Positions 1 through 64,000 of a stretch of DNA of 64,000 nt are shown here, piece after piece. The translations under genes were made by a program, and so were the position numbers. The notes beneath the pieces are model-generated. The model did no database searches, was not told where the DNA came from, and was given only the letters and a program-made list of their open reading frames with translations. The number at the start of each line of letters is the position of its first letter. Within the stretch, counting starts at the first letter, position 1. This DNA is from Oceanisphaera profunda (GTDB lineage Bacteria > Pseudomonadota > Gammaproteobacteria > Enterobacterales > Aeromonadaceae), in contig NZ_CP021377.1 of assembly GCF_002157895.1 (NCBI RefSeq), forward strand, positions 1,116,001-1,180,000, written 5' to 3'.

Positions 1-287
1 TGTCGGCCAATATTATTGCCAACCAGCGCGACGCAACCTTAGTGCTGCCCAATGATTATCTGCTCACAAATACCAGCGGACAAACACAAGTACTGCGCTG
101 GAAAAGTGGCAAGGTGAACGCTGTGCAGGTGCAACTAGGCTTACGCAATATGACCCACAGTGAGATTGTGGCCGGCCTTAACGAAGGCGACGTTGTGCTG
201 CACGCAGACAAGCTACAAGCGGATAAGCTTAGTGACGGCAAGTCGGCGCGAGTGCGTTTTGAGCAAGCACCTCATGTTATTCGTTAA
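1..287 (+). CDS. Periplasmic adaptor (membrane fusion) subunit of an ABC efflux/export system, 3' end only
   Basis: Only the last ~94 codons are present; the frame is open from base 3 and ends in TAA at 285-287. The fragment reads like the C-terminal beta-barrel and membrane-proximal part of HlyD/MacA-type adaptors: a DATLVLPNDYLL stretch, then LRW..GKVNAVQVQLGLRN and EIVAGLNEGDVVL, the usual 'V.VG....VEI..GL..GD.VV' pattern. Such adaptors link an inner-membrane ABC permease to an outer-membrane channel. It overlaps the permease start by 14 bp, so the two are probably translationally coupled. Family assignment rests on the short visible part and on the neighbouring FtsX-like permease and ATPase. 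The substrate cannot be inferred. Confidence 0.7.
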   Translation, partial: SANIIANQRDATLVLPNDYLLTNTSGQTQVLRWKSGKVNAVQVQLGLRNMTHSEIVAGLNEGDVVLHADKLQADKLSDGKSARVRFEQAPHVIR

Positions 288-1527
288 GCGCTTGGCGCGG
301 TTGCGCGATTCACTGTGGATAGAGTGGCGCATTGCGCTGCGCTTTCTCGCCGATAATCCGCTGCAAACTTTGCTGATTAGCGTGGCCATCTCGGTGGGTG
401 CGGCGGTCATAGTGTTTATTACCGCACTCATCGTTGGCCTGCAAAATAACGTGATCGATAAAACCTTAGGCACCCAAGCGCATATTCGGATTGAAGCCAC
501 GCGCCAGCATAATAATTTGTCGCCCCCGCCTGATAATAAATACCTGTGGGCATTAGAAAGCCCGCGCGCTCAGCGCTTACAAACCATTAATAATTGGCAA
601 GAAGTGCGTGATGCGCTAGATAACTATGGCGCGGTGAATGGCATATTAAATACCGTATCGCCGCTCATCTCTGGCCCCGCCTTTGCGCAAAAAGGCACGG
701 CCCGCGCCTCTGTGGCCTTAATGGGCATAGATCCGACACGTTATTCTGGCATTATTAATCTCAACGATTACCTGCAAGCAGGTCGCTTTAGTGTGGATGC
801 CGGTGATGTGTTAATTGGCAGTCAGTTAGCCACAGATTTAGGGCTGCGCACCGGTGATAAGTTGCGCTTAAATGCCGGAGATAACCGCCAAACGGTGGTG
901 AATGTGGTGGGTATCTTTGAGCTAGGAGTACGCGAGCTAGACAGCCGTTATGTCTATACCAGCCTCAAACAAGCGCAAGCGCTGCTTGATTTACCCGGTG
1001 GCGTGACCATTTTGGAGCTAAAAATTAACGATGTGTTTGCCGCCGAATATTGGGCGCAGCGCATCAGCAAGCTTACAGGCTTATATGTACAAAGTTGGAT
1101 GGAAAGTAACGGCCAGCTGCTCAATGCCCTGCAATCTCAAAGCATGACCACCCAGATGATCCGCGTATTTGTGGCCATGTCGGTGATCTTTGGTATTGCC
1201 AGCGTATTAGCGGTGAGCGTGGTGCAGCGTACCCGTGAAATTGGTATTTTGCGCGCCATGGGCAGCTCGCAGCAGCAAATTTTACGGGTGTTTCTCTTAC
1301 AAGGCGGCTTGCTAGGCTTAGCAGGCTCGCTGCTTGGCGTGTTGGTGGGGTTTCTCTTGGTGCTGCTGTTTAACAACTTGGGCAAGAGCTTGTTTGTTCT
1401 TCGATTAGAGCCTTCCATGTTGCTGTCGGCAATCTTGATTGCCACTGTGGCCGGCGTTGTAGCAGCCGCGGTACCGGCCCGTCGGGCGGCGAAATACGAT
1501 CCTGCGGTGGCGATTCGTTATGTCTAA
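274..1527 (+). CDS. FtsX/MacB-family ABC transporter permease
   Basis: A 417-residue inner-membrane permease. Architecture: one N-terminal TM segment (about residues 25-48), a large periplasmic domain of MacB_PCD type, then three C-terminal TM segments (about 285-310, 335-365, 375-405) with the FtsX-family cytoplasmic sequence VVQRTREIGILRAMGSS between the first two. It ends with [16 protein letters not shown], the typical MacB/LolC ending. The ATG at 274 is preferred over an in-frame ATG at 160 because the family starts just before TM1 and because it then overlaps the upstream stop only slightly. It overlaps the ATPase start by 8 bp. With the adaptor and ATPase it forms a mechanotransmission-type (type VII) ABC exporter. 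LolC/E is less likely because those have no adaptor partner. Confidence 0.85.
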   Translation: MLFVKRLARLRDSLWIEWRIALRFLADNPLQTLLISVAISVGAAVIVFITALIVGLQNNVIDKTLGTQAHIRIEATRQHNNLSPPPDNKYLWALESPRAQRLQTINNWQEVRDALDNYGAVNGILNTVSPLISGPAFAQKGTARASVALMGIDPTRYSGIINLNDYLQAGRFSVDAGDVLIGSQLATDLGLRTGDKLRLNAGDNRQTVVNVVGIFELGVRELDSRYVYTSLKQAQALLDLPGGVTILELKINDVFAAEYWAQRISKLTGLYVQSWMESNGQLLNALQSQSMTTQMIRVFVAMSVIFGIASVLAVSVVQRTREIGILRAMGSSQQQILRVFLLQGGLLGLAGSLLGVLVGFLLVLLFNNLGKSLFVLRLEPSMLLSAILIATVAGVVAAAVPARRAAKYDPAVAIRYV

Positions 1528-1579
1528 CTCTACGCCTAACTCTATGTCTAACTCTATGTCTAACTCTATGCCTAACTCA
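1520..1579 (+). repeat. 12-bp tandem repeat inside the ATPase start region (5 units)
   Basis: Five consecutive 12-bp units of the form ATGTCTAACTCT, with A/G and T/C changes in units 2 and 5. Because 12 is a multiple of three, the frame is kept and each unit adds four residues. Four of the five units start with ATG. Confidence 0.9.
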
Positions 1580-2392
1580 GAGCGCTTAACGCGTGATGGC
1601 TCTCTACAAAAAAATCAGCAAGAGCGCTATCAAAGCAAACAGCAAAACAAGCCGCAAATAGTGCTGCAGCTGGATAAGCTGAATAAGATTTTTAACCCCG
1701 ACACACCGCTAGAAAACCATGTGTTGCATGATATTTCGCTGCAAGTCAGTCGCGGCGAATTAGTGGCCTTGGTCGGCACCTCTGGCTCTGGCAAGAGCAC
1801 GTTACTAAATGTGATGGGCTTGTTGGATGTAGCCTCAACAGGCGAGCTGCGTATTCAAGGGCAGTTAATTCAAGGCCATATGCCTTCAGGCTTGAGCGAG
1901 CAGCAGCGCACCCAACTGCGCAGTGAAGCCATTGGCTTTGTGTTTCAGTTTCACCATTTAATCAGTGCCTTTAGCGTATTGGATAATGTGCTAATGCCAC
2001 TGATGCTGCGCTACGGAAAACCCTCTGCCGAGCAAACTGCTTATGCTGAATATCTATTAAATGAAGTAGGTTTAAGCAACTTTATCCGCCAATCCACCAA
2101 TCGTTTATCTGGTGGTCAGCAGCAGCGTGTGGCAATAGCCCGCGCATTGGTCACCCGCCCCGCATTAGTGTTAGCAGATGAGCCCACCGGTAACCTAGAC
2201 ACCCAAACCGCAGATGAAGTGTTTAACTTATTTGAGCGTTTCAACGTAGAGCATGAATGCGCCATTGTGATTGTCACTCACGACCCACGCCTGAGTGCCC
2301 GCTGCCCGCGCACCATCCGCTTAAGTGATGGCCGCGTAGTTTACGATGGCGCCTCAGCAGACTTGCCGAGTGTATTTACTGCCGGGCTGTAA
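1520..2392 (+). CDS. ABC transporter ATP-binding protein (MacB/LolD type)
   Basis: A 290-residue ATPase. Walker [10 protein letters not shown] is at residues 86-94, the ABC signature LSGGQQQR at 196-203, and Walker [13 protein letters not shown] follows, as in LolD/MacB ATPases. It energises the permease just upstream, whose 3' end overlaps its start. Odd feature: the first 20 codons are five copies of a 12-bp unit encoding [12 protein letters not shown]-like tetrapeptides, giving three extra in-frame ATG codons. The core domain begins only near residue 47 ([10 protein letters not shown]). The real start could therefore be any of the repeat ATGs (1520, 1544, 1556, 1568). Normal length for the family is about 230 residues, so the N-terminal ~45 residues are an unconserved extension. 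Confidence 0.85.
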
Positions 2393-2474
2393 ACAGTTCT
2401 TAAAGGCTGAGGATTTCTTGGCCACGCTTTTTTGTGGTGAGAATCACGGAGCAACACGGACGAAGAGCAACAAG

Positions 2475-2600
2475 GAGCAAGCGAAGGAGCAAGCGAAGGA
2501 GCAAGCGAAGGAGCAAGCGAAGGAGCAAGCGAAGGAGCAAGCGAAAGAGCAAGCGAAAGAGCAAGCGAAAGAGCAAGCGAAAGAGCAAGCGAAAGAGCAG
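2475..2600. repeat. 12-bp minisatellite, ten units plus a partial
   Basis: Ten perfect-length copies of GAGCAAGCGAAR from 2475 to 2594 plus a partial GAGCAG. Units 1-5 end in GAAG and units 6-10 end in GAAA, so the array looks like two blocks each expanded from a single founder. It lies between the ABC ATPase and the YkgJ-type gene. It is open in several frames (EQAK-type or RSKR-type repeats), but no start, Shine-Dalgarno sequence or conserved flank supports translation. Confidence 0.92.
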
Positions 2601-2645
2601 CGATTTTCGAAGATCTCATCAAACCATCAATCGGTCTTAATGTTA

Positions 2646-2692
2646 ATTTTTCCGTGTTCTTCCGTGTATTCCGTGGCAAAAATGGTTTTAGG
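2646..2692 (+). repeat. Dispersed CCGTG-rich intergenic repeat, copy 1
   Basis: Core TTTTTCCGTGTTCTTCCGTG followed by TATTCCGTGGCAAAAATGG and TTTTAGGTTTA. The same element occurs at 41876-41935 on the plus strand and reversed at 18785-18825. All copies are intergenic, and within each copy CCGTG recurs at about 10-bp spacing. Confidence 0.8.
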
Positions 2693-2731
2693 TTTACTAC
2701 TTTCTCTTATGTACGGATCTATTTACGCGCC

Positions 2732-3022
2732 TTATAAAAGCTCGGCTCTTTCATCAAGGCATTCATCGGAGCCCATCTCGAATTCGCGGCAAATCCACGG
2801 TCGCTGTTCATAAATGGTGCACAGCATGGTTTCGCGGTCGATGGCCGAGCACCAGCCATCGTCTAAGCGCAGCATGGTTTCGCCGCCCCATTTATCTTCA
2901 GTAATGTACTCTTTAGGCACGCCGGTATCCGTAATCAGCATCACTTCTAATCGGCAGCAGCATGCCCGGCAGGTAGCGCAGGTTACTTCTTCTGCCGCTA
3001 TATTTTTAACGTCAATCGTCAC
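2732..3022 (-). CDS. YkgJ-family cysteine-cluster protein (probable metal/Fe-S binding)
   Basis: About 96 residues with the hallmark cluster CATCRACCC near the N-terminus, then WCSAID and a late LCTIYEQRPWICREFEMG block. This cysteine spacing (C-x2-C-x2-CCC ... C ... C ... C) is typical of the zinc- or iron-chelating YkgJ/UPF0153 family, whose biochemical role is unknown. The reading frame is open upstream to 3151, but the family normally begins just before the first cysteine motif. I therefore take the GTG at 3022 (start VTIDVKNIAAEEV); the Shine-Dalgarno is weak, so the start is uncertain. It is convergent with the upstream ABC genes and divergent from the metallophosphoesterase. Confidence 0.75.
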   Translation of the reverse strand: MTIDVKNIAAEEVTCATCRACCCRLEVMLITDTGVPKEYITEDKWGGETMLRLDDGWCSAIDRETMLCTIYEQRPWICREFEMGSDECLDERAELL

Positions 3023-3298
3023 TAATTTTACCAAGCTGATTACCAAGTATCTTACGTTGAATATTCCCTCAAACGCTCGCTTTTGGCAGCGGTTTGAAGT
3101 ACTGATGGGACGTATCTTAACACCCTTCAGCAGCGCAAAAAAACAACTCACTGTTGCTAAGTTTTACTTGAATCCTTACTCGGACAAATTGTTAGCCACT
3201 GGACTTTAATTAGCTGGTTTTGCTTGGCTCTATTAAGTTGATAAGATCTACTGTCACTGCCATTGGTTTCCCTTATCGGCGCTTTCAAGGATATGAAT

Positions 3299-4234
3299 AT
3301 GTTTGACATTATCGGTGATATTCACGGTTATGCCACCGCGCTGGAGCGCTTGTTAACCAAACTCGGTTATGAAGAAAAAGCCGACGGTTGGCAACACCCC
3401 GATCGTAAAGTGATCTTTTTAGGTGACTTTGTAGACCGTGGTCTTGAACAAGTGAAAACCATCACTATTGCCAAAACCATGGTCGACAATAATCATGCCT
3501 TGGCGGTAATGGGTAACCACGAATTTAATGCCATCGCTTGGACGACGCCCGATAAAGAACAGCCGGGCCAGTTCTTAAGAGCGCACACCAAGAACAACTT
3601 TAACCAGCATGAGGCCTTTTTAAATGAAATTGGCGAGGGCTCGGTTGCTCATCAGGCAGCCATTGCTTGGTTTAAACAGCTGCCGCTGTATTTAGACTTG
3701 CCCGGCCTACGAGTGGTGCATGCCTGTTGGCATCAGGAATATCTCATCACCTTAGCCCCTTACTTAAACGAACACGCAATAGTGCTAGCAAGCGCTTGGC
3801 CTGAACTATGCCGTAACGGCAGTGCCGCCTTTGAAGCGCTGGAAACCATTCTTAAAGGCATGGAAATTGCCCTGCCGGCAGGCGTTGAGTTTACCGATAA
3901 TTATGGCCATGTGCGCAAACGGACTCGTACTAGTTGGTGGCTCTCGGGCAATCATATTACCTATCGCGATTTGGCCATGGTGCCCAGCGATATCATCTCA
4001 AAAATCCCCCATGAGCCTGTACCACCCCATTTGCAAGCAGGTTACGATGGCGATAAACCCTTGTTTATTGGCCATTATTGGATGAACGGCACGCCAGATT
4101 TAATTAATAAGCATATCGCCTGCCTGGATTGGAGTATTGCGGCCAAGAATATCCCCAGCCCCAAGTTATGTGCCTATCAATGGAGCGGTGAAAGCGAGCT
4201 CACTGCCGATCACCTGGTGTGGGTGGAGCGCTAA
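3299..4234 (+). CDS. Metallophosphoesterase (PPP-type phosphatase fold)
   Basis: A 311-residue cytoplasmic protein with the calcineurin-like motif series GDIHG, GDFVDRG and GNHE in its first ~90 residues, which bind the dinuclear metal centre. The later HACWHQE and GHYW histidines complete the site. Relatives include bacterial PPP phosphatases and ApaH/PrpE-like enzymes; the substrate cannot be read from sequence. The ATG at 3299 is chosen because AAGGA sits 7-8 bases upstream (3288-3292) and the protein then begins MFDIIGDIHGYA. An in-frame ATG at 3263 lacks a ribosome-binding site. It is monocistronic. Confidence 0.85.
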   Translation: MFDIIGDIHGYATALERLLTKLGYEEKADGWQHPDRKVIFLGDFVDRGLEQVKTITIAKTMVDNNHALAVMGNHEFNAIAWTTPDKEQPGQFLRAHTKNNFNQHEAFLNEIGEGSVAHQAAIAWFKQLPLYLDLPGLRVVHACWHQEYLITLAPYLNEHAIVLASAWPELCRNGSAAFEALETILKGMEIALPAGVEFTDNYGHVRKRTRTSWWLSGNHITYRDLAMVPSDIISKIPHEPVPPHLQAGYDGDKPLFIGHYWMNGTPDLINKHIACLDWSIAAKNIPSPKLCAYQWSGESELTADHLVWVER

Positions 4235-4388
4235 GCGCTACTAAATAGGGCATAAAGAACTCGCGGCTTAGTCAGCCAAGACTGCGTTTATTTACACTAC
4301 ACTTGAACGTTGGCAATAAGCCGTACCGTTACTGCCATATTAATTTTAGATTCGCTTGTACCAAAACCCATCACTTAAGGAGAGCACT

Positions 4389-4799
4389 ATGGGATTTTTT
4401 AATAATATTCTTGAGAAACTCGGCATGGGCAAAGCTCAGGCTGCAACAACTGCTCCTGGTAAACCGACTGATACACCTACTCCTGCTAGCCCTGCTGAGA
4501 CGCAAGCGCAGGAAACGGCTGCTCCCGCCCCAGTGCAAAGCGTCGATGTTACCGCTCAGCTAGAACAGCGTGCGGCGGCCAGCTCGCAAAAGTTAAACTG
4601 GCGCACGTCTATCGTTGATCTATTGAAGCTGCTCGATATCGACAGCAGCTTAACGGCACGTAAAGAGCTCGCCACCGAACTCGGCTGCCCTGCAGATTTA
4701 ATGGCAGACTCCGCCAAGATGAATACCTGGTTGCATAAAGCCGTGCTGGCACGCATCGCCGCCAACGGTGGTAATGTACCCCAAGATCTATTGGACTGA
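4389..4799 (+). CDS. DUF3597 family protein
   Basis: A 136-residue small soluble protein. The N-terminus (MGFFNNILEKLGMGK) is followed by a Pro/Ala/Thr-rich linker (about residues 18-50) and a compact C-terminal domain with LNWRTSIVDLLKLLDIDSSL, ARKELATELGCP and MNTWLHKAVL. This matches the layout of DUF3597 proteins, which have no established function. A strong Shine-Dalgarno AAGGAG lies 7 bases before the ATG at 4389. The upstream in-frame ATG at 4356 is unlikely. It is followed by a bidirectional terminator and then the cassette array. Confidence 0.82.
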   Translation: MGFFNNILEKLGMGKAQAATTAPGKPTDTPTPASPAETQAQETAAPAPVQSVDVTAQLEQRAAASSQKLNWRTSIVDLLKLLDIDSSLTARKELATELGCPADLMADSAKMNTWLHKAVLARIAANGGNVPQDLLD

Positions 4800-4854
4800 G
4801 CCGGCTGAACTAATGCCTTGGTATGTGGAATAGTCATTCCTGATAGCTAAAAGC

Positions 4855-4902
4855 ACCAAAAAGGCGTGAGGGTGTTAACCCGCACGCCTTTGGGTTTTTC
4901 TA
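4855..4902 (+). terminator. Rho-independent terminator after DUF3597
   Basis: The hairpin GGCGTGAGGGT/ACCCGCACGCC has a TTAA-type loop and is followed by T-rich sequence on the plus strand; an A-run precedes it, so it may act on both strands. The same hairpin recurs at 8893-8924 and 10946-10976, so terminators in this genome come from a shared repeat. Confidence 0.7.
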
Positions 4903-4941
4903 ATAATTTTAATCAAATTGCTATCGAAATACATTCAAGAC

Positions 4942-5021
4942 TTATAACGACGCGCACAACGGCACGAGCGAAGCGAGTGTCCGGCGCCGTATAAGGCGCG
5001 AATTGCTTCGCTTTGTTATGC
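4942..5021 (-). other. attC-like recombination site 1 (array end)
   Basis: The outer core sites are TTATAAC (4942-4948) and GTTATGC (5015-5021), with an imperfectly paired interior containing GCGC and GAAGC. Length is 80 bp. The core deviates from RYYYAAC/GTTRRRY, as is common in chromosomal arrays. It lies downstream of the minus-strand gene at 5299-5670. This is the weakest of the five sites. Confidence 0.5.
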
Positions 5022-5298
5022 CGTGTGGAACTGATACAGACAATCTCTATTTTCTGGCAATATTAGGAATTACCTCCTTCATAGATTACTCCAGTTTTCT
5101 CCCGTGTATTGCAAAGATCTTCAGAAATAGAGAAGTAAAATTGGGCAGCATCGCTAGTTTTTTACCAATTGTGATCAGCAATTCTAGCATCCTCAACATA
5201 ATATTCGCTTTGACCAACTCGTTCATTCATTTAAGGTTGTTGGAAGGATACATTGGGATGTGTGTTATAAAACCTAATTGCTTGAATGTCACTCATAT

Positions 5299-5670
5299 TT
5301 ATGTGTTCGTGCCACTTTTTTTTGTATCGCCAATATCTTTAGTCCACTCCAAAGCCGAGATGTTGGCTCCTAACCCACAGAGAAACCCAAGTATTGCCAA
5401 TACAATTGACGCTTGACTTGACTCAAAAATACCACCTATAAAATATCCAGCAACTGCCCATCCAACGCTAAATACAAGGATAAGCAATATTGCAATTTGC
5501 TTAATAAAAAGGCATATCATGAGTGCTAGCAGAACGCCACCACCCCAGAACCAAGATTGAAAATAGACACCTACAGCTATTGCCGTTATACCAATTTCAG
5601 CAAAAAGTATATTTGCGTTATCTTCATTGAATTGGGCCTTGGTAATACCTTTCCGTACATCGTCACTCAT
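5299..5670 (-). CDS. Cassette-encoded small integral membrane protein, unknown function
   Basis: A 123-residue protein I do not recognise. A short polar N-terminus (MSDDVRKGITKAQFNEDN) is followed by three to four hydrophobic segments (about residues 22-40, 43-62, 63-82, 85-102) and a charged tail ending KKSGTNT. AGGAAA lies 7 bases before the ATG. The gene is AT-rich compared with the flanking housekeeping genes. It sits between an attC-like site upstream (5755-5815, on its 5' side) and one downstream (4942-5021), so it is the fifth cassette counting from 8.3 kb. About 280 bp of apparently non-coding sequence follows before its attC. Confidence 0.65.
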   Translation of the reverse strand: MSDDVRKGITKAQFNEDNANILFAEIGITAIAVGVYFQSWFWGGGVLLALMICLFIKQIAILLILVFSVGWAVAGYFIGGIFESSQASIVLAILGFLCGLGANISALEWTKDIGDTKKSGTNT

Positions 5671-5754
5671 ATAAATTTCCTATGGTTATCAAATGATCGA
5701 ATCCATCATTGGGTTAAGGCGTTTTCTTGTAGAAGGCGCCGAACATTGCGAACT

Positions 5755-5815
5755 ACATAACGTTTAAGCTAACCGGCCGCGCGTTAGCGCGGTCGGGTTG
5801 AGTTAATTGTTAAGG
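5755..5815 (-). other. attC recombination site 2
   Basis: The outer cores are ACATAAC (5755-5761) and GTTAAGG (5809-5815). The inner arms TTTAAGCTAACC and GGTTGAGTTAATT pair imperfectly, and the central stem CGGCCGCGC/GCGCGGTCG has a TTAG loop. Length is 61 bp. The stop codon of the 5817-6248 gene abuts the site, as is typical for integron cassettes. Confidence 0.72.
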
Positions 5816-5816
5816 C

Positions 5817-6248
5817 TTACTTTAATTCGTTATAAGCTTTCATATTTGAATTGTATAGCATCTCAATAGTAGAAAAATTGGGATAATACCTATCAAGTTG
5901 TTTATTCAAAACTCTTAACTTGACGTTATTCAGAGTTAGTGAGCAGAGTTTTTTGTATGATTTAATATTTGAATCAACAAGCATTTTTTGAGTTGAATAA
6001 GAATCTGGATATTTCCTTCTCATTTCATTTTTGACATCAGAATATGCTTTCTCGTATCCAATAGAGCATATTGGATTATTGCTTGGTGGAATCGTATTTT
6101 GTTGTTTTATTTGCTTTGTTTTTGGTGAACAATCTTCAGAACTAGATGCATACCATGTTTCACCCACTTGGCACATTGCGTAACTGTTGGGTATATACAA
6201 AAGCGCCATAAATATGATTAAAAAACGTAATAGCACTTTGTTCTCCAT
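5817..6248 (-). CDS. Cassette-encoded exported protein, unknown function
   Basis: A 143-residue protein I do not recognise. Residues 1-24 form a signal peptide (LLRFLIIFMALLYIPNSYA), so the mature protein, beginning MCQVGETWYA, is probably periplasmic. It carries four or five cysteines and two related helical stretches: NEMRRKYPDSYSTQKMLVDSN and, later, LDRYYPNFSTIEMLYNSN, which suggest an internal duplication of a 'YP..ST..ML..SN' unit. The start lies 6 bp from the preceding attC and has no clear Shine-Dalgarno sequence. Low GC and the attC borders mark it as a gene cassette. Confidence 0.65.
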   Translation of the reverse strand: MENKVLLRFLIIFMALLYIPNSYAMCQVGETWYASSSEDCSPKTKQIKQQNTIPPSNNPICSIGYEKAYSDVKNEMRRKYPDSYSTQKMLVDSNIKSYKKLCSLTLNNVKLRVLNKQLDRYYPNFSTIEMLYNSNMKAYNELK

Positions 6249-6254
6249 TTTTGA

Positions 6255-6353
6255 GTTTAACGCTTTGCTAATGGCCTGCCGCAGCGCAGCGTAGGAAGTC
6301 CCGTGGAGGCCACGTTTTTTGTGGCCGGAACGAAATTAAGCGACTTGTTAGGC
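6255..6353 (-). other. attC recombination site 3
   Basis: The outer cores GTTTAAC (6255-6261) and GTTAGGC (6347-6353) both fit RYYYAAC/GTTRRRY. The inner boxes GCTAAT and ATTAAGC pair with offset. The middle holds a further stem, GTGGAGGCCAC/GTGGCC, with a T-rich loop. Length is 99 bp. Confidence 0.8.
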
Positions 6354-6364
6354 CGCCTTTCCGT

Positions 6365-6742
6365 TTAGCAAGCCCCCGCCTGTTTTGCCCCGTAAGTTGC
6401 TTGACTCGAGGTGTACTTATCTCCATGGCTAGATGAAAGCAGCTCAATAAGCCCTTTGCACGAGAAACCTTGAATACTTAGGTATTGTTTTGCAGATTTT
6501 ACCGCCTGCTTATTCCAATCAATATTCATGCTATCGACAGCTACAGTTGCATCAGAAACGTTATAACCATCTCCATAGTCTGACGAGAGTTGCTCAATAA
6601 GACCGTTGCGTGAAAAGCCTTGGATGCTTATGTATTGCTGGGCAGACCTTACAGCATTTTTTTGAGGACCAGTTAAGCTATTGGCCCACGTAGGCGCAGC
6701 AGCAAACAAAACGGCAACCATCGCTAACTTCAAAAAATTCAT
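6365..6742 (-). CDS. Cassette-encoded periplasmic protein with two Ltp-like repeats (candidate phage-exclusion factor)
   Basis: A 125-residue protein. Residues 1-21 are a signal peptide with an AxA-type cleavage site (PTWA then NS). There is no lipobox, so it should be a soluble periplasmic protein rather than a lipoprotein. Two repeats follow, at about 29-71 and 79-121, sharing AV(R/K)SA.QY(I/L)SIQGFS and GLIE.LSS, then an 'SDATVAVD / SSQATYGAK' motif. This pattern matches the Ltp (host cell surface-exposed lipoprotein) helix-turn-helix repeat, known from phage TP-J34 Ltp, which blocks DNA injection of superinfecting phages. GGAGA lies about 9 bases before the ATG. It is flanked by attC sites 3 and 4. 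Domain recognition is by eye; an anti-phage role is inference. Confidence 0.75.
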   Translation of the reverse strand: MNFLKLAMVAVLFAAAPTWANSLTGPQKNAVRSAQQYISIQGFSRNGLIEQLSSDYGDGYNVSDATVAVDSMNIDWNKQAVKSAKQYLSIQGFSCKGLIELLSSSHGDKYTSSQATYGAKQAGAC

Positions 6743-6771
6743 ACTAATTTCTCCATACGTGAAAAATGTGA

Positions 6772-6827
6772 GCCTAACGCCTCAATCAGCCGACGCCTTA
6801 GCGGTCGGCTGCATTGATTTGTTAGGC
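6772..6827 (-). other. attC recombination site 4 (canonical)
   Basis: The outer cores GCCTAAC (6772-6778) and GTTAGGC (6821-6827) are exact inverse repeats. The inner arms CAATCAGCCGAC and GTCGGCTGCATTG pair with a one-base bulge, the feature that sets attC orientation, and the loop is GCCTTAGC. Length is 56 bp, a classic '59-base element'. Confidence 0.9.
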
Positions 6828-7117
6828 TTTTCTGCCGCAATGGCGCGATGACTGTTGCCCTCGCCCCATATATAATATGCATTTGAAAATGTAGCTAACA
6901 GACCGCTTAGCAAAACAAAAACGGCAAGATATTTGGCCATTCTGTAATTAAGCTCGCCAGATTTAACGCGCTTCCATTCATGTTTTAAGAGCGGTTTACT
7001 TGCCTCCCTCAAAGGATCACAAACCTTTCTCGCCTCTGACAATTCGTTATTATGATAGTGCTCTCTCGTTTTATAAAGCGCCGACAGAAAGGCATCATTT
7101 AATTTTTTTCCTTTCAC
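6782..7117 (-). CDS. Cassette-encoded membrane protein, second ORF of a two-gene cassette
   Basis: A 111-residue protein, unrecognised. A charged N-terminal half (MKGKKLNDAFLSALYKTREHYH) is followed by one TM segment (about residues 62-85, YLAVFVLLSGLLATFSNAYYIWG). The C-terminus NKSMQPTAKASAD is encoded by the attC stem itself, so the reading frame runs into the recombination site. This ending recurs in integron cassette proteins. The ATG overlaps the preceding gene's stop (ATGA), implying translational coupling. No attC separates the two, so both travel as one cassette. The predicted topology is a cytoplasmic N-terminal domain with one anchor. Confidence 0.68.
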   Translation of the reverse strand: MKGKKLNDAFLSALYKTREHYHNNELSEARKVCDPLREASKPLLKHEWKRVKSGELNYRMAKYLAVFVLLSGLLATFSNAYYIWGEGNSHRAIAAEKPNKSMQPTAKASAD

Positions 7118-7449
7118 ATTTTTTCACTGTCATTAATTCGAAAGATTATGTCGTTGTATGATTCGTTGACCCTTGCATATATTTCTTCCACATCTCGGGC
7201 CATCTCGAATTTATCTCGCTTTTCTTCCGGGCGCGCTGAATGATGGATATATAGTGTTGATAGGTATGTAAGTGATGAAATATATCGCGCGATAGAGTTT
7301 CTGAGCGAATTAATCCACTCCTGCCTAAACTCCGATATTTTATTTTCTTTCGATGCCACAAGATTTGTGAACGCGAAATATCCAGCAATTAAAGCAGCAA
7401 ACATTGCCCCCAATAAAACAACAGCGTTTTTCCCGATTACTGCGTCCAA
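7114..7449 (-). CDS. Cassette-encoded membrane-anchored protein, first ORF of a two-gene cassette (TTG start)
   Basis: About 111 residues, unrecognised. One N-terminal TM segment (AVVLLGAMFAALIAGYFAFTNLVA) is followed by a helical cytoplasmic domain (SEFRQEWINSLRNSIARYISSL, then DKFEMARDVEEIYARVNESYND). An in-frame ATG lies at 7521, but the 24 codons from there translate the attC stem (7468-7551). A proper Shine-Dalgarno AAGGAGAA is placed 8 bases before a TTG at 7449, giving a start LDAVIGKNAVV. I take TTG as the start. The ATGA overlap with the following ORF suggests the two proteins act together, possibly as a two-component membrane module. Confidence 0.65.
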   Translation of the reverse strand: MDAVIGKNAVVLLGAMFAALIAGYFAFTNLVASKENKISEFRQEWINSLRNSIARYISSLTYLSTLYIHHSARPEEKRDKFEMARDVEEIYARVNESYNDIIFRINDSEKM

Positions 7450-7467
7450 TCTATGTTCTCCTTGAGA

Positions 7468-7551
7468 GCCTAACGCTAAGCTTTGGGGCGGCTGGAGCGC
7501 AGCGTAAGACGTCCCAGCCACGATAGTGGCGACAATAGCGCCTTGTTAGTT
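7468..7551 (-). other. attC recombination site 5
   Basis: The outer cores are GCCTAAC (7468-7474) and GTTAGTT (7545-7551). The inner boxes GCTAAGC and AATAGCGCC pair imperfectly. The central part GGCTGG/CCAGCC with GACGTC forms a second stem. Length is 84 bp. The stop of the DUF2971-like gene falls inside the right core. Confidence 0.75.
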
Positions 7552-8235
7552 TTTCTTGAACACTTCGCCAACATAACTCTTAAAACCGTCCGGCAACCCA
7601 TTATGGAAGAATGCAAAATAGCACTTACAATTCCCTTGCGATATCTCGTCTTCACTGCATGTACATGCCTTAAAGGCCTCAATCTTTTGCTCGCCGTGAT
7701 GAATTACCGTTTTTTCGTCGTAAGGGAGAAAAGCTACAATCCTAAACTCATCTTCATGTTGGTAACGATAGTGTTTGGTAAATACTGCCTCATTAGCAGG
7801 TAAGTAAGAAATTCCTGCGTTATCTGTGTAATAGGTCACGTTTTTAGCGATGACCTCACCGCCAAGTTTTTCTTCAAATAAAAACTTCATAAACTCGATC
7901 AAATACTCAACGTTAAACTCAATGCATACATCTGCATTAAATTCCTCAAAAAGCTCTTCATCATTCTTTTTATTGCTTAGACAAATACACAAGCAATGTC
8001 TTGTAGGAAGCCTAAATTTTATATTTGAAGCAAAGTCTTCAGGAGGAAAGTCGATTCCCGCAAAATTTAACGTTATAGAGCCCGGTGAAAACTCAAACTT
8101 TTTAAACGCCTCGTCATCACGCATATTCTCGTTTTCGAGGCGAGAGTAATGTCGAATATCGCAAAATCGAATACTGGCGTTTTCTTCAACTAATCCTTTC
8201 AGAACATCCCATTTTCCATAAAGATATTTGTACAT
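7546..8235 (-). CDS. DUF2971-like cassette protein
   Basis: About 229 residues. The N-terminus MYKYLYGKWDVLKGLVEENASIRFCD follows the DUF2971 pattern ('YKY......l....i.fs.p..fND'). A later HYRYQHEDEFRIVAFL matches the conserved K/R..W..E.E.R motif region of that family. Two cysteine pairs (CTCSEDEISQGNCKC) near the C-terminus suggest a metal site. DUF2971 proteins are of unknown function and often occur in accessory and defence islands. The start is uncertain: ATG at 8235 fits the family, and ATGs at 8256 and 8271 are also in frame. It is the first cassette of the array in the direction of transcription and probably nearest the lost attI/promoter end. Confidence 0.7.
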   Translation of the reverse strand: MYKYLYGKWDVLKGLVEENASIRFCDIRHYSRLENENMRDDEAFKKFEFSPGSITLNFAGIDFPPEDFASNIKFRLPTRHCLCICLSNKKNDEELFEEFNADVCIEFNVEYLIEFMKFLFEEKLGGEVIAKNVTYYTDNAGISYLPANEAVFTKHYRYQHEDEFRIVAFLPYDEKTVIHHGEQKIEAFKACTCSEDEISQGNCKCYFAFFHNGLPDGFKSYVGEVFKKN

Positions 8236-8373
8236 GATCCCACCGAAAAATAACATTTTAATAGTGCGCATGCGTACTTGCGCTCATTGGACCAGATAGC
8301 AAAGAGCAAATAACCAACTGATCTTGTTGGTCATTTTTAACAACCACGCACCTTGCCATGCGATAAAACGCGC

Positions 8374-8499
8374 ATGCTCATTTTACTGCTTGATCATGCT
8401 CAGTATTAACGGGCGCACCAGATACAAGCCATTGATAAATAATCGGTTTAAAAATATTACTGAGCATATATGAGCATCAGGTTTCAGCAATACGAGCAT
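8374..8499. promoter_or_regulatory. Cluster of TGAGCAT heptamers upstream of the cassette array
   Basis: ATGCTCA occurs at 8374-8380 and 8396-8402. Its reverse complement TGAGCAT occurs at 8461-8467 and 8471-8477, with a related CGAGCAT at 8493-8499. Two copies in each orientation within 126 bp suggest a protein-binding or recombination region rather than coding sequence. No regulator is identified. Confidence 0.35.
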
Positions 8500-8523
8500 G
8501 CTAATAGAGCAACGGAAAATATA

Positions 8524-8539
8524 CTGTATAAACGCTCAG
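8524..8539. promoter_or_regulatory. LexA (SOS) box-like site
   Basis: CTGTATAAACGCTCAG fits the CTG-N10-CAG rule, with a good left half (CTGTATA) and a poor inner right half. It is about 290 bp upstream of the first cassette gene. Many integron integrase genes carry a LexA box in their promoter, so this could be a relic of a lost intI promoter. That is inference; chance is possible. Confidence 0.4.
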
Positions 8540-8890
8540 GCTTAGGGCCGCAACGCTCTGCATCTTCATTTCCATGAAGCATGGTTTTTATATGTGACCA
8601 TTTTGGACGGAGTGAGTGTGAAGTTCAATTAAAAAACCATACAAAATGTACCGTAATGCGACTAACTTTCAGAAAATATTGCGCTGCCTAAGAGCTAATG
8701 CCCTATGACGGCTCCGCCTCTTGTAATAAAGCCCAAATAAAAAGAGAGATCCTGATTTTCATCAGGATGACGGCAAATATTTTCCGCTGAGACGGGACTG
8801 CCGAATGCTCTTTATATAAAAATGGGCAGGCTACAAAACAGGATTTGAAGTTTGAGCGTAAGGCATACGCCGTGCTGAACACCGATATCA

Positions 8891-8926
8891 AAAAAGGCGT
8901 GAGGGTTTTATCCCTCACGCCTTACG
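8891..8926 (-). terminator. Terminator of the glutamate-synthase-like gene
   Basis: GGCGTGAGGG/CCCTCACGCC hairpin with a TTTTAT loop, followed on the minus strand by TTTTTTGATA. It belongs to the same family as those at 4855 and 10945. Confidence 0.75.
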
Positions 8927-8958
8927 ATTCACGCTTCACGCTTCACAAGCTCCAAAGT

Positions 8959-10521
8959 CTATCGGCCTTGTTCCATAATTTCCGGCTTTAAGCGGCGTGA
9001 TGTTTCTGGGTACAGCAGGTTAAGTGCTACCGCGCCACCATCGACCACCACGGCGGCATGCTCGCGATTAAGCAACCTTGGCTCTGCCACGCCACAAGAG
9101 TGCGCAATACTTTCTACCTCATGTACCAGGTTATTATGGTAGCTAGCGATGCGCGAGGCTTTTACATCAGGTACTAAGCCTTGTTGTAAGCGGGGATTGT
9201 GAGTGGTGATACCGGTCGGGCAGGTATTCTTATTACATTGCAGCGCTTGAATACATCCCAGCCCAAACAAGAAACCGCGTGCAGAAACTACAAAGTCGGC
9301 GCCCATGCAAATAGCGACGGCCACGTCGGTGGGGTTTATCAGCTTGCCAGAGGCAATAACGCGAATGCGATCTCTTAAATCGTGGCGAATCAGCTGATTA
9401 ACTAACAGCGGCAGGCTGTCTCGCAGGGGTAAACCCACACTGTCCATCAGTGGCATAGGTGCGGCACCCGTGCCGCCGTCCGAACTGTCTAGCGTGATAA
9501 AATCCGGGGCAAAATCTGCTCCTCTGGCATTCACGCGCTCACAAAACTCGGTGAGCCAATGAGTGGTACCCAGTACCAATTTAAAACCCACCGGCTTGCC
9601 AGTGACCTCTCGCACATGCACCACAAAATCGAGCAGCGTATCAATACAGCTAATTTCTGGATGGCGGTTGGGGCTAATCGAAGCCTCGCCAACTGCAATG
9701 CCACGGGTTTGGGCTATTTCTACGGTGACTTTTTCGGCAGGGAGTATGCCGCCTTTACCCGGCTTAGCGCCTTGTGAGAGCTTGATTTCAAACATTTTTA
9801 CTTGCTCAAGATCGGCCAAGGCTTTTAGTTTGCCATCATCCAGCTTGCCCTGTTCATCGCGCACGCCGTATTTAGCGGTACCGATTTGAAAGACAATGTC
9901 GCCGCCGCCTTCTAAGTGATAGGGGGATAATCCGCCTTCGCCGGTATTCATCCAGCAACCGGCTTTAGCAGCACCCATGCTCAAGGCTTGAATAGCAGGT
10001 TTAGATAAAGCACCAAAACTCATGCCGGAGATATTAAAAAAGGACGGGGCATCGTAAGGCACGCGGCAGTGGGTACCAATACGCATGGGCTGGGTTTGGG
10101 CGGCGTCTTCTTCCAGCGTAGGAAACGGGCAGTTTAAGAAGTAATAGGTGCCGGGTTTGGCAATGTCTCGGGTAGAGCCGAACGCCACTGTGTTATCGAC
10201 GTTTTTAGCGGCTCGGTATACCCAAGAGCGCTGCGCTCGGTTAAAGGGCATTTCTTCTCTGTCCATGGCAAAGAAATACTGGCGAAAAAACTCACCTAAG
10301 TGCTCAAACATATAGCGAAAGCGGCCAATAATGGGGTAGTTTCGGCGAATACTGTGCATGGTTTGGCGCTTATCTGCGCGGTACATTCTCAGCCCAGTAA
10401 TTGCTAAGCCCACAATCGTCAGTAGTAATACGCTACCCACCACGACGATAAAAATAACGGCTGCTTGAGTCCAACTTTCATTCATAGGGCTATTTATCCG
10501 GTCAGTAAAAAATCCGCTCAT
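8959..10521 (-). CDS. FMN-binding glutamate synthase family protein (GltB central/FMN domain only)
   Basis: A 520-residue protein. An N-terminal TM segment (about residues 18-43, AAVIFIVVVGSVLLLTIVG) is followed by a full glutamate-synthase FMN/TIM-barrel domain: FFNISGMSFGALSKPAIQAL, GEGG, QIGTAKYG, FEIKLSQGAKPGKGG, DSSDGGTGAAP and, near residue 430, CIQALQCNKNTCPTG with the three cysteines of a 3Fe-4S cluster. It lacks the amidotransferase domain of GltB, so it cannot by itself be classical GOGAT. These stand-alone membrane-anchored proteins are widespread and their reaction is unestablished. It stands alone with its own terminator. ATG at 10521 is used; an internal ATG at 10485 is possible. 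Confidence 0.85.
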   Translation of the reverse strand: MSGFFTDRINSPMNESWTQAAVIFIVVVGSVLLLTIVGLAITGLRMYRADKRQTMHSIRRNYPIIGRFRYMFEHLGEFFRQYFFAMDREEMPFNRAQRSWVYRAAKNVDNTVAFGSTRDIAKPGTYYFLNCPFPTLEEDAAQTQPMRIGTHCRVPYDAPSFFNISGMSFGALSKPAIQALSMGAAKAGCWMNTGEGGLSPYHLEGGGDIVFQIGTAKYGVRDEQGKLDDGKLKALADLEQVKMFEIKLSQGAKPGKGGILPAEKVTVEIAQTRGIAVGEASISPNRHPEISCIDTLLDFVVHVREVTGKPVGFKLVLGTTHWLTEFCERVNARGADFAPDFITLDSSDGGTGAAPMPLMDSVGLPLRDSLPLLVNQLIRHDLRDRIRVIASGKLINPTDVAVAICMGADFVVSARGFLFGLGCIQALQCNKNTCPTGITTHNPRLQQGLVPDVKASRIASYHNNLVHEVESIAHSCGVAEPRLLNREHAAVVVDGGAVALNLLYPETSRRLKPEIMEQGR

Positions 10522-10940
10522 GCTAGCCTGAAGTCAACGCTAAGGCCACTCAGATATGAAGAGCGAAGGAATTGATATGCGTAGGATGACGGTTAATAGA
10601 CAGCTAAGCAGTCAGCCATAACTACTATGGATAACCAAGGTCCAAACCGCGGCAAAGCTCTCTTCGTCAAAGTGACGGCCACCTACGGAAGATACCATAC
10701 CCCGTAGCCGGCAATTTATTCGCCGGGCCAGCGTAGCTGGCTGTTTTTGAGGTTTAGGAATAAAACCCAAACCGTGCCGAATAAATTGGCACCTACAAGG
10801 GAGGAGACGGACATTTCCATGTAAACTATTGAATTAGTTGGCACTTAGTTCTCTGAAATATGGCTGATCTTTGTGGGTAATCGGGTAGTATTTAAACGTA
10901 CGCCGTAAAACGTAATACCTACGGCGCTAAAAACAGCAGC
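10522..10940. other. Intergenic region with dispersed repeats, no gene seen
   Basis: It contains a GCCGGCAATTTATTCGCCGG-type inverted element (about 10707-10728), with a related sequence at 10770-10795 and near 59445 and 35010, and several short TACGCCGTA segments. No ORF with a plausible start or composition is seen. Confidence 0.5.
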
Positions 10941-10942
10941 AA

Positions 10943-10978
10943 AAAAGGCGTGAAGGGTTTCCCCCTCACGCCTTACGA
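10943..10978 (-). terminator. Terminator of lysS
   Basis: GGCGTGAAGGG/CCCTCACGCC-type hairpin followed on the minus strand by TTTTTTGCTG, about 35 bp beyond the lysS stop. Confidence 0.75.
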
Positions 10979-11010
10979 TTCACGCCTCACTTGCTCTTAC
11001 GAGCAAAGTC

Positions 11011-12498
11011 TTACTTAGCGCTGGGGCGCAGTGTTGGGAACAGGATCACGTCACGTATGGTGTGTGAGTCTGTTAACAACATCACTAAGCGATCGATGCC
11101 GATACCTTGGCCGGCAGTAGGCGGCAGGCCGTGCTCGAGGGCGGTGATGTAGTCTTCGTCGAAGAACATGGCTTCGTCGTCGCCGGCTTCTTTTTGGTTT
11201 ACTTGATCTAAGAAGCGCTGCGCCTGATCTTCTGCATCATTCAGCTCGGCAAAACCATTAGCAATTTCACGACCGCCGATAAAGAACTCGAAGCGCTCGG
11301 TAATGCTAGGATCGTTATCATTACGACGCGCCAGCGGTGATACTTCTGCTGGGTATTCGGTAATGAAAGTAGGTTGGATCAAACGGTGCTCTACGGTTTC
11401 TTCGAAGATCTCGGTGATCACACGGCCCAAGCCCCAGTTTTTCTCGGTCTTGATCTTTAAGTCTTTGGCTACTTCAAGCGCATTTTCTAAGGTGCTCAGT
11501 TGCTCAGCCGTTACTTCTGGATTAAATTTCAAGATTGAGTCTTTCATGCCCAAGCGCGCAAATGGCTGACCAAACTCGAAGGTTTCTTCACCGTATTGTA
11601 CGGTTGAGCTACCCAGCACTTCTGTGGTGACGGTGCGCAGCATTTCTTCGGTGAAGTCCATCAGATCCTGATAGTTGGCATAAGCCCAGTAGAATTCCAT
11701 CATGGTGAATTCTGGGTTATGACGCGGCGACAGGCCTTCATTTCGGAAGTTACGATTAATTTCGAATACTTTCTCAAAACCGCCAACCACCAAGCGCTTC
11801 AAATACAGCTCAGGCGCAATACGCAGATACATGTCCATATCCAACGCATTGTGATGGGTGATAAACGGACGAGCCGAAGCGCCGCCTGGGATCACTTGCA
11901 TCATGGGTGTTTCCACTTCCATAAAGCCGTGGCCATTCATAAACTGGCGAATAGAAGCCATCACCTGTGAGCGCACCTGAAAGGTATGCCGCGAGTCTTC
12001 ATTGGTGATCAAATCCAGATAGCGCTGGCGATAGCGGGTTTCTTGGTCGGTTAAACCGTGGAATTTCTCAGGCAGTGGGCGCAGCGCTTTAGTCAGCAGT
12101 TGGAAGTTATCCATGCTCACGTATAAATCGCCTTTGCCAGACTTATGCAAAATACCGGTCACGCCGATAATATCGCCGATGTCTAAACCGATGTACTGGT
12201 CTTTAATAATGGCTTGCGCACCTTTAGTGGTGTAAGCCTGAATGCGACCGCTCATATCTTGCAGCACTAAAAACGGACCGCGTTTAGCCATAATACGGCC
12301 GCCCACAGACACGGTTTTATTCAGCTCAATCAAGGCTTCTTTATCAAGCTCACCAAACTCGCTTTGCAAGTCGGCAGCCAAATGCTCGCGCTGAAAATTA
12401 TTTGGGTGGCCATTAGCCGGACAATCTTTGCGAATGTGATCAAGCTTGGCACGGCGCTCGGCGATCAGCTTATTTTCGTCTAGTAACTGGTCTGTCAT
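11011..12498 (-). CDS. lysS: Lysyl-tRNA synthetase, class II
   Basis: A 495-residue cytoplasmic enzyme that charges tRNA-Lys with lysine. An N-terminal OB-fold anticodon-binding domain (about 55-150, with [22 protein letters not shown]) precedes the class II catalytic core: motif 1 around [21 protein letters not shown], motif 2 [20 protein letters not shown], and motif 3 near the end, [14 protein letters not shown]. Length is normal (E. coli LysS is 505). It starts 22 bp after the prfB stop with AAGGC before the ATG, the same prfB-lysS operon arrangement as E. coli. Confidence 0.97.
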
Positions 12499-12520
12499 GA
12501 TTTGCCTTTATAAAAACTGA

Positions 12521-13619
12521 TTAGAGTCCGGACTTGAGGCTGGCCTCAATAAATTTGTCTAGACCACCGTCGAGTACGGCCTGAGTATTACTGGTTTCTA
12601 CCCCAGTGCGTAAATCTTTAATGCGCGAGTCGTCCAATACATAAGAGCGGATCTGACTGCCCCAGCCGATGTCGGACTTGCTGTCTTCCATCGCCTGCTT
12701 TTCTACATTTTTTTTCTGCAGCTCATATTCATAAAGCTTAGCTTTTAGCTGCTTCATCGCCTGATCGCGGTTTTTATGCTGGGATCGGTCGTTCTGACAC
12801 TGCACGACTATACCAGTAGGTTCGTGGGTTAAACGTACGGCGGAATCGGTACGGTTAACGTGCTGACCACCAGCACCCGAGGCGCGATAGGTGTCGACGC
12901 GGATCTCTGAGGGATTAATCTCGATATGAATATCGTCGTCAATTTCTGGATACACAAACGCCGAACAGAATGAGGTGTGGCGACGACCGCCGGAGTCAAA
13001 CGGCGATTTGCGCACTAAACGGTGCACACCCGACTCGGTACGTAACCAGCCAAACGCATACTCACCGCTAAACTTCACGGTTGCAGATTTAACGCCAGCC
13101 ACATCACCGTCGGAGAGTTCAATAATTTCGGTTTTAAAGCCGCGCGCCTCACCCCAGCGCAAGTACATGCGCAGTACCATGTCGCACCAATCTTGGGCTT
13201 CGGTCCCGCCAGAGCCAGACTGCAAGTCCAGATAGCAGTCAGCAGAGTCGTGCTCACCGGAGAACATACGATGAAATTCCAGATCGATAAGCTTTTTATC
13301 CAGCACTTCTACGTCGGCTTTCGCTTCTTCGAAGGTTTCTTCGTCGTCTTCTTCTTGTGCCAGTTCAACCAGCTCAGCGATATCGACGATGCCGCGGTCT
13401 AACTCATCTAAGGTTTCAACCACGGTTTCCAGTGCGGATCTTTCTTTACCCAGTGCTTGGGCACGCTCGGGCTGATTCCATACATCCGGCTGCTCTAGCT
13501 CGGCGTTTACCTCTTCTAGACGCTCTTTCTTGGCGTCATAGTCAAAGGTACCCCCTAAGAAGCTCTGCCCGCTCGGACAGCTCCTTAAGTTTATTATTCA
13601 CAGGGTTAACTTCTAACAT
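12521..13619 (-). CDS. prfB: Peptide chain release factor 2, with programmed +1 frameshift
   Basis: RF2 releases peptides at UGA and UAA. The first 25 codons ([25 protein letters not shown]) run from ATG at 13619 to CTT TGA at 13547-13542. Reading must then slip +1 to continue with GAC for 340 more codons, giving 365 residues, as in E. coli. The frameshift signal is complete: the internal Shine-Dalgarno-like AGGGGG just upstream, then TACCTTTGAC. The downstream part has the SPF tripeptide (RKSPFDSGG) and the GGQ catalytic motif ([11 protein letters not shown]). It autoregulates: low RF2 favours slippage. It is co-transcribed with lysS. Confidence 0.96.
13541..13557 (-). promoter_or_regulatory. 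prfB +1 programmed frameshift site
   Basis: Minus-strand reading AGGGGGTACCTTTGAC: an SD-like AGGGGG pairs with 16S rRNA, CTT is the slippery P-site codon, and in-frame TGA followed by C is a poor stop context. It is codon 26, as in E. coli. Confidence 0.95.
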
Positions 13620-13824
13620 GGGTCTAATGACTCTCTATTAACTGAGTAAGTGTACTGACTCGTATGCAGCGCTGTGCCAACATCAGTCGCCAATTCTACC
13701 GAAAGCTGACCACAAACGCAGTAGTCAGTGCTGACATTTCGACATACACACATGATTAAAATTTAGTTAAAGTTTTATTGCTAGTGGTCGATATTAACAT
13801 TCCCCCTGCTGCCAGATATACAAA

Positions 13825-15708
13825 ATGAATAACCTGAAATTAAAGCACAAAATTTTACTCAGCTTCATTGTGGCAATTACCATTACCGTCGCCGCACTGA
13901 GCACCATCAGTTTTCACAACCTAAAAACTCGTCTCTACGAAGACAGTGAAACCCTAGTCGCCAGCTTAAGCGAGCGCGAAGGCGAAAAAATCAGGCGCTG
14001 GTTTGATGTACGCCAACGCATGTTAGCCGCGGCTGGCCAGCAACTAGAGCAGGCTCAGCTGCCCGCTTTACAACAAGCGCAGGTCGCCGGTGGCTTTGCT
14101 TCTAGCTACTTTGGTAATGCTGATGGCGAGATGTTCGATTATCAATCAACTACTTATAATCGAGATTATGACCCGCGTAATCGCCCTTGGTATCAGCAAG
14201 CGATAGCTGCAAATAAGCCGATAATCACGCCTCCTTATGAAGATGCGACTGACTCTAGTCTGGTCGTAACCTTAGCAGAGCCGGTACGCACTCACGGTAA
14301 GATAACGGGCGTGATTGGTGGCGATGTCGCCATTAACAGCTTAATTTCTGACATTAACGCCATTAAATTACCGGCCAAAGGTTATGCCATTTTACTGAGC
14401 CGCGATGGTACTATTATCGCCTATCACGATGCGTCGATGATTTTACAGTCGGCCGCACGCATTGATGACGAGATTACGGTGGCCAATCAAAATAAATGGC
14501 TGCAAAGCGAGCACTTACATAAGGTGCAATTAAAAGACGAACATAAACTGGTCTATAGCCAAGCCGTGCCCGGCACCGACTGGCAGTTACTGATGGTGCT
14601 GGACCAAGCGGCACTGGAAGCTCCGCTAACGCCCATGTTATTGCAACAGCTGGGCATCGCTACCTTAGTAGTGATTGCCGCGGCAGTACTGATCAGCTTA
14701 TTAGTACAGTGGTTGCTGGCACCCTTATTGCGCGTGTCTCAAGCCTTAGAACAAATTGCCAGTGGTCGAGGGGATTTAACCCGCCGTATCGACATTCAAA
14801 GCCAAGATGAAGTGGGCATGCTCGCCACCAACTTTAACCGCTTTGTAGCCAGCCAAGCGGAGCTAATTGGGCAAATTCGTAGCCAAGCCGAGTATTTGGG
14901 CAGCAACGCAGAGCAAGCCTCGGTACGCGCTAATCAAACCGTGACCGAGCTGGGCCGCCAGCAAGAAGAAGTGACCATGGTGGCCACCGCCGTCACCGAA
15001 ATGGCCTCAGCCACGCAAGAAATAGCCAATAACGCCGAGCAAACTGCGACCGCAGCCCAGCAATCGAGCAGCAGTACCGCTCACGGTAAACAGCAGGTGA
15101 ATAAAACGCGCGACTCTATTCAGTCGCTATCCCAAGAAATGATCCAAGCCGCCGAAGTGATCCAACGTTTGGATTTGCATGCCAGAGATATTTCCAGTGT
15201 GTTGTCGACCATTCAAGGTATTGCCGATCAAACTAACTTGTTGGCACTCAACGCCGCCATAGAAGCGGCCCGCGCCGGCGAGCAAGGTCGCGGCTTTGCG
15301 GTAGTGGCAGACGAAGTGCGGGTGTTATCTCAACGCACCCACGCCTCTACCGAAGAGATCCAAGAAACCATCACTAACTTGCAAAAGGCCACTAAAGAAG
15401 CGGTGCAACTGATGCAAACCAGCCGTAATTTAGCCGAGCTAAGCGTGGAAGATGCAGAAGCTGCGGCAGAGGCACTGACCGAAATCACCACCGCCGTTAG
15501 CCTTATCTCTGATATGGCCAGCCAAATTGCCACCGCCGCCGAAGAGCAAAGCCAAGTGACGGGTGAGATCACCCAGAACACGACCGCCATTAAAGACGTG
15601 GCGGACGAACTGGCCGAAGACGCCAATCAATCCTTGGCACAATCAAAAGACTTGCATGCACAAGCCGGCAAACTAAACGGCTTAGTGAGCGCTTTTATTT
15701 TGAAGTAA
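13825..15708 (+). CDS. Methyl-accepting chemotaxis protein with Cache sensor domain
   Basis: A 627-residue transmembrane chemoreceptor. TM1 spans about residues 9-30. A periplasmic dCache-type ligand domain (about 35-270) shows [16 protein letters not shown] and a later second lobe with [19 protein letters not shown]2 (about 275-300) is followed by HAMP ([12 protein letters not shown]) and a cytoplasmic coiled-coil signalling domain. Its hairpin tip reads [21 protein letters not shown] from residue 466, then [13 protein letters not shown]. The RPWYQQA motif resembles the amino-acid-binding motif region of dCache receptors, so amino acids or related compounds are plausible ligands. It stands alone, inserted on the opposite strand between prfB and recJ, with no chemotaxis genes nearby. 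Confidence 0.92.
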
Positions 15709-15789
15709 GCGGGTAGAGAACGCGGTACGCCTTACGTGAGCGTCACAGACAAAGCCTGCAAGCTACGAGCGTAAGGCGCTAAGCCATAA

Positions 15790-15822
15790 AAAAGAGGGAG
15801 CAACTTTGCTCCCTCTTTTTAT
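15790..15822 (+). terminator. Terminator after the chemoreceptor gene
   Basis: AGAGGGAGC/GCTCCCTCT hairpin with an A-run before it and a T-run after it. It is strong on the plus strand and possibly bidirectional. Confidence 0.8.
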
Positions 15823-15868
15823 AACTGCGCGCCAATAATGAAACTCAAGTGAGTCATTGCAGTAGGAC

Positions 15869-15882
15869 TTGATTGAGATCAA
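15869..15882. promoter_or_regulatory. FNR/Anr box upstream of cytochrome c
   Basis: TTGATTGAGATCAA is a perfect TTGAT-N4-ATCAA FNR site. It lies 101 bp before the start of the cytochrome c gene, a suitable distance for activation under low oxygen. Confidence 0.75.
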
Positions 15883-15983
15883 TAGCTGGTCAGTCGCAGT
15901 GCACTACTGTCTAGCTCATCGTTTTATTTGGCAGTGAAGCTCTCACTCCTAACAGCATTTACCTGCAGATTAAGGAAGGCATT

Positions 15984-16310
15984 ATGTCTAAAAAATGGAC
16001 TTCAAGCTTAGCACTTAGCCTATTACTGGGCGTAATGGCGCAAGCGGGTTTGGCCCATGCAGCGGGGGACGCTGCGGCCGGTGCCGATAAAGTCGCCGCC
16101 TGTGTGGCCTGTCATGGCGCAGAGGGCAAGCCGACGGTTGATATCTATCCGCAACTTGCTGGTCAAACTGCAGCCGACATCGAAAGCGCCCTCAATGCCT
16201 ATAAGGCCGGTGAACGCACGACAGGTATGGCGGCCCTCATGACGCCGCAAGCGAAGAATTTAAGTGACCAAGATATTGCCGACATTGCTGCTTATTACAG
16301 CGCGTTGTAG
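15984..16310 (+). CDS. Periplasmic class I c-type cytochrome (c5/c553-like)
   Basis: A 108-residue protein. The signal peptide is residues 1-26 (LALSLLLGVMAQAGLAHA). The haem attachment site CVACH is at residues 40-44 and the likely axial methionine is M86 within LMTPQAKNLSDQDIADIAAYY. The mature protein of ~82 residues is a single-haem electron carrier. It probably shuttles electrons in the periplasm between a quinol-oxidising complex and a terminal oxidase or reductase. AAGGAAGGC precedes the ATG. A perfect FNR box lies upstream, so expression is probably raised when oxygen is low. No partner oxidase or reductase gene is adjacent. Confidence 0.9.
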   Translation: MSKKWTSSLALSLLLGVMAQAGLAHAAGDAAAGADKVAACVACHGAEGKPTVDIYPQLAGQTAADIESALNAYKAGERTTGMAALMTPQAKNLSDQDIADIAAYYSAL

Positions 16311-16365
16311 CGGCGCGAAGTGCGAGCCGCTGTACGTTAAATAAAAATACCGTATTTATTCTTAT

Positions 16366-16850
16366 GCCGTCTTACTGGGCTTGCCCCGGTATCTCGTTCT
16401 TAGGTATTAAGGCTCTAAAGCGAGATCCTGATGTACATCAGGATGACGGCATTGAACAAGATTCTAATTGGCATGAAGATGACGGCAGAGACTAAGATCC
16501 TGACGTGCGTCAGGATGACGGCTTAAACCTAAACTCAGCACTTTGCCGTCGTACCGGGCTCGCTCCGGTATCTCGTTCTTAGGCACTAAAACCCAAACAC
16601 GAGATCCTGATGGGCATCAGGATGACGGCATTGAGCAAGATTCTAATTGGCATGAAGATGACGGCAGAGACTAAGATCCTGACGTGCGTCAGGATGACGG
16701 CTTAAACCTAAACTCAGCACTTTGCCGTCGTACCGGGCTTGCCCCGGTATCTCGTTCTTAGGTATTAAGGCTCTAAAGCGAGATCCTGATGTGCATCAGG
16801 AAGACGCCATAGACTAAGATCCTGACGTCCGTCAGGATGACGGCAAAACA
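16366..16850. repeat. 179-bp tandem repeat, 2.7 copies, built from palindromic subunits
   Basis: Unit 1 runs 16366-16544, unit 2 16545-16723, and unit 3 16724 to about 16850 (internally deleted). Each unit begins GCCGTCKTACYGGGCT. It contains CCGGTATCTCGTTCTTAGG and two palindromes, GATCCTGATGNNCATCAGGA and GATCCTGACGNNCGTCAGGA, each followed by TGACGGC. Single palindromes of the same type occur at 8748, 19027 and 44285. No coding potential is seen. Confidence 0.92.
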
Positions 16851-16902
16851 ACCAAAGACGCTGTTTTCTCCTCACGCCTCACTCTTTACGCTTCTCGGCC
16901 TG

Positions 16903-18636
16903 TTACAGCGGCGCTATTTTATCGATCATAAGCTGCAACGATTGCTTACCCTGCCACTCGTTAATATCTAACTTATACACCAACTGCACCAAATTGATGG
17001 CGGCGTTGGGCCACACTTTAAGATCCACATTAAAGGCTATGGCATCTATTAAGGTGCGGCCTTCGTCAGGGCTAAGCACTAACTTTAAGTGTTTTTCGCC
17101 CACCAAGCGTTGTTTGATAATTCTAAAGTCACCATCAAATAACGGCTCGGGGAATGACTGGCCCCACGGGCCGGCAAGCCGTAGCTGTTCGGCGAGCGGT
17201 AAGTTGAGCTCTGAGGTTTCAAGCTGCCCGTCCGTTAATATTTCTCCGGCTAGTAATTCTGGGCTCACCCAATCGGCGACGATACGCTCAAATGCCGCCT
17301 TAAACGGCGCCAATGCGGACTTGCGCAGTGATAAGCCCGCCGCCATGGCATGGCCGCCAAATTTATCAATCACGCCCGGGTGTTGGCGGTCTACTTCTTC
17401 TAATAAATCCCGTAAATGCACGCCAGGAATAGAGCGACCTGAGCCTTTTAGTTCATCGTCACCGGCTTCGGCAAAGGCGATCACCGGTCTGTGATAACGC
17501 TCTTTAATGCGTGACGCCACGAGTCCCACCACACCTTGATGCCAATCATCTTGGTGCAACACTAAGCCGTTTGGCAGCTCGCCTTCGCTGATGTGAATTT
17601 TGGTGAGGCTGGCTAACGCTTCATGCTGCATGCTGGCCTCTATCGCCTTACGCTCGCGGTTAAGGTCGTCCATCATGACGGCTAACTTACGTGCTTCGTC
17701 TAAATTTTCGCTCAGTAAACAGGCCACGCCCATCGACATATCATCGAGCCGCCCTACTGCATTAAGCCGTGGCCCCAAGGCAAAACCTAAATCACTGGCC
17801 ACTAAGCGCGCTTGATTACGCTGTGAGATATCAAGCAATGCCTGAATACCCGGCCGCACCCGTCCGGCGCGCATGCGTTGCAAACCTTGGTGCACTAATA
17901 CTCGGTTGTTATCGTCCAGCGCCACCACATCCGCCACCGTACCCAGCGCCACTAAGTCCAGATATTCCCCCATGTTAGGTGCGGTGAGCCCAAGGCGAGT
18001 AAACCAGCCTTGTTCGGTAAGAGCGGCACGCAGCGCCAGCAATAAATAAAAGGCCACGCCCACACCGGCTAAATTCTTAGAGGGGAAATCACAGCCATGC
18101 TGATTGGGATTAACGATGGCCGCGGCATCGGGTACTTCATGGCCGGGCAAGTGGTGGTCGGTGACTATCACTTGCATGCCCAGCGCATTGGCCGCCGCCA
18201 CGCCGCTCATGCTGGAAATGCCGTTATCGACCGTGATCAGCAGCTCGCCGCCCATTACCGCCACTTCATCAACCACTTTGGGGCTTAAGCCATATCCATA
18301 ATCGAAACGATTGGGCACCAAATACTGCACTTTCTCCGCACCCATGGCGCGCAAGCCGTGCACCATTAACGCCGAGCTAGTGGCACCATCACAGTCAAAG
18401 TCTCCGACTATCACAATGCTGCGCTGCTCGCTCAAGCCTTGCACTAGCACTTTAACCGCCTCACTCATGCCTTTAAAGGTGGGTTTCAGTAAGGAGCTGG
18501 CACTCAAATTAAGCTGCTCTGGGCTAACCACGCCACGGCTGGCATAGAGCCGCTGAATAATAGCGGGCAAATCGCTGGGCAATTGATGGTCTTGGCTTTG
18601 GCGGCGACGAATAGTCAGGCGTGCAGGTGTGGTCAT
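16903..18636 (-). CDS. recJ: Single-stranded-DNA-specific 5'-3' exonuclease RecJ
   Basis: 577 residues from the ATG at 18636, exactly the length of E. coli RecJ. DHH-family motifs are in order: VGDFDCDGATSSAL (motif I), LITVDNGISS, VIVTDHHLPG (DHH) and, later, KFGGHAMAAGLSL (DHHA1). It degrades 5' ends of ssDNA in recombination, mismatch and base-excision repair, with two divalent metals at the DHH site. The frame is open to a GTG at 18693, but MTTPARLTIRRR aligns with the family start; no clear Shine-Dalgarno decides it. Its usual upstream partner dsbC is missing here. Confidence 0.95.
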   Translation of the reverse strand: MTTPARLTIRRRQSQDHQLPSDLPAIIQRLYASRGVVSPEQLNLSASSLLKPTFKGMSEAVKVLVQGLSEQRSIVIVGDFDCDGATSSALMVHGLRAMGAEKVQYLVPNRFDYGYGLSPKVVDEVAVMGGELLITVDNGISSMSGVAAANALGMQVIVTDHHLPGHEVPDAAAIVNPNQHGCDFPSKNLAGVGVAFYLLLALRAALTEQGWFTRLGLTAPNMGEYLDLVALGTVADVVALDDNNRVLVHQGLQRMRAGRVRPGIQALLDISQRNQARLVASDLGFALGPRLNAVGRLDDMSMGVACLLSENLDEARKLAVMMDDLNRERKAIEASMQHEALASLTKIHISEGELPNGLVLHQDDWHQGVVGLVASRIKERYHRPVIAFAEAGDDELKGSGRSIPGVHLRDLLEEVDRQHPGVIDKFGGHAMAAGLSLRKSALAPFKAAFERIVADWVSPELLAGEILTDGQLETSELNLPLAEQLRLAGPWGQSFPEPLFDGDFRIIKQRLVGEKHLKLVLSPDEGRTLIDAIAFNVDLKVWPNAAINLVQLVYKLDINEWQGKQSLQLMIDKIAPL

Positions 18637-19100
18637 AGGGGCTGGCATAGGGCTATCACATGAGTACTGGTTATTTAAACAGGGAGGCAACACTAACCGC
18701 GCTGCCGATATTTTGCAATGAGACGGTAGCGCCCGGCGCCTAGCACCAAGCGCCGAGCTAAAAGATAAATATCAGACCTAAGACCGGCTTTGCCACGGAA
18801 CCCACGGAAGAACACGGAAAAATTAAGCCGAGATAAGATCGACGAAAGATAAGATCTTATTAATGGTAAAAGCCCGCACTTTGAAGAATTTTTTAGCTCT
18901 TACCTCTTAAGGCTCTTATCTTGGCTTTGTCCCTTTCAGATCTGCTCACTATTTTTCGTGTGTTTCGCGACTCTCGTAACAAAAAAGCGTTGCAGATATA
19001 TCTTTAGTCTTTAAACACCTAAGTCGAGATCCTTATCCTCAATAGGATGACGGCTTAAAAATAAACACCGATCCTTATTGAGCTTGGCGCTTGGTGCTCG
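18637..19100. other. Intergenic region between xerD and recJ where dsbC is usually found; repeats only
   Basis: It holds the reversed CCGTG repeat (18785-18825), a GCGCCTAGCACCAAGCGC element (18736-18756), an ATCCT palindrome with TGACGGC (19027-19055) and another GCGCTTGGTGCTCGGCGC element (19085-19105). No dsbC fragment or other ORF is recognisable. Confidence 0.6.
18785..18825 (-). repeat. Dispersed CCGTG-rich intergenic repeat, copy 2 (reversed)
   Basis: Plus-strand GCCACGGAACCCACGGAAGA then ACACGGAAAAATTAA is the reverse complement of the element at 2646 and 41876. Confidence 0.75.
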
Positions 19101-19109
19101 GCGCTGTCG

Positions 19110-19997
19110 TTAGCCTCTTGGATGGTGCTCTTGGTGTAGGGCATTGAGTCTGTGGGTGGCGACGTGGGTGTAGATTTGGGTGGTGGATAAATCTGAGTGG
19201 CCCAAGAGCATTTGTACCACGCGCAGGTCAGCGCCGTGGTTTAAAAGATGGGTAGCAAAGGCGTGGCGCAGGGTGTGCGGCGATAAGTCATTGTTAATGC
19301 CGGCGCGCAGGGCGTAGATTTTAATGCGATGCCAAAATGTTTGGCGGGTCATTTGTCGGGCGCGACGCGACGGAAATACCACATCAGACGGCTGCTCTCC
19401 CAGAAGAAAAGCGCGCGCTTCTTTTAAATAACGCTCCAGCCAGTGCAATGCCTCTTCGCCCATGGGCACTAAGCGTTCTTTATTACCCTTGCCGGTGACG
19501 CGTACTAAGCCTTGGCGCAAGCTGATGCTTTCCATAGAAAGACTGACTAATTCTGTGACCCGCAAGCCCGTGGCGTAGAGCAGTTCCAGCATGGCTTTAT
19601 CGCGCAGCTCAAGCGGATCTGCTACCTCTGGCGCGTCCAGTAGATTTAACACCTGTTGCTCACTTAAGTCTTTGGGTAAGCGTTTGGGTAATTTAGGGCC
19701 GGCAATCAAGATGCTGGGGTCATCCACACGCAGCTGCTCGCGATGCAGATACTGAAAAAAGCGCCGCAATACACTGAGCATACGTGCCGTGCTGCTGGCC
19801 TTAAAGCCTAGGTCCAAACGATGGGCTAAATACTGCTGCAGGGTTAAACCTTCTACGGCGACCAAGCTATCGCCCTCGCCGTCTAACCAGCGAGCAAAGT
19901 GTGTTAAGTCACTGCGATAGGATGCCAGCGTATTATCTGCCAGCCCCTTTTCCAGCCACAGCGTATCTACAAATTGTTCAATTAATGGATAACTCAT
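19110..19997 (-). CDS. xerD: Site-specific tyrosine recombinase XerD
   Basis: 295 residues. Catalytic residues of the tyrosine recombinases are all present: R146 (ATGLRVTEL), K170, H241 and R244 (SPHTLRHAFATHLL), H267 (LLGHS) and Y276 (TQIYTHV). An N-terminal SAM-like core-binding domain covers about residues 1-95. With XerC it resolves chromosome dimers at dif under FtsK control. GGAG lies 5 bases before the ATG at 19997; an in-frame GTG at 20003 overlaps that ribosome-binding site, so ATG is preferred. It is divergent from fldB, as in enterics. It lacks the extra internal patch of integron integrases and is not an IntI. Confidence 0.95.
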   Translation of the reverse strand: MSYPLIEQFVDTLWLEKGLADNTLASYRSDLTHFARWLDGEGDSLVAVEGLTLQQYLAHRLDLGFKASSTARMLSVLRRFFQYLHREQLRVDDPSILIAGPKLPKRLPKDLSEQQVLNLLDAPEVADPLELRDKAMLELLYATGLRVTELVSLSMESISLRQGLVRVTGKGNKERLVPMGEEALHWLERYLKEARAFLLGEQPSDVVFPSRRARQMTRQTFWHRIKIYALRAGINNDLSPHTLRHAFATHLLNHGADLRVVQMLLGHSDLSTTQIYTHVATHRLNALHQEHHPRG

Positions 19998-20071
19998 TAC
20001 CACTCCAAACTCTGCTCACAGAAAAGCTTCTGTTATGATAGTTCCATTGTCCGAAATGATAACGGGATCCC

Positions 20072-20587
20072 ATGAATATCGGTTTATTTTACGGTTCAAC
20101 GACCTGCTATACCGAGATAGCCGCCGAAAAAATTGGCGAGCAACTCGGCGCTGACTTGGTCGATCTGCATAATATCAAGGATGTGCCATTGGCGCGCGCC
20201 CAAGACTACCCGATCCTGATTTTCGGCATTTCCACTTGGGATTTTGGCGAGCTGCAAGAAGACTGGGAGTCACAATGGAGCGACATCGATAGCCTCAATC
20301 TGGCAGGTCATGTGGTGGCGCTATTTGGTATGGGCGATCAGCTCGGCTACGGCGAATGGTTTCAAGACGCACTGGGTTTATTACACGACAAAGTAGTGGC
20401 CTGTGGCGCTACTGTAGTGGGTTATTGGCCGAACTTTGGCTATGAGTTTGAAGCCTCTAAAGCGCTTACCGAAGACGGTGAATATTTTGTGGGTTTATCG
20501 CTGGATGAAGCCAACCAGTACGATGACACAGATACCCGCATTGAAACTTGGGTGACACAAATTTTGGAAGAGATTTCGGCGCTGTAG
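20072..20587 (+). CDS. fldB: Flavodoxin 2
   Basis: A 171-residue cytoplasmic FMN electron carrier. The phosphate-binding loop GSTTCYTE is at residues 9-16, and the flavin-stacking loops [15 protein letters not shown] and [12 protein letters not shown] follow the long-chain flavodoxin layout. Divergent placement next to xerD matches E. coli fldB, hence the symbol rather than fldA. It donates low-potential electrons to reductases or radical enzymes. There are 74 bp between it and xerD. A terminator hairpin follows at 20631-20652. Confidence 0.9.
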
Positions 20588-20627
20588 CCCGCTGCGCGGG
20601 AATGTTGAATGCTTAATGTTGAATGAA

Positions 20628-20660
20628 AAGCACCGAACTTGCAGGCTCGGTGTTTATCTT
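20628..20660. terminator. Terminator between fldB and brnQ
   Basis: CACCGA/TCGGTG hairpin (20631-20652) with a 10-base loop and a weak T-tract. Near-identical hairpins follow tolC (44216) and glnE (56380). It is flanked by inverted GTTGAATGCTTAATGTTGAAT-like segments. Confidence 0.6.
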
Positions 20661-20692
20661 TATTTCGTTATTCAACATTAAAAATTAAGCAT

Positions 20693-22009
20693 TTAACATT
20701 GCACTTCTTCCTTTCGCGCTGCCTTATTCACTGCCAGCCCAATCACAGTCGCGACCACAGTGGGCAATACCCAAGCCATGCCGATATCAAACATTGGTAG
20801 CCAATGAAAAACGCTCATCTCTAAGCCTGCCGCTTGCAAGCCATCGACTAAGCCAAAGGCAAAGGCTACCGCTAAGATAAAGCGAAAGGCGAAGATGGGC
20901 GCGCGCATGAAAGGCCGCACATAGGTGGCCAGCACTAAGGCTACCGCCACCGGATAACAGGCCACTAATACCGGTACCGACACCGAAATTAAAGTATCCA
21001 GCCCCACATTCGCCACCAGCATGCAGAGCAGCGCATTAATCACCACCCAGCTGCGATAACTGAGCTTACCGGTTAAGCGATAAAAGTAGTCGGCACAAGC
21101 AGACACCAGCCCCACGGCGGTAGTAATACAGGCCAAAAACACGATGGCGGCTAAAATCCACAAGCCCGGCGGGCCAAACAGCGCTAACACATAGGCACTG
21201 ATGATCTCGGCACCATTGTTAGCTGAGTCCACCACTCCTAAGCTGGTGCCACCTAAAATAAACAGCGACACATACACAAAGCCCAAACCGACCGCGGCAA
21301 TCAGCGCCGCAACCATTAAGTAGCGTGATTGTGCGCGCTTATCGGTCACGCCTTTTTGGCGCAGTACGTCCAAAATCAGCATGCCAAAGATCAGCGCCGC
21401 AAAGGTGTCCATGGTGTTGTAGCCTTCGAGAAAACCTTTCACAAACGGTTGGGCTAAATAGAGGTCATCTACCGGCGGCTGTGTGCCCTGCGGGTTGATA
21501 AATACCGCTAAAGCCAGCCCTATTAACAGCAGCAATAAAATTGGCGTTAAGACCTTGCCTACCGCATCCAATAAACGGCCTTGATTCAACGACAGCAATA
21601 ATACCAAGCCAAAAAAGCCAATGGTGTACAGGGTCAAAGTAGTTTGGGTAGGGTTAGCTAAAAAGGGTTTCAAGCCCATTTCATAGGCCACTAAGCCGGT
21701 GCGAGGCGTAGCAAAAGCAGGGCCTATGATAATAAAAATGGCCGTGGCCATGACAGTAACTACCATAGGCGGCAAGTAACGAGCCATGGTGGGTAAGCCG
21801 CCACCTGCCAGTGCCGCCGCCACTAGCGTGACTAACGGCAAGCCCACGCCAGTTAGCAAAAAGCCGCTCATGGCGCTGGTTAAATGTTCACCGGCTAAAA
21901 AACCCGTAAGCGGCGGGAAAATAATATTTCCGGCGCCCAAGAAAAAGGCAAAGGTCATAAAACCTAAACCTAATACATCAAAAGTGGATAACGACTTGTT
22001 CACGAACAC
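20693..22009 (-). CDS. brnQ: Branched-chain amino acid transport system II carrier protein (LIVCS family)
   Basis: A 438-residue inner-membrane protein with about 12 hydrophobic segments. It starts FDVLGLGFMTFAFFLGAGNIIFPP, the BrnQ signature, and has GYNTMDTFAALIFGMLILD in the middle. It is a sodium- or proton-coupled importer of leucine, isoleucine and valine. Length equals E. coli BrnQ (439). It is monocistronic, and about 230 bp of upstream sequence (22010-22240) carries no other gene. Confidence 0.93.
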   Translation of the reverse strand: MFVNKSLSTFDVLGLGFMTFAFFLGAGNIIFPPLTGFLAGEHLTSAMSGFLLTGVGLPLVTLVAAALAGGGLPTMARYLPPMVVTVMATAIFIIIGPAFATPRTGLVAYEMGLKPFLANPTQTTLTLYTIGFFGLVLLLSLNQGRLLDAVGKVLTPILLLLLIGLALAVFINPQGTQPPVDDLYLAQPFVKGFLEGYNTMDTFAALIFGMLILDVLRQKGVTDKRAQSRYLMVAALIAAVGLGFVYVSLFILGGTSLGVVDSANNGAEIISAYVLALFGPPGLWILAAIVFLACITTAVGLVSACADYFYRLTGKLSYRSWVVINALLCMLVANVGLDTLISVSVPVLVACYPVAVALVLATYVRPFMRAPIFAFRFILAVAFAFGLVDGLQAAGLEMSVFHWLPMFDIGMAWVLPTVVATVIGLAVNKAARKEEVQC

Positions 22010-22240
22010 CTCTTGCGGCAGCTAGCAAAACGCGAGCTTAATTTGCAGTCAAACGATAATGACGAGACGACTGGCCACCAGAGATCCCTTCCTAGGAACA
22101 CACATTGGTTATCCGCACAATGATATAACTAGAAAGATGACTAGAGTTATAATCTATGTATTACTGGAATATGCTGGTTTCTGCTGGCCGCCGCGCAGCA
22201 CGTTAGCATAATAGTGTGAGCCTGAGATTCAAGACGAAAC

Positions 22241-22999
22241 TTACATCTTTAGATAAAAACTGCGCACTAAATCAACATACGCGGGATCCAAACCGCCCTC
22301 AGCAGCATTTATCACTAGCTCCCCCGCTGTAAAGCCACATTTAACACTAGAAAATAACAACAGAAAACGCAGTGCCGGTTTGCCCACTTTGGTGCAAACA
22401 GCCACCTGCTGCGCTAAGTGCCAGCCCTGTAGCTCGGCTTCTGTTAATGCGACCGCTAGCGCCTGATGCGGCAATACCAACGCCAGCTGCCCGTGCGGGG
22501 CAGATAACCGCCGCGCGTGGGCAAACAAGTCTGCCAAGCTGAGGCTGCCGGTGTGACGCGCATTGGCCCGTGCTTGACTAACAAACGACTGGCCGGCCAC
22601 AAAATACGGCGGGTTAGACACAATTAAATCAAAACTTGGTGCTTGATAATCTTGCACCGCGCCTTGTTCGATTATTATTTTTGTTGGCCAAGGTGAGGCG
22701 GCCACGTTATCGGCGGCTTGGCTTGCCGCAGCATCATCCAGCTCTAAGCCAATAATTTCGATCTCAGCTGTTTTTTCAACTGCAGATTGGCCCTTCGCCT
22801 CATCAGCTGTGCGCTGTGCCAGCGCTCTTTGCGCCAACATAAGTGCCACTAGGCCAGAGCCAGTGCCGAGGTCTAAAATACGCCTCGCAGAACCCAAGTG
22901 AGCCCAAGCACCAAGCAAGATCCCATCGGTGCCCACCTTCATCCCACAGCGGTCATGATTGATGTGAAACTGCTTAAATGTAAAACCACGGCTACTCAT
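22241..22999 (-). CDS. trmN6: tRNA1(Val) (adenine(37)-N6)-methyltransferase
   Basis: A 252-residue SAM-dependent methyltransferase (E. coli YfiC). FTFKQFHINHDRCGMKVGTDGILLGAWA at the start is diagnostic. The SAM-binding ILDLGTGSGLVALMLAQR is followed by the N6-adenine motif SNPPYF. It methylates A37 of tRNA1-Val. The ATG at 22999 matches the family N-terminus; the frame continues upstream to 23170 but that part is unconserved. It is divergent from srmB with 72 bp between starts, the same arrangement as yfiC/srmB in E. coli. Confidence 0.93.
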   Translation of the reverse strand: MSSRGFTFKQFHINHDRCGMKVGTDGILLGAWAHLGSARRILDLGTGSGLVALMLAQRALAQRTADEAKGQSAVEKTAEIEIIGLELDDAAASQAADNVAASPWPTKIIIEQGAVQDYQAPSFDLIVSNPPYFVAGQSFVSQARANARHTGSLSLADLFAHARRLSAPHGQLALVLPHQALAVALTEAELQGWHLAQQVAVCTKVGKPALRFLLLFSSVKCGFTAGELVINAAEGGLDPAYVDLVRSFYLKM

Positions 23000-23071
23000 G
23001 CTGATCCTGTCAGGTTTTTTTATTCCAATTCCCTTATAATACCGCCTTTTAGTAGGCTGACGAGACCGATC

Positions 23072-24433
23072 ATGAGCAGTATGACCTTCGAGCAACTGGA
23101 ACTGGACTCCGTCCTGGTCCGCGCACTGGCTGATATGGGCTATGCAAAACCGACCACTATTCAGAGCCAAGTCATTCCCGAAGCCATGAGCGGACGGGAC
23201 ATTATGGCTTCTGCCCCGACCGGCACCGGCAAAACGGCGGCATTTCTATTGCCGATTTGCCAACATCTGCTGGACTTTCCACGCCGTAATGCAGGCCCCA
23301 CCCGAGTGCTGATTTTAACGCCTACTCGCGAGCTGGCTATCCAGATTGGCGAAGACGCGAAAAAAATCGTGAAGCACACCAACTTACGGGTAGAAGTGAT
23401 CACCGGCGGCGTGCATGAAAGCCAACATCTGCCGGCACTCACCAAAACTACGGATATCGTAGTGGCGACCCCGGGCCGCTTGCTGCAATACATAGACCGC
23501 GAGTCCTTTGATAGCCGCGATATAGAAATGCTGATCCTTGATGAAGCGGATCGCATGCTAGACATGGGCTTTATTAAAGACGTAGACCGCATCGCCGCCG
23601 AAGCACGCTGGCGCCGCCAGACCATGCTGTTTTCTGCCACCTTGGAAGGCCGAGGCTTGATGAGCTTTGCCGCCGATCTACTAAAAGATCCGGTGCAACT
23701 CGCCGCCGAGCCGCCGCGCAGTGAGCGTAAAAAAATCAATCAGTGGGTGCACTTAGCCGACAATCCTGAGCATAAATTTGCGCTGTTAGTGCATTTGTTG
23801 CGCCAGCCTGATGTGACCCGCAGCATTGTTTTTGTAAAAACTCGCGACCGCTTAATGGAGCTGGCCAGCCGTCTGCAACAAGAAGGCTTACATAATGCGT
23901 GGCTGCGCGGTGAAATGGATCAAGATAAGCGTATTGAAGCGCTGGCTCGGTTTCGCATTGGTCGGGTGAATATCTTAGTGGCCACCGACGTGGCTTCTCG
24001 CGGCATCGACTTACCGGAAGTTAGCCACGTAATTAACTACGATATGCCACGCACCGCAGATGTGTATGTGCACCGTATTGGCCGCACCGGCCGTGCCGGC
24101 CAAAAAGGCACCGCCATTAGCTTGGTGGAAGCACACGATATGCCGCTGCTGGTGAAGGTGGAGAAATACACCGAAGAAGCACTCAAGCGCCGTATCATTG
24201 AAGAGCTGAGACCTAAGCATAAAGAAGCCAAGGTGAACTCGCGCAAGCGTAAAGACGCCAAAGGCAAAAAATTAGACGAGCCAGTAAAGAAAGAAAAAGT
24301 GCGCCTGCGTGATACTAAGGCCAAGGGCAAGCCAAAGTGGGCCGGTCCTAAGCCTGGTGAAGCCGTGATCCCTAAGCCGAAGAAAAAGGCCGCCCCCGTT
24401 ATCGACTGGGACGACGAGGATGACGACGAGTAA
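23072..24433 (+). CDS. srmB: ATP-dependent DEAD-box RNA helicase SrmB
   Basis: 453 residues with all DEAD-box motifs: Q motif region (MGYAKPTTIQ), APTGTGKT, PTRELA, GGVHES, ATPGRLL, DEADRMLD, SAT, VATDVASRGID and HRIGRTGRAG. A basic, acidic-ended C-terminal tail follows (Lys-rich, then DWDDEDDDE). SrmB assists early assembly of the 50S ribosomal subunit. The ATG at 23072 (MSSMTFEQLELDSV) fits the family; a second ATG 9 bp later is equally possible. The upstream in-frame extension to 22898 overlaps trmN6 and is rejected. Confidence 0.95.
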   Translation: MSSMTFEQLELDSVLVRALADMGYAKPTTIQSQVIPEAMSGRDIMASAPTGTGKTAAFLLPICQHLLDFPRRNAGPTRVLILTPTRELAIQIGEDAKKIVKHTNLRVEVITGGVHESQHLPALTKTTDIVVATPGRLLQYIDRESFDSRDIEMLILDEADRMLDMGFIKDVDRIAAEARWRRQTMLFSATLEGRGLMSFAADLLKDPVQLAAEPPRSERKKINQWVHLADNPEHKFALLVHLLRQPDVTRSIVFVKTRDRLMELASRLQQEGLHNAWLRGEMDQDKRIEALARFRIGRVNILVATDVASRGIDLPEVSHVINYDMPRTADVYVHRIGRTGRAGQKGTAISLVEAHDMPLLVKVEKYTEEALKRRIIEELRPKHKEAKVNSRKRKDAKGKKLDEPVKKEKVRLRDTKAKGKPKWAGPKPGEAVIPKPKKKAAPVIDWDDEDDDE

Positions 24434-24472
24434 ACTCTCGGCTATTTAGCGTTTTATCTAACAAAAACAGCT

Positions 24473-24508
24473 AACCAAAACAGGCACCCTAGGGTGCCTG
24501 TTTTGGTT
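24473..24508 (+). terminator. Terminator of srmB
   Basis: A perfect palindrome, CCAAAACAGGCACCCT and its complement (24475-24506), ends in TTTTGG. It is a strong stem of up to 16 bp. Confidence 0.85.
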
Positions 24509-24600
24509 ATTGGCGGGTGTTAATTGTTAAGCCTTGAGTTATACCAATCTAAGTAAAGAAGTGGCCTGTTTAAGCGAATCACAAAGATAAATGCCGCCCT

Positions 24601-24694
24601 TGTAGTCCCACGCTTCAGCTGTGGGTCTTGCAAAGCAAGAAGGCTTTAAACATTCCCGCTTAGACGGGACTAACAGCTGAAGCGCTAGACTACA
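24601..24694. repeat. MITE-like inverted repeat with 22-bp arms
   Basis: The left arm TGTAGTCCCACGCTTCAGCT plus GT (24601-24622) and the right arm (24673-24694) match at 19 of 22 positions as inverse complements, around a 50-bp spacer containing a further GTCCC/GGGAC stem. No ORF is inside. Confidence 0.7.
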
Positions 24695-24841
24695 AAACAC
24701 CGTCCAGCCTGACTTTAGGTGTTGTATTCACTAAGAGTGATAATACTGATCAGCTAGTTTTACAGAATGCTATTAGATGCATCTGGCCACGTTAGCTATG
24801 CTTATCACTCATGGATACGTTAACCCCAAGGAGGGAGCCGC

Positions 24842-24994
24842 ATGTTGAAATTTTACACGGGTCCAGAGCGGCGCCAACATTGTAGAAGACAAATCCTCGA
24901 TCGACGCGACTTACTGCGTTGGCAGCCAGAACACGATGAACGCCGCGCGATAGAAGGTCGCCGTCATAGAGACGCCAGTAAATCCTTGGCCTAA
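24842..24994 (+). CDS. Small Arg-rich protein with repeated (E/D)RR motifs, unknown function
   Basis: A 50-codon ORF preceded by a very strong ribosome-binding site (AAGGAGGG 6 bases before the ATG). The protein begins MLKFYTGPERRQHCRRQILD and contains a series of spaced double-arginine motifs: GPERR, CRRQ, LDRRDLL, DERRAI and EGRRHR, ending DASKSLA. I recognise the pattern 'YTGPERR...RR...DRR...' as a recurring small-protein type in gammaproteobacteria but know no function. The Arg spacing recalls the RxxxR c-di-GMP-binding element of PilZ domains, which is speculative. It stands alone between srmB and the duplicated small-RNA-like units. Confidence 0.7.
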   Translation: MLKFYTGPERRQHCRRQILDRRDLLRWQPEHDERRAIEGRRHRDASKSLA

Positions 24995-25066
24995 AAACTG
25001 TATAGCATCCTTTGAGGGCCTCGATAGCTGCAGCTTCACTCTTTGCGCTTTTGATTTATCAAAAAT

Positions 25067-25192
25067 TTCCATAAAAAAACCGGCCCATAAGAGCCGGTCA
25101 AAAAATGCAAATGAAGAAGAGAGTATTCATAAAATCAGTAAGCACATAATATCAGAGCGCAGCTTGTGCTAAAGGTTCCAGCTTTTTGCATT
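25067..25192 (-). ncRNA. Candidate small RNA, copy B of a tandem pair
   Basis: Read on the minus strand, this ~120-nt unit ends in a Rho-independent terminator, ACCGGCTCTTATGGGCCGGT followed by TTTTTTT. It shares most of its length with the unit at 25268-25392: conserved blocks include GTGCTTACTGA, GAATACTCTCT and CTTCATTT just before the terminator. No open frame is conserved between the copies, so an RNA product is more likely than a peptide. It is offset about 200 bp from copy A. Promoters were not clearly identified. Confidence 0.5.
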
Positions 25193-25267
25193 ATTTTTAA
25201 AATAATTATCTGATAAGCATGAAAGAGCCGTTAATCTCGGTTAATGCCCATAAAAAACCGGTGCTTT

Positions 25268-25392
25268 TTCCATAAAAAAACCGGCCCATAAGGACCGGTC
25301 AAAAAGAAAATGAAGAGAGAGTATTCAAATTCAGTAAGCACACCTAATCAGAGCTGTAGCTTGGCAAAAGGTTCACACTTTTTTGCTTTTTC
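25268..25392 (-). ncRNA. Candidate small RNA, copy A of a tandem pair (or long 3' UTR of yaaA)
   Basis: Same layout as copy B: the minus strand ends ACCGGTCCTTATGGGCCGGT then TTTTTTT, with the same GTGCTTACTGAATTTGAATA and CTCTCTCTTCATTTT blocks. It lies about 90 bp beyond the yaaA stop, so its terminator may also end yaaA mRNA, making it a 3'-UTR-derived RNA candidate. Differences between copies concentrate in the 5' part and the spacer, the pattern expected of paralogous sRNAs. Confidence 0.5.
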
Positions 25393-25481
25393 TTAAAGAA
25401 AGTTTTTACAGCAACATTTCGCCGCTGCCTCATCGCCGACCAACACCGTCAATTTTCTAGCTGGGCGCTCGGCCCTACGCT

Positions 25482-26255
25482 TCACTGCTCGTCGCGCTTA
25501 AACATTAACTCAGTAGCCGTGGACTCGGCCTCCACAAAGTAGTAGCCGTCAGTATCAAAGGCGGTCAGCTGGCTGACTTCGGTTAACTGATTTTGAATGA
25601 TGTAGCGCGCCATTAAACCGCGGGCTTTTTTCGCGTAGAAACTGATGATCTTGTACTGACCATTTTTGCAGTCTTTAAAGACAGGCGTAATGATCTGCCC
25701 GCTTAAGCTTTTGGGCTTCACCGCTTTAAAGTATTCGTTAGAGGCTAAATTAATCAGTACATTATCGCCCTGTTCTTCCAGCGCAATATTGAGCTTATCG
25801 GTGATGATGTCACCCCAAAACTGATACAAGTCTTTGCCGCGCACATTATCCAACTTAGTGCCCATCTCTAATCGGTAAGCCTGCATTAAATCCAGCGGCC
25901 GCAGCAGGCCATATAAACCTGATAACATACGCAGATGCGCTTGGGCAAATGCAAAGTCTTTAGCGCTCAAGCTCTCGGCATCTAACCCCGTATACACATC
26001 GCCTTTAAAGGCCAATAGCGCCTGCTTGGCATTGTCGGGGGTAAAGTTTGGCTGCCAGTCGGCAAAGCGCGCCGCATTTAAGCCCGCCAGCTTGTCGCTG
26101 ATCTTCATCAGCTGACCAATGTCAGCGGGGCTCAGTTGCCGAGCGCGTTCAATCAGTAATTCAGACTCAGCCAATAATTGCGGCTGAGTAAAGTCGCTGA
26201 TAACGGGTGGCGTATCAAAATCCAGCGTTTTAGCGGGGGAAACGACAATCAGCAT
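25482..26255 (-). CDS. yaaA: Peroxide stress protein YaaA
   Basis: A 257-residue DUF328/UPF0246 protein, same length as E. coli YaaA (258). It has the family start [16 protein letters not shown] and the internal [25 protein letters not shown] and [26 protein letters not shown] motifs. In E. coli it limits free intracellular iron and DNA damage during hydrogen peroxide stress, under OxyR control, and it binds DNA. No OxyR site was identified here. A single gene. Confidence 0.95.
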
Positions 26256-26380
26256 GAGCTACCTCTAAATGGTTATTATAAAAAATGTTATTACGTGAAG
26301 CATGCAATTTGATCAATAAAATGCAGGCGGTTTTCACCCCTCACTATTCTCTCTACACCCCTTGCATGACTTGAGGCCCA

Positions 26381-27490
26381 CTACTCTATGGTCACGTTAT
26401 CCATCAAGCCCGCGTCCAGTCCTGTGCCGCCGCCTTGCAACTTGATCATCAAGCGCAAGTCGTTGGCGGAGTCTGCATAAGCCAGGGCTTCGCTGTAACC
26501 GATCTGATTCTGGTTATAGAGATCAAATAAGGCCTGATCGAAGGTCTGCATACCCTGTTCACGAGACTTGCTCATTACCTCTTTCAAACGGTGCAGCTCA
26601 CCTTTGCGGATCAAATCCGCCATTAACGGCGTATTAAGCAGCACCTCAAAGGCCGCACGACGCTTGCCGCCTTCACGAGTGGGAATCAGCTGCTGGGCCA
26701 CGATTGCGCGCAGGTTAAAGGATAAATCATACTGTAACTGCCGATGCTTACTTTCAGGCACTAAATGCATAATGCGATCCAGTGCTTGGTTGGCGTTATT
26801 AGCGTGCAAAGTCGCCATACACAAATGACCGGTTTCGGCGAAGGCCAGCGCATAGCCCATGGTTTCTTCGGAGCGAATTTCACCGATTAAAATCACGTTC
26901 GGCGCTTGGCGCAAGGAGCTTTTGAGGGCCGCTTCAAATGATTCGGTGTCTATGCCCACTTCCCGCTGGGTGATAATAGAGCGATCATGCTGATGCACAA
27001 ATTCAATCGGATCTTCGATGGTCAGAATATGATCGTCTGCATGACGATTACGGTGCCCAATCATGGCCGCTTGCGTGGTCGATTTACCGGTACCCGTGCC
27101 GCCCACAAATAACACTAAACCGCGCTTAGCCATGGCCACTTCGCGCAGGCTATCGGGTAAATACAGCTCTTCAAAGGTGGGGATCTTGCTTTCGATGCGC
27201 CGGATCACCATGCCGGCTTTTTCTTGCTGCCAAAAAGCACTGACCCGAAAACGGCCATGCTGTTCGTCGCTAATGGCGAAGTTGGCTTCTTTATGCTGAT
27301 GAAAACGCATGTGCCACTCCGGCGTCATGCACGACTCCACCAGCGCCAAGGCATCGACGGCGGTCAGTTTAGTGTCACTAATCGCAACCAAATTGCCGTG
27401 GCTTTTGATCATGGCGGGCACGCCCACCGAGATATACAAGTCTGACGCTTGCTGCTCCACCATGGCCTGCAAAAAAGGGGTTAACTGCAT
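26381..27490 (-). CDS. pilU: Type IV pilus retraction ATPase PilU
   Basis: A 369-residue cytoplasmic secretion-type ATPase, paralogue of PilT. Walker A GGTGTGKST, the Asp box TIEDPIEFVHQHD, Walker B VILIGEIRSEE and the His box ETGHLCMATLHANNA are all present. PilU works with PilT in pilus retraction. It starts 12 bp after the pilT stop: GGAG lies 6 bases before the ATG at 27490, and the in-frame GTG at 27502 is part of that ribosome-binding site. The pilT-pilU pair is conserved next to yggS-proC in many gammaproteobacteria. Confidence 0.93.
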   Translation of the reverse strand: MQLTPFLQAMVEQQASDLYISVGVPAMIKSHGNLVAISDTKLTAVDALALVESCMTPEWHMRFHQHKEANFAISDEQHGRFRVSAFWQQEKAGMVIRRIESKIPTFEELYLPDSLREVAMAKRGLVLFVGGTGTGKSTTQAAMIGHRNRHADDHILTIEDPIEFVHQHDRSIITQREVGIDTESFEAALKSSLRQAPNVILIGEIRSEETMGYALAFAETGHLCMATLHANNANQALDRIMHLVPESKHRQLQYDLSFNLRAIVAQQLIPTREGGKRRAAFEVLLNTPLMADLIRKGELHRLKEVMSKSREQGMQTFDQALFDLYNQNQIGYSEALAYADSANDLRLMIKLQGGGTGLDAGLMDNVTIE

Positions 27491-27502
27491 TGCTTGCTCC
27501 AC

Positions 27503-28540
27503 TTACTGAATACTCTGAGGATCCGTGGCTTTAGCACGTGCGTCTACCGCTGAGATCAAACCACTGTTCACCAGCTGCTTTAAACATTGATCCATGGTTT
27601 GCATACCGTGCGCCAGACCGGTTTGGATCACTGAATACATCTGAGCGACTTTATCTTCGCGGATCAAGTTACGAATGGCCGGCGTGCCGAGCATGATCTC
27701 ATGGGCTGCTATGCGTCCGCCATTAGGCTTTTTCAGCAAGGTTTGAGAAATCACCGCGCGCAAGGACTCAGAGAGCATAGAGCGCACCATGGCTTTTTCA
27801 GCGCCCGGAAACACATCCACAATACGGTCTATGGTTTTGGCCGCGGACGAGGTATGCAAGGTCGCAAACACTAAGTGGCCTGTTTCAGCGGCGGTAAGTG
27901 CCAAGCGAATAGTTTCTAAGTCGCGTAGCTCGCCCACCAAAATAATATCCGGATCTTCTCGTAACGAGGAGCGCAGCGCATTACTAAAAGAGTGGGTGTC
28001 TCTGTGTACTTCACGCTGGTTGATTAAGCACTTTTTATTACTGTGCACAAATTCAATGGGATCTTCGATGGTCAGAATGTGCTTATTATAGTTTTCATTT
28101 ATATGATCTACCATGGCCGCCAGTGTGGTGGACTTACCCGACCCCGTAGGTCCGGTAACCAACACTAGGCCACGTTGATACTCGGCAATACGCCGAAAAA
28201 TTTCCGGCCCGCCTAATTGTTCTAGGCTCAGCACTTCGCTGGGTATCACCCGAAATACCGCCGCTGCGCCGCGGGCTTGGTGATAGGCGTTTACACGAAA
28301 GCGAGCCAAGTCTGGCATTTCAAAGGAGAAGTCGACTTCGAGGTTGTCTTCAAATTCTTTACGCTGGCGATCATTCATGATCTCATACACCAAACGGTGC
28401 ACTTCGGTATGCTCTAATACCGGCAAGTTAATCTTGCGCACTTCACCGTCCACTCTGATTTGTGGCGGTACGCCCGCAGACAGGTGCAGATCCGAGGCAT
28501 TATGCTTTACACTAAACGCCAATAGTTCCGTAATATCCAT
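27503..28540 (-). CDS. pilT: Type IV pilus retraction ATPase PilT (twitching motility)
   Basis: 345 residues, the standard PilT length. It begins MDITELLAFSVKHNASDLHLSAGVPP, with Walker A GPTGSGKST, IEDPIEFVH, IILVGELRD (Walker B) and AETGHLVFATLHTSSA (His box). A C-terminal LIREDKVAQMYSVIQTG segment carries the AIRNLIRE motif needed for retraction. It forms a hexamer at the pilus base that depolymerises pilin. It is transcribed divergently from yggS with only 35 bp between start codons, so the two promoters must overlap or lie inside coding sequence. Confidence 0.95.
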   Translation of the reverse strand: MDITELLAFSVKHNASDLHLSAGVPPQIRVDGEVRKINLPVLEHTEVHRLVYEIMNDRQRKEFEDNLEVDFSFEMPDLARFRVNAYHQARGAAAVFRVIPSEVLSLEQLGGPEIFRRIAEYQRGLVLVTGPTGSGKSTTLAAMVDHINENYNKHILTIEDPIEFVHSNKKCLINQREVHRDTHSFSNALRSSLREDPDIILVGELRDLETIRLALTAAETGHLVFATLHTSSAAKTIDRIVDVFPGAEKAMVRSMLSESLRAVISQTLLKKPNGGRIAAHEIMLGTPAIRNLIREDKVAQMYSVIQTGLAHGMQTMDQCLKQLVNSGLISAVDARAKATDPQSIQ

Positions 28541-28575
28541 TCTCTGTCCCTCTTGCCCTTGGTTTTATTATCCAT

Positions 28576-29268
28576 ATGAATACTATCCTACAACAGCTGC
28601 AGCAGGTTCACGATAGAATTGCCGCCGCCACGGCTGCATGCCAGCGCGACGCCCATAGCGTGCACTTGCTGGCGGTCAGTAAAACTAAACCCATCGCTGA
28701 TATTGAAACCGCCTATCACGCGGGTCAGCGCCAGTTTGGTGAAAACTACGTACAAGAAGCGATTGATAAAATACAGGCGTTAAGCGCCCCCTGCCCAGAC
28801 ATTACTTGGCATTTAATTGGCCCATTGCAGTCCAATAAAACCAAGCCGGTGGCCGAGCATTTTGATTGGGTGCAAACCGTGGAGCGGTTAAAAATTGCCG
28901 AACGCTTAAGCGCCCAGCGCCCAGCGCCATTAGCAGCCTTAAATATTTGCTTACAAGTGAATATCAGCCGCGAGCCTAATAAGTCCGGCGTGTTACCAGA
29001 AGAAATACCCGCTTTAGCCGCGGCGGTCACCGAATTACCTCAGTTATGCTTGCGCGGTTTGATGGCCATACCTGAGGCCACCGACGATCACGACAAACTA
29101 ACGACACAATTACTAGAGTTGCAGCAACTGTTTGATAGAATGGCACAAATATACCCCGCCATGGATACGCTATCCGTCGGCATGAGCAATGATCTGGAAG
29201 TCGCAGTGGCTTGTGGCAGCACCCTAGTTCGGGTGGGCACGGCTATCTTTGGCTCACGCAACGCATAA
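28576..29268 (+). CDS. yggS: PLP homeostasis protein (YggS/PROSC family)
   Basis: A 230-residue single-domain alanine-racemase-fold protein. The PLP lysine is K36 in LLAVSKTKP, and FGENYVQEA, WHLIGPLQSNK and SVGMSNDLEVAVACGSTLVRVGTAIFG are diagnostic. It binds pyridoxal phosphate without known catalysis and buffers vitamin B6 and amino-acid pools. It is first in a plus-strand run with proC, yggT, yggU and later genes, as in E. coli. The Shine-Dalgarno before the ATG is poor. Confidence 0.95.
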   Translation: MNTILQQLQQVHDRIAAATAACQRDAHSVHLLAVSKTKPIADIETAYHAGQRQFGENYVQEAIDKIQALSAPCPDITWHLIGPLQSNKTKPVAEHFDWVQTVERLKIAERLSAQRPAPLAALNICLQVNISREPNKSGVLPEEIPALAAAVTELPQLCLRGLMAIPEATDDHDKLTTQLLELQQLFDRMAQIYPAMDTLSVGMSNDLEVAVACGSTLVRVGTAIFGSRNA

Positions 29269-29311
29269 GTGAGTTGCTATTGAGCCTAATCATTAAGAGA
29301 CCCTATTTGTC

Positions 29312-30151
29312 ATGGCACCTAAGTCTGTAATAGAAAAGAGAAAACTGGCCTTTATTGGCGCAGGTAACATGTCACGCAGCTTGATTGCAGGCCTGATCCA
29401 ATCCGGTTACCCCGCCTCGGCCATTATGGCGTCTAATCCCTCGCGCGGAAAGTTAGACCAATTGGCCAATGATTTTGGTATTCACACTAGCCAAGACAAC
29501 GACCAAGCCGCCGCCTGGGCAGAGGTGATTGTATTGGCCGTAAAACCGCAGATGATGGCGGGCATGCTGAGTGATATTTCCAATGTCGACAGCACCTTGT
29601 CCGGTAAGTTGCTGATCTCGATTGCCGCCGGTATGTCGGTGGCGCGCTTAACGGAGCTTAGCGGCCAAACGCGCATTATTCGCACCATGCCCAACACCCC
29701 TTCTTTAGTGGGCTTGGGCATGACTGGCTTGTATGCGGGGGCGACGGTGGCGCAAACCGACCGAGATTATGCCGAGCTATTGATGCAAGCCGTAGGCAAA
29801 ACCTTGTGGGTAGCAGCAGAGGACGGCATTAACCAAGTTACCGCCGCGGCGGGCAGTGCACCGGCCTATTTCTTCTTATTTATGCAAGCCATGGCTGAGC
29901 AAGCGGTACGATTTGGCTTAAATGAGACCGATGCTCGGCTTTTAGTTCAGCAAACCGCACTCGGTGCCGCTAATATGGTGGCGGCTAACCCAGATGTCTC
30001 TTTAAGTGAGCTAAGAGCGCAAGTGACATCTAAGGGAGGCACAACTGCACAAGCGATTGAGCATTTTCAAGCGCAAGGGCTAGAACAACTGGTCGCCGAT
30101 GCCATGACTGCCGCCCTTCTGCGTGCACGCGAACTCGAAACTCAGCTCTAA
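29312..30151 (+). CDS. proC: Pyrroline-5-carboxylate reductase
   Basis: 279 residues. The N-terminal Rossmann fold reads KLAFIGAGNMSRSLIAGLIQSG, then AVKPQMM, MPNTPSLVG and the C-terminal domain GSAPAYFFLFMQAM, with the closing VTSKGGTTAQAIEHF. It reduces pyrroline-5-carboxylate to proline with NAD(P)H, the last step of proline synthesis. An extension of about 10 residues precedes the Rossmann strand (MAPKSVIEKR). It lies between yggS and yggT, a conserved neighbourhood. Confidence 0.95.
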   Translation: MAPKSVIEKRKLAFIGAGNMSRSLIAGLIQSGYPASAIMASNPSRGKLDQLANDFGIHTSQDNDQAAAWAEVIVLAVKPQMMAGMLSDISNVDSTLSGKLLISIAAGMSVARLTELSGQTRIIRTMPNTPSLVGLGMTGLYAGATVAQTDRDYAELLMQAVGKTLWVAAEDGINQVTAAAGSAPAYFFLFMQAMAEQAVRFGLNETDARLLVQQTALGAANMVAANPDVSLSELRAQVTSKGGTTAQAIEHFQAQGLEQLVADAMTAALLRARELETQL

Positions 30152-30160
30152 GGACAATAA

Positions 30161-30721
30161 ATGAACACCGCTTATTATCTAATTAACACCTTGTGCGACC
30201 TGTATTTGATGGTGATATTGCTGCGCATTTGGTTGCAACTGGCCCGCGCCGACTTCTATAACCCGGTCAGTCAGTTTGTGCTTAAGGCGACCAACCCAGT
30301 ATTAACGCCACTGCGCCGTTTTATACCAGGCTTTTTTGGTATCGATATGGCCGCAGTGGCCCTAGCGGTGCTGGTGGTGGCGCTCAAACTAGGCTTACTG
30401 TACGCGTTACATATTATTAATGCCGAAGCCGCAAGCTGGTTTGAGTGGGTGTTATTAATAGTGCTCACCATAGTGAAGAAAATCGGCACCATGCTGTTCT
30501 GGGTATTGATTATTCGTGCGCTCTTAAGCTGGGTGAGTCAGGGTAATAACCCAGTTGAATACCTGATGTTTCAGCTCACTGAGCCGCTGCTGGCCCCCAT
30601 TCGCCGCATTATTCCGGCCATGGGCGGGATTGACCTATCCATGCTGGTGTTCTTTATTATCCTGCAGGTGCTGAACTTCTTAATGAGCGACATCTTTGGC
30701 TCGCTCTGGTTGGGGCTCTAA
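30161..30721 (+). CDS. yggT: YggT family integral membrane protein
   Basis: 186 residues with two YGGT domains in tandem (about 8-75 and 98-172). Each carries LLRIWLQ or RALLSWVS, then NP followed by LxPLRRFIPxxxGIDMA or LLAPIRRIIPAMGGIDLS. About four to five TM segments. The family is associated with osmotic stress tolerance and, in plastids, membrane organisation; its bacterial mechanism is unknown. Start 9 bp after proC with AAGGAC. Confidence 0.92.
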   Translation: MNTAYYLINTLCDLYLMVILLRIWLQLARADFYNPVSQFVLKATNPVLTPLRRFIPGFFGIDMAAVALAVLVVALKLGLLYALHIINAEAASWFEWVLLIVLTIVKKIGTMLFWVLIIRALLSWVSQGNNPVEYLMFQLTEPLLAPIRRIIPAMGGIDLSMLVFFIILQVLNFLMSDIFGSLWLGL

Positions 30722-30747
30722 CCCTGCCGGTACAGCTGCGCGAGGAG

Positions 30748-31020
30748 GTGCTGTATTTGCGTATTTATTTGCAACCTAAAGCCAGCCGAGATCAATTTCT
30801 TGGCCGGCATGGGGATGCGTTAAAAATCGCCATTACCGCCGCTCCTGTAGATGGCAAAGCCAATGCTCATTTATTGAAATGGTTAGCCAAGCAATGCCGT
30901 GTCACTCAGTCTCAAGTGCAACTGCTGAGCGGTGACAGCAGCCGACACAAGCGAGTGGTCATTGAGTCACCCAAAGTGATTCCCCAAGCTTTGGCCCAGC
31001 TGTTAAACACGACTAGCTAA
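30748..31020 (+). CDS. yggU: DUF167 family protein (YggU)
   Basis: About 90 residues: LRIYLQPKASRDQFLGRHGDALKIAITAAPVDGKANAHLLKWLAKQ is the DUF167 core. The family folds as a small alpha/beta protein of unknown role and always follows yggT. Start is uncertain: GTG at 30748 lies inside a GAGGAGG ribosome-binding site, while a TTG at 30757 has that site at ideal distance (8 bases). The true protein may thus begin at 30757. Confidence 0.88.
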   Translation: MLYLRIYLQPKASRDQFLGRHGDALKIAITAAPVDGKANAHLLKWLAKQCRVTQSQVQLLSGDSSRHKRVVIESPKVIPQALAQLLNTTS

Positions 31021-31058
31021 CGCTTCAATCTCACCGCGTCATTAACTGAAAAGGAAGC

Positions 31059-31487
31059 ATGATGTTTACACGCATATTCACCCCCTTACTGCTCGGCGTA
31101 GGCCTACTATTATCGGCCCAGCTGCACGCTGCAGAACAAAAAATTGGTGCTTGGACCGTGCATTACACCGCCCTGCCCTCCACTTTTTTAACACCAGAAA
31201 TAGCCCGCGCTAATCGCATCGAACGCAGCCGCTATAATGGTCTGTTGAACATTGCCGTGCTCGACCAAAACGGCAAAACGCTGCAAGTGAGCATGACCGG
31301 CCAAGGCAAGTCGTTGATTGGTACCATACGCAAATTAGAGTTTCAGACCATTCGCGAAGGCGACGCTATTTATTACATCGCCGAATATCCGTATCGCAAT
31401 GAAGACAACGTGCTGTTCACCATCGATATTAAAAGCCCAGAGCAAGGTGGCGAGCTAAGCTTTCGTCATACCTTTTATACGGATTAA
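31059..31487 (+). CDS. DUF4426 exported protein
   Basis: 142 residues with a signal peptide (residues 1-25, LLLGVGLLLSAQLHAAEQ). The mature part reads KIGAWTVHYTALPSTFLTPEIA, RSRYNGLLNIAVLD and AEYPYRNEDNVLFTIDI, the DUF4426 pattern found between yggU/metW and rdgB in marine gammaproteobacteria. It is probably a periplasmic beta-rich protein of unknown function. AAGGAAGC precedes ATG 31059; a second ATG directly follows. Confidence 0.88.
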   Translation: MMFTRIFTPLLLGVGLLLSAQLHAAEQKIGAWTVHYTALPSTFLTPEIARANRIERSRYNGLLNIAVLDQNGKTLQVSMTGQGKSLIGTIRKLEFQTIREGDAIYYIAEYPYRNEDNVLFTIDIKSPEQGGELSFRHTFYTD

Positions 31488-31598
31488 GCGTCAACAACGC
31501 TTTACGTGGTACGCCGTACGTAAAGAACAACACCGTCTTTTTACGAATAGCGTACGGCGTTAAGCGTATAACAGTCTGCAGAGAAAACGAGAGCAATC

Positions 31599-32285
31599 AT
31601 GAGCAAACAGATAGTATTAGCGTCAGGTAATGCCAAGAAGGTGGCCGAGCTGCAAAGCCTGCTCGGTGAGTTGCACATGACAGTGACTCCGCAGACTGAG
31701 CTTGGCGTGAGTGACGCGATAGAAGTCGGCACTACCTTCGTCGAAAACGCCATTACCAAGGCGCGTCACGCGGCCGTTAAGACTGGCTTGCCAGCCATTG
31801 CCGACGATTCCGGCATTAGCGTGGCCGCGCTCGATGGTCGCCCCGGCGTATACTCAGCGCGCTTTGCCGGTGAGCATGCCACCGATCAACAAAACCTTGA
31901 ACTACTACTGAGCGAGCTGAATGGTGTACCCCGCGCACAACGCCAAGCAACCTTTTGGTGCGTACTGGTTTATATGCGCCACGCCGATGATCCCACGCCA
32001 TTAATTTGCAGTGGCTCTTGGACAGGTGAAATCACCACCTCGGCTCAAGGTACTCAAGGTTTTGGCTACGACCCGATCTTTTGGGTAGAAGAGGCTGGTA
32101 AAACTGCCGCTGAGCTCTCGAGTGCCGAGAAGAATCACTTAAGCCACAGAGGCAAAGCACTGCGTCAGCTGCAAGCGCTCTTGTTAGAAGATCTAAAGCT
32201 AGAAGACCTAAAATTAGAAGATAAAAGCCAGCAAGATCTAACGCAGCAAGCGCCGCTGCAAACCCCGTTTAAAGAGTCCAACTAA
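31599..32285 (+). CDS. rdgB: dITP/XTP pyrophosphatase RdgB (Ham1 family) with C-terminal extension
   Basis: 228 residues; the family is usually ~197. Core motifs: [15 protein letters not shown] (substrate-binding), [38 protein letters not shown] and the end signature [14 protein letters not shown]. It hydrolyses non-canonical purine triphosphates (ITP, dITP, XTP) to monophosphates, keeping them out of DNA. After LRQLQALL comes an unusual ~33-residue tail with near-repeated [13 protein letters not shown] and Gln-rich sequence, probably from a short DNA duplication. It overlaps hemW by one base (TAATG). Confidence 0.94.
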
Positions 32286-33430
32286 TGCTGCAATTACCGC
32301 CGCTAAGCCTATATATCCATATTCCTTGGTGCGTACAAAAGTGCCCCTACTGTGATTTTAACTCTCACGCCATGAAAGAGGCGATCCCAGAGCAGGCCTA
32401 CATTGGCGCCCTATTAGAGGATTTACGGCAAGATTTGCACTTGGCCCAAGGGCGCCCACTGCACAGCATTTTTATTGGCGGCGGCACGCCGAGCCTAATG
32501 AGCCCAGCGGCCATTAAAGAACTGCTGGACGGCGTTAAGGCGCTAATTCCCTTTAAAGAGCAAATGGAAATTACCCTTGAAGCCAATCCCGGCACGGTCG
32601 AAGCCGGTCGCTTCGCTGGCTTTAAAGCCGCAGGGGTGAATCGCATCTCTATTGGTATTCAAAGCTTTCAACCAGAAAAGCTCGCACGTTTGGGCCGTAT
32701 TCACGACCCAGAGCAAGCTCGCTTTGCCGCCCAAGAGGCAGCTAGCGTGGGCTTAAATAGCTTTAATATCGACTTAATGCACGGCTTACCTGACCAAAGC
32801 TTAAATGATGCGCTCTCAGATCTGGAGCAAGCTATTGCCTTATCGCCGCCGCATTTGTCTTGGTATCAGCTCACTATAGAGCCGAACACGCCTTTCGCCT
32901 CGCGCCCGCCTGTGCTGCCCGAAGACGACACCTTGGCAGATATTTATGAGCAAGGTCATGAACTGCTGCTGGCAAATGGCTATCAACACTATGAAGTGTC
33001 GGCCTATGCCAAGCCAGGCTTTGAGGCCCAGCATAATTTGAATTACTGGCGCTTTGGCGACTACCTAGGCATTGGTTGTGGCGCCCACGGTAAAATTACC
33101 CTGCCATTAGAAGCCAAAATAGTGCGCACGGTGAAGGTTAAGCACCCTAAAGGTTACTTAGAGCCAAACCGGCCTTATCTGGATCAGTACAACGGGATAG
33201 CTACGCAGGATCTGTCGTTGGAATACTTTATGAATCGGCTACGCTTATTTGAAGCTATACCTAAGTCAGAGTTTTCTGAGCTAACCGGCATGAGCACCAA
33301 CCAGCTGCAAGCCCCTCTGGCTGAGGCCTTGCGCTTAGAGCTGCTCAGCGAGACCGACAGCCATTGGCAGTTAACGCCGTTGGGCCGACGCTTTCTTAAT
33401 CGCTTGCTCGATTTGTTTATTACCGACTAA
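32285..33430 (+). CDS. hemW: Radical SAM family haem chaperone HemW
   Basis: 381 residues. The radical-SAM cysteines are C16, C20 and C23 (CVQKCPYCDF), with the F25 and HAM context typical of HemW rather than HemN. GGGTPSLM, MEITLEANPGTVE and the C-terminal HemN_C winged helix (FMNRLRLFEAIPKSEF) follow. It binds haem and inserts it into respiratory enzymes; it lacks the extra cysteine of true coproporphyrinogen oxidase HemN. It directly follows rdgB, as in E. coli. Confidence 0.94.
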   Translation: MLQLPPLSLYIHIPWCVQKCPYCDFNSHAMKEAIPEQAYIGALLEDLRQDLHLAQGRPLHSIFIGGGTPSLMSPAAIKELLDGVKALIPFKEQMEITLEANPGTVEAGRFAGFKAAGVNRISIGIQSFQPEKLARLGRIHDPEQARFAAQEAASVGLNSFNIDLMHGLPDQSLNDALSDLEQAIALSPPHLSWYQLTIEPNTPFASRPPVLPEDDTLADIYEQGHELLLANGYQHYEVSAYAKPGFEAQHNLNYWRFGDYLGIGCGAHGKITLPLEAKIVRTVKVKHPKGYLEPNRPYLDQYNGIATQDLSLEYFMNRLRLFEAIPKSEFSELTGMSTNQLQAPLAEALRLELLSETDSHWQLTPLGRRFLNRLLDLFITD

Positions 33431-33481
33431 TGCGAGTAACATTACTCTCATTACAGCCTTCACTCTGCAGGCCGGAGCCTT

Positions 33482-34216
33482 ATGTCAGCACTTATTTACG
33501 AATATCCCCTAAACGAAAAATGCCGCAATTACTTACGCCTGAGCGATTTACTACTGCAAATCAAACAGTGTCGTAGCTTAAGCGCCAATGGCCAAGCCGT
33601 GGCGCTGTTTAAAGCGTTATTGGATATTATTGAGTTGCTGGAGCGGTGCGATATTCGCTCCGATCTGGCCAAAGATTTAAATATTGAAAAAGAAAAGTTG
33701 GCCGCTTGGGCCGAAGTGCCGGGCATAGATGTCGCCGCACTCAGCGAGCTAGAACAACAATTGGCTGACTTAAGCCAGCAATTGCCCCGCTCCCCGCGTT
33801 TTGGCCAACTGCTGCGTGAAGACAAATTGTTGGTCGCGGTGCGTAGCCGTTTCGCCATTCCGGGCGGTTTATGCTCCTTTGATGTGCCACAACTGCATTA
33901 TTGGTTACACCAGCCCAAAGCTAATCAGCAGCAAGATATCGATGGTTGGCTAAGCCAATTGCAGCTGCTGCAGCAAGGATTAGAACTACAACTGACCTTA
34001 TGGCGTGATGTTGGCCAGTTTCAGCCACAAATCGCGCATAATGGCTTTTTTCAAGATGATGCGGCGCACACCCATATTATTCGGGTACGCGTGCCTGCCG
34101 ACCAAGCTATTTATCCCGTGGTCAGTGGCAATAAATACCGCTATACCGTACGTTTCATGCCGGTGGATAATCATGATATCGGCAATGTAGAATTTGAATT
34201 GGCGAATATAAAATGA
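33482..34216 (+). CDS. zapD: Cell division protein ZapD
   Basis: 244 residues (E. coli ZapD is 247). It begins [19 protein letters not shown] and ends with [12 protein letters not shown]...IGNVEFELA, with the mid-protein [22 protein letters not shown]. ZapD crosslinks FtsZ filaments into bundles at the division ring. AGCCTT precedes the ATG, so initiation signals are modest. It overlaps yacG by 4 bp, giving the conserved zapD-yacG-mutT order. Confidence 0.94.
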
Positions 34217-34404
34217 GCACTCCCTTAACCGTTTCCTGCCCCACTTGTAATAAAACAGTTGTTTGGGGCGAACAAAGTCAGTTTCGCCCGTTTTGCAGCA
34301 AGCGCTGCCAGCTGATTGATTTAGGCGAGTGGGCAGATGAAGAAAAGCGCATTGCCGGCGAACCCGCCTGGATGCCCGACCAAGATAATGAAAATGAGTA
34401 CTGA
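34213..34404 (+). CDS. yacG: DNA gyrase inhibitor YacG, zinc-binding
   Basis: 63 residues with four zinc-ligand cysteines C9, C12, C28 and C32 (CPTCNK ... FCSKRC), then [14 protein letters not shown], as in E. coli YacG. YacG binds GyrB and blocks DNA binding by gyrase. Its ATGA start overlaps the zapD stop, and its 3' end overlaps the mutT start. Confidence 0.94.
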
Positions 34405-34828
34405 TAAAATGTCTGCGGCTAATACGGCTAAAAAATCGGTCTTAGTAGCGGTGGGCGTGATTGAAAACGCCCAGGGCGAGATTTTTATCTGCCAGCGCAA
34501 TTCAAATCAGCATCAAGCTAATAAGTGGGAGTTTCCCGGCGGCAAAGTGGAAACCGGCGAAACCGTAGCCCAAGCGCTAGCACGAGAGCTGGCCGAAGAA
34601 GTGGGCATTACCGTGTTGGCCTGTGAGCCGTTTATGCAAATCGAGCACGACTACGGCGACAAGCACGTGACCTTGGCCATTCGCAAAGTCACAGCTTTCA
34701 ATGGTGAGCCAAGCGGTTTAGAGGGCCAACCCAGCCGCTGGGTAGCCATCCGTGAACTTGAGCAATACGACTTTCCCGAGGCTAATGGCCCGATAGTTGA
34801 GAAGTTAACAGCAGCGCCCGGCGCCTAG
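34394..34828 (+). CDS. mutT: 8-oxo-dGTP diphosphatase MutT
   Basis: About 144 residues. The Nudix box [20 protein letters not shown] then EVGI matches Gx5Ex7REUxEEx[28 protein letters not shown] at the start and KWEFPGG are MutT-like. It removes 8-oxo-dGTP from the nucleotide pool, preventing A-to-C transversions. The ATG at 34394 ([10 protein letters not shown]) overlaps the yacG stop; ATGs at 34388 and 34409 are alternatives. The upstream ATG at 34337 lies deep in yacG and is rejected. Confidence 0.93.
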
Positions 34829-35276
34829 CACCAAGCGCCCAGTCGGTCATTGCGAGGAGTGCAACGACGCGGCAATCCATTATTAAATGTTGAATTGTTA
34901 ATGTTGAATTTTTAATGAAGTTCAAAAGCTGGATTGCTTCGTGCCTCGCAAAGACGGCAAGGACTCGGCGCTGCTTGTTTATTTAGCATGGTTTGGGTTC
35001 TGTAGCTGCCAAATTTATTCGGCAGATCCGCGTCAGCGGATGGTTCGGCGGGTTTTTAACCAAACACATGCCGATCTCGGCGCGGTTGTCGGGTGGTGGG
35101 ATTGGTGCAATGGGATGAACATGGCGTTGGGATAGCGCTGCGCGCTATTTCGCGGTTAAAACGCGCGACTACATTCTTGCACCATGCTGGTTTCGGCGCA
35201 GCGGTAAACACCGGCCATAAAAAAGGCATCTCGATCTAAATCGGGATGCCTTTTTTGTTTAGCTTGGTGCTGGGCG
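34829..35276. other. Intergenic region with dispersed repeats and a bidirectional terminator
   Basis: It holds a GGCGCCTAGCACCAAGCGCC element (34819-34842), an inverted element with TCATTGCGAGG...GCGGCAATCCAT and TGGATTGC...CCTCGCAA (34850-34970), also present at 63605-63695, a CCAAATTTATTCGGCAG copy (35009) and the terminator at 35219. No gene seen. Confidence 0.55.
35219..35256. terminator. Bidirectional terminator at the 3' end of parC
   Basis: AAAAAAGGCATCTCGAT / ATCGGGATGCCTTTTTTG hairpin with A- and T-tracts on both sides; it can serve parC on the minus strand. Confidence 0.85.
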
Positions 35277-37556
35277 CTAGGCGCTAGGCGCTGCACTTCC
35301 CGCAGCCAGCTCTTCAATCTCTAAGCTATCCACGCGCTGTAAGCCTCTTGGCAGCAAAGCGCCGCGGCGGCCGCGTTCGCCTTGGTAGTGAGCCAAGTCG
35401 GTGGGCTTGAGGGTGAGCTTGCGCTTACCGGCATGCAAGGTGACGCTGGCACCTTCTGGCACCACCACTAGCTGCTTGATGAAGTCTTCGCGCGCTTGCA
35501 CCTTGGCACCGGTAATGCCGATGATCTTATTGCCCTTGCCCTTGCCCAGTAGCGGCAAGTCTTGCAGTGGGAACAACAGCATGCGGCCTTCGTTGGTCAC
35601 CGCTAAACACTGACTGCTGGCAAGCGTATCAATGGCCACGGGTTGCAGCACCAAGCCGCCCTTAGGCACGGTAAGCAGTGCCTTGCCGTTTTTATTGCGG
35701 CTGACCATATCCACAAAGCGACACACAAAACCATAACCCGCATCCGATGCTAATAAGAACAAGCGCTCATCTTCGCCCATCAGCACGAAGTTCGGCTGCT
35801 CGCCCGGGCTTAAGCTACAACGACCCGACAGCGGTTCGCCTTGGCCACGAGCCGAGGGCAAGCCATGAGCTTCTTGGCCATAAGCGCGGCCAATGCTGGA
35901 TAAGAACACCGCCATCTGATTACTACGGCCATTGACCGCCGATAAGAAGCTGTCGCCAGCGCGATAGCTTAAGCTGGCGCCATCTACATCGTGGCCGCGA
36001 GCCGAGCGGATCCAGCCTTTTTCTGATAGTACGATCGTGACCGCTTCACTGGGGATCAGCTCTTTTTCACTTAACGCTTTCGCTTCGCTACGCTCCATCA
36101 AGGGCGAGCGGCGGTCGTCGCCGAATTTCTCGGCGTCGGCTTGGATCTCTTTTCTGATCAAAGTACTTAAACGACGTTCAGATCCCAGCAAGGCGGCTAG
36201 TTTATCGCGCTCGGCGGCTAATTCATCTTGCTCACCGCGGATTTTCACTTCTTCTAACTTGGCTAAATGACGTAATTTAAGATCTAAGATGGCTTCCGCT
36301 TGAATGCTCGATAAGCCAAAGCGATCCATCAATACCGGCTTAGGTTCATCTTCGCCGCGAATGATCTCGATCACTTCATCGATGCTTAAAAACGCCACCA
36401 ACAAACCTTCCAAAATATGCAGTCGCGCTTCTACTCGATCGAGTCGATATTGCAGGCGATTACGCACGGTTTGGCGACGGAACACCAGCCATTCGTCGAG
36501 GATCATCTCCAGGGTTTTAACCTGCGGCTTATTATTTAAGCCCAGCATATTCAGGTTAACCCGATAGCTTTTTTCAAGATCCGTGCTGGCAAACAAGTGC
36601 TGCATCAGCTGTTCAACGTCCACGCGATTAGAACGTGGGATAATTACCAAACGCGTGGGATTTTCATGATCCGCTTCATCGCGCAAGTCCGCCACCATCG
36701 GCAGCTTCTTGGCCTGCATTTGTGCGGCGATTTGCTCTAAAATCTTGCCGCTACTGGCCTGATGGGGAAGAGCGGTGACGACGATATCGCCGTGCTCCAT
36801 CTCATAGACGGCACGCATCTTGATGCTGCCTCGCCCAGTCTCGTAGATCTTTTGAATGTCACTGCGCGGGGTAATAATTTCCGCATCGGTCGGGTAATCC
36901 GGGCCTTGCACAAACTGCATCAGCTCGGCCACGTTGGCCTTGGGGTTATCCAATAAATGCACACAGGCGGCGGCCAGTTCGCGAATATTATGGGGCGGAA
37001 TATCCGTGGCCATGCCCACGGCTATGCCGGTAATGCCGTTCATTAAGATATGCGGCAAACGGGCAGGCAGTACCCGTGGCTCGTCCATGGTGCCATCGAA
37101 GTTAGGGATCCATTCAACCGTGCCTTGGCCTAATTCCGAGAGCAGTAATTCCGCATAACGCGATAGTCGCGCTTCCGTATAACGCATGGCGGCAAAAGAC
37201 TTAGGGTCATCTGGCGCACCCCAGTTGCCTTGGCCGTCCACTAATGGATAGCGGTAAGAAAACGGCTGCGCCATCAATACCATGGCTTCATAACAAGCCG
37301 AGTCGCCGTGGGGGTGATACTTACCCAGCACGTCGCCTACGGTACGGGCAGATTTTTTATGTTTAGAGCTGGCAGATAAGCCTAGTTCGCTCATGGCATA
37401 AATAATGCGTCGCTGTACCGGTTTGAGGCCATCACCAATATGCGGCAAGGCGCGGTCCATGATCACGTACATGGAATAGTTAAGGTACGCTTGCTCGGTA
37501 AAGGTGTGCATGGGCAGGCGTTCGACGCCTTCCATCGTAAAGTCGTTAGTACTCAT
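35277..37556 (-). CDS. parC: DNA topoisomerase IV subunit A
   Basis: 759 residues (E. coli ParC is 752). The quinolone-resistance region reads [13 protein letters not shown] with the wild-type Ser and Glu. The catalytic tyrosine is in [12 protein letters not shown]. Beta-propeller C-terminal blades follow (e.g. [18 protein letters not shown]). It cuts and passes DNA to decatenate daughter chromosomes. GAGGAAAG precedes the ATG, 13 bp after the parE stop. Confidence 0.97.
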
Positions 37557-37569
37557 TTAATTTCTTTCC

Positions 37570-39465
37570 TCAGACCAGCGGATCGACCAAGTTGCCCTTG
37601 GTTTCTAGCCATTCGCGACGATCACTAGAGCGTTTCTTAGCCAGCAACATATCCATTAAGGTTTCGGTGGCTTCCATGTCGTCCACCGTGAGCTGTACTA
37701 AGCGACGAGTATTGGGATCCAGCGTGGTTTCGCGCAGCTGTTTGGGGTTCATTTCACCCAGACCTTTAAAGCGCGTGACCTGTATCTTGCCCCGCTTCTT
37801 TTCCGCTTTAATGCGCGCCAATACGGCGTCACGCTCGCTTTCATCCAGTGCGTAATGCACCTCTTTACCGATATCAATGCGGTATAAAGGCGGCATAGCC
37901 ACGTACACATGACCTTGCTCGACGAGGTGGCGGAAATGACGCACAAATAAGGCACACAACAGGGTGGCGATATGCAAACCATCCGAGTCCGCATCCGCCA
38001 AGATGCAGATCTTGCCGTAGCGCAGATCCGTCAGATCCGTGGAGTCAGGATCAAGCCCTATCGCCACCGAAATATCGTGCACTTCTTGAGAAGCTAACAC
38101 TTGGCCTGAGTCTACTTCCCAGGTGTTTAAGATCTTACCGCGCAGCGGCATGATCGCCTGAAACTCGCGGTCTCGCGCTTGCTTAGCACTGCCGCCCGCC
38201 GAGTCACCTTCTACTAAGAACAACTCGCCGCGCATTGGATCTGAGCAGGCGCAGTCGGTTAGTTTGCCCGGTAAGGCCGGCCCTTGAGTTACTTTTTTAC
38301 GCACGACTTTTTTAGCTTGGCGTAAACGGCGCTGGGCGCTGCTGATACACAGCTCGGCAATTTGTTCGGCCAGCTCGGTATGTTGGTTTAACCACAAGCT
38401 AAAGGCGTCTTTCACCACACCGGACACAAAGGCCGAGCTTTGGCGAGACGACAAACGCTCTTTAGTTTGACCGGCAAACTGCGGGTCTTGCATCTTGATC
38501 GACAAGATATAGGAGCAACGCTCCCAAATATCGTCCGGCGTTAATTTTACGCCGCGCGGCAGTAAGTTTCTAAACTCACAAAACTCGCGCATCGCATCCA
38601 ATAAGCCTTGGCGCAGGCCGTTAACGTGGGTGCCGCCTTGCGTGGTGGGGATCAGGTTTACGTAACTCTCGCCTATGCCCTCGCCGCCTTCGGGCAGCCA
38701 AGTGAGCGCCCATTCTGCCGCCGCTAATTCGGTAGTAAAGTTACCAACAAAGGGCTCTTCTGGCAGGCAGGTATAGTCTTTAACGGACTCGACTAGGTAA
38801 TCTTGCAGGCCGTCTTCGTAATACCACTCTAGGGTTTCGTCGTTAACTTTATCTTCAAAACGCAGCCTGAGCCCTGGGCTGAGTACCGCCTTGGCTTTTA
38901 ATAAATGCTTGAGCCGCGATACCGAGAACCGGGGTGAATCAAAGTAACTGACATCGGGCCAAAAGCGGATGCGGGTGCCGGTATTACGCTGGCCACAGGT
39001 GCCGGTGACGGTTAGCTCGCTAACCTTAGTACCGTGCTCAAAGGCCATTTCATAGACTTCACCGGCGCGACGTATGGTGACATCTAAGCGCGTACTCAGG
39101 GCACTGACCACGGAAATACCCACGCCGTGTAAGCCGCCGGAGAATTGATAGTTTTTATTGGAAAACTTACCGCCCGCATGCAGCTTAGTAAAAATAAGCT
39201 CCACGCCCGAGATACCTTCTTCCGGATGAATATCCACCGGCATGCCACGACCGTTGTCGATGACTTCCAGCGATTGATCCGCGTGTAGTATCACTTCTAT
39301 CTTGTTGGCGTGGCCGGCGAGGGCCTCATCAACACTGTTGTCGATGACCTCTTGGCCGAGGTGATTAGGCCGCGTAGTATCGGTATACATGCCGGGACGA
39401 CGACGCACTGGCTCTAGGCCATTGAGCACCTCAATGGCATCAGCGGTATATTGACTCGATGACAT
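37570..39465 (-). CDS. parE: DNA topoisomerase IV subunit B
   Basis: 631 residues (E. coli ParE is 630). The GHKL ATPase has EVIDNSVDEALAG, DNGRGMPVDIH and GGLHGVGISVVSAL. The TOPRIM domain has EGDSAGGSAKQARDREFQ, PLRGKILN and DADSDGLHI. It supplies ATP-driven clamp action to ParC. Start MSSSQYTADAIEVLNGLEPVR is standard. It forms an operon with parC downstream. A repeat-containing gap of ~185 bp separates it from yqiA, whose transcript may or may not read through. Confidence 0.97.
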   Translation of the reverse strand: MSSSQYTADAIEVLNGLEPVRRRPGMYTDTTRPNHLGQEVIDNSVDEALAGHANKIEVILHADQSLEVIDNGRGMPVDIHPEEGISGVELIFTKLHAGGKFSNKNYQFSGGLHGVGISVVSALSTRLDVTIRRAGEVYEMAFEHGTKVSELTVTGTCGQRNTGTRIRFWPDVSYFDSPRFSVSRLKHLLKAKAVLSPGLRLRFEDKVNDETLEWYYEDGLQDYLVESVKDYTCLPEEPFVGNFTTELAAAEWALTWLPEGGEGIGESYVNLIPTTQGGTHVNGLRQGLLDAMREFCEFRNLLPRGVKLTPDDIWERCSYILSIKMQDPQFAGQTKERLSSRQSSAFVSGVVKDAFSLWLNQHTELAEQIAELCISSAQRRLRQAKKVVRKKVTQGPALPGKLTDCACSDPMRGELFLVEGDSAGGSAKQARDREFQAIMPLRGKILNTWEVDSGQVLASQEVHDISVAIGLDPDSTDLTDLRYGKICILADADSDGLHIATLLCALFVRHFRHLVEQGHVYVAMPPLYRIDIGKEVHYALDESERDAVLARIKAEKKRGKIQVTRFKGLGEMNPKQLRETTLDPNTRRLVQLTVDDMEATETLMDMLLAKKRSSDRREWLETKGNLVDPLV

Positions 39466-39651
39466 GTTGACCCTAAATAATCAGAATTCGTGGGCGCCAT
39501 CTTACTACTTAGGCCTAGGGGCTGTCGAAAGTTAAGCGCCGAGCGCCCCGCACCAAACGCAGAGTGGCAATGTTGAATTTTTAATGTTGAAGAGAAAAAC
39601 TAAGATCTAGAGCCAGAGCTATTTTTGCAGATAGGTTTTGGTCATTGAGAT

Positions 39652-40233
39652 CTAGAGCTGCAAAAAACGGATGATTTGGGCGCAATAGTGGTTGAAGCCG
39701 ATAAAAGAATGGTCGCCGCCTTTTTGAATGCATACCCGGGCGAAGCGGTAGTATTCCAGCGCTTCTCGATAATCTAGCACTTCATCGCCCTGCTGTTGCA
39801 GCAGCCACAGGCGCGCCATGCAGTTGGGCTCATTTACGCGTAACTCACTGAGTTCCTGCATATGTTGCGCGGTCAGTAAATAACGCTCATCCGTATAAGG
39901 GTTAAGCTGCTCACCTAAGTAATCTTGCAGCAAGACTTGCGGATTAACGGCGGGATTAATCACCACCGCGCGCACCCCATACACTTCTGCCACTCGGGTC
40001 GCCAAAAAGCCGCCCAGTGAGCTGCCGGCCACACCAAAGTGGCCGTCATTTCTAACTGCAAGCGCCTCACAAATCTCGGAAATTTGCGCCCATGCGGCGG
40101 CTGGCGTGGTGGCCAATTGTGGGCAAATGAAGTTGATATCTGGCCGCTTTTGCAGCAAGTATTCCTGCATCTCGCGGGCTTTCATAGATTGAGGGGAGGA
40201 GTTAAAGCCGTGTAAATAAAGGAGTGTCGACAT
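39652..40233 (-). CDS. yqiA: YqiA-family alpha/beta-hydrolase esterase
   Basis: 193 residues. It begins LLYLHGFNSSPQSMKAREM, the nucleophile elbow is GSSLGG, and the late GDHSFIGFNHY supplies the catalytic His. E. coli YqiA is an esterase of unknown natural substrate. The ATG at 40233 follows the cpdA stop by one base (TAA G ATG); the frame extends upstream to 40272 inside cpdA, but that part is unconserved. Gene order matches E. coli (cpdA-yqiA-parE). Confidence 0.93.
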   Translation of the reverse strand: MSTLLYLHGFNSSPQSMKAREMQEYLLQKRPDINFICPQLATTPAAAWAQISEICEALAVRNDGHFGVAGSSLGGFLATRVAEVYGVRAVVINPAVNPQVLLQDYLGEQLNPYTDERYLLTAQHMQELSELRVNEPNCMARLWLLQQQGDEVLDYREALEYYRFARVCIQKGGDHSFIGFNHYCAQIIRFLQL

Positions 40234-40234
40234 C

Positions 40235-41095
40235 TTAATATCCGGTAGCACTAAAATCAGGTGCAAAGGCATGATGAGGCAGGCGCCACACTTGGGTGCT
40301 TAAGCGACCATCGGGATACAAAGATAATGCGCGCCAGCCCGGTGCCATGCTGTCGAGCGCAAAGTCATCAGATAAAGGCTTGAATTGAATACAGGTGGCG
40401 GGGCTAGCCAGATAGCGAATGCCCTGCTCGTATTGATCAAAGCCTTGATGCACATGGCCACACATCACCACTTTTGCAGCCTGATGCTTGGCTAAGATGG
40501 CTTTCATGGCCGCGCTGTTGCGCAAATTATGTTGATCCAACCAAGCGCAGCCCACGGGGATTGCCTGATGATGCACCGCCAGTAATAAGTGGTGCTCAGG
40601 GTAGTGAGTAATGGCTTGTTCAAGCAAGATTAACTGTGCGGCAGAGAGCTCACCAAAGGTTTCATGATTCAGGTGGGTATCCAGTAATAAAATCTGCCAC
40701 TGTCCGCACAATAAATGCTTGGCATTGCTGATGCCCGCGTCATCCAGTTCGGCTTGCATCAAATGACCATCGTCGTGATTGCCGGGCAACCAGAATATGG
40801 GGGGCGCAAGCTCGCCCATCAATTCGCTAAAGTGACGATAAGACTCAGGCGTTTGGTCTTGGGATAAATCGCCGGTGGCTAAAATAAAGTCCTGCGGCGT
40901 GGCATCCAGCTCACGGGCATTCTCTAAAATAGCATCCACCACGGCGCGCGCACTGTACCAAGGCGCGATACCCAAAAAGTCGGCATTTTTATCGGCAAAC
41001 AGATGCGTATCCGTGATCTGCAGCAAATCCACCACGCCGTCTGCGCGGTGTGGTGTGAGCGTTAAGGTCTGTAACTGAATAGGCGTATGATTCAA
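40235..41095 (-). CDS. cpdA: 3',5'-cyclic-AMP phosphodiesterase CpdA
   Basis: 286 residues with the class III phosphodiesterase metal motifs: LLQITDTHLFAD, GDLSQD, GNHDDG and GHVHQG. It hydrolyses cAMP to AMP and tunes CRP-dependent regulation. The start appears to be TTG at 41095, overlapping the TGA of the upstream DUF1249 gene (TTGA), giving MNHTPIQLQTL. No good Shine-Dalgarno sequence is seen, so translational coupling is likely. Confidence 0.94.
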   Translation of the reverse strand: MNHTPIQLQTLTLTPHRADGVVDLLQITDTHLFADKNADFLGIAPWYSARAVVDAILENARELDATPQDFILATGDLSQDQTPESYRHFSELMGELAPPIFWLPGNHDDGHLMQAELDDAGISNAKHLLCGQWQILLLDTHLNHETFGELSAAQLILLEQAITHYPEHHLLLAVHHQAIPVGCAWLDQHNLRNSAAMKAILAKHQAAKVVMCGHVHQGFDQYEQGIRYLASPATCIQFKPLSDDFALDSMAPGWRALSLYPDGRLSTQVWRLPHHAFAPDFSATGY

Positions 41096-41535
41096 ATTTG
41101 TTTAACCGTGCTAAATCCATGTTGTAGGCAACATTTCAGCCATTCGGCTAAAAATAGGTTTACCTGCTCTTTTTCATTGCGCTGATGCATCTTGTCATTT
41201 GGGTAATAGTAACTCGAACGCAGGGTCAATATCTGTTGACTAGCACACACTTCGGCCATTCTTACGTCGTGATAGATGCGAACTGTGACCCTCATGCGCA
41301 TAAAAAACGGTAAATGGGGGCTACATTGCTCAATCGACACATGCCAAGTGTAAGGCGCCACTTCTAAAACCTTGAGCACAAAGAGTACCTGCTCGCTGAT
41401 GCCCACCGATACACAGTCGCCCACTTTGGCGTGGTGAGGCAGTAATTTCATCAGCGCCATGTAGTTAACATCACAGGTACGTTGCAATGTTTTTAAGTTC
41501 GGCACATACCGACGCGGAACCACAGGGGTATTCAA
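41092..41535 (-). CDS. yqiB: DUF1249 protein (YqiB)
   Basis: About 147 residues: [42 protein letters not shown] and [29 protein letters not shown]-like blocks match E. coli YqiB. Function unknown; always between nudF and cpdA. I place the start at TTG 41535 because AAGGAG lies 7 bases upstream of it; an ATG at 41553 lies 5' of that site and is the alternative (six residues longer). Confidence 0.88.
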   Translation of the reverse strand: [147 protein letters not shown]

Positions 41536-41554
41536 ATTATTGCTCCTTGCCATC

Positions 41555-41954
41555 TTTTACTGATGACGTTGTCTTGCACGCCGGCATGCGACCACTGGCA
41601 GGTTTACCAGGCACACCGACGTTACTATTACACCTTTTTTTATGACTCACGCCAAGTTAGTCACTCGAGTCTGCAGTCTTGATTCTGTTCTAACGGCTAA
41701 GAATAGCGGCTCTCGCTCGCGACATGATTAGCGACACCTCAATTTACTGCACACACAACCCTGCTGAGTAACGATTGGCTATTAACCTTATTATTTTGCT
41801 GTGCAAAATCGGCGGACGGGTGGCTTCTTGACTCTAATCTCTGCCCTTACCATTAAAATCACTTTCAGATTTAATCCTTATTTTTCCGTGTTTTTCCGTG
41901 TATTCCGTGGCAAAAATGGCCTTAGGTTTAGTGTTGGAGCTCGCCTCTTCACTA
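41555..41954. other. Intergenic region between yqiB and nudF, repeats only
   Basis: It contains the third copy of the CCGTG-rich element (41876-41935) and no ORF with a credible start. In E. coli nudF and yqiB are adjacent, so this 400 bp is an insertion of repeat sequence. Confidence 0.55.
41876..41935 (+). repeat. Dispersed CCGTG-rich intergenic repeat, copy 3
   Basis: TTTTTCCGTGTTTTTCCGTG then TATTCCGTGGCAAAAATGG and CCTTAGGTTTA, near-identical to the copy at 2646 over about 45 bp. Confidence 0.85.
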
Positions 41955-42569
41955 CTATTCAATCACTCCCGCGCGCCTTAGCGCCAGCCACTGCAAGGCA
42001 ATAATGGTACTGGCATTATCTAGTTTACCTTCAGCCAACCATTGCATAGCCTGCCTTCTGGGCACGCGATGCACGCGTATATCTTCACTTTCATCACTTA
42101 AACCACCGTGCTTGGGCGCTAAACTGGCATCTACTTCACCTAAAAATAAGCTAATGCGCTCACTGCACCCGCCCGGGCTTGGGTAGTAACTGCTGATAGG
42201 GGTGAGCGAGGTAAAGGTTAAGCCGGCTTCTTCTTGGGCTTCGCGGTGCACCACAGCTTCGGCCGTCTCACCTTCATCTATAATGCCCGCCACTACTTCG
42301 AATAACCAAGGGTTGCCTTCACCATAGACGGCGCCAACGCGAAATTGTTCCACTAAGATAATTTCATCCCGTATTGGATCATAGGGCAACACCGCCGCTG
42401 CGTGGCCGCGGACGAACAGCTCGCGGGTGATTTTTTTGCTCCAGCCGCCGGCAAATAATTTATGCTGTAACGTTAAGCGCAGTAGTCGAAAAAAGCCTTG
42501 GTAGCCGACGTCTTCCGCCACTAATTTTACGTCTTGGTGCCCAAACTGGGTAGGCTCGTTCATACTCAT
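41955..42569 (-). CDS. nudF: ADP-ribose pyrophosphatase
   Basis: 204 residues (E. coli NudF is 209). The Nudix box is AGIIDEGETAEAVVHREAQE then EAGL, with the ADPRase-specific proline region YYPSPGGCSERI about 15 residues later. It hydrolyses ADP-ribose to AMP and ribose-5-phosphate. GGAG lies 5 bases before the ATG at 42569. It is divergent from tolC, as in enterics. Confidence 0.94.
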   Translation of the reverse strand: MSMNEPTQFGHQDVKLVAEDVGYQGFFRLLRLTLQHKLFAGGWSKKITRELFVRGHAAAVLPYDPIRDEIILVEQFRVGAVYGEGNPWLFEVVAGIIDEGETAEAVVHREAQEEAGLTFTSLTPISSYYPSPGGCSERISLFLGEVDASLAPKHGGLSDESEDIRVHRVPRRQAMQWLAEGKLDNASTIIALQWLALRRAGVIE

Positions 42570-42621
42570 TACGACTCCTTTCTTGACATTTAAGCAGTAG
42601 ATTTTAGACTAACGCTCAAAA

Positions 42622-42639
42622 TGAATGAACGTTCATTCA
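42622..42639. promoter_or_regulatory. Perfect 18-bp palindrome (TetR-type operator) between nudF and tolC
   Basis: TGAATGAACGTTCATTCA is a perfect inverted repeat, centred 165 bp before the tolC ATG and 61 bp before the nudF ATG. Length and composition are typical of TetR/AcrR-family operators, so a regulator of efflux could act on tolC here. The regulator gene is not in the window. Confidence 0.6.
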
Positions 42640-42803
42640 CAATTAATTTAATACCTCTGGAAAGTCAGTCAGATAGTTAATTGGATACTAGCTAATAAGC
42701 TGCCTAACCAAGAATAGTGATGTTACCCTTATACTTAACCAACAAAAACACTCAGCCTGCCCCGCTCGGCTTCATGGCTCACCTGTTACATAAGGCAAAA
42801 ATA

Positions 42804-44108
42804 ATGAAAAAAACGCTATTGTCGGCCCTAATATTGCTTTGCGCTGCAGGCCCAACTCAGGCCGAAGACTTACTCGATGTCTACCAACAAGCCACACAAA
42901 ATGATCCTTTAGCTCGTGAAGCTAAAGCTGTGCGCGATTCTGCGTTTGAGAAAATTAATGAGTCCCGCGCCCCTTTATTGCCGCAGGTAAATTTAGGCGC
43001 CGATGCTAACTATATGACAAATAGCGCCATGAGTGATGTGGGCACGCTAGGCGCTAATTTAGGTTTGAGTCAGGCGCTGTATCGTAAATCGGCATGGGTA
43101 AATTTAGATATCACCGAAAAGCTGGCCACTCAGGCAGATGTTAATTACAAACAAATTCAACAAGACCTCATTTTACGCGCCAGCCAAGCCTACTTTGATG
43201 TGCTGAGCGCAGAAGATTCCCTGAGCTTCGTGCAAGCAAATAAAGAAGCGGTCAGCCGCCAGCTTGAGCAAACCAAGCAACGCTTTGAAGTAGGCTTAAG
43301 CGCCATGACAGACGTACATGAAGCGCAAGCACAGTATGACCAAGCGCTGGCCGAAGAGATCAGCGCCGAAAACTCGGTTAACAACGCCAAAGAAGTACTG
43401 CGTGAGTTGACCAATATGGGTTACGCACAGCTCGAAAAGCTAAATACCGAATTATTTAGCCCAGAAAAATCCGTTATCAATGCAGATGCTTGGTTAGAGA
43501 TAGCGCTTGAGCAAAACTTAGAGCTGCACAAACAACGTATCGGTAAAGACATCGCCAACGAACAAATTGGTTTAGCCCAAGCAGGACATGCTCCTACGCT
43601 GGATTTAAATGCGGGTATTGGCAGCCAATACAATGATTACGCCGATGAGTCAGCGTCCGCGAGAAGTGGCAGCAACAACCAAGCCGCACTGGGATTATCT
43701 TTTAACTTGCCTATCTACAGCGGCGGCGCCACCACCTCACAAGTGAAACAAGCCCAGTTCAACTATGTGGCCGCCAGCGAGCAATTAGAGCGTAGCTTTC
43801 GCGCCGTGAAAAGCCGCGTGTACTCTTCCTATAACGACGTAGGTGCCGCAGCAGGTTCGGTGCGCGCCTTCGAACAGTTTGTGATTTCCGCCCAAAGTGC
43901 GCTCGACGCCACCGAAGCCGGTTACGAAGTAGGCACCCGTACAATAGTTGATGTGTTGATCTCCACACGCCAGCTCTACAACGCCAAGCAAAACCTAGCT
44001 GCGGCTCGCTATGACTATATAATCAACCAGTTGCAGCTAAGACAGGCAGCCGGTAACTTAACCGAGCAAGACTTGGTAGAAATCAATAACGGCTTGATTA
44101 GAAAGTAA
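42804..44108 (+). CDS. tolC: Outer-membrane channel protein TolC
   Basis: 434 residues. The signal peptide is MKKTLLSALILLCAAGPTQA, then EDLLDVYQQATQNDPLAREA, the classic TolC start. It has the two OEP repeats (about 25-215 and 235-430), with LGLSQALYRKSAW and the mirrored SFNLPIYSGGAT in the beta-barrel strands. It forms the trimeric exit duct for RND, ABC and MFS pumps and type I secretion. The ATG at 42804 starts the signal peptide directly; the upstream in-frame ATG at 42717 would put 29 extra residues ahead of it. The partial ABC exporter at 1-2392 could use it. Confidence 0.94.
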   Translation: MKKTLLSALILLCAAGPTQAEDLLDVYQQATQNDPLAREAKAVRDSAFEKINESRAPLLPQVNLGADANYMTNSAMSDVGTLGANLGLSQALYRKSAWVNLDITEKLATQADVNYKQIQQDLILRASQAYFDVLSAEDSLSFVQANKEAVSRQLEQTKQRFEVGLSAMTDVHEAQAQYDQALAEEISAENSVNNAKEVLRELTNMGYAQLEKLNTELFSPEKSVINADAWLEIALEQNLELHKQRIGKDIANEQIGLAQAGHAPTLDLNAGIGSQYNDYADESASARSGSNNQAALGLSFNLPIYSGGATTSQVKQAQFNYVAASEQLERSFRAVKSRVYSSYNDVGAAAGSVRAFEQFVISAQSALDATEAGYEVGTRTIVDVLISTRQLYNAKQNLAAARYDYIINQLQLRQAAGNLTEQDLVEINNGLIRK

Positions 44109-44210
44109 TGTGTGAAATGTGAAGGGTAAAGGGTGAAGCGAACAAGCTAATCCTGAATCTGCCAGCTCTGTGTATTACACCTCATCCTTCACCATTTACT
44201 CTTCACGTCA

Positions 44211-44247
44211 AAAAAGCACCGAGCCTGCAGGTTCGGTGCTTTTTTTT
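44211..44247 (+). terminator. Terminator of tolC
   Basis: AAAAAAGCACCGA / TCGGTGCTTTTTTTT hairpin with a CCTGCAGG-containing loop and a long T-tract. Confidence 0.9.
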
Positions 44248-44469
44248 GTACTTTGTACTGGTAAAAAATCAGGGTTTCGCTCTTATGCCGTCTTCCTGAT
44301 GAAAATCAGGATCTGGTGTTGGCTGTAAACGTCGTACTGCAGCCTGACCGGCGCATGAATTCGACGCTACCCAGCCTAATCCAACAGTTGTCGTCCTAGA
44401 GTAATTAAGAATATACTTAACTACTCCATTTTAATGGGTGCTGTCTATTCTCTGGCTAAAGGACTTGCC

Positions 44470-46194
44470 ATGCTCGCGCGTTATTTTCCTCTTATAGGCT
44501 GGCTAAAAGCCTATAACAAACATGCTCTCAGCAATGATCTTATCGCGGCATTAATCGTCACTATCATGTTGATTCCGCAATCGTTGGCTTATGCCATGCT
44601 GGCCGGATTACCGCCCGAAGTGGGTTTGTACGCCAGTATTTTGCCACTGGTGGCCTACACACTGTTTGGCACCAGTCGCACGCTGTCGGTGGGGCCGGTG
44701 GCGGTAATATCCTTGATGACGGCCGCCAGTATTAGTCAATTAAATCTCACCGATAGTAGCCAATACTTAGCCGCCGCTGTGCTGTTGGCACTGATCTCGG
44801 GTTTAATCTTGATACTGATGGGTATCTTTAAGTTAGGCATGTTGGCCAATTTTTTAAGCCATCCGGTGATCTCGGGATTTATTACCGCCTCCGGCCTGTT
44901 AATTGCTGCCAGTCAGCTACCGCATATTTTGGGCATCAACGCCAAGGGCACTAACTTATTCGACTTAGTGCTAGCAATTATTGGCGAGTTAGCGCAAACC
45001 AATCTGCTGACCTTAGGCTTAGGCGGCTTTGCGCTGGCCTTTTTATTTTGGTCACGCAGTGGTTTAAAACCCTTACTGATCCGCCTTGGTTTAAGCGCCC
45101 ACAGTGCAGGTTTACTGGCTAAAGCGGGTCCCGTATTAGCGATATTTGCCACCACGCTCACCGTATGGGGAGCTGACTTAGCCAACCGCAATGTTGCAAT
45201 CGTGGGCGCGATTCCGGCGGGATTACCGCAGTTTGGCTTACCCTCATTCGATAGCTGGTTGTTTGATGATGGCTTGTGGCAGCAGTTGGTCGTTTCGGCG
45301 CTGTTTATCAGCTTGGTGGGCTTCGTGGAGTCAGTATCAGTGGCACAAACTTTGGCCGCCAAACGTCGCCAACGCATCGAGCCTAATCAAGAGCTGATTG
45401 GTTTAGGCGCAGCTAACATTGGCTCGGCTTTATCCGGGGGCTTTCCGGTTACCGGTGGCTTTTCACGCTCTGTGGTTAACTTTGATGCCGGCGCACAAAC
45501 CCCGGCTGCCGGCGCTTTTACTGCAATGGGTATCGCCTTGGCGGCACTGTTTCTTACGCCTTTATTGTATTTTTTACCCCAAGCCACACTGGCCGCCACT
45601 ATTATAGTGGCGGTATTAGCACTGATCGACTTGCCCGCCATTAAGCGGACTTGGCAATATTCACGCAGTGATTTTTCTGCCATGTTGGTGACGATTTTAC
45701 TCACCTTAAGTCAAGGCGTAGAAATCGGCATTATGGCCGGTGTGGGCTTATCGTTATTATTATTTCTCTATCGTACCAGCCAGCCACATAGCGCCTTAGT
45801 AGGCTTAGTGCCGGGCACTGAACACTTTCGTAATATCGACCGCCACCAAGTTGAAACTAGTGCGCAGCTCATCACACTACGCATAGATGAAAGCCTCTAT
45901 TTTGCCAATGCCCGCCACTTAGAAGACCGCATTTACGCATTAATAGTGCAGCAGCCCAGTGTTAAGCATTTCGTCTTAATGTGCCCCGCCGTTAATCTCA
46001 TTGATGCCTCCGCATTAGAAAGTCTCGAAGCCATTAATCACCGCCTGCAAGACAGCGGCGTGATCTTTCACTTATCCGAAGTAAAAGGCCCTGTGATGGA
46101 CCGCTTACAAAAAAGTAATTTTTTAGAAGAGCTCACCGGCCAAGTATTCTTAAACCAATTTGCGGCGTGGCAGGCGTTGAGTGAAAAAATGTGA
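44470..46194 (+). CDS. SulP family anion transporter with STAS domain
   Basis: 574 residues. The first ~400 residues are the SulP membrane domain: LIAALIVTIMLIPQSLAYAMLAGLPPEVGLYASILPL, SVGPVAVISLM and NIGSALSGGFPVTGGFSRSVVNFDAGAQTP. The C-terminal STAS domain (about 435-565) contains RIDESLYFANARHLEDRI and NLIDASALESLEAI. It probably moves sulfate, dicarboxylates or bicarbonate; the substrate is unresolved. AAAGGA lies 6 bases before the ATG at 44470; an upstream GTG/ATG at 44434 is less likely. Confidence 0.92.
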   Translation: MLARYFPLIGWLKAYNKHALSNDLIAALIVTIMLIPQSLAYAMLAGLPPEVGLYASILPLVAYTLFGTSRTLSVGPVAVISLMTAASISQLNLTDSSQYLAAAVLLALISGLILILMGIFKLGMLANFLSHPVISGFITASGLLIAASQLPHILGINAKGTNLFDLVLAIIGELAQTNLLTLGLGGFALAFLFWSRSGLKPLLIRLGLSAHSAGLLAKAGPVLAIFATTLTVWGADLANRNVAIVGAIPAGLPQFGLPSFDSWLFDDGLWQQLVVSALFISLVGFVESVSVAQTLAAKRRQRIEPNQELIGLGAANIGSALSGGFPVTGGFSRSVVNFDAGAQTPAAGAFTAMGIALAALFLTPLLYFLPQATLAATIIVAVLALIDLPAIKRTWQYSRSDFSAMLVTILLTLSQGVEIGIMAGVGLSLLLFLYRTSQPHSALVGLVPGTEHFRNIDRHQVETSAQLITLRIDESLYFANARHLEDRIYALIVQQPSVKHFVLMCPAVNLIDASALESLEAINHRLQDSGVIFHLSEVKGPVMDRLQKSNFLEELTGQVFLNQFAAWQALSEKM

Positions 46195-46228
46195 GGCGTG
46201 ACAAAGCGATTCGCTTAGTGCTCCATAT

Positions 46229-46268
46229 AAAAAGGCATCCAGAGAAAATTCTGGATGCCTTTTTATAT
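46229..46268. terminator. Bidirectional terminator between sulP and abrB-family gene
   Basis: AAAAGGCATCCAGA / TCTGGATGCCTTTTTA hairpin with A- and T-tracts. It serves convergent transcripts. Confidence 0.88.
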
Positions 46269-46295
46269 TTTTAGTTTACGGCTTACAGCTTTGCT

Positions 46296-47315
46296 TCATA
46301 CGCTCTTTAAGCGGGAATCCGCTCCGGCCCGTCGCATTAGCCAACCGGCACACAGGCCAAGTAGCAAAATACGCAACACATGATGAAAGATAACCCAAGA
46401 TGGATCTAAACCGGTTACCAGCGCTAGATAAATCATGGCCTCTACCGCCCCTGGCGCATAGGCCAACCACACCTGAAATACCGGCAGTCCTAACCAAGTG
46501 CCCACCACAAAAGCCCACAACAAAGAGATCACAGAGCTGGAGACGCTGATCAATAATCCGGCCAGCAACAGCTGCAGCATCTCTTTGGCCGGTAACGGCT
46601 TTAACCTGCTACCGACTAAAGCACCCAGCAGTATCATGCTCACCGGAATAAGCCCGTCAACCGGCACCGCAGACGTGCCTAGCCAGGCTCCATAAGTAGC
46701 TGAGACGGCCACGCCAGTCAGAATATAACTGGCGGGGATCTTTAACCAAGCGCCCCCCCTGCCCAGTAGCCAAGCGGCGAATACTAAGCCCAGTGTCTGA
46801 GTCAGGCTCAGCTCTTGGCTGGTGGGAATACCCAAGGTGGGCACCCATTCCAGCAACATAATGACGCTAACCAAAGACACCAAGGCAATCACCCGCACCG
46901 TTTGCGACAGGATCACTCGGATCGGGTTATCGAGCTGGGTGGCCAGCGCCGCCATAATGGAAAGAGCGCCTGGCGACGCCCCCATCACCGCTTCTTGAGA
47001 TGACCATCCCAGCCGCCGCAACATATATTGCCCCAGCGGAATTTGGGTAGCCAAACACAATAACAGCCCGGTCACGCTAAACAGCAATGAGCTGGGAGCC
47101 GGAAAATCAAACTCCAGACGTAAGCCGACCGCCACGCCTAAACAGGCCTGAATAGGCGCCAGCAAGAACTTAGGCAAACGCACATCTAACCCGGCCATGG
47201 CAGCAAGGGCCACGATTAACATGGCCCCCAACAGCCAGTCGGATGGAAAGCCGGCCCGATGGGCCAGCCAACCACCCGCCGCACCCAAAGCACAGGTGCG
47301 CAGCCAAATCATCAT
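46296..47315 (-). CDS. AbrB-family (AbrB_dup) membrane transporter
   Basis: 339 residues with about ten hydrophobic segments. It has the duplicated AbrB/ammonia-monooxygenase-like pattern: GGWLAHRAGFPSDWLLGAM with its mirror LGRGGAWLKIPASYILTGV, and GASPGALSIMAALA with its mirror YAPGAVEAMIYLALVTGLDPSWV. The family is often mislabelled as a transcription regulator. Its start overlaps the tctA stop by 4 bp, so it is the last gene of the tctCBA operon. This suggests it moves the same or a related carboxylate, or releases a product. Function unproven. Confidence 0.85.
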   Translation of the reverse strand: MMIWLRTCALGAAGGWLAHRAGFPSDWLLGAMLIVALAAMAGLDVRLPKFLLAPIQACLGVAVGLRLEFDFPAPSSLLFSVTGLLLCLATQIPLGQYMLRRLGWSSQEAVMGASPGALSIMAALATQLDNPIRVILSQTVRVIALVSLVSVIMLLEWVPTLGIPTSQELSLTQTLGLVFAAWLLGRGGAWLKIPASYILTGVAVSATYGAWLGTSAVPVDGLIPVSMILLGALVGSRLKPLPAKEMLQLLLAGLLISVSSSVISLLWAFVVGTWLGLPVFQVWLAYAPGAVEAMIYLALVTGLDPSWVIFHHVLRILLLGLCAGWLMRRAGADSRLKSV

Positions 47316-48835
47316 GCCTGCGGCGCCTCACTTTGCAGCAAAGCCGCGCGGCGGCGCTTGCGCCACGCCATCATTAACGGCATCACCAATACCAGCACAC
47401 TAAAGGCCCACAGGCTGATAGTGACACCGTTATGAAACAAGATGCTCCAGTCACCGGCACTCATCGACAAGGCACGGCGCAGGTTATCTTCCAGCACCGA
47501 ACCCAACACCAGCCCCAGAATGACCGGCGCCAGTGAGAAGTCCAGTTTGCGCAAGATAAAGCCAAACACACCCAGCAGAATCATAAAGAACAGATCGAAG
47601 CTGGCCCCATGAATCGAGTAGATACCGACGAAGGTCAGCATCACGATAACGGGTACCAAGTAGGCTTGGCGTACGCTCAGCATGCGCACGAAGATACCGA
47701 CTAACGGCAAGTTCAACACCAACAAGGCAATATTGCCGATAAACATGGAAGCAATCAGACCCCAAGCAATATCGGGCTGCTGACTGAACAACAAGGGCCC
47801 TGGCGTCACATCAAACAACAAGAGCGCGCCCAGTAAAATAGCCGTGGTGCCAGAGCCTGGAATACCCAGCGTTAGCATAGGCACCATAGAGCCCACTGCC
47901 GCCGCGTTATTGGCCGCTTCAGGTGCGGCTAAGCCGCGAATATCACCTTCGCCAAATTCATTGTCTTCACCGGCGAGCCGTTTCTCGGTACCGTAAGCCA
48001 CGGCACTGGCTACAGACGCACCGGTGCCGGGTAGCACGCCAATCACAAAACCAACCACAGTAGAGCGCAGTACGACCCAACGTACCGCCACCAAATCGGC
48101 GACCTTGACGAAGGACTTACTCACCTTGTCGACTTTGCCGTTACCACCGTAATGGTGCTCAACCAGCAGTAAAATTTCGCTGATGGCAAACATGCCAATC
48201 ACTACCACCAAAAAGTCCACACCATCAAACAAGTTGGTGAGACCAAAGCTAAAACGTAACACCCCGGTCCCCGAGTCCACGCCCACGGTCGCCAACGCTA
48301 GGCCGATGATGGTACCAATCACAGTTTTTACCGGCCGAGAGCCCACCATGGAGGCCAAGCAGCACAGCGCAAACACCATTAAGGCCACAAACTCAGCCGG
48401 GCCAAAGGTGACCGCCAAACGCGTTAGTATCGGGGCAAGAATGATCAGTAACAGCAAAGCACCCATGGAGCCTGCAAATGACGACACCGCCGATAAGGCC
48501 AAGGCGCGACCGCCCTCGCCTCGCTTGGCCATAGGGTGACCATCGAGTGTGGTCATAATGGCCCCCGCATCACCGGGCACGTTCAGCAAAATACTGGAAA
48601 TTCGACCACCGTATTCAGCGCCATAATAGACACCCGCCAGTAAAATAATGGCAGAAGCAGGCTCAAGACCAAAGGAATAGGCTAACGGCAATAAAATGGC
48701 GATGCCATTAATCGGCCCTATGCCGGGCAGTGCCCCCATTAGGGTGCCGAAAAAACAACCCGCCAGTACCAGCGCCAAATTCATTGGCGTTAAGGCAACC
48801 GCAAACCCCGTGGCCAGATCCGATAAGATATCCAT
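47312..48835 (-). CDS. tctA: Tripartite tricarboxylate transporter, large membrane subunit TctA
   Basis: 507 residues, about 12 TM segments. ALPGIGPINGIAILLPLAY, the mirrored VLPGTGASVASAVAYG, and GVYYGAEYGGRISSILLNVPGDAGAIMTTLDG are TctA signatures. It is the main channel for secondary uptake of citrate-like acids with TctB and TctC. GGAGG lies 8 bases before the ATG at 48835; an in-frame TTG at 48850 overlaps that site and is rejected. Confidence 0.94.
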   Translation of the reverse strand: MDILSDLATGFAVALTPMNLALVLAGCFFGTLMGALPGIGPINGIAILLPLAYSFGLEPASAIILLAGVYYGAEYGGRISSILLNVPGDAGAIMTTLDGHPMAKRGEGGRALALSAVSSFAGSMGALLLLIILAPILTRLAVTFGPAEFVALMVFALCCLASMVGSRPVKTVIGTIIGLALATVGVDSGTGVLRFSFGLTNLFDGVDFLVVVIGMFAISEILLLVEHHYGGNGKVDKVSKSFVKVADLVAVRWVVLRSTVVGFVIGVLPGTGASVASAVAYGTEKRLAGEDNEFGEGDIRGLAAPEAANNAAAVGSMVPMLTLGIPGSGTTAILLGALLLFDVTPGPLLFSQQPDIAWGLIASMFIGNIALLVLNLPLVGIFVRMLSVRQAYLVPVIVMLTFVGIYSIHGASFDLFFMILLGVFGFILRKLDFSLAPVILGLVLGSVLEDNLRRALSMSAGDWSILFHNGVTISLWAFSVLVLVMPLMMAWRKRRRAALLQSEAPQA

Positions 48836-48839
48836 ACCC

Positions 48840-49274
48840 TTAACCTCCAAATAGGGTGCCGGTAGGCACGTTTAGCTCCAGCACGATACTGAGCAATACA
48901 TAGCCCACCGCACCCAGCGCCACTGAATACAACAGGGCATTACGTAGCCCTAAGCCAAACAGGCGCGCAAACACGGTACTCACCAAGCAAGTAGCCAACA
49001 TAAAGCCCAGTATTTCAAAGCTCCAGGCATAGAGCAGTAAACCCAGTACCACCATCACGTGGCGGCCGAAGAGACTACGCTCATACACCCCCTTAAAGCG
49101 GTCTGGCTTAATCACCAACCAAGCCGAGCAGCAAAATAGCAATACCGCCAAGATCAGCGGAATCGCCTTAGGCCCAACGGGTTCGTACTGAAAAGGCACT
49201 TCAAGTTGCCAAGCGGCGACCCCTAGGGCCACCGCTGCCAACATCAAGACCAGAGAAAAAAGACGATCAGCCAT
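48840..49274 (-). CDS. tctB: Tripartite tricarboxylate transporter, small membrane subunit TctB
   Basis: 144 residues with four hydrophobic segments (about 5-20, 36-52, 74-105, 112-135). It has GPKAIPLILAVLL early and FARLFGLGLRNALLYSVALGAVGYVLL late, typical TctB content. It is an inner-membrane partner of TctA, placed between tctC and tctA with gaps of 11 and 4 bp. Confidence 0.9.
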   Translation of the reverse strand: MADRLFSLVLMLAAVALGVAAWQLEVPFQYEPVGPKAIPLILAVLLFCCSAWLVIKPDRFKGVYERSLFGRHVMVVLGLLLYAWSFEILGFMLATCLVSTVFARLFGLGLRNALLYSVALGAVGYVLLSIVLELNVPTGTLFGG

Positions 49275-49285
49275 GATGTTACCTC

Positions 49286-50275
49286 TTATTTGAGCAGACC
49301 CATTTCACGAGATAGCCCCTGAAACTTCTCAACTTCTGTCTTTATATAGGCTTCAAACTTATCGCCAGACATGGACAAGGGGAACAAGCCTTGCTTGTTA
49401 CGTACCTCGGTGAAGGCCTCAGTCTGATACAGCTCGTTAAACTGATTAACCCAGTATTGGTAAGCTTCATCGGACGCTTCTGGCGCCATATAGAAGCCAC
49501 GCATTATCGGCCATTCGATATCGAAACCTTGCTCTGTAGCAGTTGGGATCTGGGCATAGTCACCGTCCAAGCGCTCTGGAGATAACACCGCCAACACCCG
49601 TACTATTCCTGCATCCAGCTGCCCCTTTATTTCAGACATATCACCCGGATAAACCTGAATATGGTTACCCAACACGGCCGCCATGGCATCGCCACCGCCT
49701 TCGTAGGCCACATAACGCATGGTGCGAGGGTCCAGTCCTAAATGACGATAGAAAAACGCCGCCTTCATCCAGTCTTGACTACCAACCGTGCCACCCGCGC
49801 CAACCACCTGCTTGCCCGGGTTGGCTTTAATATCCGCAGCCAGTTCGGCTAAATTATTCCAGGGCGCGTCGGCCTTGACGATAATCGCGCCGTAGTCGGT
49901 ACCAATGGCGCCTATCCAACGTGCGTCGTCTACGTCCAGATCCTTGCCAAACTTGCTGAGGGCCAAATTAAGAGAAGATCCCGAGCTGAACGCCACCACC
50001 GCATTGTCATCAGTGCGCCGATTACTGTTCATATGGGTATAAGCTACTGCTCCTACACCACCGGGCATAAAGGTCACGCGCATGGGTTGGTCCAGCAGAC
50101 CGGACTTATCCAGGCTGGATGTTAAAATACGACAGGTTAAGTCAAAACCGCCGCCCGGCTTGGCCGGTGCGATACATTCCGGTTTATTGGGAGTAAAATC
50201 TGCATGGGCAGCGCCGGTGCCCATCATGAGTAAGCCGGCACCCAGCAAAGCATGAACCAGAGGGGTTAATTTCAT
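49286..50275 (-). CDS. tctC: Tripartite tricarboxylate transporter substrate-binding protein TctC
   Basis: 329 residues. The signal peptide is about 25 residues (LLGAGLLMMGTGAAHA); the mature protein reads PNKPECIAPAKPGGGFDLTCRIL. This PAKPGGGFD(x)TCR loop binds carboxylates, and the later MPGGVGAVAYTHM and VGAGGTVGSQDWMKA follow the TctC/Bug fold. It delivers a tricarboxylate-like acid to TctAB. AAGGAG lies 8 bases before the ATG at 50275; the longer frame to 50302 is rejected. It is divergent from tctDE, which probably controls it. Confidence 0.93.
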   Translation of the reverse strand: MKLTPLVHALLGAGLLMMGTGAAHADFTPNKPECIAPAKPGGGFDLTCRILTSSLDKSGLLDQPMRVTFMPGGVGAVAYTHMNSNRRTDDNAVVAFSSGSSLNLALSKFGKDLDVDDARWIGAIGTDYGAIIVKADAPWNNLAELAADIKANPGKQVVGAGGTVGSQDWMKAAFFYRHLGLDPRTMRYVAYEGGGDAMAAVLGNHIQVYPGDMSEIKGQLDAGIVRVLAVLSPERLDGDYAQIPTATEQGFDIEWPIMRGFYMAPEASDEAYQYWVNQFNELYQTEAFTEVRNKQGLFPLSMSGDKFEAYIKTEVEKFQGLSREMGLLK

Positions 50276-50339
50276 CTCGCTATCTCCTTGAGGTAATTCC
50301 ATCTATTACTTGTTTCATCTAGAAACAAGTTATTAACAT

Positions 50340-50378
50340 CTGACATACTAGCGTCCTAAGCTGTCACCAAGCTGTCAT
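50340..50378. promoter_or_regulatory. Pho-box-like direct repeats between tctC and tctD
   Basis: CTGTCAC (50361-50367) and CTGTCAT (50372-50378) are spaced 11 bp start to start, the PhoB/OmpR-family operator layout. A related CTGACAT at 50340-50346 lies two turns upstream. The position, 22 bp before the tctD start, suits autoregulation by TctD or control by another OmpR-family regulator. Confidence 0.55.
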
Positions 50379-50399
50379 GACCCAACAGAGGATAAAATC

Positions 50400-51071
50400 G
50401 TGCGTATTCTTGTGATAGAGGACACCAGAGTATTGGGTGAAGCCATCGCTGACCGATTACAGAAGCTGGGCCATGGCACTGACTTGATTGGCAATGGCCG
50501 CCAGGCCGTCGACTGGTTACGCAATCAGTCTGTCGATTTGATTATTCTGGATCTCAACTTACCCGGCCTGAGCGGCGAAGGGGTACTGGCAGAGCTGCGC
50601 CAGCGCAAAACCGACACTCCGGTATTGATCCTGACCGCTCGAGATCAAATTGATGACCGCATCAAGTTGCTAGATCTGGGCGCGGACGATTATCTCACCA
50701 AGCCCTTCGACTTTGGCGAGCTGGAAGCCCGAGTGCGCGCCCTGCTACGGCGCCAGCAAGGCTATGCCTCTAACATCAGTGAGCACGGTAACTTAACCTT
50801 TAACCGTGACGCGAAAACCGTCACCATCGATCAATTACCCTGTGCGCTGGTTAATCGGGAGTTCAGGCTGTTAGAGATTTTTTTGGGTGGATTAGAGCGG
50901 GTGATGAGCAAAGAAGAGCTGACTGAAAAGCTGTTTAACGCCGATGAAACCCCCTCGGCCAATACCATAGAGCTGTATGTGGCAAGATTGCGTAAAAAAC
51001 TGGTGGGTAGTTCACTGCAGATACAGACGCTGCGCGGTTTGGGCTATGTAGCACGGGTCATCGACTCGTGA
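50400..51071 (+). CDS. tctD: Response regulator TctD (OmpR/PhoB family)
   Basis: 223 residues. The receiver domain (1-115) has acidic pocket E7/D8, phospho-acceptor D51, T79 and K101. The winged-helix DNA-binding domain (about 130-220) ends TLRGLGYVARV. It is phosphorylated by TctE, encoded directly downstream with a 4-bp overlap. It is expected to activate the divergent tctCBA operon when its substrate is present. GTG start at 50400 with AGAGGA upstream. Confidence 0.93.
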   Translation: MRILVIEDTRVLGEAIADRLQKLGHGTDLIGNGRQAVDWLRNQSVDLIILDLNLPGLSGEGVLAELRQRKTDTPVLILTARDQIDDRIKLLDLGADDYLTKPFDFGELEARVRALLRRQQGYASNISEHGNLTFNRDAKTVTIDQLPCALVNREFRLLEIFLGGLERVMSKEELTEKLFNADETPSANTIELYVARLRKKLVGSSLQIQTLRGLGYVARVIDS

Positions 51072-52477
51072 GCGCTGTGGTTAACCGCCACCCACACCTG
51101 CGTCGACGACTACTATTACTGAGCGCTGTGGTCCTCATCGGCTTGAGCCTGCTGGCCACAGGGTTCATGGTGTCTTACAGCAAAAAAACCGCCGATCGTA
51201 GCTACGACCTCATGCTCAACAGCGCCATACTGCAACTGGCCAATGCAGTTCGCCACGGTGAACAAGGCTTTATGGTCGATATGCCAGTCTCCGCGTTTGC
51301 CACTCTGGCCCAGGCGCCTGAAGATCGCGTTTTTTATCGGATCAGTGTTAACGGTAGCTTCTTGACCGGTTATGCCGCCTTACCTACGCCGCCGCCCACA
51401 ACGCCTTCGCAACAGTCTCTGACCCAACAACAACCGGTCTTCTTTGATGCTCTCTTCTCCGGAGAGCCGGTGCGGGTGGCGCGCTTGACTCGACTGAATA
51501 CCGAGCGCCAGCCACACGATGAAATTCACATCGAACTGGCGCAAACCCGCCTCGCTCGTGAGCAGCTCAAGGATGAAATTTTGTATCCGGCACTGAAGCT
51601 TATTCTGGGGCTGTTATTCAGTGCTCTATTGCTGCTGGGGTTGGGAATTTATTATGCTCTGCGCCCTTTTACCCTGATTGCTCGTGCTCTGGCACGGCGA
51701 CGCCCGCGGGATCTCACGCCACTGTTATTGCCGGTTCCCAAAGAAACACTGCCGCTGCTGCACACCATCAATCACTTTATTGCCCGCCAGCAGCAGATGT
51801 TAGAACGTATGGAGTCCACCACTTCGGTGGCCGCCCATCAACTACGCACGCCGTTGGCCAGCCTGCGCGCCTTAAGCGAAAATGCCCGCGACGAGCAAGA
51901 CGCGGCCAAAAGGAAAACGCTGCTGGCCGGATTAATCGAGCAATGCGACCAGCTGTCACTCACGGTGAATCATCTGTTGAATCAGGCCATGCTGGATCAT
52001 CGTTTTCACAGCCAAGAGTTACTGCCGCTAGAGCTAAATGCCCTCGCTAAAAAGGTCTGCCTAGCGCTGGCGGTACCGGCCTTGCAACGGCAAGTCGAAC
52101 TCTCGTTCGAGCCGGCCACCTCACCCCTGTGGATCCAAGGAGATGAAATAGCGATCACCCAAATGCTGAATAACCTTATCGATAATGCCGTGGCCCATGC
52201 ACCCGTCCATACTCGGGTAGAGATTTTGCTACGTACCTCGCCGGCACCGGCCATGCTCATTCGCGACTTAGGCCCCGGCATTCCACATGAGGAGCGAGAA
52301 AAGGTGTTCGCCCGCTTCTATCGGGGCAGTCAGCATCGCTATCTGGGCTCGGGACTCGGCATGGCCATCGCACGGGACGTTGCCGAACATCACGGCGCAG
52401 GCATTCATCTGCATGACAATGAGCCGAGTGGATTGGAAGTCGAGATCCGTTTTAACACTTATAGGAGCACCCCATGA
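51068..52477 (+). CDS. tctE: Sensor histidine kinase TctE
   Basis: 469 residues. TM1 (about 14-36) and TM2 (about 175-198) bracket a ~135-residue periplasmic sensor domain (2CSK_N type). The H box MESTTSVAAHQLRTPLASL has phospho-acceptor H257, followed by the N box NNLIDNAVAHA, G1 DLGPGIPHEE, F box FARFYRG and G2 GSGLGMAIA. The GTG start overlaps the tctD stop, and its own 3' end overlaps the binding-protein gene. It senses tricarboxylates directly or via a binding protein. Confidence 0.93.
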   Translation: MSAVVNRHPHLRRRLLLLSAVVLIGLSLLATGFMVSYSKKTADRSYDLMLNSAILQLANAVRHGEQGFMVDMPVSAFATLAQAPEDRVFYRISVNGSFLTGYAALPTPPPTTPSQQSLTQQQPVFFDALFSGEPVRVARLTRLNTERQPHDEIHIELAQTRLAREQLKDEILYPALKLILGLLFSALLLLGLGIYYALRPFTLIARALARRRPRDLTPLLLPVPKETLPLLHTINHFIARQQQMLERMESTTSVAAHQLRTPLASLRALSENARDEQDAAKRKTLLAGLIEQCDQLSLTVNHLLNQAMLDHRFHSQELLPLELNALAKKVCLALAVPALQRQVELSFEPATSPLWIQGDEIAITQMLNNLIDNAVAHAPVHTRVEILLRTSPAPAMLIRDLGPGIPHEEREKVFARFYRGSQHRYLGSGLGMAIARDVAEHHGAGIHLHDNEPSGLEVEIRFNTYRSTP

Positions 52478-53544
52478 GTCGGCTTCGTTTAGCCTTGCTG
52501 TGGCTTTCGTTATTGTTAGCCGCCCCAACACAAGCGGCAGAGGAATTTTTACTACCCGCCGCTTCACCGATGCAACAGCAATTGGTTATTTACAGCGCCA
52601 CCGATTATCGCTATCTACAACCACTGCTACAGTACTTTCAGCAGCAACATCCTCAATTAGGCATCCGTTTTGTGGATCTTAATTCACAAGAGTTATACGA
52701 ACGATTTTTACAGGAATCCCCGCACTCGCCGGCGGACTTGCTGCTCAGCTCGGCCATGGATTTGCAGCTCAAACTGGTTAATGACGGTCATGCTCGTCCC
52801 TATCGCTCGGCCCGAACTTTGTCTCTGCCCAGCCAAGTACACTGGCGACACGAGCTGTTCGCTTTCACCTTCGAGCCGATACTGACCGTATTTAACCGAG
52901 AATTACTGGGTGCTCACCCGCTACCCCACAGTCGCCAACAATTATTAGCTCTATTGCGAGAAGATCCTGACCGCTTTGCCAATCGGATTATCACCTACGA
53001 TCTTGCCGCCAGCGGCGTGGGCTACCTGCTGGCCAGTCAAGATAGCCAGCAAGGGCTGATGTATGGTCGGTTATTAGAAGCCTTCGGCGGCCTTAGGGTG
53101 CAACTTGATGACAGCAGTAACGACATGCTGGAGCGCCTCGCCAACGGAGAAGCCGCCATCGGCTATAATCTGCTGGGCTCTTATGTGGCCTCGGCGTTAC
53201 CACGTTATCCCCAGTTAGTGGCAATGGCGCCCAACGACTATACCTTGATGCTGATGCGACTGGCGCTGCTCCCCAAAACCGCGCCTCACCCTACCCTTGC
53301 CGGTGAGTTCATCGATTTAATGCTGTCGGCTCAAGGTCAAGCGCTGCTGGAACAAAGCGGTCTGCATCCGCTACTGGAGCCCGATTCAGGACAACTGCGG
53401 CTCGCTATTCAGGCTCAAGGGCCGATCACGCTGATCCCACTAACGCCTGCACTGCTGCCGCCCCTGGATCCCTTGGTCAAACAGCATTTTATTGATGCTT
53501 GGTCCGGCTCGATTACCACAGCGCCGCCCAAAAGCCAGCCATAA
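52474..53544 (+). CDS. Periplasmic extracellular solute-binding protein co-operonic with tctDE
   Basis: 356 residues. The signal peptide is residues 1-21 (LALLWLSLLLAAPTQA). The mature protein has LVIYSATDYRYLQPLLQYFQ and PADLLLSSAMDLQLKLVNDGHA, then TFEPILTVFNRELL and RIITYDLAASGVGYLLA, the pattern of iron/2-aminoethylphosphonate-type ABC binding proteins (SBP family 1/6). No ABC permease or ATPase is adjacent. The ATGA overlap with tctE suggests it serves as a ligand-binding accessory to the sensor, making a three-component system. That role is inference. Confidence 0.85.
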   Translation: MSRLRLALLWLSLLLAAPTQAAEEFLLPAASPMQQQLVIYSATDYRYLQPLLQYFQQQHPQLGIRFVDLNSQELYERFLQESPHSPADLLLSSAMDLQLKLVNDGHARPYRSARTLSLPSQVHWRHELFAFTFEPILTVFNRELLGAHPLPHSRQQLLALLREDPDRFANRIITYDLAASGVGYLLASQDSQQGLMYGRLLEAFGGLRVQLDDSSNDMLERLANGEAAIGYNLLGSYVASALPRYPQLVAMAPNDYTLMLMRLALLPKTAPHPTLAGEFIDLMLSAQGQALLEQSGLHPLLEPDSGQLRLAIQAQGPITLIPLTPALLPPLDPLVKQHFIDAWSGSITTAPPKSQP

Positions 53545-53579
53545 AAAAGAGGCTTACCAGTAACGGTAAGCCTCTTTCA
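53543..53579. terminator. Bidirectional terminator between the binding-protein gene and hldE
   Basis: GAGGCTTACC / GGTAAGCCTC perfect 10-bp stem (53549-53574) with an A-run before and TTT after. Confidence 0.88.
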
Positions 53580-53602
53580 CATTTGAGCTACTTACCCAAG
53601 TA

Positions 53603-55030
53603 TTAGCCGCGAGTACGAATCGCTTGAATAATCGCGGTGGTGGAGCAGCCTTCTTCGAAGTTAAGCACTTTAACTTCGCCGCCATTGGCGGTGACTTCCT
53701 CAAAACCGGCGATATCTTCAGCTTTATAATCGCCGCCTTTCACTAATACATCCGGCAGGGTCTCGGCAATTAAGCGTTGCGGCGTATCTTCGGCAAAGGG
53801 CACGACCCAATCCACGGCACCTAAGCCCGCCAAGACCGCCATGCGGCGATCCACGGTGTTTACCGGACGGCCATCGCCTTTCAGCGCGCGTACTGAAGCA
53901 TCGGTATTTACCGCCACCACTAAGCGATCACCCAGCTTGCGCGCATGGCTCAGGTAAGACACGTGGCCGGCGTGCAAAATATCGAAACAACCGTTGGTCA
54001 TCACGATTTTCTCACCACGACGGCGCGCCGCGTCCATGACCTGCTTAAGCTGCTGTTCGGTCACTACCCCCATACCAGACTCTGGCGTGCCGTATAATAC
54101 GTTAGCCAGCTCGATGGCGGACACTGTCGAGGTGCCCAGCTTGCCAACCACTATACTGGCAGCCACGTTAGCCAACGCACAGGCTTCATCTAGGTGTAAA
54201 CCCGCCGCCAGCGCGGTCGCTAGCGTGGCAATCACCGTATCGCCGGCACCGGTAACGTCAAACACTTCATGAGCTTGGGCAGGTAAGTGCAGCTCGTGAT
54301 CATCTGCATGAATTAAGGTCATGCCGTGTTCGGAGCGAGTGACTAACAGCGCTTTAAAGTCGAATTTTTTGATCAGCTCGCGGCCACGGGCCACCAGCTC
54401 TTGTTCGTCTTTTACCTTACCCACTACCGCCTCAAACTCGGTCATATTGGGCGTGAGTAAAGTAGCACCACGATATTTTTCAAAGTCAGAACCTTTCGGG
54501 TCCACCAATACCGGCACGCCGGCTTGGTTGGCCGCCTGGATCAGCGCTCGTACTTGCGTCAGTGCGCCTTTGGCATAATCCGACAGCACTATTACCCCCG
54601 CTTGCTCTAAGGCAGTACGAGTTTTTTCGGTTAACGGCGCCGCATCGTCTGGGCCAAAGCTGTCTTCAAAGTCTAAACGCAGCAATTGCTGATTACGGCT
54701 CATCACCCGCAACTTAGTAATGGTGGGATGACTGTTTAAGCGCACAAAGTCGCACTCCACGCCCACGCCCTGCATTTTATCTTGCAAAGAGGTGGCCGCT
54801 TCATCGTTACCGGTTAAGCCCAGCAAGCGCGCTTTAGCACCCAGTGCTGCGATATTGAGCGCCACGTTGGCCGCTCCCCCTGGCCGCTCCTCGTTGTGCT
54901 CAACTTTGACAACAGGAACAGGCGCTTCCGGTGAGATGCGCATGGTAGGGCCAGACCAATAACGGTCTAACATTACATCGCCGACCACTAGCACCTTGGC
55001 GCTATCGAATTCCGGTAACTTGATCTTCAT
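53603..55030 (-). CDS. hldE: Bifunctional heptose 7-phosphate kinase / heptose 1-phosphate adenylyltransferase
   Basis: 475 residues (E. coli HldE is 477). The N-terminal PfkB kinase (1-315) has [25 protein letters not shown] and [16 protein letters not shown]. The C-terminal nucleotidyltransferase (345-475) has [16 protein letters not shown], the HxGH motif. It makes ADP-heptose for the LPS inner core. Order ygiF-glnE-hldE matches E. coli, except that an lpxL-type gene on the opposite strand sits between glnE and hldE here. Confidence 0.96.
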
Positions 55031-55348
55031 GGTTCCGACTCTTTTGAACAGGGGAAAGCCGAAATCTTATCACAAACGACTTTAAAACATAGCGCCCAGC
55101 GCCCTCCACCAAGCGCCGAGCTGAAGCTAAACACCCAGAACAAGCCCCCTTCCACTGCTCTTTAATTGCCAGATACAGAGACCAAATACATAAAATCAGT
55201 TAAAGACAAGACGTCTAATTAACAGAGGTTAATCTTTTTAGCTGGGCGCCGAGCGCTGGGTGCTTGGCGCTTAACTTGTGTATTGGTGGTCTTTGGCGGC
55301 TAAGTTAATTAGAATTCGGTCATTAATTGTTTATGGCGATACCTGTTT
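55031..55348. other. Intergenic region with CAAGCGCC-type repeats
   Basis: It holds two elements of the dispersed family: AGCGCCCAGCGCCCTCCACC then AAGCGCCGAGCT (55090-55122), and its inverse GCTGGGCGCCGAGCGCTGGG then TGCTTGGCGCTTA (55242-55273). They form a long inverted pair around ~120 bp. Promoters of hldE and lpxL must lie here. No gene seen. Confidence 0.55.
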
Positions 55349-56284
55349 ATGGCAATAGCTATGCGAGATTTTCGACCTTCTTCTTTTTCTTTAGCGCTAT
55401 TACATCCCCGTTACCTGTTTAACTGGCTGGGCTTGAGCCTATTGTGGCTATTAGTGACGCTGCTGCCGTGGCGTGCACAAATGGCGTTTGGCCGTAGCTT
55501 GGGCCGCTTATCGATGCGCGTACTGAAATCTCGGGTAAAGATTGCTCGGCGCAACCTTGAGTTGGCCTTGCCAGAGCTCGATGAAGCTGAACGTGAGCGC
55601 ACGCTTATTGCTAACTTTGAAAGCGTGGGGTGTGCAGTATTTGAAACCGGCATGGCCTGGTTTTGGCCCGATTGGCGGATGCGCGCCATCACGCGCATGG
55701 AAGGCACTGAGCATGTAGATACAGCCGTGGCCAATAATCAGGGCATGTTGCTGTTATCGGCGCACTTTTTAACGCTAGAGCTCAATGCGCGCCAGTTTGG
55801 TTTGTATCGCCCGGGAGTAGGCGTGTATAGACCCAACACCAATGCGGTATTGGAATACGCACAAGTGGAAGGCCGTTGCCGCTCGAATAAGTACTTGGTG
55901 GATCGTTTAAATATTAAAGGCATGCTGAAAGCGCTGCGCCAAGGCGACGCACTTTGGTACGCGCCCGATCATGACTATGGTCGTCATGCCAGTGTGTTTG
56001 TGCCCTTTTTTGCGGTAGAGCAAGCGGCGACTATTACCGGCACCGCTACGTTGGCTCGGGTGAAAAAAACCGTCACCCTGCCCTGTTTTACGCTGCGAGA
56101 GAAAGACGGCTATCGGTTATTGATCCAAGCGCCCATGGCTAACTTCCCCATTGGTGACGACATTACCGACGCCATCGCCAGCAATCAGGTGATAGAAGCG
56201 GCCATTCGGTTAGCGCCTGAGCAATATATGTGGCTACACAGACGCTTTAAAACCACACCAGAAGGCGTGCCGTATCGATACTAA
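55349..56284 (+). CDS. lpxL: Lipid A lauroyl-type acyltransferase (LpxL/LpxM family)
   Basis: 311 residues. One N-terminal membrane segment (about 22-42, LFNWLGLSLLWLLVTLLPW) is followed by the HX4E acyltransferase motif HFLTLE in LLLSAHFLTLELNARQ, then YRPNTNAVLEYAQVEGRCRS and YAPDHDYGRHASVFVPFFAVEQAATITGT. It adds a secondary acyl chain to Kdo2-lipid IVA at the inner-membrane cytoplasmic face. LpxL is favoured over LpxM by the PDHDYG block and length, but chain specificity is not certain. It is divergent from hldE, linking two LPS genes. Confidence 0.9.
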   Translation: MAIAMRDFRPSSFSLALLHPRYLFNWLGLSLLWLLVTLLPWRAQMAFGRSLGRLSMRVLKSRVKIARRNLELALPELDEAERERTLIANFESVGCAVFETGMAWFWPDWRMRAITRMEGTEHVDTAVANNQGMLLLSAHFLTLELNARQFGLYRPGVGVYRPNTNAVLEYAQVEGRCRSNKYLVDRLNIKGMLKALRQGDALWYAPDHDYGRHASVFVPFFAVEQAATITGTATLARVKKTVTLPCFTLREKDGYRLLIQAPMANFPIGDDITDAIASNQVIEAAIRLAPEQYMWLHRRFKTTPEGVPYRY

Positions 56285-56371
56285 GGGCAGCGCCCAGCAC
56301 CAAGCGCCTAGCTACAGACAGTTCTAGATAACCAAAAAAGCAGATACCGGAGCAAGTCAGGCGCGACGGCA

Positions 56372-56408
56372 TAAAAAAACACCGAGCCCACAAGTTCGGT
56401 GTTTATGT
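56372..56408 (-). terminator. Terminator of glnE
   Basis: ACACCGA / TCGGTGT-type hairpin (56380-56401), followed on the minus strand by TTTTTTTAT. Same family as the hairpins at 20631 and 44216. Confidence 0.78.
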
Positions 56409-56427
56409 TTCTGCCGGGCGCTTGGTG

Positions 56428-59292
56428 CTATGCTTTCAACCATTTCTCCCAGCTCTCCACTACCCATTCGCGCTCGGTGCACAGCTCACTGTCGGGCACG
56501 CGGCCGGGTTCGTCGAGTAGGCTTAAACGGTGGCCGCGGTTACGAATGGCGCAGTAGGCAGTTTTCAGTCGTTCGGCTTCTTGCTCATCCAATAAACCCA
56601 CCGCCACTGCCGACTCTAAGATGCGGATGTTATCGGACCAGCGGGTGAGCGCCTTGGCGTACTGATGGCTAAAGGCCAGCACCAGATATTGGGTTAAAAA
56701 TTCGATATCTACTAAGCCGCCGCTTGATTGCTTTAAATCGAACTCTTCCTCTTTAGCTTTAATAAGGTGCTCGCGCATTCTTTCGCGCATCTTGATCACT
56801 TCTTCGGCCAGCGACTGCTGATCTCGTGGCTGGCTCAGCACTTGCTGGCGGATCTCAATAAACTGCTGCTCTAAAGTGGCATCGCCGACAATAAAGCGAC
56901 TGCGTACCAGCGCTTGTTTCTCCCACACCCAAGCTTGATTCAGTAAATACTGTTGATAGGCGTCCAGTGGGCTCACCATTAAGCCAGAGTCACCGCTGGG
57001 CCGCAGACGCATATCAAGCTCATAGAGCACACCACTGGCGGTGCGGGTGCTAAACAAGTGAATAATGCGCTGAGCGAGGCGCAAGTAAAATTGGCGCACA
57101 TCTATCGGCTTAGGGCCATTGGTGTGGCCGCTCAAGTCCGATTGCTGCACAAACACCAAATCCAAGTCAGAGCTATAAGCCAGCTCAATGCCGCCCAACT
57201 TGCCGTAGGCCACCACGCCAAAGCCACGATCCGTGCTGTGCGCTAGCGCCTCTGGCACACCGTGGCGCTCGGTCATTTGTACCCAAGCTTGATTTATCAC
57301 TTCATCCACTATGGCTTCGGCCAACCAAGTTAAGTGGTCGCTCACTTTCATTAACGGCAAGGTATCGGCGATATCGGCGGCGGCGATGCGCAGCAGCTGA
57401 ATTTGCTTAAATTGGCGCAGTGCTTCCATTTGCTGCTCTACGTCTTCTTCCGGCACCCGCAGCAAAAATTGGCGCAACTCATCCCGATAGCACTCTAATG
57501 GGATAGGTTCATACAAGGTTTGCGGTAATAACAGTTCATCGAGCAAAATCGGAAAACGCGCTAATTGTTCCGCCACCAAAGAACTAGCTTCACACAAACG
57601 GAGCAATTGCTTAAGCGCGCCGGCATTTTCGACCAATAACTGTAAATAGGCAGAACGGGTGACGATATGCAGCAAAATATGCTGCACGCGGGCAAATAGC
57701 CGATTAGGAGTGTCTGTGCCGTGGATTTTATCGAGCAACACCGGCATTAGTTTATCGAGGGCTTGGCGACCTTGCGGCCCCATGGCTCGGCGCGAGTATT
57801 CGGCTTTAAAGCTCAGCAAGCCCGCCGCTAACCCGCGGGCTTTAAGCTCGCTTAAACCTTGTTCTTGCAGCAAGGGCAGTAGCTCGCTTTCATCCAGCTC
57901 AGTTTGCCAAATATCAAACCAAATTTGCGGCGCGCCTTCTTCTTCGGCTTCGGTATTATCACCAATTAAGCCCTCGAACTGGCGATGCACGCGGCTCATA
58001 GTGGCTTGTATCGCCTGATAACAGTCTTGCCAATTATCAAAGCCGGTGAGCCACGCCAAGCGCGCTTGATTCAGCTCATCAAAGGGCAGGGTTTGAGTTT
58101 GTTGATCGTCAAAGGCCTGCAAGAAATTCTCTACTCGGCGCAGCAAGCGGTAACTTTCATGTAACTGCTGGGCATCTTCGCTTGGCAAATCCCCCAGCGC
58201 TTCAATGGCGGCAAGGGCGGCGGGTAAGTGGCGCACTTGCAGTGAGGGCTCACGACCACCGCGGATCAGCTGAAATACCTGAGCAATAAATTCGATTTCA
58301 CGAATGCCACCCGCACCCAGCTTAATGTTGTCGTGCAGACCTTTGCGGCGCACTTCGGCGGCGATCATGGCTTTCATCTGGCGCAGTGAGTCAATCACGC
58401 CAAAGTCGATGTAGCGGCGAAACACAAAGGGCCTGAGCATGGCCCGCAGTTGGTCGCTGTATTGGCCTTCACCATTAATAATGCGCGCTTTCACCATGGC
58501 GTAGCGCTCCCAAGTGCGGCCATGATTTTGGTAATACTCTTCCATGGCGTTAAAGCTCACCGCCAGCGGGCCCGACTCGCCAAAGGGGCGCAGGCGCATA
58601 TCCACTCTATATACCTGACCATCCGCCGTGGTTTGATGCAGGGCATTCACCAGCTTTTGCCCGAGGCGAATAAAAAACTGCTGATTGGCCAGCTCGCGCC
58701 GCCCACCTTGGGTGACGCCGTTGTGAGGAAAGGTAAAAATCAGGTCAATATCTGACGAAAAGTTCAGCTCGCGCCCGCCCAACTTGCCCATGCCAATAAT
58801 CAACAAGGGCACCGCTTCGCCATTAGCATCGGTGGGCGTACCGACTTCATGACATAGCTTTTGGTAATACCAACGATAGGCCGCCAAAATCAGGGCATCC
58901 GCCAAGGCGGAGATATGCACAAAGCTTTCTTCTACCTCACCACCGAGCAGCATTTCCCGCCATGCGATCAACAGTAATTGCTTGCGGCGAAACTGGCGTA
59001 ACACTCTCAGCACCGTCGCTTCATCAGTCACGCCATCAAGCAAAGTCGCCAAAACGCTCGCATAATCGCCCGCGCGATCACTGTTATTAAGCTCAGTGGC
59101 ATCATCAAATTCCAGCGCTAACTCAGGCTGCTGACAGAGGCTTTGTACGGCAAAGTCGCTGCAAGCGAACAGCATTTTTAACTGGGCAGATCGCGCATCT
59201 GACACTTGCTCAACCAGCTCAGGCGCACGCTCTTTAAAACGCAGCCATTGTTTATTGGCCTGTTGTTGCAGCAAAGCGGGCATGGCAATCAT
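56428..59292 (-). CDS. glnE: Bifunctional glutamine synthetase adenylyltransferase/deadenylylase
   Basis: 954 residues (E. coli GlnE is 946). Two nucleotidyltransferase domains: the N-terminal one has GMGKLGGRELNFSSDIDLIF and removes AMP, the C-terminal one has AYGKLGGIELAYSSDLDLVF and adds AMP, each with a following helical GlnD_UR_UTase-type domain. It controls glutamine synthetase activity in response to PII and glutamine. AAGGA lies 6 bases before ATG 59292. It follows ygiF. Confidence 0.96.
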   Translation of the reverse strand: MIAMPALLQQQANKQWLRFKERAPELVEQVSDARSAQLKMLFACSDFAVQSLCQQPELALEFDDATELNNSDRAGDYASVLATLLDGVTDEATVLRVLRQFRRKQLLLIAWREMLLGGEVEESFVHISALADALILAAYRWYYQKLCHEVGTPTDANGEAVPLLIIGMGKLGGRELNFSSDIDLIFTFPHNGVTQGGRRELANQQFFIRLGQKLVNALHQTTADGQVYRVDMRLRPFGESGPLAVSFNAMEEYYQNHGRTWERYAMVKARIINGEGQYSDQLRAMLRPFVFRRYIDFGVIDSLRQMKAMIAAEVRRKGLHDNIKLGAGGIREIEFIAQVFQLIRGGREPSLQVRHLPAALAAIEALGDLPSEDAQQLHESYRLLRRVENFLQAFDDQQTQTLPFDELNQARLAWLTGFDNWQDCYQAIQATMSRVHRQFEGLIGDNTEAEEEGAPQIWFDIWQTELDESELLPLLQEQGLSELKARGLAAGLLSFKAEYSRRAMGPQGRQALDKLMPVLLDKIHGTDTPNRLFARVQHILLHIVTRSAYLQLLVENAGALKQLLRLCEASSLVAEQLARFPILLDELLLPQTLYEPIPLECYRDELRQFLLRVPEEDVEQQMEALRQFKQIQLLRIAAADIADTLPLMKVSDHLTWLAEAIVDEVINQAWVQMTERHGVPEALAHSTDRGFGVVAYGKLGGIELAYSSDLDLVFVQQSDLSGHTNGPKPIDVRQFYLRLAQRIIHLFSTRTASGVLYELDMRLRPSGDSGLMVSPLDAYQQYLLNQAWVWEKQALVRSRFIVGDATLEQQFIEIRQQVLSQPRDQQSLAEEVIKMRERMREHLIKAKEEEFDLKQSSGGLVDIEFLTQYLVLAFSHQYAKALTRWSDNIRILESAVAVGLLDEQEAERLKTAYCAIRNRGHRLSLLDEPGRVPDSELCTEREWVVESWEKWLKA

Positions 59293-59500
59293 GATTAATC
59301 CTTAATTCTTGGGTGCGGCACTGTAGATGCCCGTCTCTTCGGTGAACAGGACTTCAGCACGATTTTATGTTTTATATGCAAACCTCAGAAGCAGCAAGAA
59401 AAGCTGGCCCGTCGAAACATTCTGCTACGCAGAACCGGCGAATAAATTGCCGGCTACGAGGGCCGCGTTTCTTCTTTTACTGTTCGCTTATGGCCGCGAT

Positions 59501-60505
59501 TTAATGGCCGCCCTCGGCATATAAATAGTGGGTTAACTGCAATAATAAACGACCGTAGCGGGGGCTATAGAATAGCTCGTCCGAGAGTTTTTCCGTCTGT
59601 AATTGGGCTTGCAACCAAGTCAGCTCTTCAAGCCAAGCAACCTGTGCGGATTCCGGAGCCTTCTTATTTAACGACACCAGACTCTGCTCAACTAAGGCTA
59701 CACCGATGCGGACTTGGCCAAGCCAGTCGTCTTTTTGGTCTGTGCTGCTGAGTGCGCCCTGCTCATGATGCTGCCAATGCTCGACGCCTTGCGCGAGTCT
59801 GCTTAGCAAAGCGCGCTTATCTTGCTCTGTCTCTGGCAGTACAGTCTCAAGCAGAGCAGTGCCAGCTACTAAGGTAAGGGCTTGCAACTGCGGACCGGCG
59901 CTTAAGCCAGCTAAACAGTAACCGCGCTGCGCCTTAGATACCGCATATAAGCGTAATCCGCCCTCATGCAACAGTAGTTCTGCGAAGGCAAACATATCCG
60001 CCACCTCGCCGTTCACTAGCTCCAGCTCTAATTCTTGAATGGGATCCTGTTCTTTTCCTGCTCGAACTTCGCCGGTATCAAACGCCAGCTCAATCTCGGT
60101 CTCATTAAACTTCACTACCCAGCGTTGGCGTAAAAAGTCGGTACTGAATAACGGCTGCAAGTCGGCTTGCACTTGGGCAAGCACAAAGTCAGCAGGCCAA
60201 ATATGCGCCGGAAACAGCGCTAAATCAGGCTGGGGCTCGGCCAAGTCAACATTGTATTCCGGTCTTTGGTGCAGACCGCCCACTTGGCTACCAGCCAGCT
60301 TTACCGTTTGCTCTAACTTGCCGTTTTGATTACGAATACGCAGCCCTGCTTTCATGCGGCCCAGCGCTAAACTTGGCGTATCAAAGTAGGTGTTGGCCAG
60401 CGTTTTTTGATCGTGTTGGCAGATTTCATGCCTGGCTAGCAGTGCGGGTAAGCGACTCACCAACGCGGGTGACACCAGAAATTTCAGCTCTATCTCAGTA
60501 TTCAT
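59501..60505 (-). CDS. ygiF: CYTH-domain inorganic triphosphatase (YgiF-like, shortened C-terminus)
   Basis: 334 residues; E. coli YgiF has 433. The CYTH domain (1-200) starts with the metal-binding ExExK (EIELKF) and has TYFDTPSLALGRMKAGLRIRNQNG, KFNETEIELAFDTG and ELELVNGEV. The rest should be a CHAD domain, but only ~120 residues remain (ALLSRLAQGVEHWQHHE onwards), so it is truncated or diverged and lacks most conserved CHAD histidines. It hydrolyses tripolyphosphate. It is upstream of glnE as in E. coli. Confidence 0.88.
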   Translation of the reverse strand: MNTEIELKFLVSPALVSRLPALLARHEICQHDQKTLANTYFDTPSLALGRMKAGLRIRNQNGKLEQTVKLAGSQVGGLHQRPEYNVDLAEPQPDLALFPAHIWPADFVLAQVQADLQPLFSTDFLRQRWVVKFNETEIELAFDTGEVRAGKEQDPIQELELELVNGEVADMFAFAELLLHEGGLRLYAVSKAQRGYCLAGLSAGPQLQALTLVAGTALLETVLPETEQDKRALLSRLAQGVEHWQHHEQGALSSTDQKDDWLGQVRIGVALVEQSLVSLNKKAPESAQVAWLEELTWLQAQLQTEKLSDELFYSPRYGRLLLQLTHYLYAEGGH

Positions 60506-60672
60506 AGGCGCGATCTAAATCTCCAAACGTTTGATTCTTAATGTAAAAAATAAATAACAAGGGACAAATCCAAGAGTATTATTAAAAATGCTGTTTTCTT
60601 GCCTTTATAGTTAAGTTACCATTCGCGCCACATAGATGTATCGAGTGTTTTTTCACCGACACAGGGTTGGAC

Positions 60673-61353
60673 ATGCCAGTAAATACTATTTTGGGGCTTT
60701 TTGCTAAGTCCCCTATCAAGCCTTTGCAAAAGCATGTGGCTAAAGTACATGAAGCGGCTCAGCAGTTGGTTCCATTCTTCGACGCCATGTGGGCACGAGA
60801 TTGGGAACAAGCTGAGCTCATCCAACGCCGGATTTCTCAGCTCGAACGGGAAGCCGACGCCTTAAAACGGGAAATCCGCCTCAAACTCCCTCGCGGTCTT
60901 TTCATGCCGGTGGCACGTACCGACATGTTAGAGCTGCTCACGCAGCAAGATAAGATTGCCAATAAAGCGAAAGACATCTCAGGCCGTATTATTGGTCGCC
61001 AGATGGCTATTCCGCTGCCACTCCAAGCTGCCTTTATGGATTACCTCAGCCGGTGCCTTGATGCTACCGCGCAGGCAGCCAAAGCCATTGACGAACTCGA
61101 CGAGCTGTTAGAAACCGGCTTTAAAGGACGTGAAATGGATTTGGTCTCAGATATGATCAACCAACTTGATCGCATAGAAGATGATACCGATGTTATGCAA
61201 GCTAAGCTGCGTAAACAGCTGCATCTCATTGAGGATGGCTATAATCCTATCGATATCATGTTTTTATACAAAATCATTGAGTGGGTCGGTGAGCTGGCAG
61301 ACCAAGCCGAGCGGGTTGGTGCCCGTTTAGAGCTGATGCTGTCTCGTTCCTGA
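60673..61353 (+). CDS. DUF47/TIGR00153 PhoU-like phosphate transport accessory protein
   Basis: 226 residues, helical, PhoU-related. It begins MPVNTILGLFAKSPIKPLQKHV, then ISQLEREADALKREIRLKLPRGLFMPVARTDMLELLTQQDKIANKAKD and NQLDRIEDDTDVMQ, the TIGR00153 pattern with acidic metal-binding ExxxD motifs. It is always paired with a PiT transporter, whose activity it probably regulates. The ATG at 60673 follows AGGG by 6 bases; a TTG six bases earlier is in frame. 21 bp before pit. Confidence 0.92.
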   Translation: MPVNTILGLFAKSPIKPLQKHVAKVHEAAQQLVPFFDAMWARDWEQAELIQRRISQLEREADALKREIRLKLPRGLFMPVARTDMLELLTQQDKIANKAKDISGRIIGRQMAIPLPLQAAFMDYLSRCLDATAQAAKAIDELDELLETGFKGREMDLVSDMINQLDRIEDDTDVMQAKLRKQLHLIEDGYNPIDIMFLYKIIEWVGELADQAERVGARLELMLSRS

Positions 61354-61374
61354 GCGACATAACAAGGTATACAA

Positions 61375-62640
61375 ATGGATATCATTGCTAACTACGGCAC
61401 TCTGCTTATTTTAATAGCAGCCGCCTTTGGCTTTTTTATGGCTTGGGGTATAGGTGCCAACGATGTGGCGAACGCCATGGGCACATCTGTGGGTACGCGC
61501 TCACTGACCATCAAGCAGGCGATTCTTATCGCCATGGTTTTTGAGTTCGCCGGTGCTTACTTGGCGGGCGGTGAAGTAACCTCCACCATTCGTAACGGCA
61601 TCATAGACTCAGAAGCCTTTGCCGATCACCCAGATTTGCTGGTGTTTGGTATGATCGCCTCACTATTAGCCTCGGGTACTTGGCTATTAGTGGCTTCTTA
61701 CTATGGCTGGCCGGTATCAACCACGCACACCATCATAGGTGCCATCGTAGGCTTCGCACTGGTGTCATTAGGTTCGAGTGCCGTGCACTGGAGTAAGGTG
61801 GGCGGCATCGTCGGCTCTTGGGTAGTCACGCCGGCTATCTCGGGGTTAATGGCCTACTTTATCTTTATCAGCGTGCAACGGCTTATTTTCAACGCCGACA
61901 AGCCGCTGGCGGCCGCTAAGAAATACGTCCCCGCTTATATCTTTATGACGGTGATGGTGATTTGTTTGGTCACCCTGCAAAAGGGCCTAAAGCACGTCGG
62001 CCTTGATATGAGCAACACCGAAAGCTTTGTGCTGGCGACGCTGATTTCTTTGGCTTCAGCCCTGTTGTGTGGCGTTTACATCAAACGTAAACAATACGAC
62101 AGTGAAGACGACAAAGACATGCAGTACACCAACGTAGAAAAGGTGTTTGGCATCTTAATGGTGGTTACCGCTTGTGCCATGGCTTTTGCGCACGGTTCAA
62201 ACGACGTAGCCAATGCTATTGGTCCGTTATCGGCGGTAGTGAGCATAGTACAAAGCTCTGGCGAAATTGCCGCGAAATCCAGTATTGCTTGGTGGATTTT
62301 ACCACTGGGCGGCGTGGGTATCGTCATCGGCCTGGCCTCTTTAGGCCACAAGGTAATGGCCACCGTAGGGACGGGTATTACACACCTGACGCCTAGCCGA
62401 GGTTTTGCCGCTCAGTTAGCCACGGCTGCGACAGTGGTGATCGCATCCGGTACTGGCTTGCCAATTTCTACTACCCAGACCCTAGTGGGCGCGGTAATGG
62501 GCGTAGGCTTAGCACGCGGTATTGCGGCACTAAACCTGAACGTACTGCGTAACATAGTGGTTTCTTGGGTAATTACTTTGCCCGCAGGCGCTATTTTAGC
62601 CATTATTTTCTTCTATATTATTCAATGGTCTTTTAGCTAA
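61375..62640 (+). CDS. PiT family inorganic phosphate transporter
   Basis: 421 residues, about 10-11 TM segments. Two PiT signatures in inverted-repeat halves: WGIGANDVANAMGTSVGTRSLT and FAHGSNDVANAIGPLSAV, each with GWPVSTTHTIIGAIVG or GLPISTTQTLVGAVMG. It takes up phosphate (as metal-phosphate) with proton or sodium. Shorter than E. coli PitA (499), in line with the PiT type paired with DUF47. AAGGT lies before the ATG. No Pho box was seen upstream of the pair. Confidence 0.94.
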   Translation: MDIIANYGTLLILIAAAFGFFMAWGIGANDVANAMGTSVGTRSLTIKQAILIAMVFEFAGAYLAGGEVTSTIRNGIIDSEAFADHPDLLVFGMIASLLASGTWLLVASYYGWPVSTTHTIIGAIVGFALVSLGSSAVHWSKVGGIVGSWVVTPAISGLMAYFIFISVQRLIFNADKPLAAAKKYVPAYIFMTVMVICLVTLQKGLKHVGLDMSNTESFVLATLISLASALLCGVYIKRKQYDSEDDKDMQYTNVEKVFGILMVVTACAMAFAHGSNDVANAIGPLSAVVSIVQSSGEIAAKSSIAWWILPLGGVGIVIGLASLGHKVMATVGTGITHLTPSRGFAAQLATAATVVIASGTGLPISTTQTLVGAVMGVGLARGIAALNLNVLRNIVVSWVITLPAGAILAIIFFYIIQWSFS

Positions 62641-62669
62641 GTCATCGAAAACTGACGTTTAAGTACCGT

Positions 62670-62700
62670 TTTAAGGGGGCATATTTGCCCCCTTCTTCTT
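62670..62700 (+). terminator. Terminator of the DUF47-pit operon
   Basis: AAGGGGGC / GCCCCCTT hairpin (62673-62694) with an ATATTT loop, followed by CTTCTTG. T-tract is weak. Confidence 0.7.
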
Positions 62701-62758
62701 GTCCTACCCCCTCCCAGCTATTACCATGACCTTATCGAAAAGAGTAAAGGAACATCAG

Positions 62759-63376
62759 GTGAAATCGAAACTTCTTGTGGCACTGCTGTGCAGCTTGTCT
62801 TGGCTGAGCATGGCTAACGCCGCCGATCGCTATATATCCGATGACGTGTACGCCTATCTGCACGCGGGCCCCAGCAATAAATTTCGCATTCTCGGCTCCA
62901 TTAAGGCCGGTGAAACTGTCACTGAGCTGGCGCGCGATGCACAAACCAAATATGTGCATATTCGCGACGCTGATGGCCGTACCGGTTGGGTAGAAGGTAC
63001 CTTTGTACAAAGCGAAGAGAGCTTTCGCTCCAAGCTGCCCAAGATTGAAAGCGAACTGACAAACACCAAAGCACAGCTGAGCTCAGTGGATGAGCGTCAT
63101 GAACAAGATGTGCTCGAAAAAACTAATCGCTTACAACTGCAAGACCAAGAGCTCACCGAGGTGCAAGCCGAGCTAAGAGCCTTGCGCCAGCAGCACGACA
63201 CCTTGAACAGCGAAAACCAACGCCTAACTAGCCTGATGGACAACAAGCAGCATCAAATGCGCTTAGATTGGTTGCTCTACGGCGGCATGGTCGCCGGCAT
63301 AGGTGCACTGTTTGGCTTCTTATTACCTTTGATCCCACGTCGTAAAAGCCGCCACCAAAGCCGCTGGATGAATTAA
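62759..63376 (+). CDS. ygiM: TIGR04211 SH3 domain-containing protein (YgiM-like)
   Basis: 205 residues from a GTG at 62759. The signal peptide is residues 1-22 (LLVALLCSLSWLSMANA); a bacterial SH3 domain follows (about 24-90: RYISDDVYAYLHAGPSNKFRILGSIKAGE, GRTGWVEGTFVQ), then a coiled coil (about 95-165) and a C-terminal TM anchor (about 172-194) with a basic tail RRKSRHQSR. It is a periplasmic envelope protein anchored in the inner membrane. AAAGGA lies 7 bases before the GTG, whereas the longer ORF from 62699 has no site. In E. coli ygiM is near ygiF and cca. Confidence 0.88.
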   Translation: MKSKLLVALLCSLSWLSMANAADRYISDDVYAYLHAGPSNKFRILGSIKAGETVTELARDAQTKYVHIRDADGRTGWVEGTFVQSEESFRSKLPKIESELTNTKAQLSSVDERHEQDVLEKTNRLQLQDQELTEVQAELRALRQQHDTLNSENQRLTSLMDNKQHQMRLDWLLYGGMVAGIGALFGFLLPLIPRRKSRHQSRWMN

Positions 63377-63383
63377 TGTTCTT

Positions 63384-63471
63384 GTGAGGCGTGAGGCGTG
63401 AGGCGTGAGGCGTGAGGCGTGAGGCGTGAGGCGTGAGGCGTGAGGCGTGAGGCGTGAGGCGTGAGGCGTGA
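63384..63471. repeat. GTGAGGC heptanucleotide tandem repeat, 12 units
   Basis: Twelve perfect copies of GTGAGGC from 63384 to 63467, followed by GTGA. The period of 7 is not codon-sized and it is intergenic. The unit also appears inside the GGCGTGAGG arm of the terminators at 4855, 8893 and 10946. Confidence 0.95.
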
Positions 63472-63501
63472 AATTACCCAAGAACACTTAGCTAACGCAA
63501 A

Positions 63502-63534
63502 CAAAAACACCGTCTGATGACGGTGTTTTTTTAT
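63502..63534 (+). terminator. Terminator after the SH3-protein gene
   Basis: AACACCGTC / GACGGTGTT hairpin (63506-63527) followed by TTTTTTTAT. Confidence 0.88.
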
Positions 63535-63604
63535 ATCTGTTTGTAGATACTCTGTTGGACATCAAGGTTTCGCGCTAGCTCTGTTGTGATGCGCCCTTAT
63601 CACG

Positions 63605-63697
63605 TTCATTGCGAGCGTAGCGCGGCAATCCATGCTACCACGGCGCTGTGCATAACCATGGATTGCCACGTCGTGGCACTCCTCGCAATGAACCAAG
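63605..63697. repeat. Dispersed inverted repeat (TTCATTGCGAG...CTCGCAATGAA)
   Basis: Outer arms TTCATTGCGAG and CTCGCAATGAA with inner GGCAATCCATG and CATGGATTGCC form a nested inverted repeat of ~93 bp. A related, more degenerate copy is at 34850-34970. No coding role. Confidence 0.8.
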
Positions 63698-63796
63698 GTT
63701 ATAGTTTGGCTCTGGCCTTTTGCAGGTCCAATTCATTGGACCAAAACCAAGGCACGGCAGAACAGAGCGGGCCTATCTTTGGTTTGGCGCTGTGCT

Positions 63797-64000
63797 TTAA
63801 ACCTTCACTGCAAAGTGTCGATTTGGCTTGCGATACACAACGTCGTCTTGTAGTAACCAGTGAAAAATATCTTCCACTTCTTCCATCGGCTTTTCTAACA
63901 TCCGTGATACCGCGCCTTTAGCACAACGCAGATCGCCGGCGCGCAGCTTGTTAACCAGCTCATGGTAATAGTCGGGGCGTACCGGCACGCCAAGCGCCTC
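63797..64000 (-). CDS. Unrecognised protein, C-terminal ~67 residues only
   Basis: The frame is open from the window edge to TAA at 63797-63799; the visible end reads EALGVPVRPDYYHELVNKL, then RAGDLRCAKGAVSRMLEKP, MEEVEDIFHWLLQDDVVY and RKPNRHFAVKV. The helical, winged-helix-like character (L..L..G.........L......D.FHWLL.DDVVYR) suggests a small C-terminal DNA- or protein-binding module. A GTG at 63988 could be an internal start but the frame continues upstream, so the gene very likely begins outside the window. I cannot name the family. Confidence 0.55.
   Translation of the reverse strand, partial: EALGVPVRPDYYHELVNKLRAGDLRCAKGAVSRMLEKPMEEVEDIFHWLLQDDVVYRKPNRHFAVKV

Follow-up and report, generated by a model that had tools for sequence, protein, structure and literature searches.

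A five-cassette array lacking an integrase gene in Oceanisphaera profunda starts from one of a dispersed family of attI cores

The 64,000-nucleotide stretch of Oceanisphaera profunda DNA analysed here (the window) holds an integron cassette array without integrase (CALIN) that starts at an attI-type core, one of a family scattered over the chromosomes of marine Gammaproteobacteria. This start was overlooked in the initial annotation, which had described a CALIN of five cassettes. We regard the array as a genuine CALIN, since five attC sites were confirmed and the genome contains no integron integrase at the family cut-off. The array was probably seeded at an attI platform of this dispersed kind, lacking its own integrase gene.

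attC sites, cassettes and integrase search

The attC sites were assessed with a covariance model, R1, trained on 46 attC sites from related bacteria (74 collected, 56 non-redundant, 46 aligned, the ten left out being mostly longer ones) and on none from the window. On both strands of the 64-kb window, R1 gave exactly five matches up to E = 10, all on the minus strand, and no further attC; their coordinates are identical to those of the initial annotation, which had proposed this check. The highest score, 47.5 bits, belongs to the attC of cassette 2 (6772-6827), followed by those of cassette 3 (6255-6353, 37.3 bits) and cassette 1 (7468-7551, 36.4 bits). The attC sites of cassette 4 (5755-5815, 22.6 bits, E = 0.0015 in the window) and cassette 5 (4942-5021, 20.7 bits, E = 0.0047) are individually weak, with E-values that are approximate owing to a short calibration; the R' core of the latter forms the left edge of the insertion. 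In a genome-wide R1 search, with scoring limited to 150 of the 1282 first-look candidates, 5755-5815 appeared at E = 0.084 and 4942-5021 and 7468-7551 were absent from the list. Rfam gave no match in the window at gathering scores. Single-strand folding of the plus strand was clear only at 6772-6827 (z -6.9), in keeping with its earlier description as a textbook site, and modest at 5755-5815 (z -2.9), with z values of -1.25, -0.05 and -0.82 for the remaining three; with one clear site in five it was dropped as an attC test in favour of the covariance model. A first hand-made attC scan was dropped as too noisy, and a second, tuned after sight of the window sites, was for that reason limited to gathering sites from relatives.

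Three of the sites have matches to plasmids over nearly their whole length, in records that carry no attC label: 6258-6350 (91% to a Pseudoalteromonas plasmid), 6767-6825 (93% to plasmid records annotated blaDIM there) and 7472-7548 (91% to a Klebsiella plasmid). The attC of cassette 3 also matches one from a relative's intI-linked array (G001), at 92% identity across 91 bases. Vibrio-type superintegrons have many near-identical attC sites; the window, in contrast, has five sites of 56-99 bp, all different. The mixed origin proposed for the cassettes is borne out by these matches to unrelated plasmids and by the protein of cassette 1, which is 90% identical to one of Salinivibrio kushneri.

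The five cassettes carry six genes, all on the minus strand. Cassette 1 (7474-8253) runs from the attI core to the R' core of its attC, and the others are delimited by attC cores. The gene of cassette 1 (7546-8238, 230 aa) had been taken to extend, with the array, to 8271; by eye, a start at 8238 is more probable. A structure search with its protein was abandoned (mean pLDDT 56.8). Cassette 2 (6778-7473) holds two genes overlapping by four bases. The first (7114-7449, about 111 aa) has a probable TTG start, judged by eye to be more likely than the start of the open reading frame 7114-7521, a position within an attC; the second (6782-7117, 111 aa) ends within an attC and encodes one probable membrane segment, again by eye. 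Cassette 3 (6261-6777) encodes a 125-aa Ltp-repeat protein (6365-6742; PF07553, 2.5e-31), cassette 4 (5761-6260) a 143-aa protein, exported as judged by eye (5817-6248; phrog_25501, 2.3e-9), and cassette 5 (4948-5760) a 123-aa protein that looks by eye like a membrane protein (5299-5670; phrog_15014, 4.7e-33).

The initial annotation had seen no IntI in the window, and the same now holds for the complete 3.51-Mb genome at the family cut-off (TIGR02249). The sole IntI-family match in the window, at about 19152-19952, reaches 81 bits in its best piece, the best score found, against a cut-off of 265, and is presumably Xer; below-cut-off matches also occurred in 14 of 14 control genomes. The functional intI that adjoins attI in a complete integron is therefore missing from this array.

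The attI-B core and its dispersed relatives

The core GCATGCGCACTATTAAAATGTTA (23 bp, 8251-8273, minus strand) adjoins cassette 1 and is predicted to be cut at G|TTA, between positions 8254 and 8253. Five relatives (L058-L061 and L066) carry a sequence one mismatch away from it, some 300 bp upstream of intI, and in three more (L057, L062, L065) the corresponding sequence has two to three mismatches; a site matrix found no other site of at least 8 bits in the window. Its sequence, as in intI-linked loci, and its place at the start of the cassettes are those of an attI core of type B (attI-B). Sequence comparison shows a conserved noncoding platform upstream of the core (8251-8639, minus strand); three other species have a counterpart of 8357-8639, with 70-73% similarity, at another locus next to tkt. 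Within the platform lies a LexA-box-like 20-mer, GCCTGAGCGTTTATACAGTA (8522-8541, minus strand), which matches 13 of 20 positions of the E. coli consensus, its right half being intact and its left half degenerate. Its distance from the core is one also seen at the intI sites, in 21 of 21 of which the best match stands 245-285 bp upstream. Support for a LexA-controlled promoter directed at the cassettes, a reading that was considered, goes no further than this position. For a sigma-70 promoter of the cassettes there is no evidence, the platform giving one candidate against 2.0 in shuffles.

The chromosomal flanks are a DUF3597 gene on the left (4389-4799, plus strand; PF12200, 2.8e-43), lying in a block 86% identical in the related genome G014, and a gene for a glutamate-synthase-like FMN protein on the right (8959-10521, minus strand; PF01645, 1.9e-85). 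The array between them is not a block conserved in synteny, since the same locus carries two different cassettes in G014 and one in G022. On the right, both genomes part from the window at the cores or no more than a few bases away. G014 does so on the left as well, its homology stopping at 4953, which is five bases into the R' core of the last attC.

With up to three mismatches allowed, 20 of 23 genomes of the genus contain such cores, 44 in all, and a reversed control pattern gave none. Across 104 sites, 74 have no IntI match (E<1e-10) upstream, with at least 1300 bp covered; the best LexA-like match stands at the intI-type distance in 39 of these 74 and not in the other 35. Many of the dispersed cores have cassettes of their own. 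Where at least 2.5 kb of downstream sequence was available, an attC followed at 18 of 18 intI-class sites and at 45 of 57 intI-less ones; the other 12 showed no attC match in the stretch covered, and one of them (L101) has a match beyond it. The surroundings of the 104 sites hold 194 attC matches: 193 are downstream of the site and oriented like it, one is upstream (at L224) and none is on the opposite strand.

Related platforms resemble one another as far as the core and part ways at GTTA: all 48 pairs with an upstream identity of 75% or more scored 0-0.13 beyond GTTA, on a measure for which shuffled means are 0.01-0.05. Sequence is also shared between arrays with and without intI. A dispersed array of G015 and an intI-linked array of G013 have a sequence in common at 96-98.5%, beginning at the core, and in G019 one attC type (94-99%) occurs in one intI-linked and two dispersed arrays. 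The IntI-B proteins form one group across genera, with 55-95% identity among themselves and 42-50% to type A.

Origin of the array

For the preferred reading, seeding at a platform without intI, we infer the following course from these comparisons. Circular cassettes would have been inserted at G|TTA of the core 8251-8273 by a type-B integron integrase, supplied in trans from elsewhere in the ancestral genome, by a mobile element or by a copy since lost. On this course cassette 1 would have arrived last and the attC at 4942-5021 first. As the resident genome has no recognisable IntI, the array would now be frozen unless an integrase enters. Speaking against this reading are the 35 intI-less sites with their best LexA-like match at another distance, the 12 dispersed sites that showed no attC match in the stretch covered, the single upstream attC match at L224 and the seven genus sites in which no alignable upstream element was seen.

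The main competitor, which we hold to be rather unlikely, is an ordinary degraded integron, that is, a complete type-B integron at this locus from which intI was deleted, leaving attI and cassettes. Exactly such decay is seen in the same genome at a type-A locus (C1:3406-3416 kb), where IntI residues ~315-337 are left together with the attI region; the deletion scar is common to the window genome and G014. IntI fragments persist upstream of the box at the dispersed platforms L209, L220, L225 and L230, with weaker ones at L107 and L179, which also fits decay of complete integrons. Trans action is moreover not needed at every site, since relatives without an IntI match could have lost IntI independently. 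Against decay at the window locus, no IntI match was found upstream of the core even at E<=1, and the intI-less state is common to the window genome, G014 and G022. A tree of the platforms, from which 7 of the 44 genus sites were excluded because no alignable upstream element was seen, points the same way. It places a 14-member family in one group (99/99), separate from nine intI-class platforms (81/83), with a warning from the program that some long branches meet there. Four genomes hold two to three copies of this family each, for which multiplication without intI is the simplest explanation.

Insertion at a chance genomic attG-like site that merely resembles attI is already disfavoured, and we consider it very improbable. 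IntI can use attG and attI-like secondary sites, according to PMC12901181 and PMC10127599; here, however, the core is one mismatch from five intI-linked attI sites, the upstream element comes with it, a LexA-like box is spaced in the same way, and the reversed-pattern control was empty. Least credible of all is that homologous recombination or another mobile element brought the array in as one block, with no integrase ever acting at the locus: the window genome and G014 have no IntI match at E<=1e-40, yet their first cassettes differ at all five orthologous platforms compared (four type-B, one type-A), as array exchange through conserved flanks could bring about, but flank recombination alone would not make similarity stop at the core GTTA in every one of the pairs compared.

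Seeding at a dispersed platform may extend to a wider picture, which we put forward tentatively and hold to be somewhat less likely than its opposite: the integron of these marine Gammaproteobacteria as a network, in which a single type of integrase would act on several dispersed attI platforms and the platforms of lineages that lost it would still be live, served in trans by visiting integrases. The window genome and G014, which share the type-A deletion scar, nonetheless carry different cassettes behind that attI and behind the four orthologous type-B platforms compared.

Relation to known systems and cassette cargo

Like a CALIN in the IntegronFinder definition, with at least two attC sites and no intI nearby, the array has five sites in one orientation and no integrase by TIGR02249 in the whole genome. 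It differs in that its first cassette adjoins a cognate attI core and the conserved element upstream. On such a start the definition says nothing, since IntegronFinder does not detect attI outside class 1 (PMC9024848), and platforms of this kind would therefore be overlooked by it. With a sedentary chromosomal integron, whose intI is under LexA control (PMC3108266), the array shares the attI core and the single orientation of the cassettes, and its candidate LexA-like box, degenerate in the left half, stands at the same spacing; unlike it, the array lacks intI, and each genome has several attI-like sites with few cassettes each. Cassette insertions at attG (Loot et al. 2024, as cited in PMC12901181) likewise place cassettes at chromosomal positions away from the integron, but at divergent sites, whereas the targets here are copies of the true attI core and its upstream region. 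In the open-licence literature, to which the search was confined so that absence weighs little, we found no paper on integrons in Oceanisphaera and no integron paper on multiple attI sites; papers combining CALIN, attI and LexA were judged irrelevant by title and opening of the abstract, and none of the integron or attI papers among the matches listed named Marinomonas.

A set of cassette arrays without intI here begins at copies of the site where the integrase itself docks, and roughly half of these copies have the control box. The testable claim is that an integron may have several docking sites across the chromosome, and that loss of the integrase need not end their use.

The initial annotation had likened the load to that of integrons shown to include phage-defence genes. 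Such a role is supported for cassette 3 alone, as membership in a family. In the defence database the protein of cassette 1 is a weak candidate (PADLOC PDC-S31, 1.4e-5), the cassette 2 matches are at chance level and the other proteins have none. The protein of cassette 3 matches the PHROG superinfection exclusion family (2.6e-47) and PDB 4eqq (2.1e-7), so that the cargo includes a member of a superinfection-exclusion family with a putative function in defence. It resembles the Ltp superinfection-exclusion lipoproteins (PF07553; PDB 4eqq) in its Ltp repeats, which all three comparisons recognise, and differs from them in being borne on an integron cassette and in showing no lipobox cysteine by eye; its putative signal peptide was likewise judged by eye.

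An array on an attI core

The window array hangs on an attI core from a dispersed family of such cores, mostly without intI, and this family is filled in one orientation, starting from one base. Both points go beyond the initial annotation, which had proposed five attC sites in a cassette array without integrase (CALIN). A covariance model trained on 46 attC sites from relatives, and none from the window, matched the window five times at E-values of up to 10, coinciding exactly with the proposed sites (4942-5021, 5755-5815, 6255-6353, 6772-6827 and 7468-7551, minus strand). The training sites had been picked by a hand-made scan tuned after the window sites were viewed; they are distinct from the window in sequence but were not chosen blindly, and two of them come from the same locus in genomes G014 and G022 of the 23-genome genus set, which probably includes Oceanisphaera, Oceanimonas and Zobellella. 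Two of the five window sites score weakly (22.6 and 20.7 bits). Three have near-full-length matches to plasmid stretches at 91-93%, and one is 92% identical to an attC of an intI-linked array in G001; matches at E ≤ 0.001 were found in 22 of the 23 genus genomes. A family search of the whole O. profunda genome revealed no integron-integrase match above the cut-off, the best reaching 81 bits versus a cut-off of 265 and presumably representing Xer; the same search gave sub-cut-off matches in 14/14 control genomes. With five attC sites and no integrase over the family cut-off, the classification as CALIN is upheld. In the genus set, integron integrase was over the cut-off in 15 of 23 genomes and present at E ≤ 1e-40 in 17, with no match at the latter threshold in O. 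profunda, G002, G011, G012, G014 and G018.

On the complete chromosome (3,508,860 bp, of which the window covers bases 1,116,001-1,180,000), the stretch between a DUF3597 gene ending at 4799 and a minus-strand GOGAT-like FMN gene ending at 8959 is AT-rich (GC about 0.37-0.43 versus about 0.50 around it) and holds six genes, all on the minus strand. The right edge of the array is the 23-base core GCATGCGCACTATTAAAATGTTA (8273-8251, minus). G014 has both flanks at 84-86%, and between them two unrelated cassettes that encode an HNH-type protein and an RCC1-like protein (both named by eye); the flanks in G022, at 78-83%, enclose a single cassette, and attC sites were identified for the cassettes of both. 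Right-flank homology restarts at 8250 (G014) or 8246 (G022), adjoining the core, and left-flank homology stops at 4953 or 4891, respectively.

The cassette 3 protein consists of Ltp repeats (PF07553, 2.5e-31) with an export signal recognized by eye, matches a PHROG superinfection exclusion family (2.6e-47) and PDB 4eqq (2.1e-7), and has 13 relatives in predicted viral contigs. Cassette 4 and 5 proteins match phage families without assigned function. The cassette 1 protein shares 93% identity with a metagenome protein and 90% with one of Salinivibrio kushneri; its motifs suggest a resemblance to DUF2971, which a Pfam search of this protein did not find. Cassette 2 comprises two short genes with a 4-base overlap.

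Several repeats were observed around the locus. The insertion is flanked on each side by a terminator-like hairpin (8890-8923 and 4861-4900), the two having similar GGCGTGAGGG-type stems; the copy at 8890 has relatives at several places across the genus genomes. Short dispersed repeats at 8735-8777 and 8784-8839 have more copies in O. profunda (e.g. at L036), the first also in relatives. Two tandem arrays of 12-base units (12.2 and 5 copies) lie just past the end (2461-2603) and at the start (1519-1578) of a gene named by eye as ABC-transporter ATPase-like. Finally, G014 carries about 5.8 kb (L026:7891-13105) that the window lacks, lying between its phosphoesterase and DUF3597 genes and including genes that look nitric-oxide-reductase-like by eye.

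Distribution of the core and its platforms

Five genomes (G006, G008, G009, G015 and G019) have GCATGCGCACTATTAAAATGTTA with one mismatch roughly 300 bp upstream of intI; in G004, G005 and G013 the copy upstream of intI has two or three mismatches. When up to three mismatches are allowed, 20 of the 23 genus genomes have the core, at 44 sites in all, versus 0 for the reversed control pattern. A degenerate form matched 90 stretches, 80 of which were retrieved as loci, in a collection spanning 84,980 species with one genome per species; carriers among the matches listed include many Marinomonas, Marinobacterium, Shewanella salipaludis, Neptuniibacter, Aliidiomarina and others, and several of the genomes hold multiple copies. 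S. salipaludis has six such sites (loci L161, L181, L200, L219 and L225); one of them adjoins intI, and the one at L225 has an IntI fragment.

Of the 44 genus platforms (core plus conserved upstream stretch), 37 entered a tree; the seven excluded had no alignable upstream element. All nine intI-class platforms fell on the same side of a branch (81/83), and a 14-member dispersed family formed a separate group (99/99) to which G002, G004, G013 and G019 each contribute two or three copies. The window's platform groups with those of G014 and G022 (100/99). Deeper joins are unsure, because the tree tool warns of long branches meeting. The window's upstream element has a counterpart of 70-73% similarity in G006, G012 and G015, situated between tkt and a gene named by eye as FKBP-type; there an attI-like core directly follows the shared part, and attC lies downstream in all three. 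At L031, L032, L033, L104 and L124, the core directly adjoins an upstream GAGCATGAGCG-type repeat, the intervening stretch of about 115 bases being absent.

Integrase upstream, cassettes downstream

After 21 loci duplicating genus genomes had been dropped, 104 core sites were analysed. IntI matched upstream at E < 1e-10 in 21, at least three of these matches being short (L199, L209, L220); 74 gave no such match, each with at least 1300 bp upstream searched, and in 9 the upstream sequence was too short to classify. Among the 74, L225 (6e-10) and L230 (5e-7) show weaker matches. At 21/21 intI sites and 39/74 intI-less ones, the best LexA-like 20-mer lay upstream of the core at a distance of 245-285 bp, where position alone predicts about 7.6 of the 74; requiring in addition a score of at least 12 of 20 leaves 21/21 and 34/74, versus 104/1940 in shuffles. 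The window's LexA-like 20-mer scores 13 of 20 at the intI-type distance, its left half being degenerate.

At E < 0.01 the attC model produced 194 matches in the neighbourhood of the 104 sites, 193 of them downstream in the orientation of the site, one upstream (L224) and none on the opposite strand; the script tallies two upstream, since one falls between the two sites of L161. L224 is from Aliidiomarina sedimenti, its upstream match having the orientation of the attI-like site. Where at least 2.5 kb downstream was available, at least one attC followed in 18/18 intI-class and 45/57 dispersed sites, a tally in which some genus sites had contributed sequences to the model and L119, whose contig ends before the intI position, was counted as intI-class because its platform resembles those. 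One of the 12 dispersed sites without a match, L101, has one farther along.

In 48/48 genus platform pairs with at least 75% upstream identity, identity fell to 0-0.13 right after the core (shuffled means 0.01-0.05); the pairs are not independent, and those with too little sequence were omitted. From the core onward, dispersed L101 of G015 and the intI-linked attI L130 of G013 share 125 bases at 96% and, beyond these, 2690 bases at 98.5%, with about 1.1 kb of additional sequence in L101. The intI-linked array and two dispersed arrays of G019 share one attC type at 94-99% identity. Judged by such shared sequence, the arrays fit one cassette pool served by one specificity.

Integron types in O. 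profunda and G014

Type-B IntI proteins are 55-95% identical across genera; type A (G010, G017, G022) is 42-50% identical to type B and has a different attI. O. profunda retains a type-A locus at about 3,406-3,416 kb of the chromosome with nine attC matches at E ≤ 0.05, where, besides the attI region, we found only about 23 C-terminal residues of IntI. Apart from this locus and the window, the genome has three further attC loci, each beginning at an attI-B-like site; one such site has 3 mismatches, and the other two carry an extra A and score lower in the site matrix (17.9 and 24.3 bits versus at least 30.6).

G014 carries the same intI-A scar, aligning without a large gap; the match stops at the GTTA of attI-A, beyond which the cassettes differ. 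First cassettes also differ at 4/4 attI-B platforms compared. The shared scar together with the differing cassettes leads to three readings: integrases arriving from outside after the shared loss, an exchange of arrays, or two separate losses of type-B IntI. In place of intI-A, a stretch of about 200 bases (L255:6412-6600 and L258) is nearly identical between the two genomes, both its sides being less alike; it is perhaps a small mobile element.
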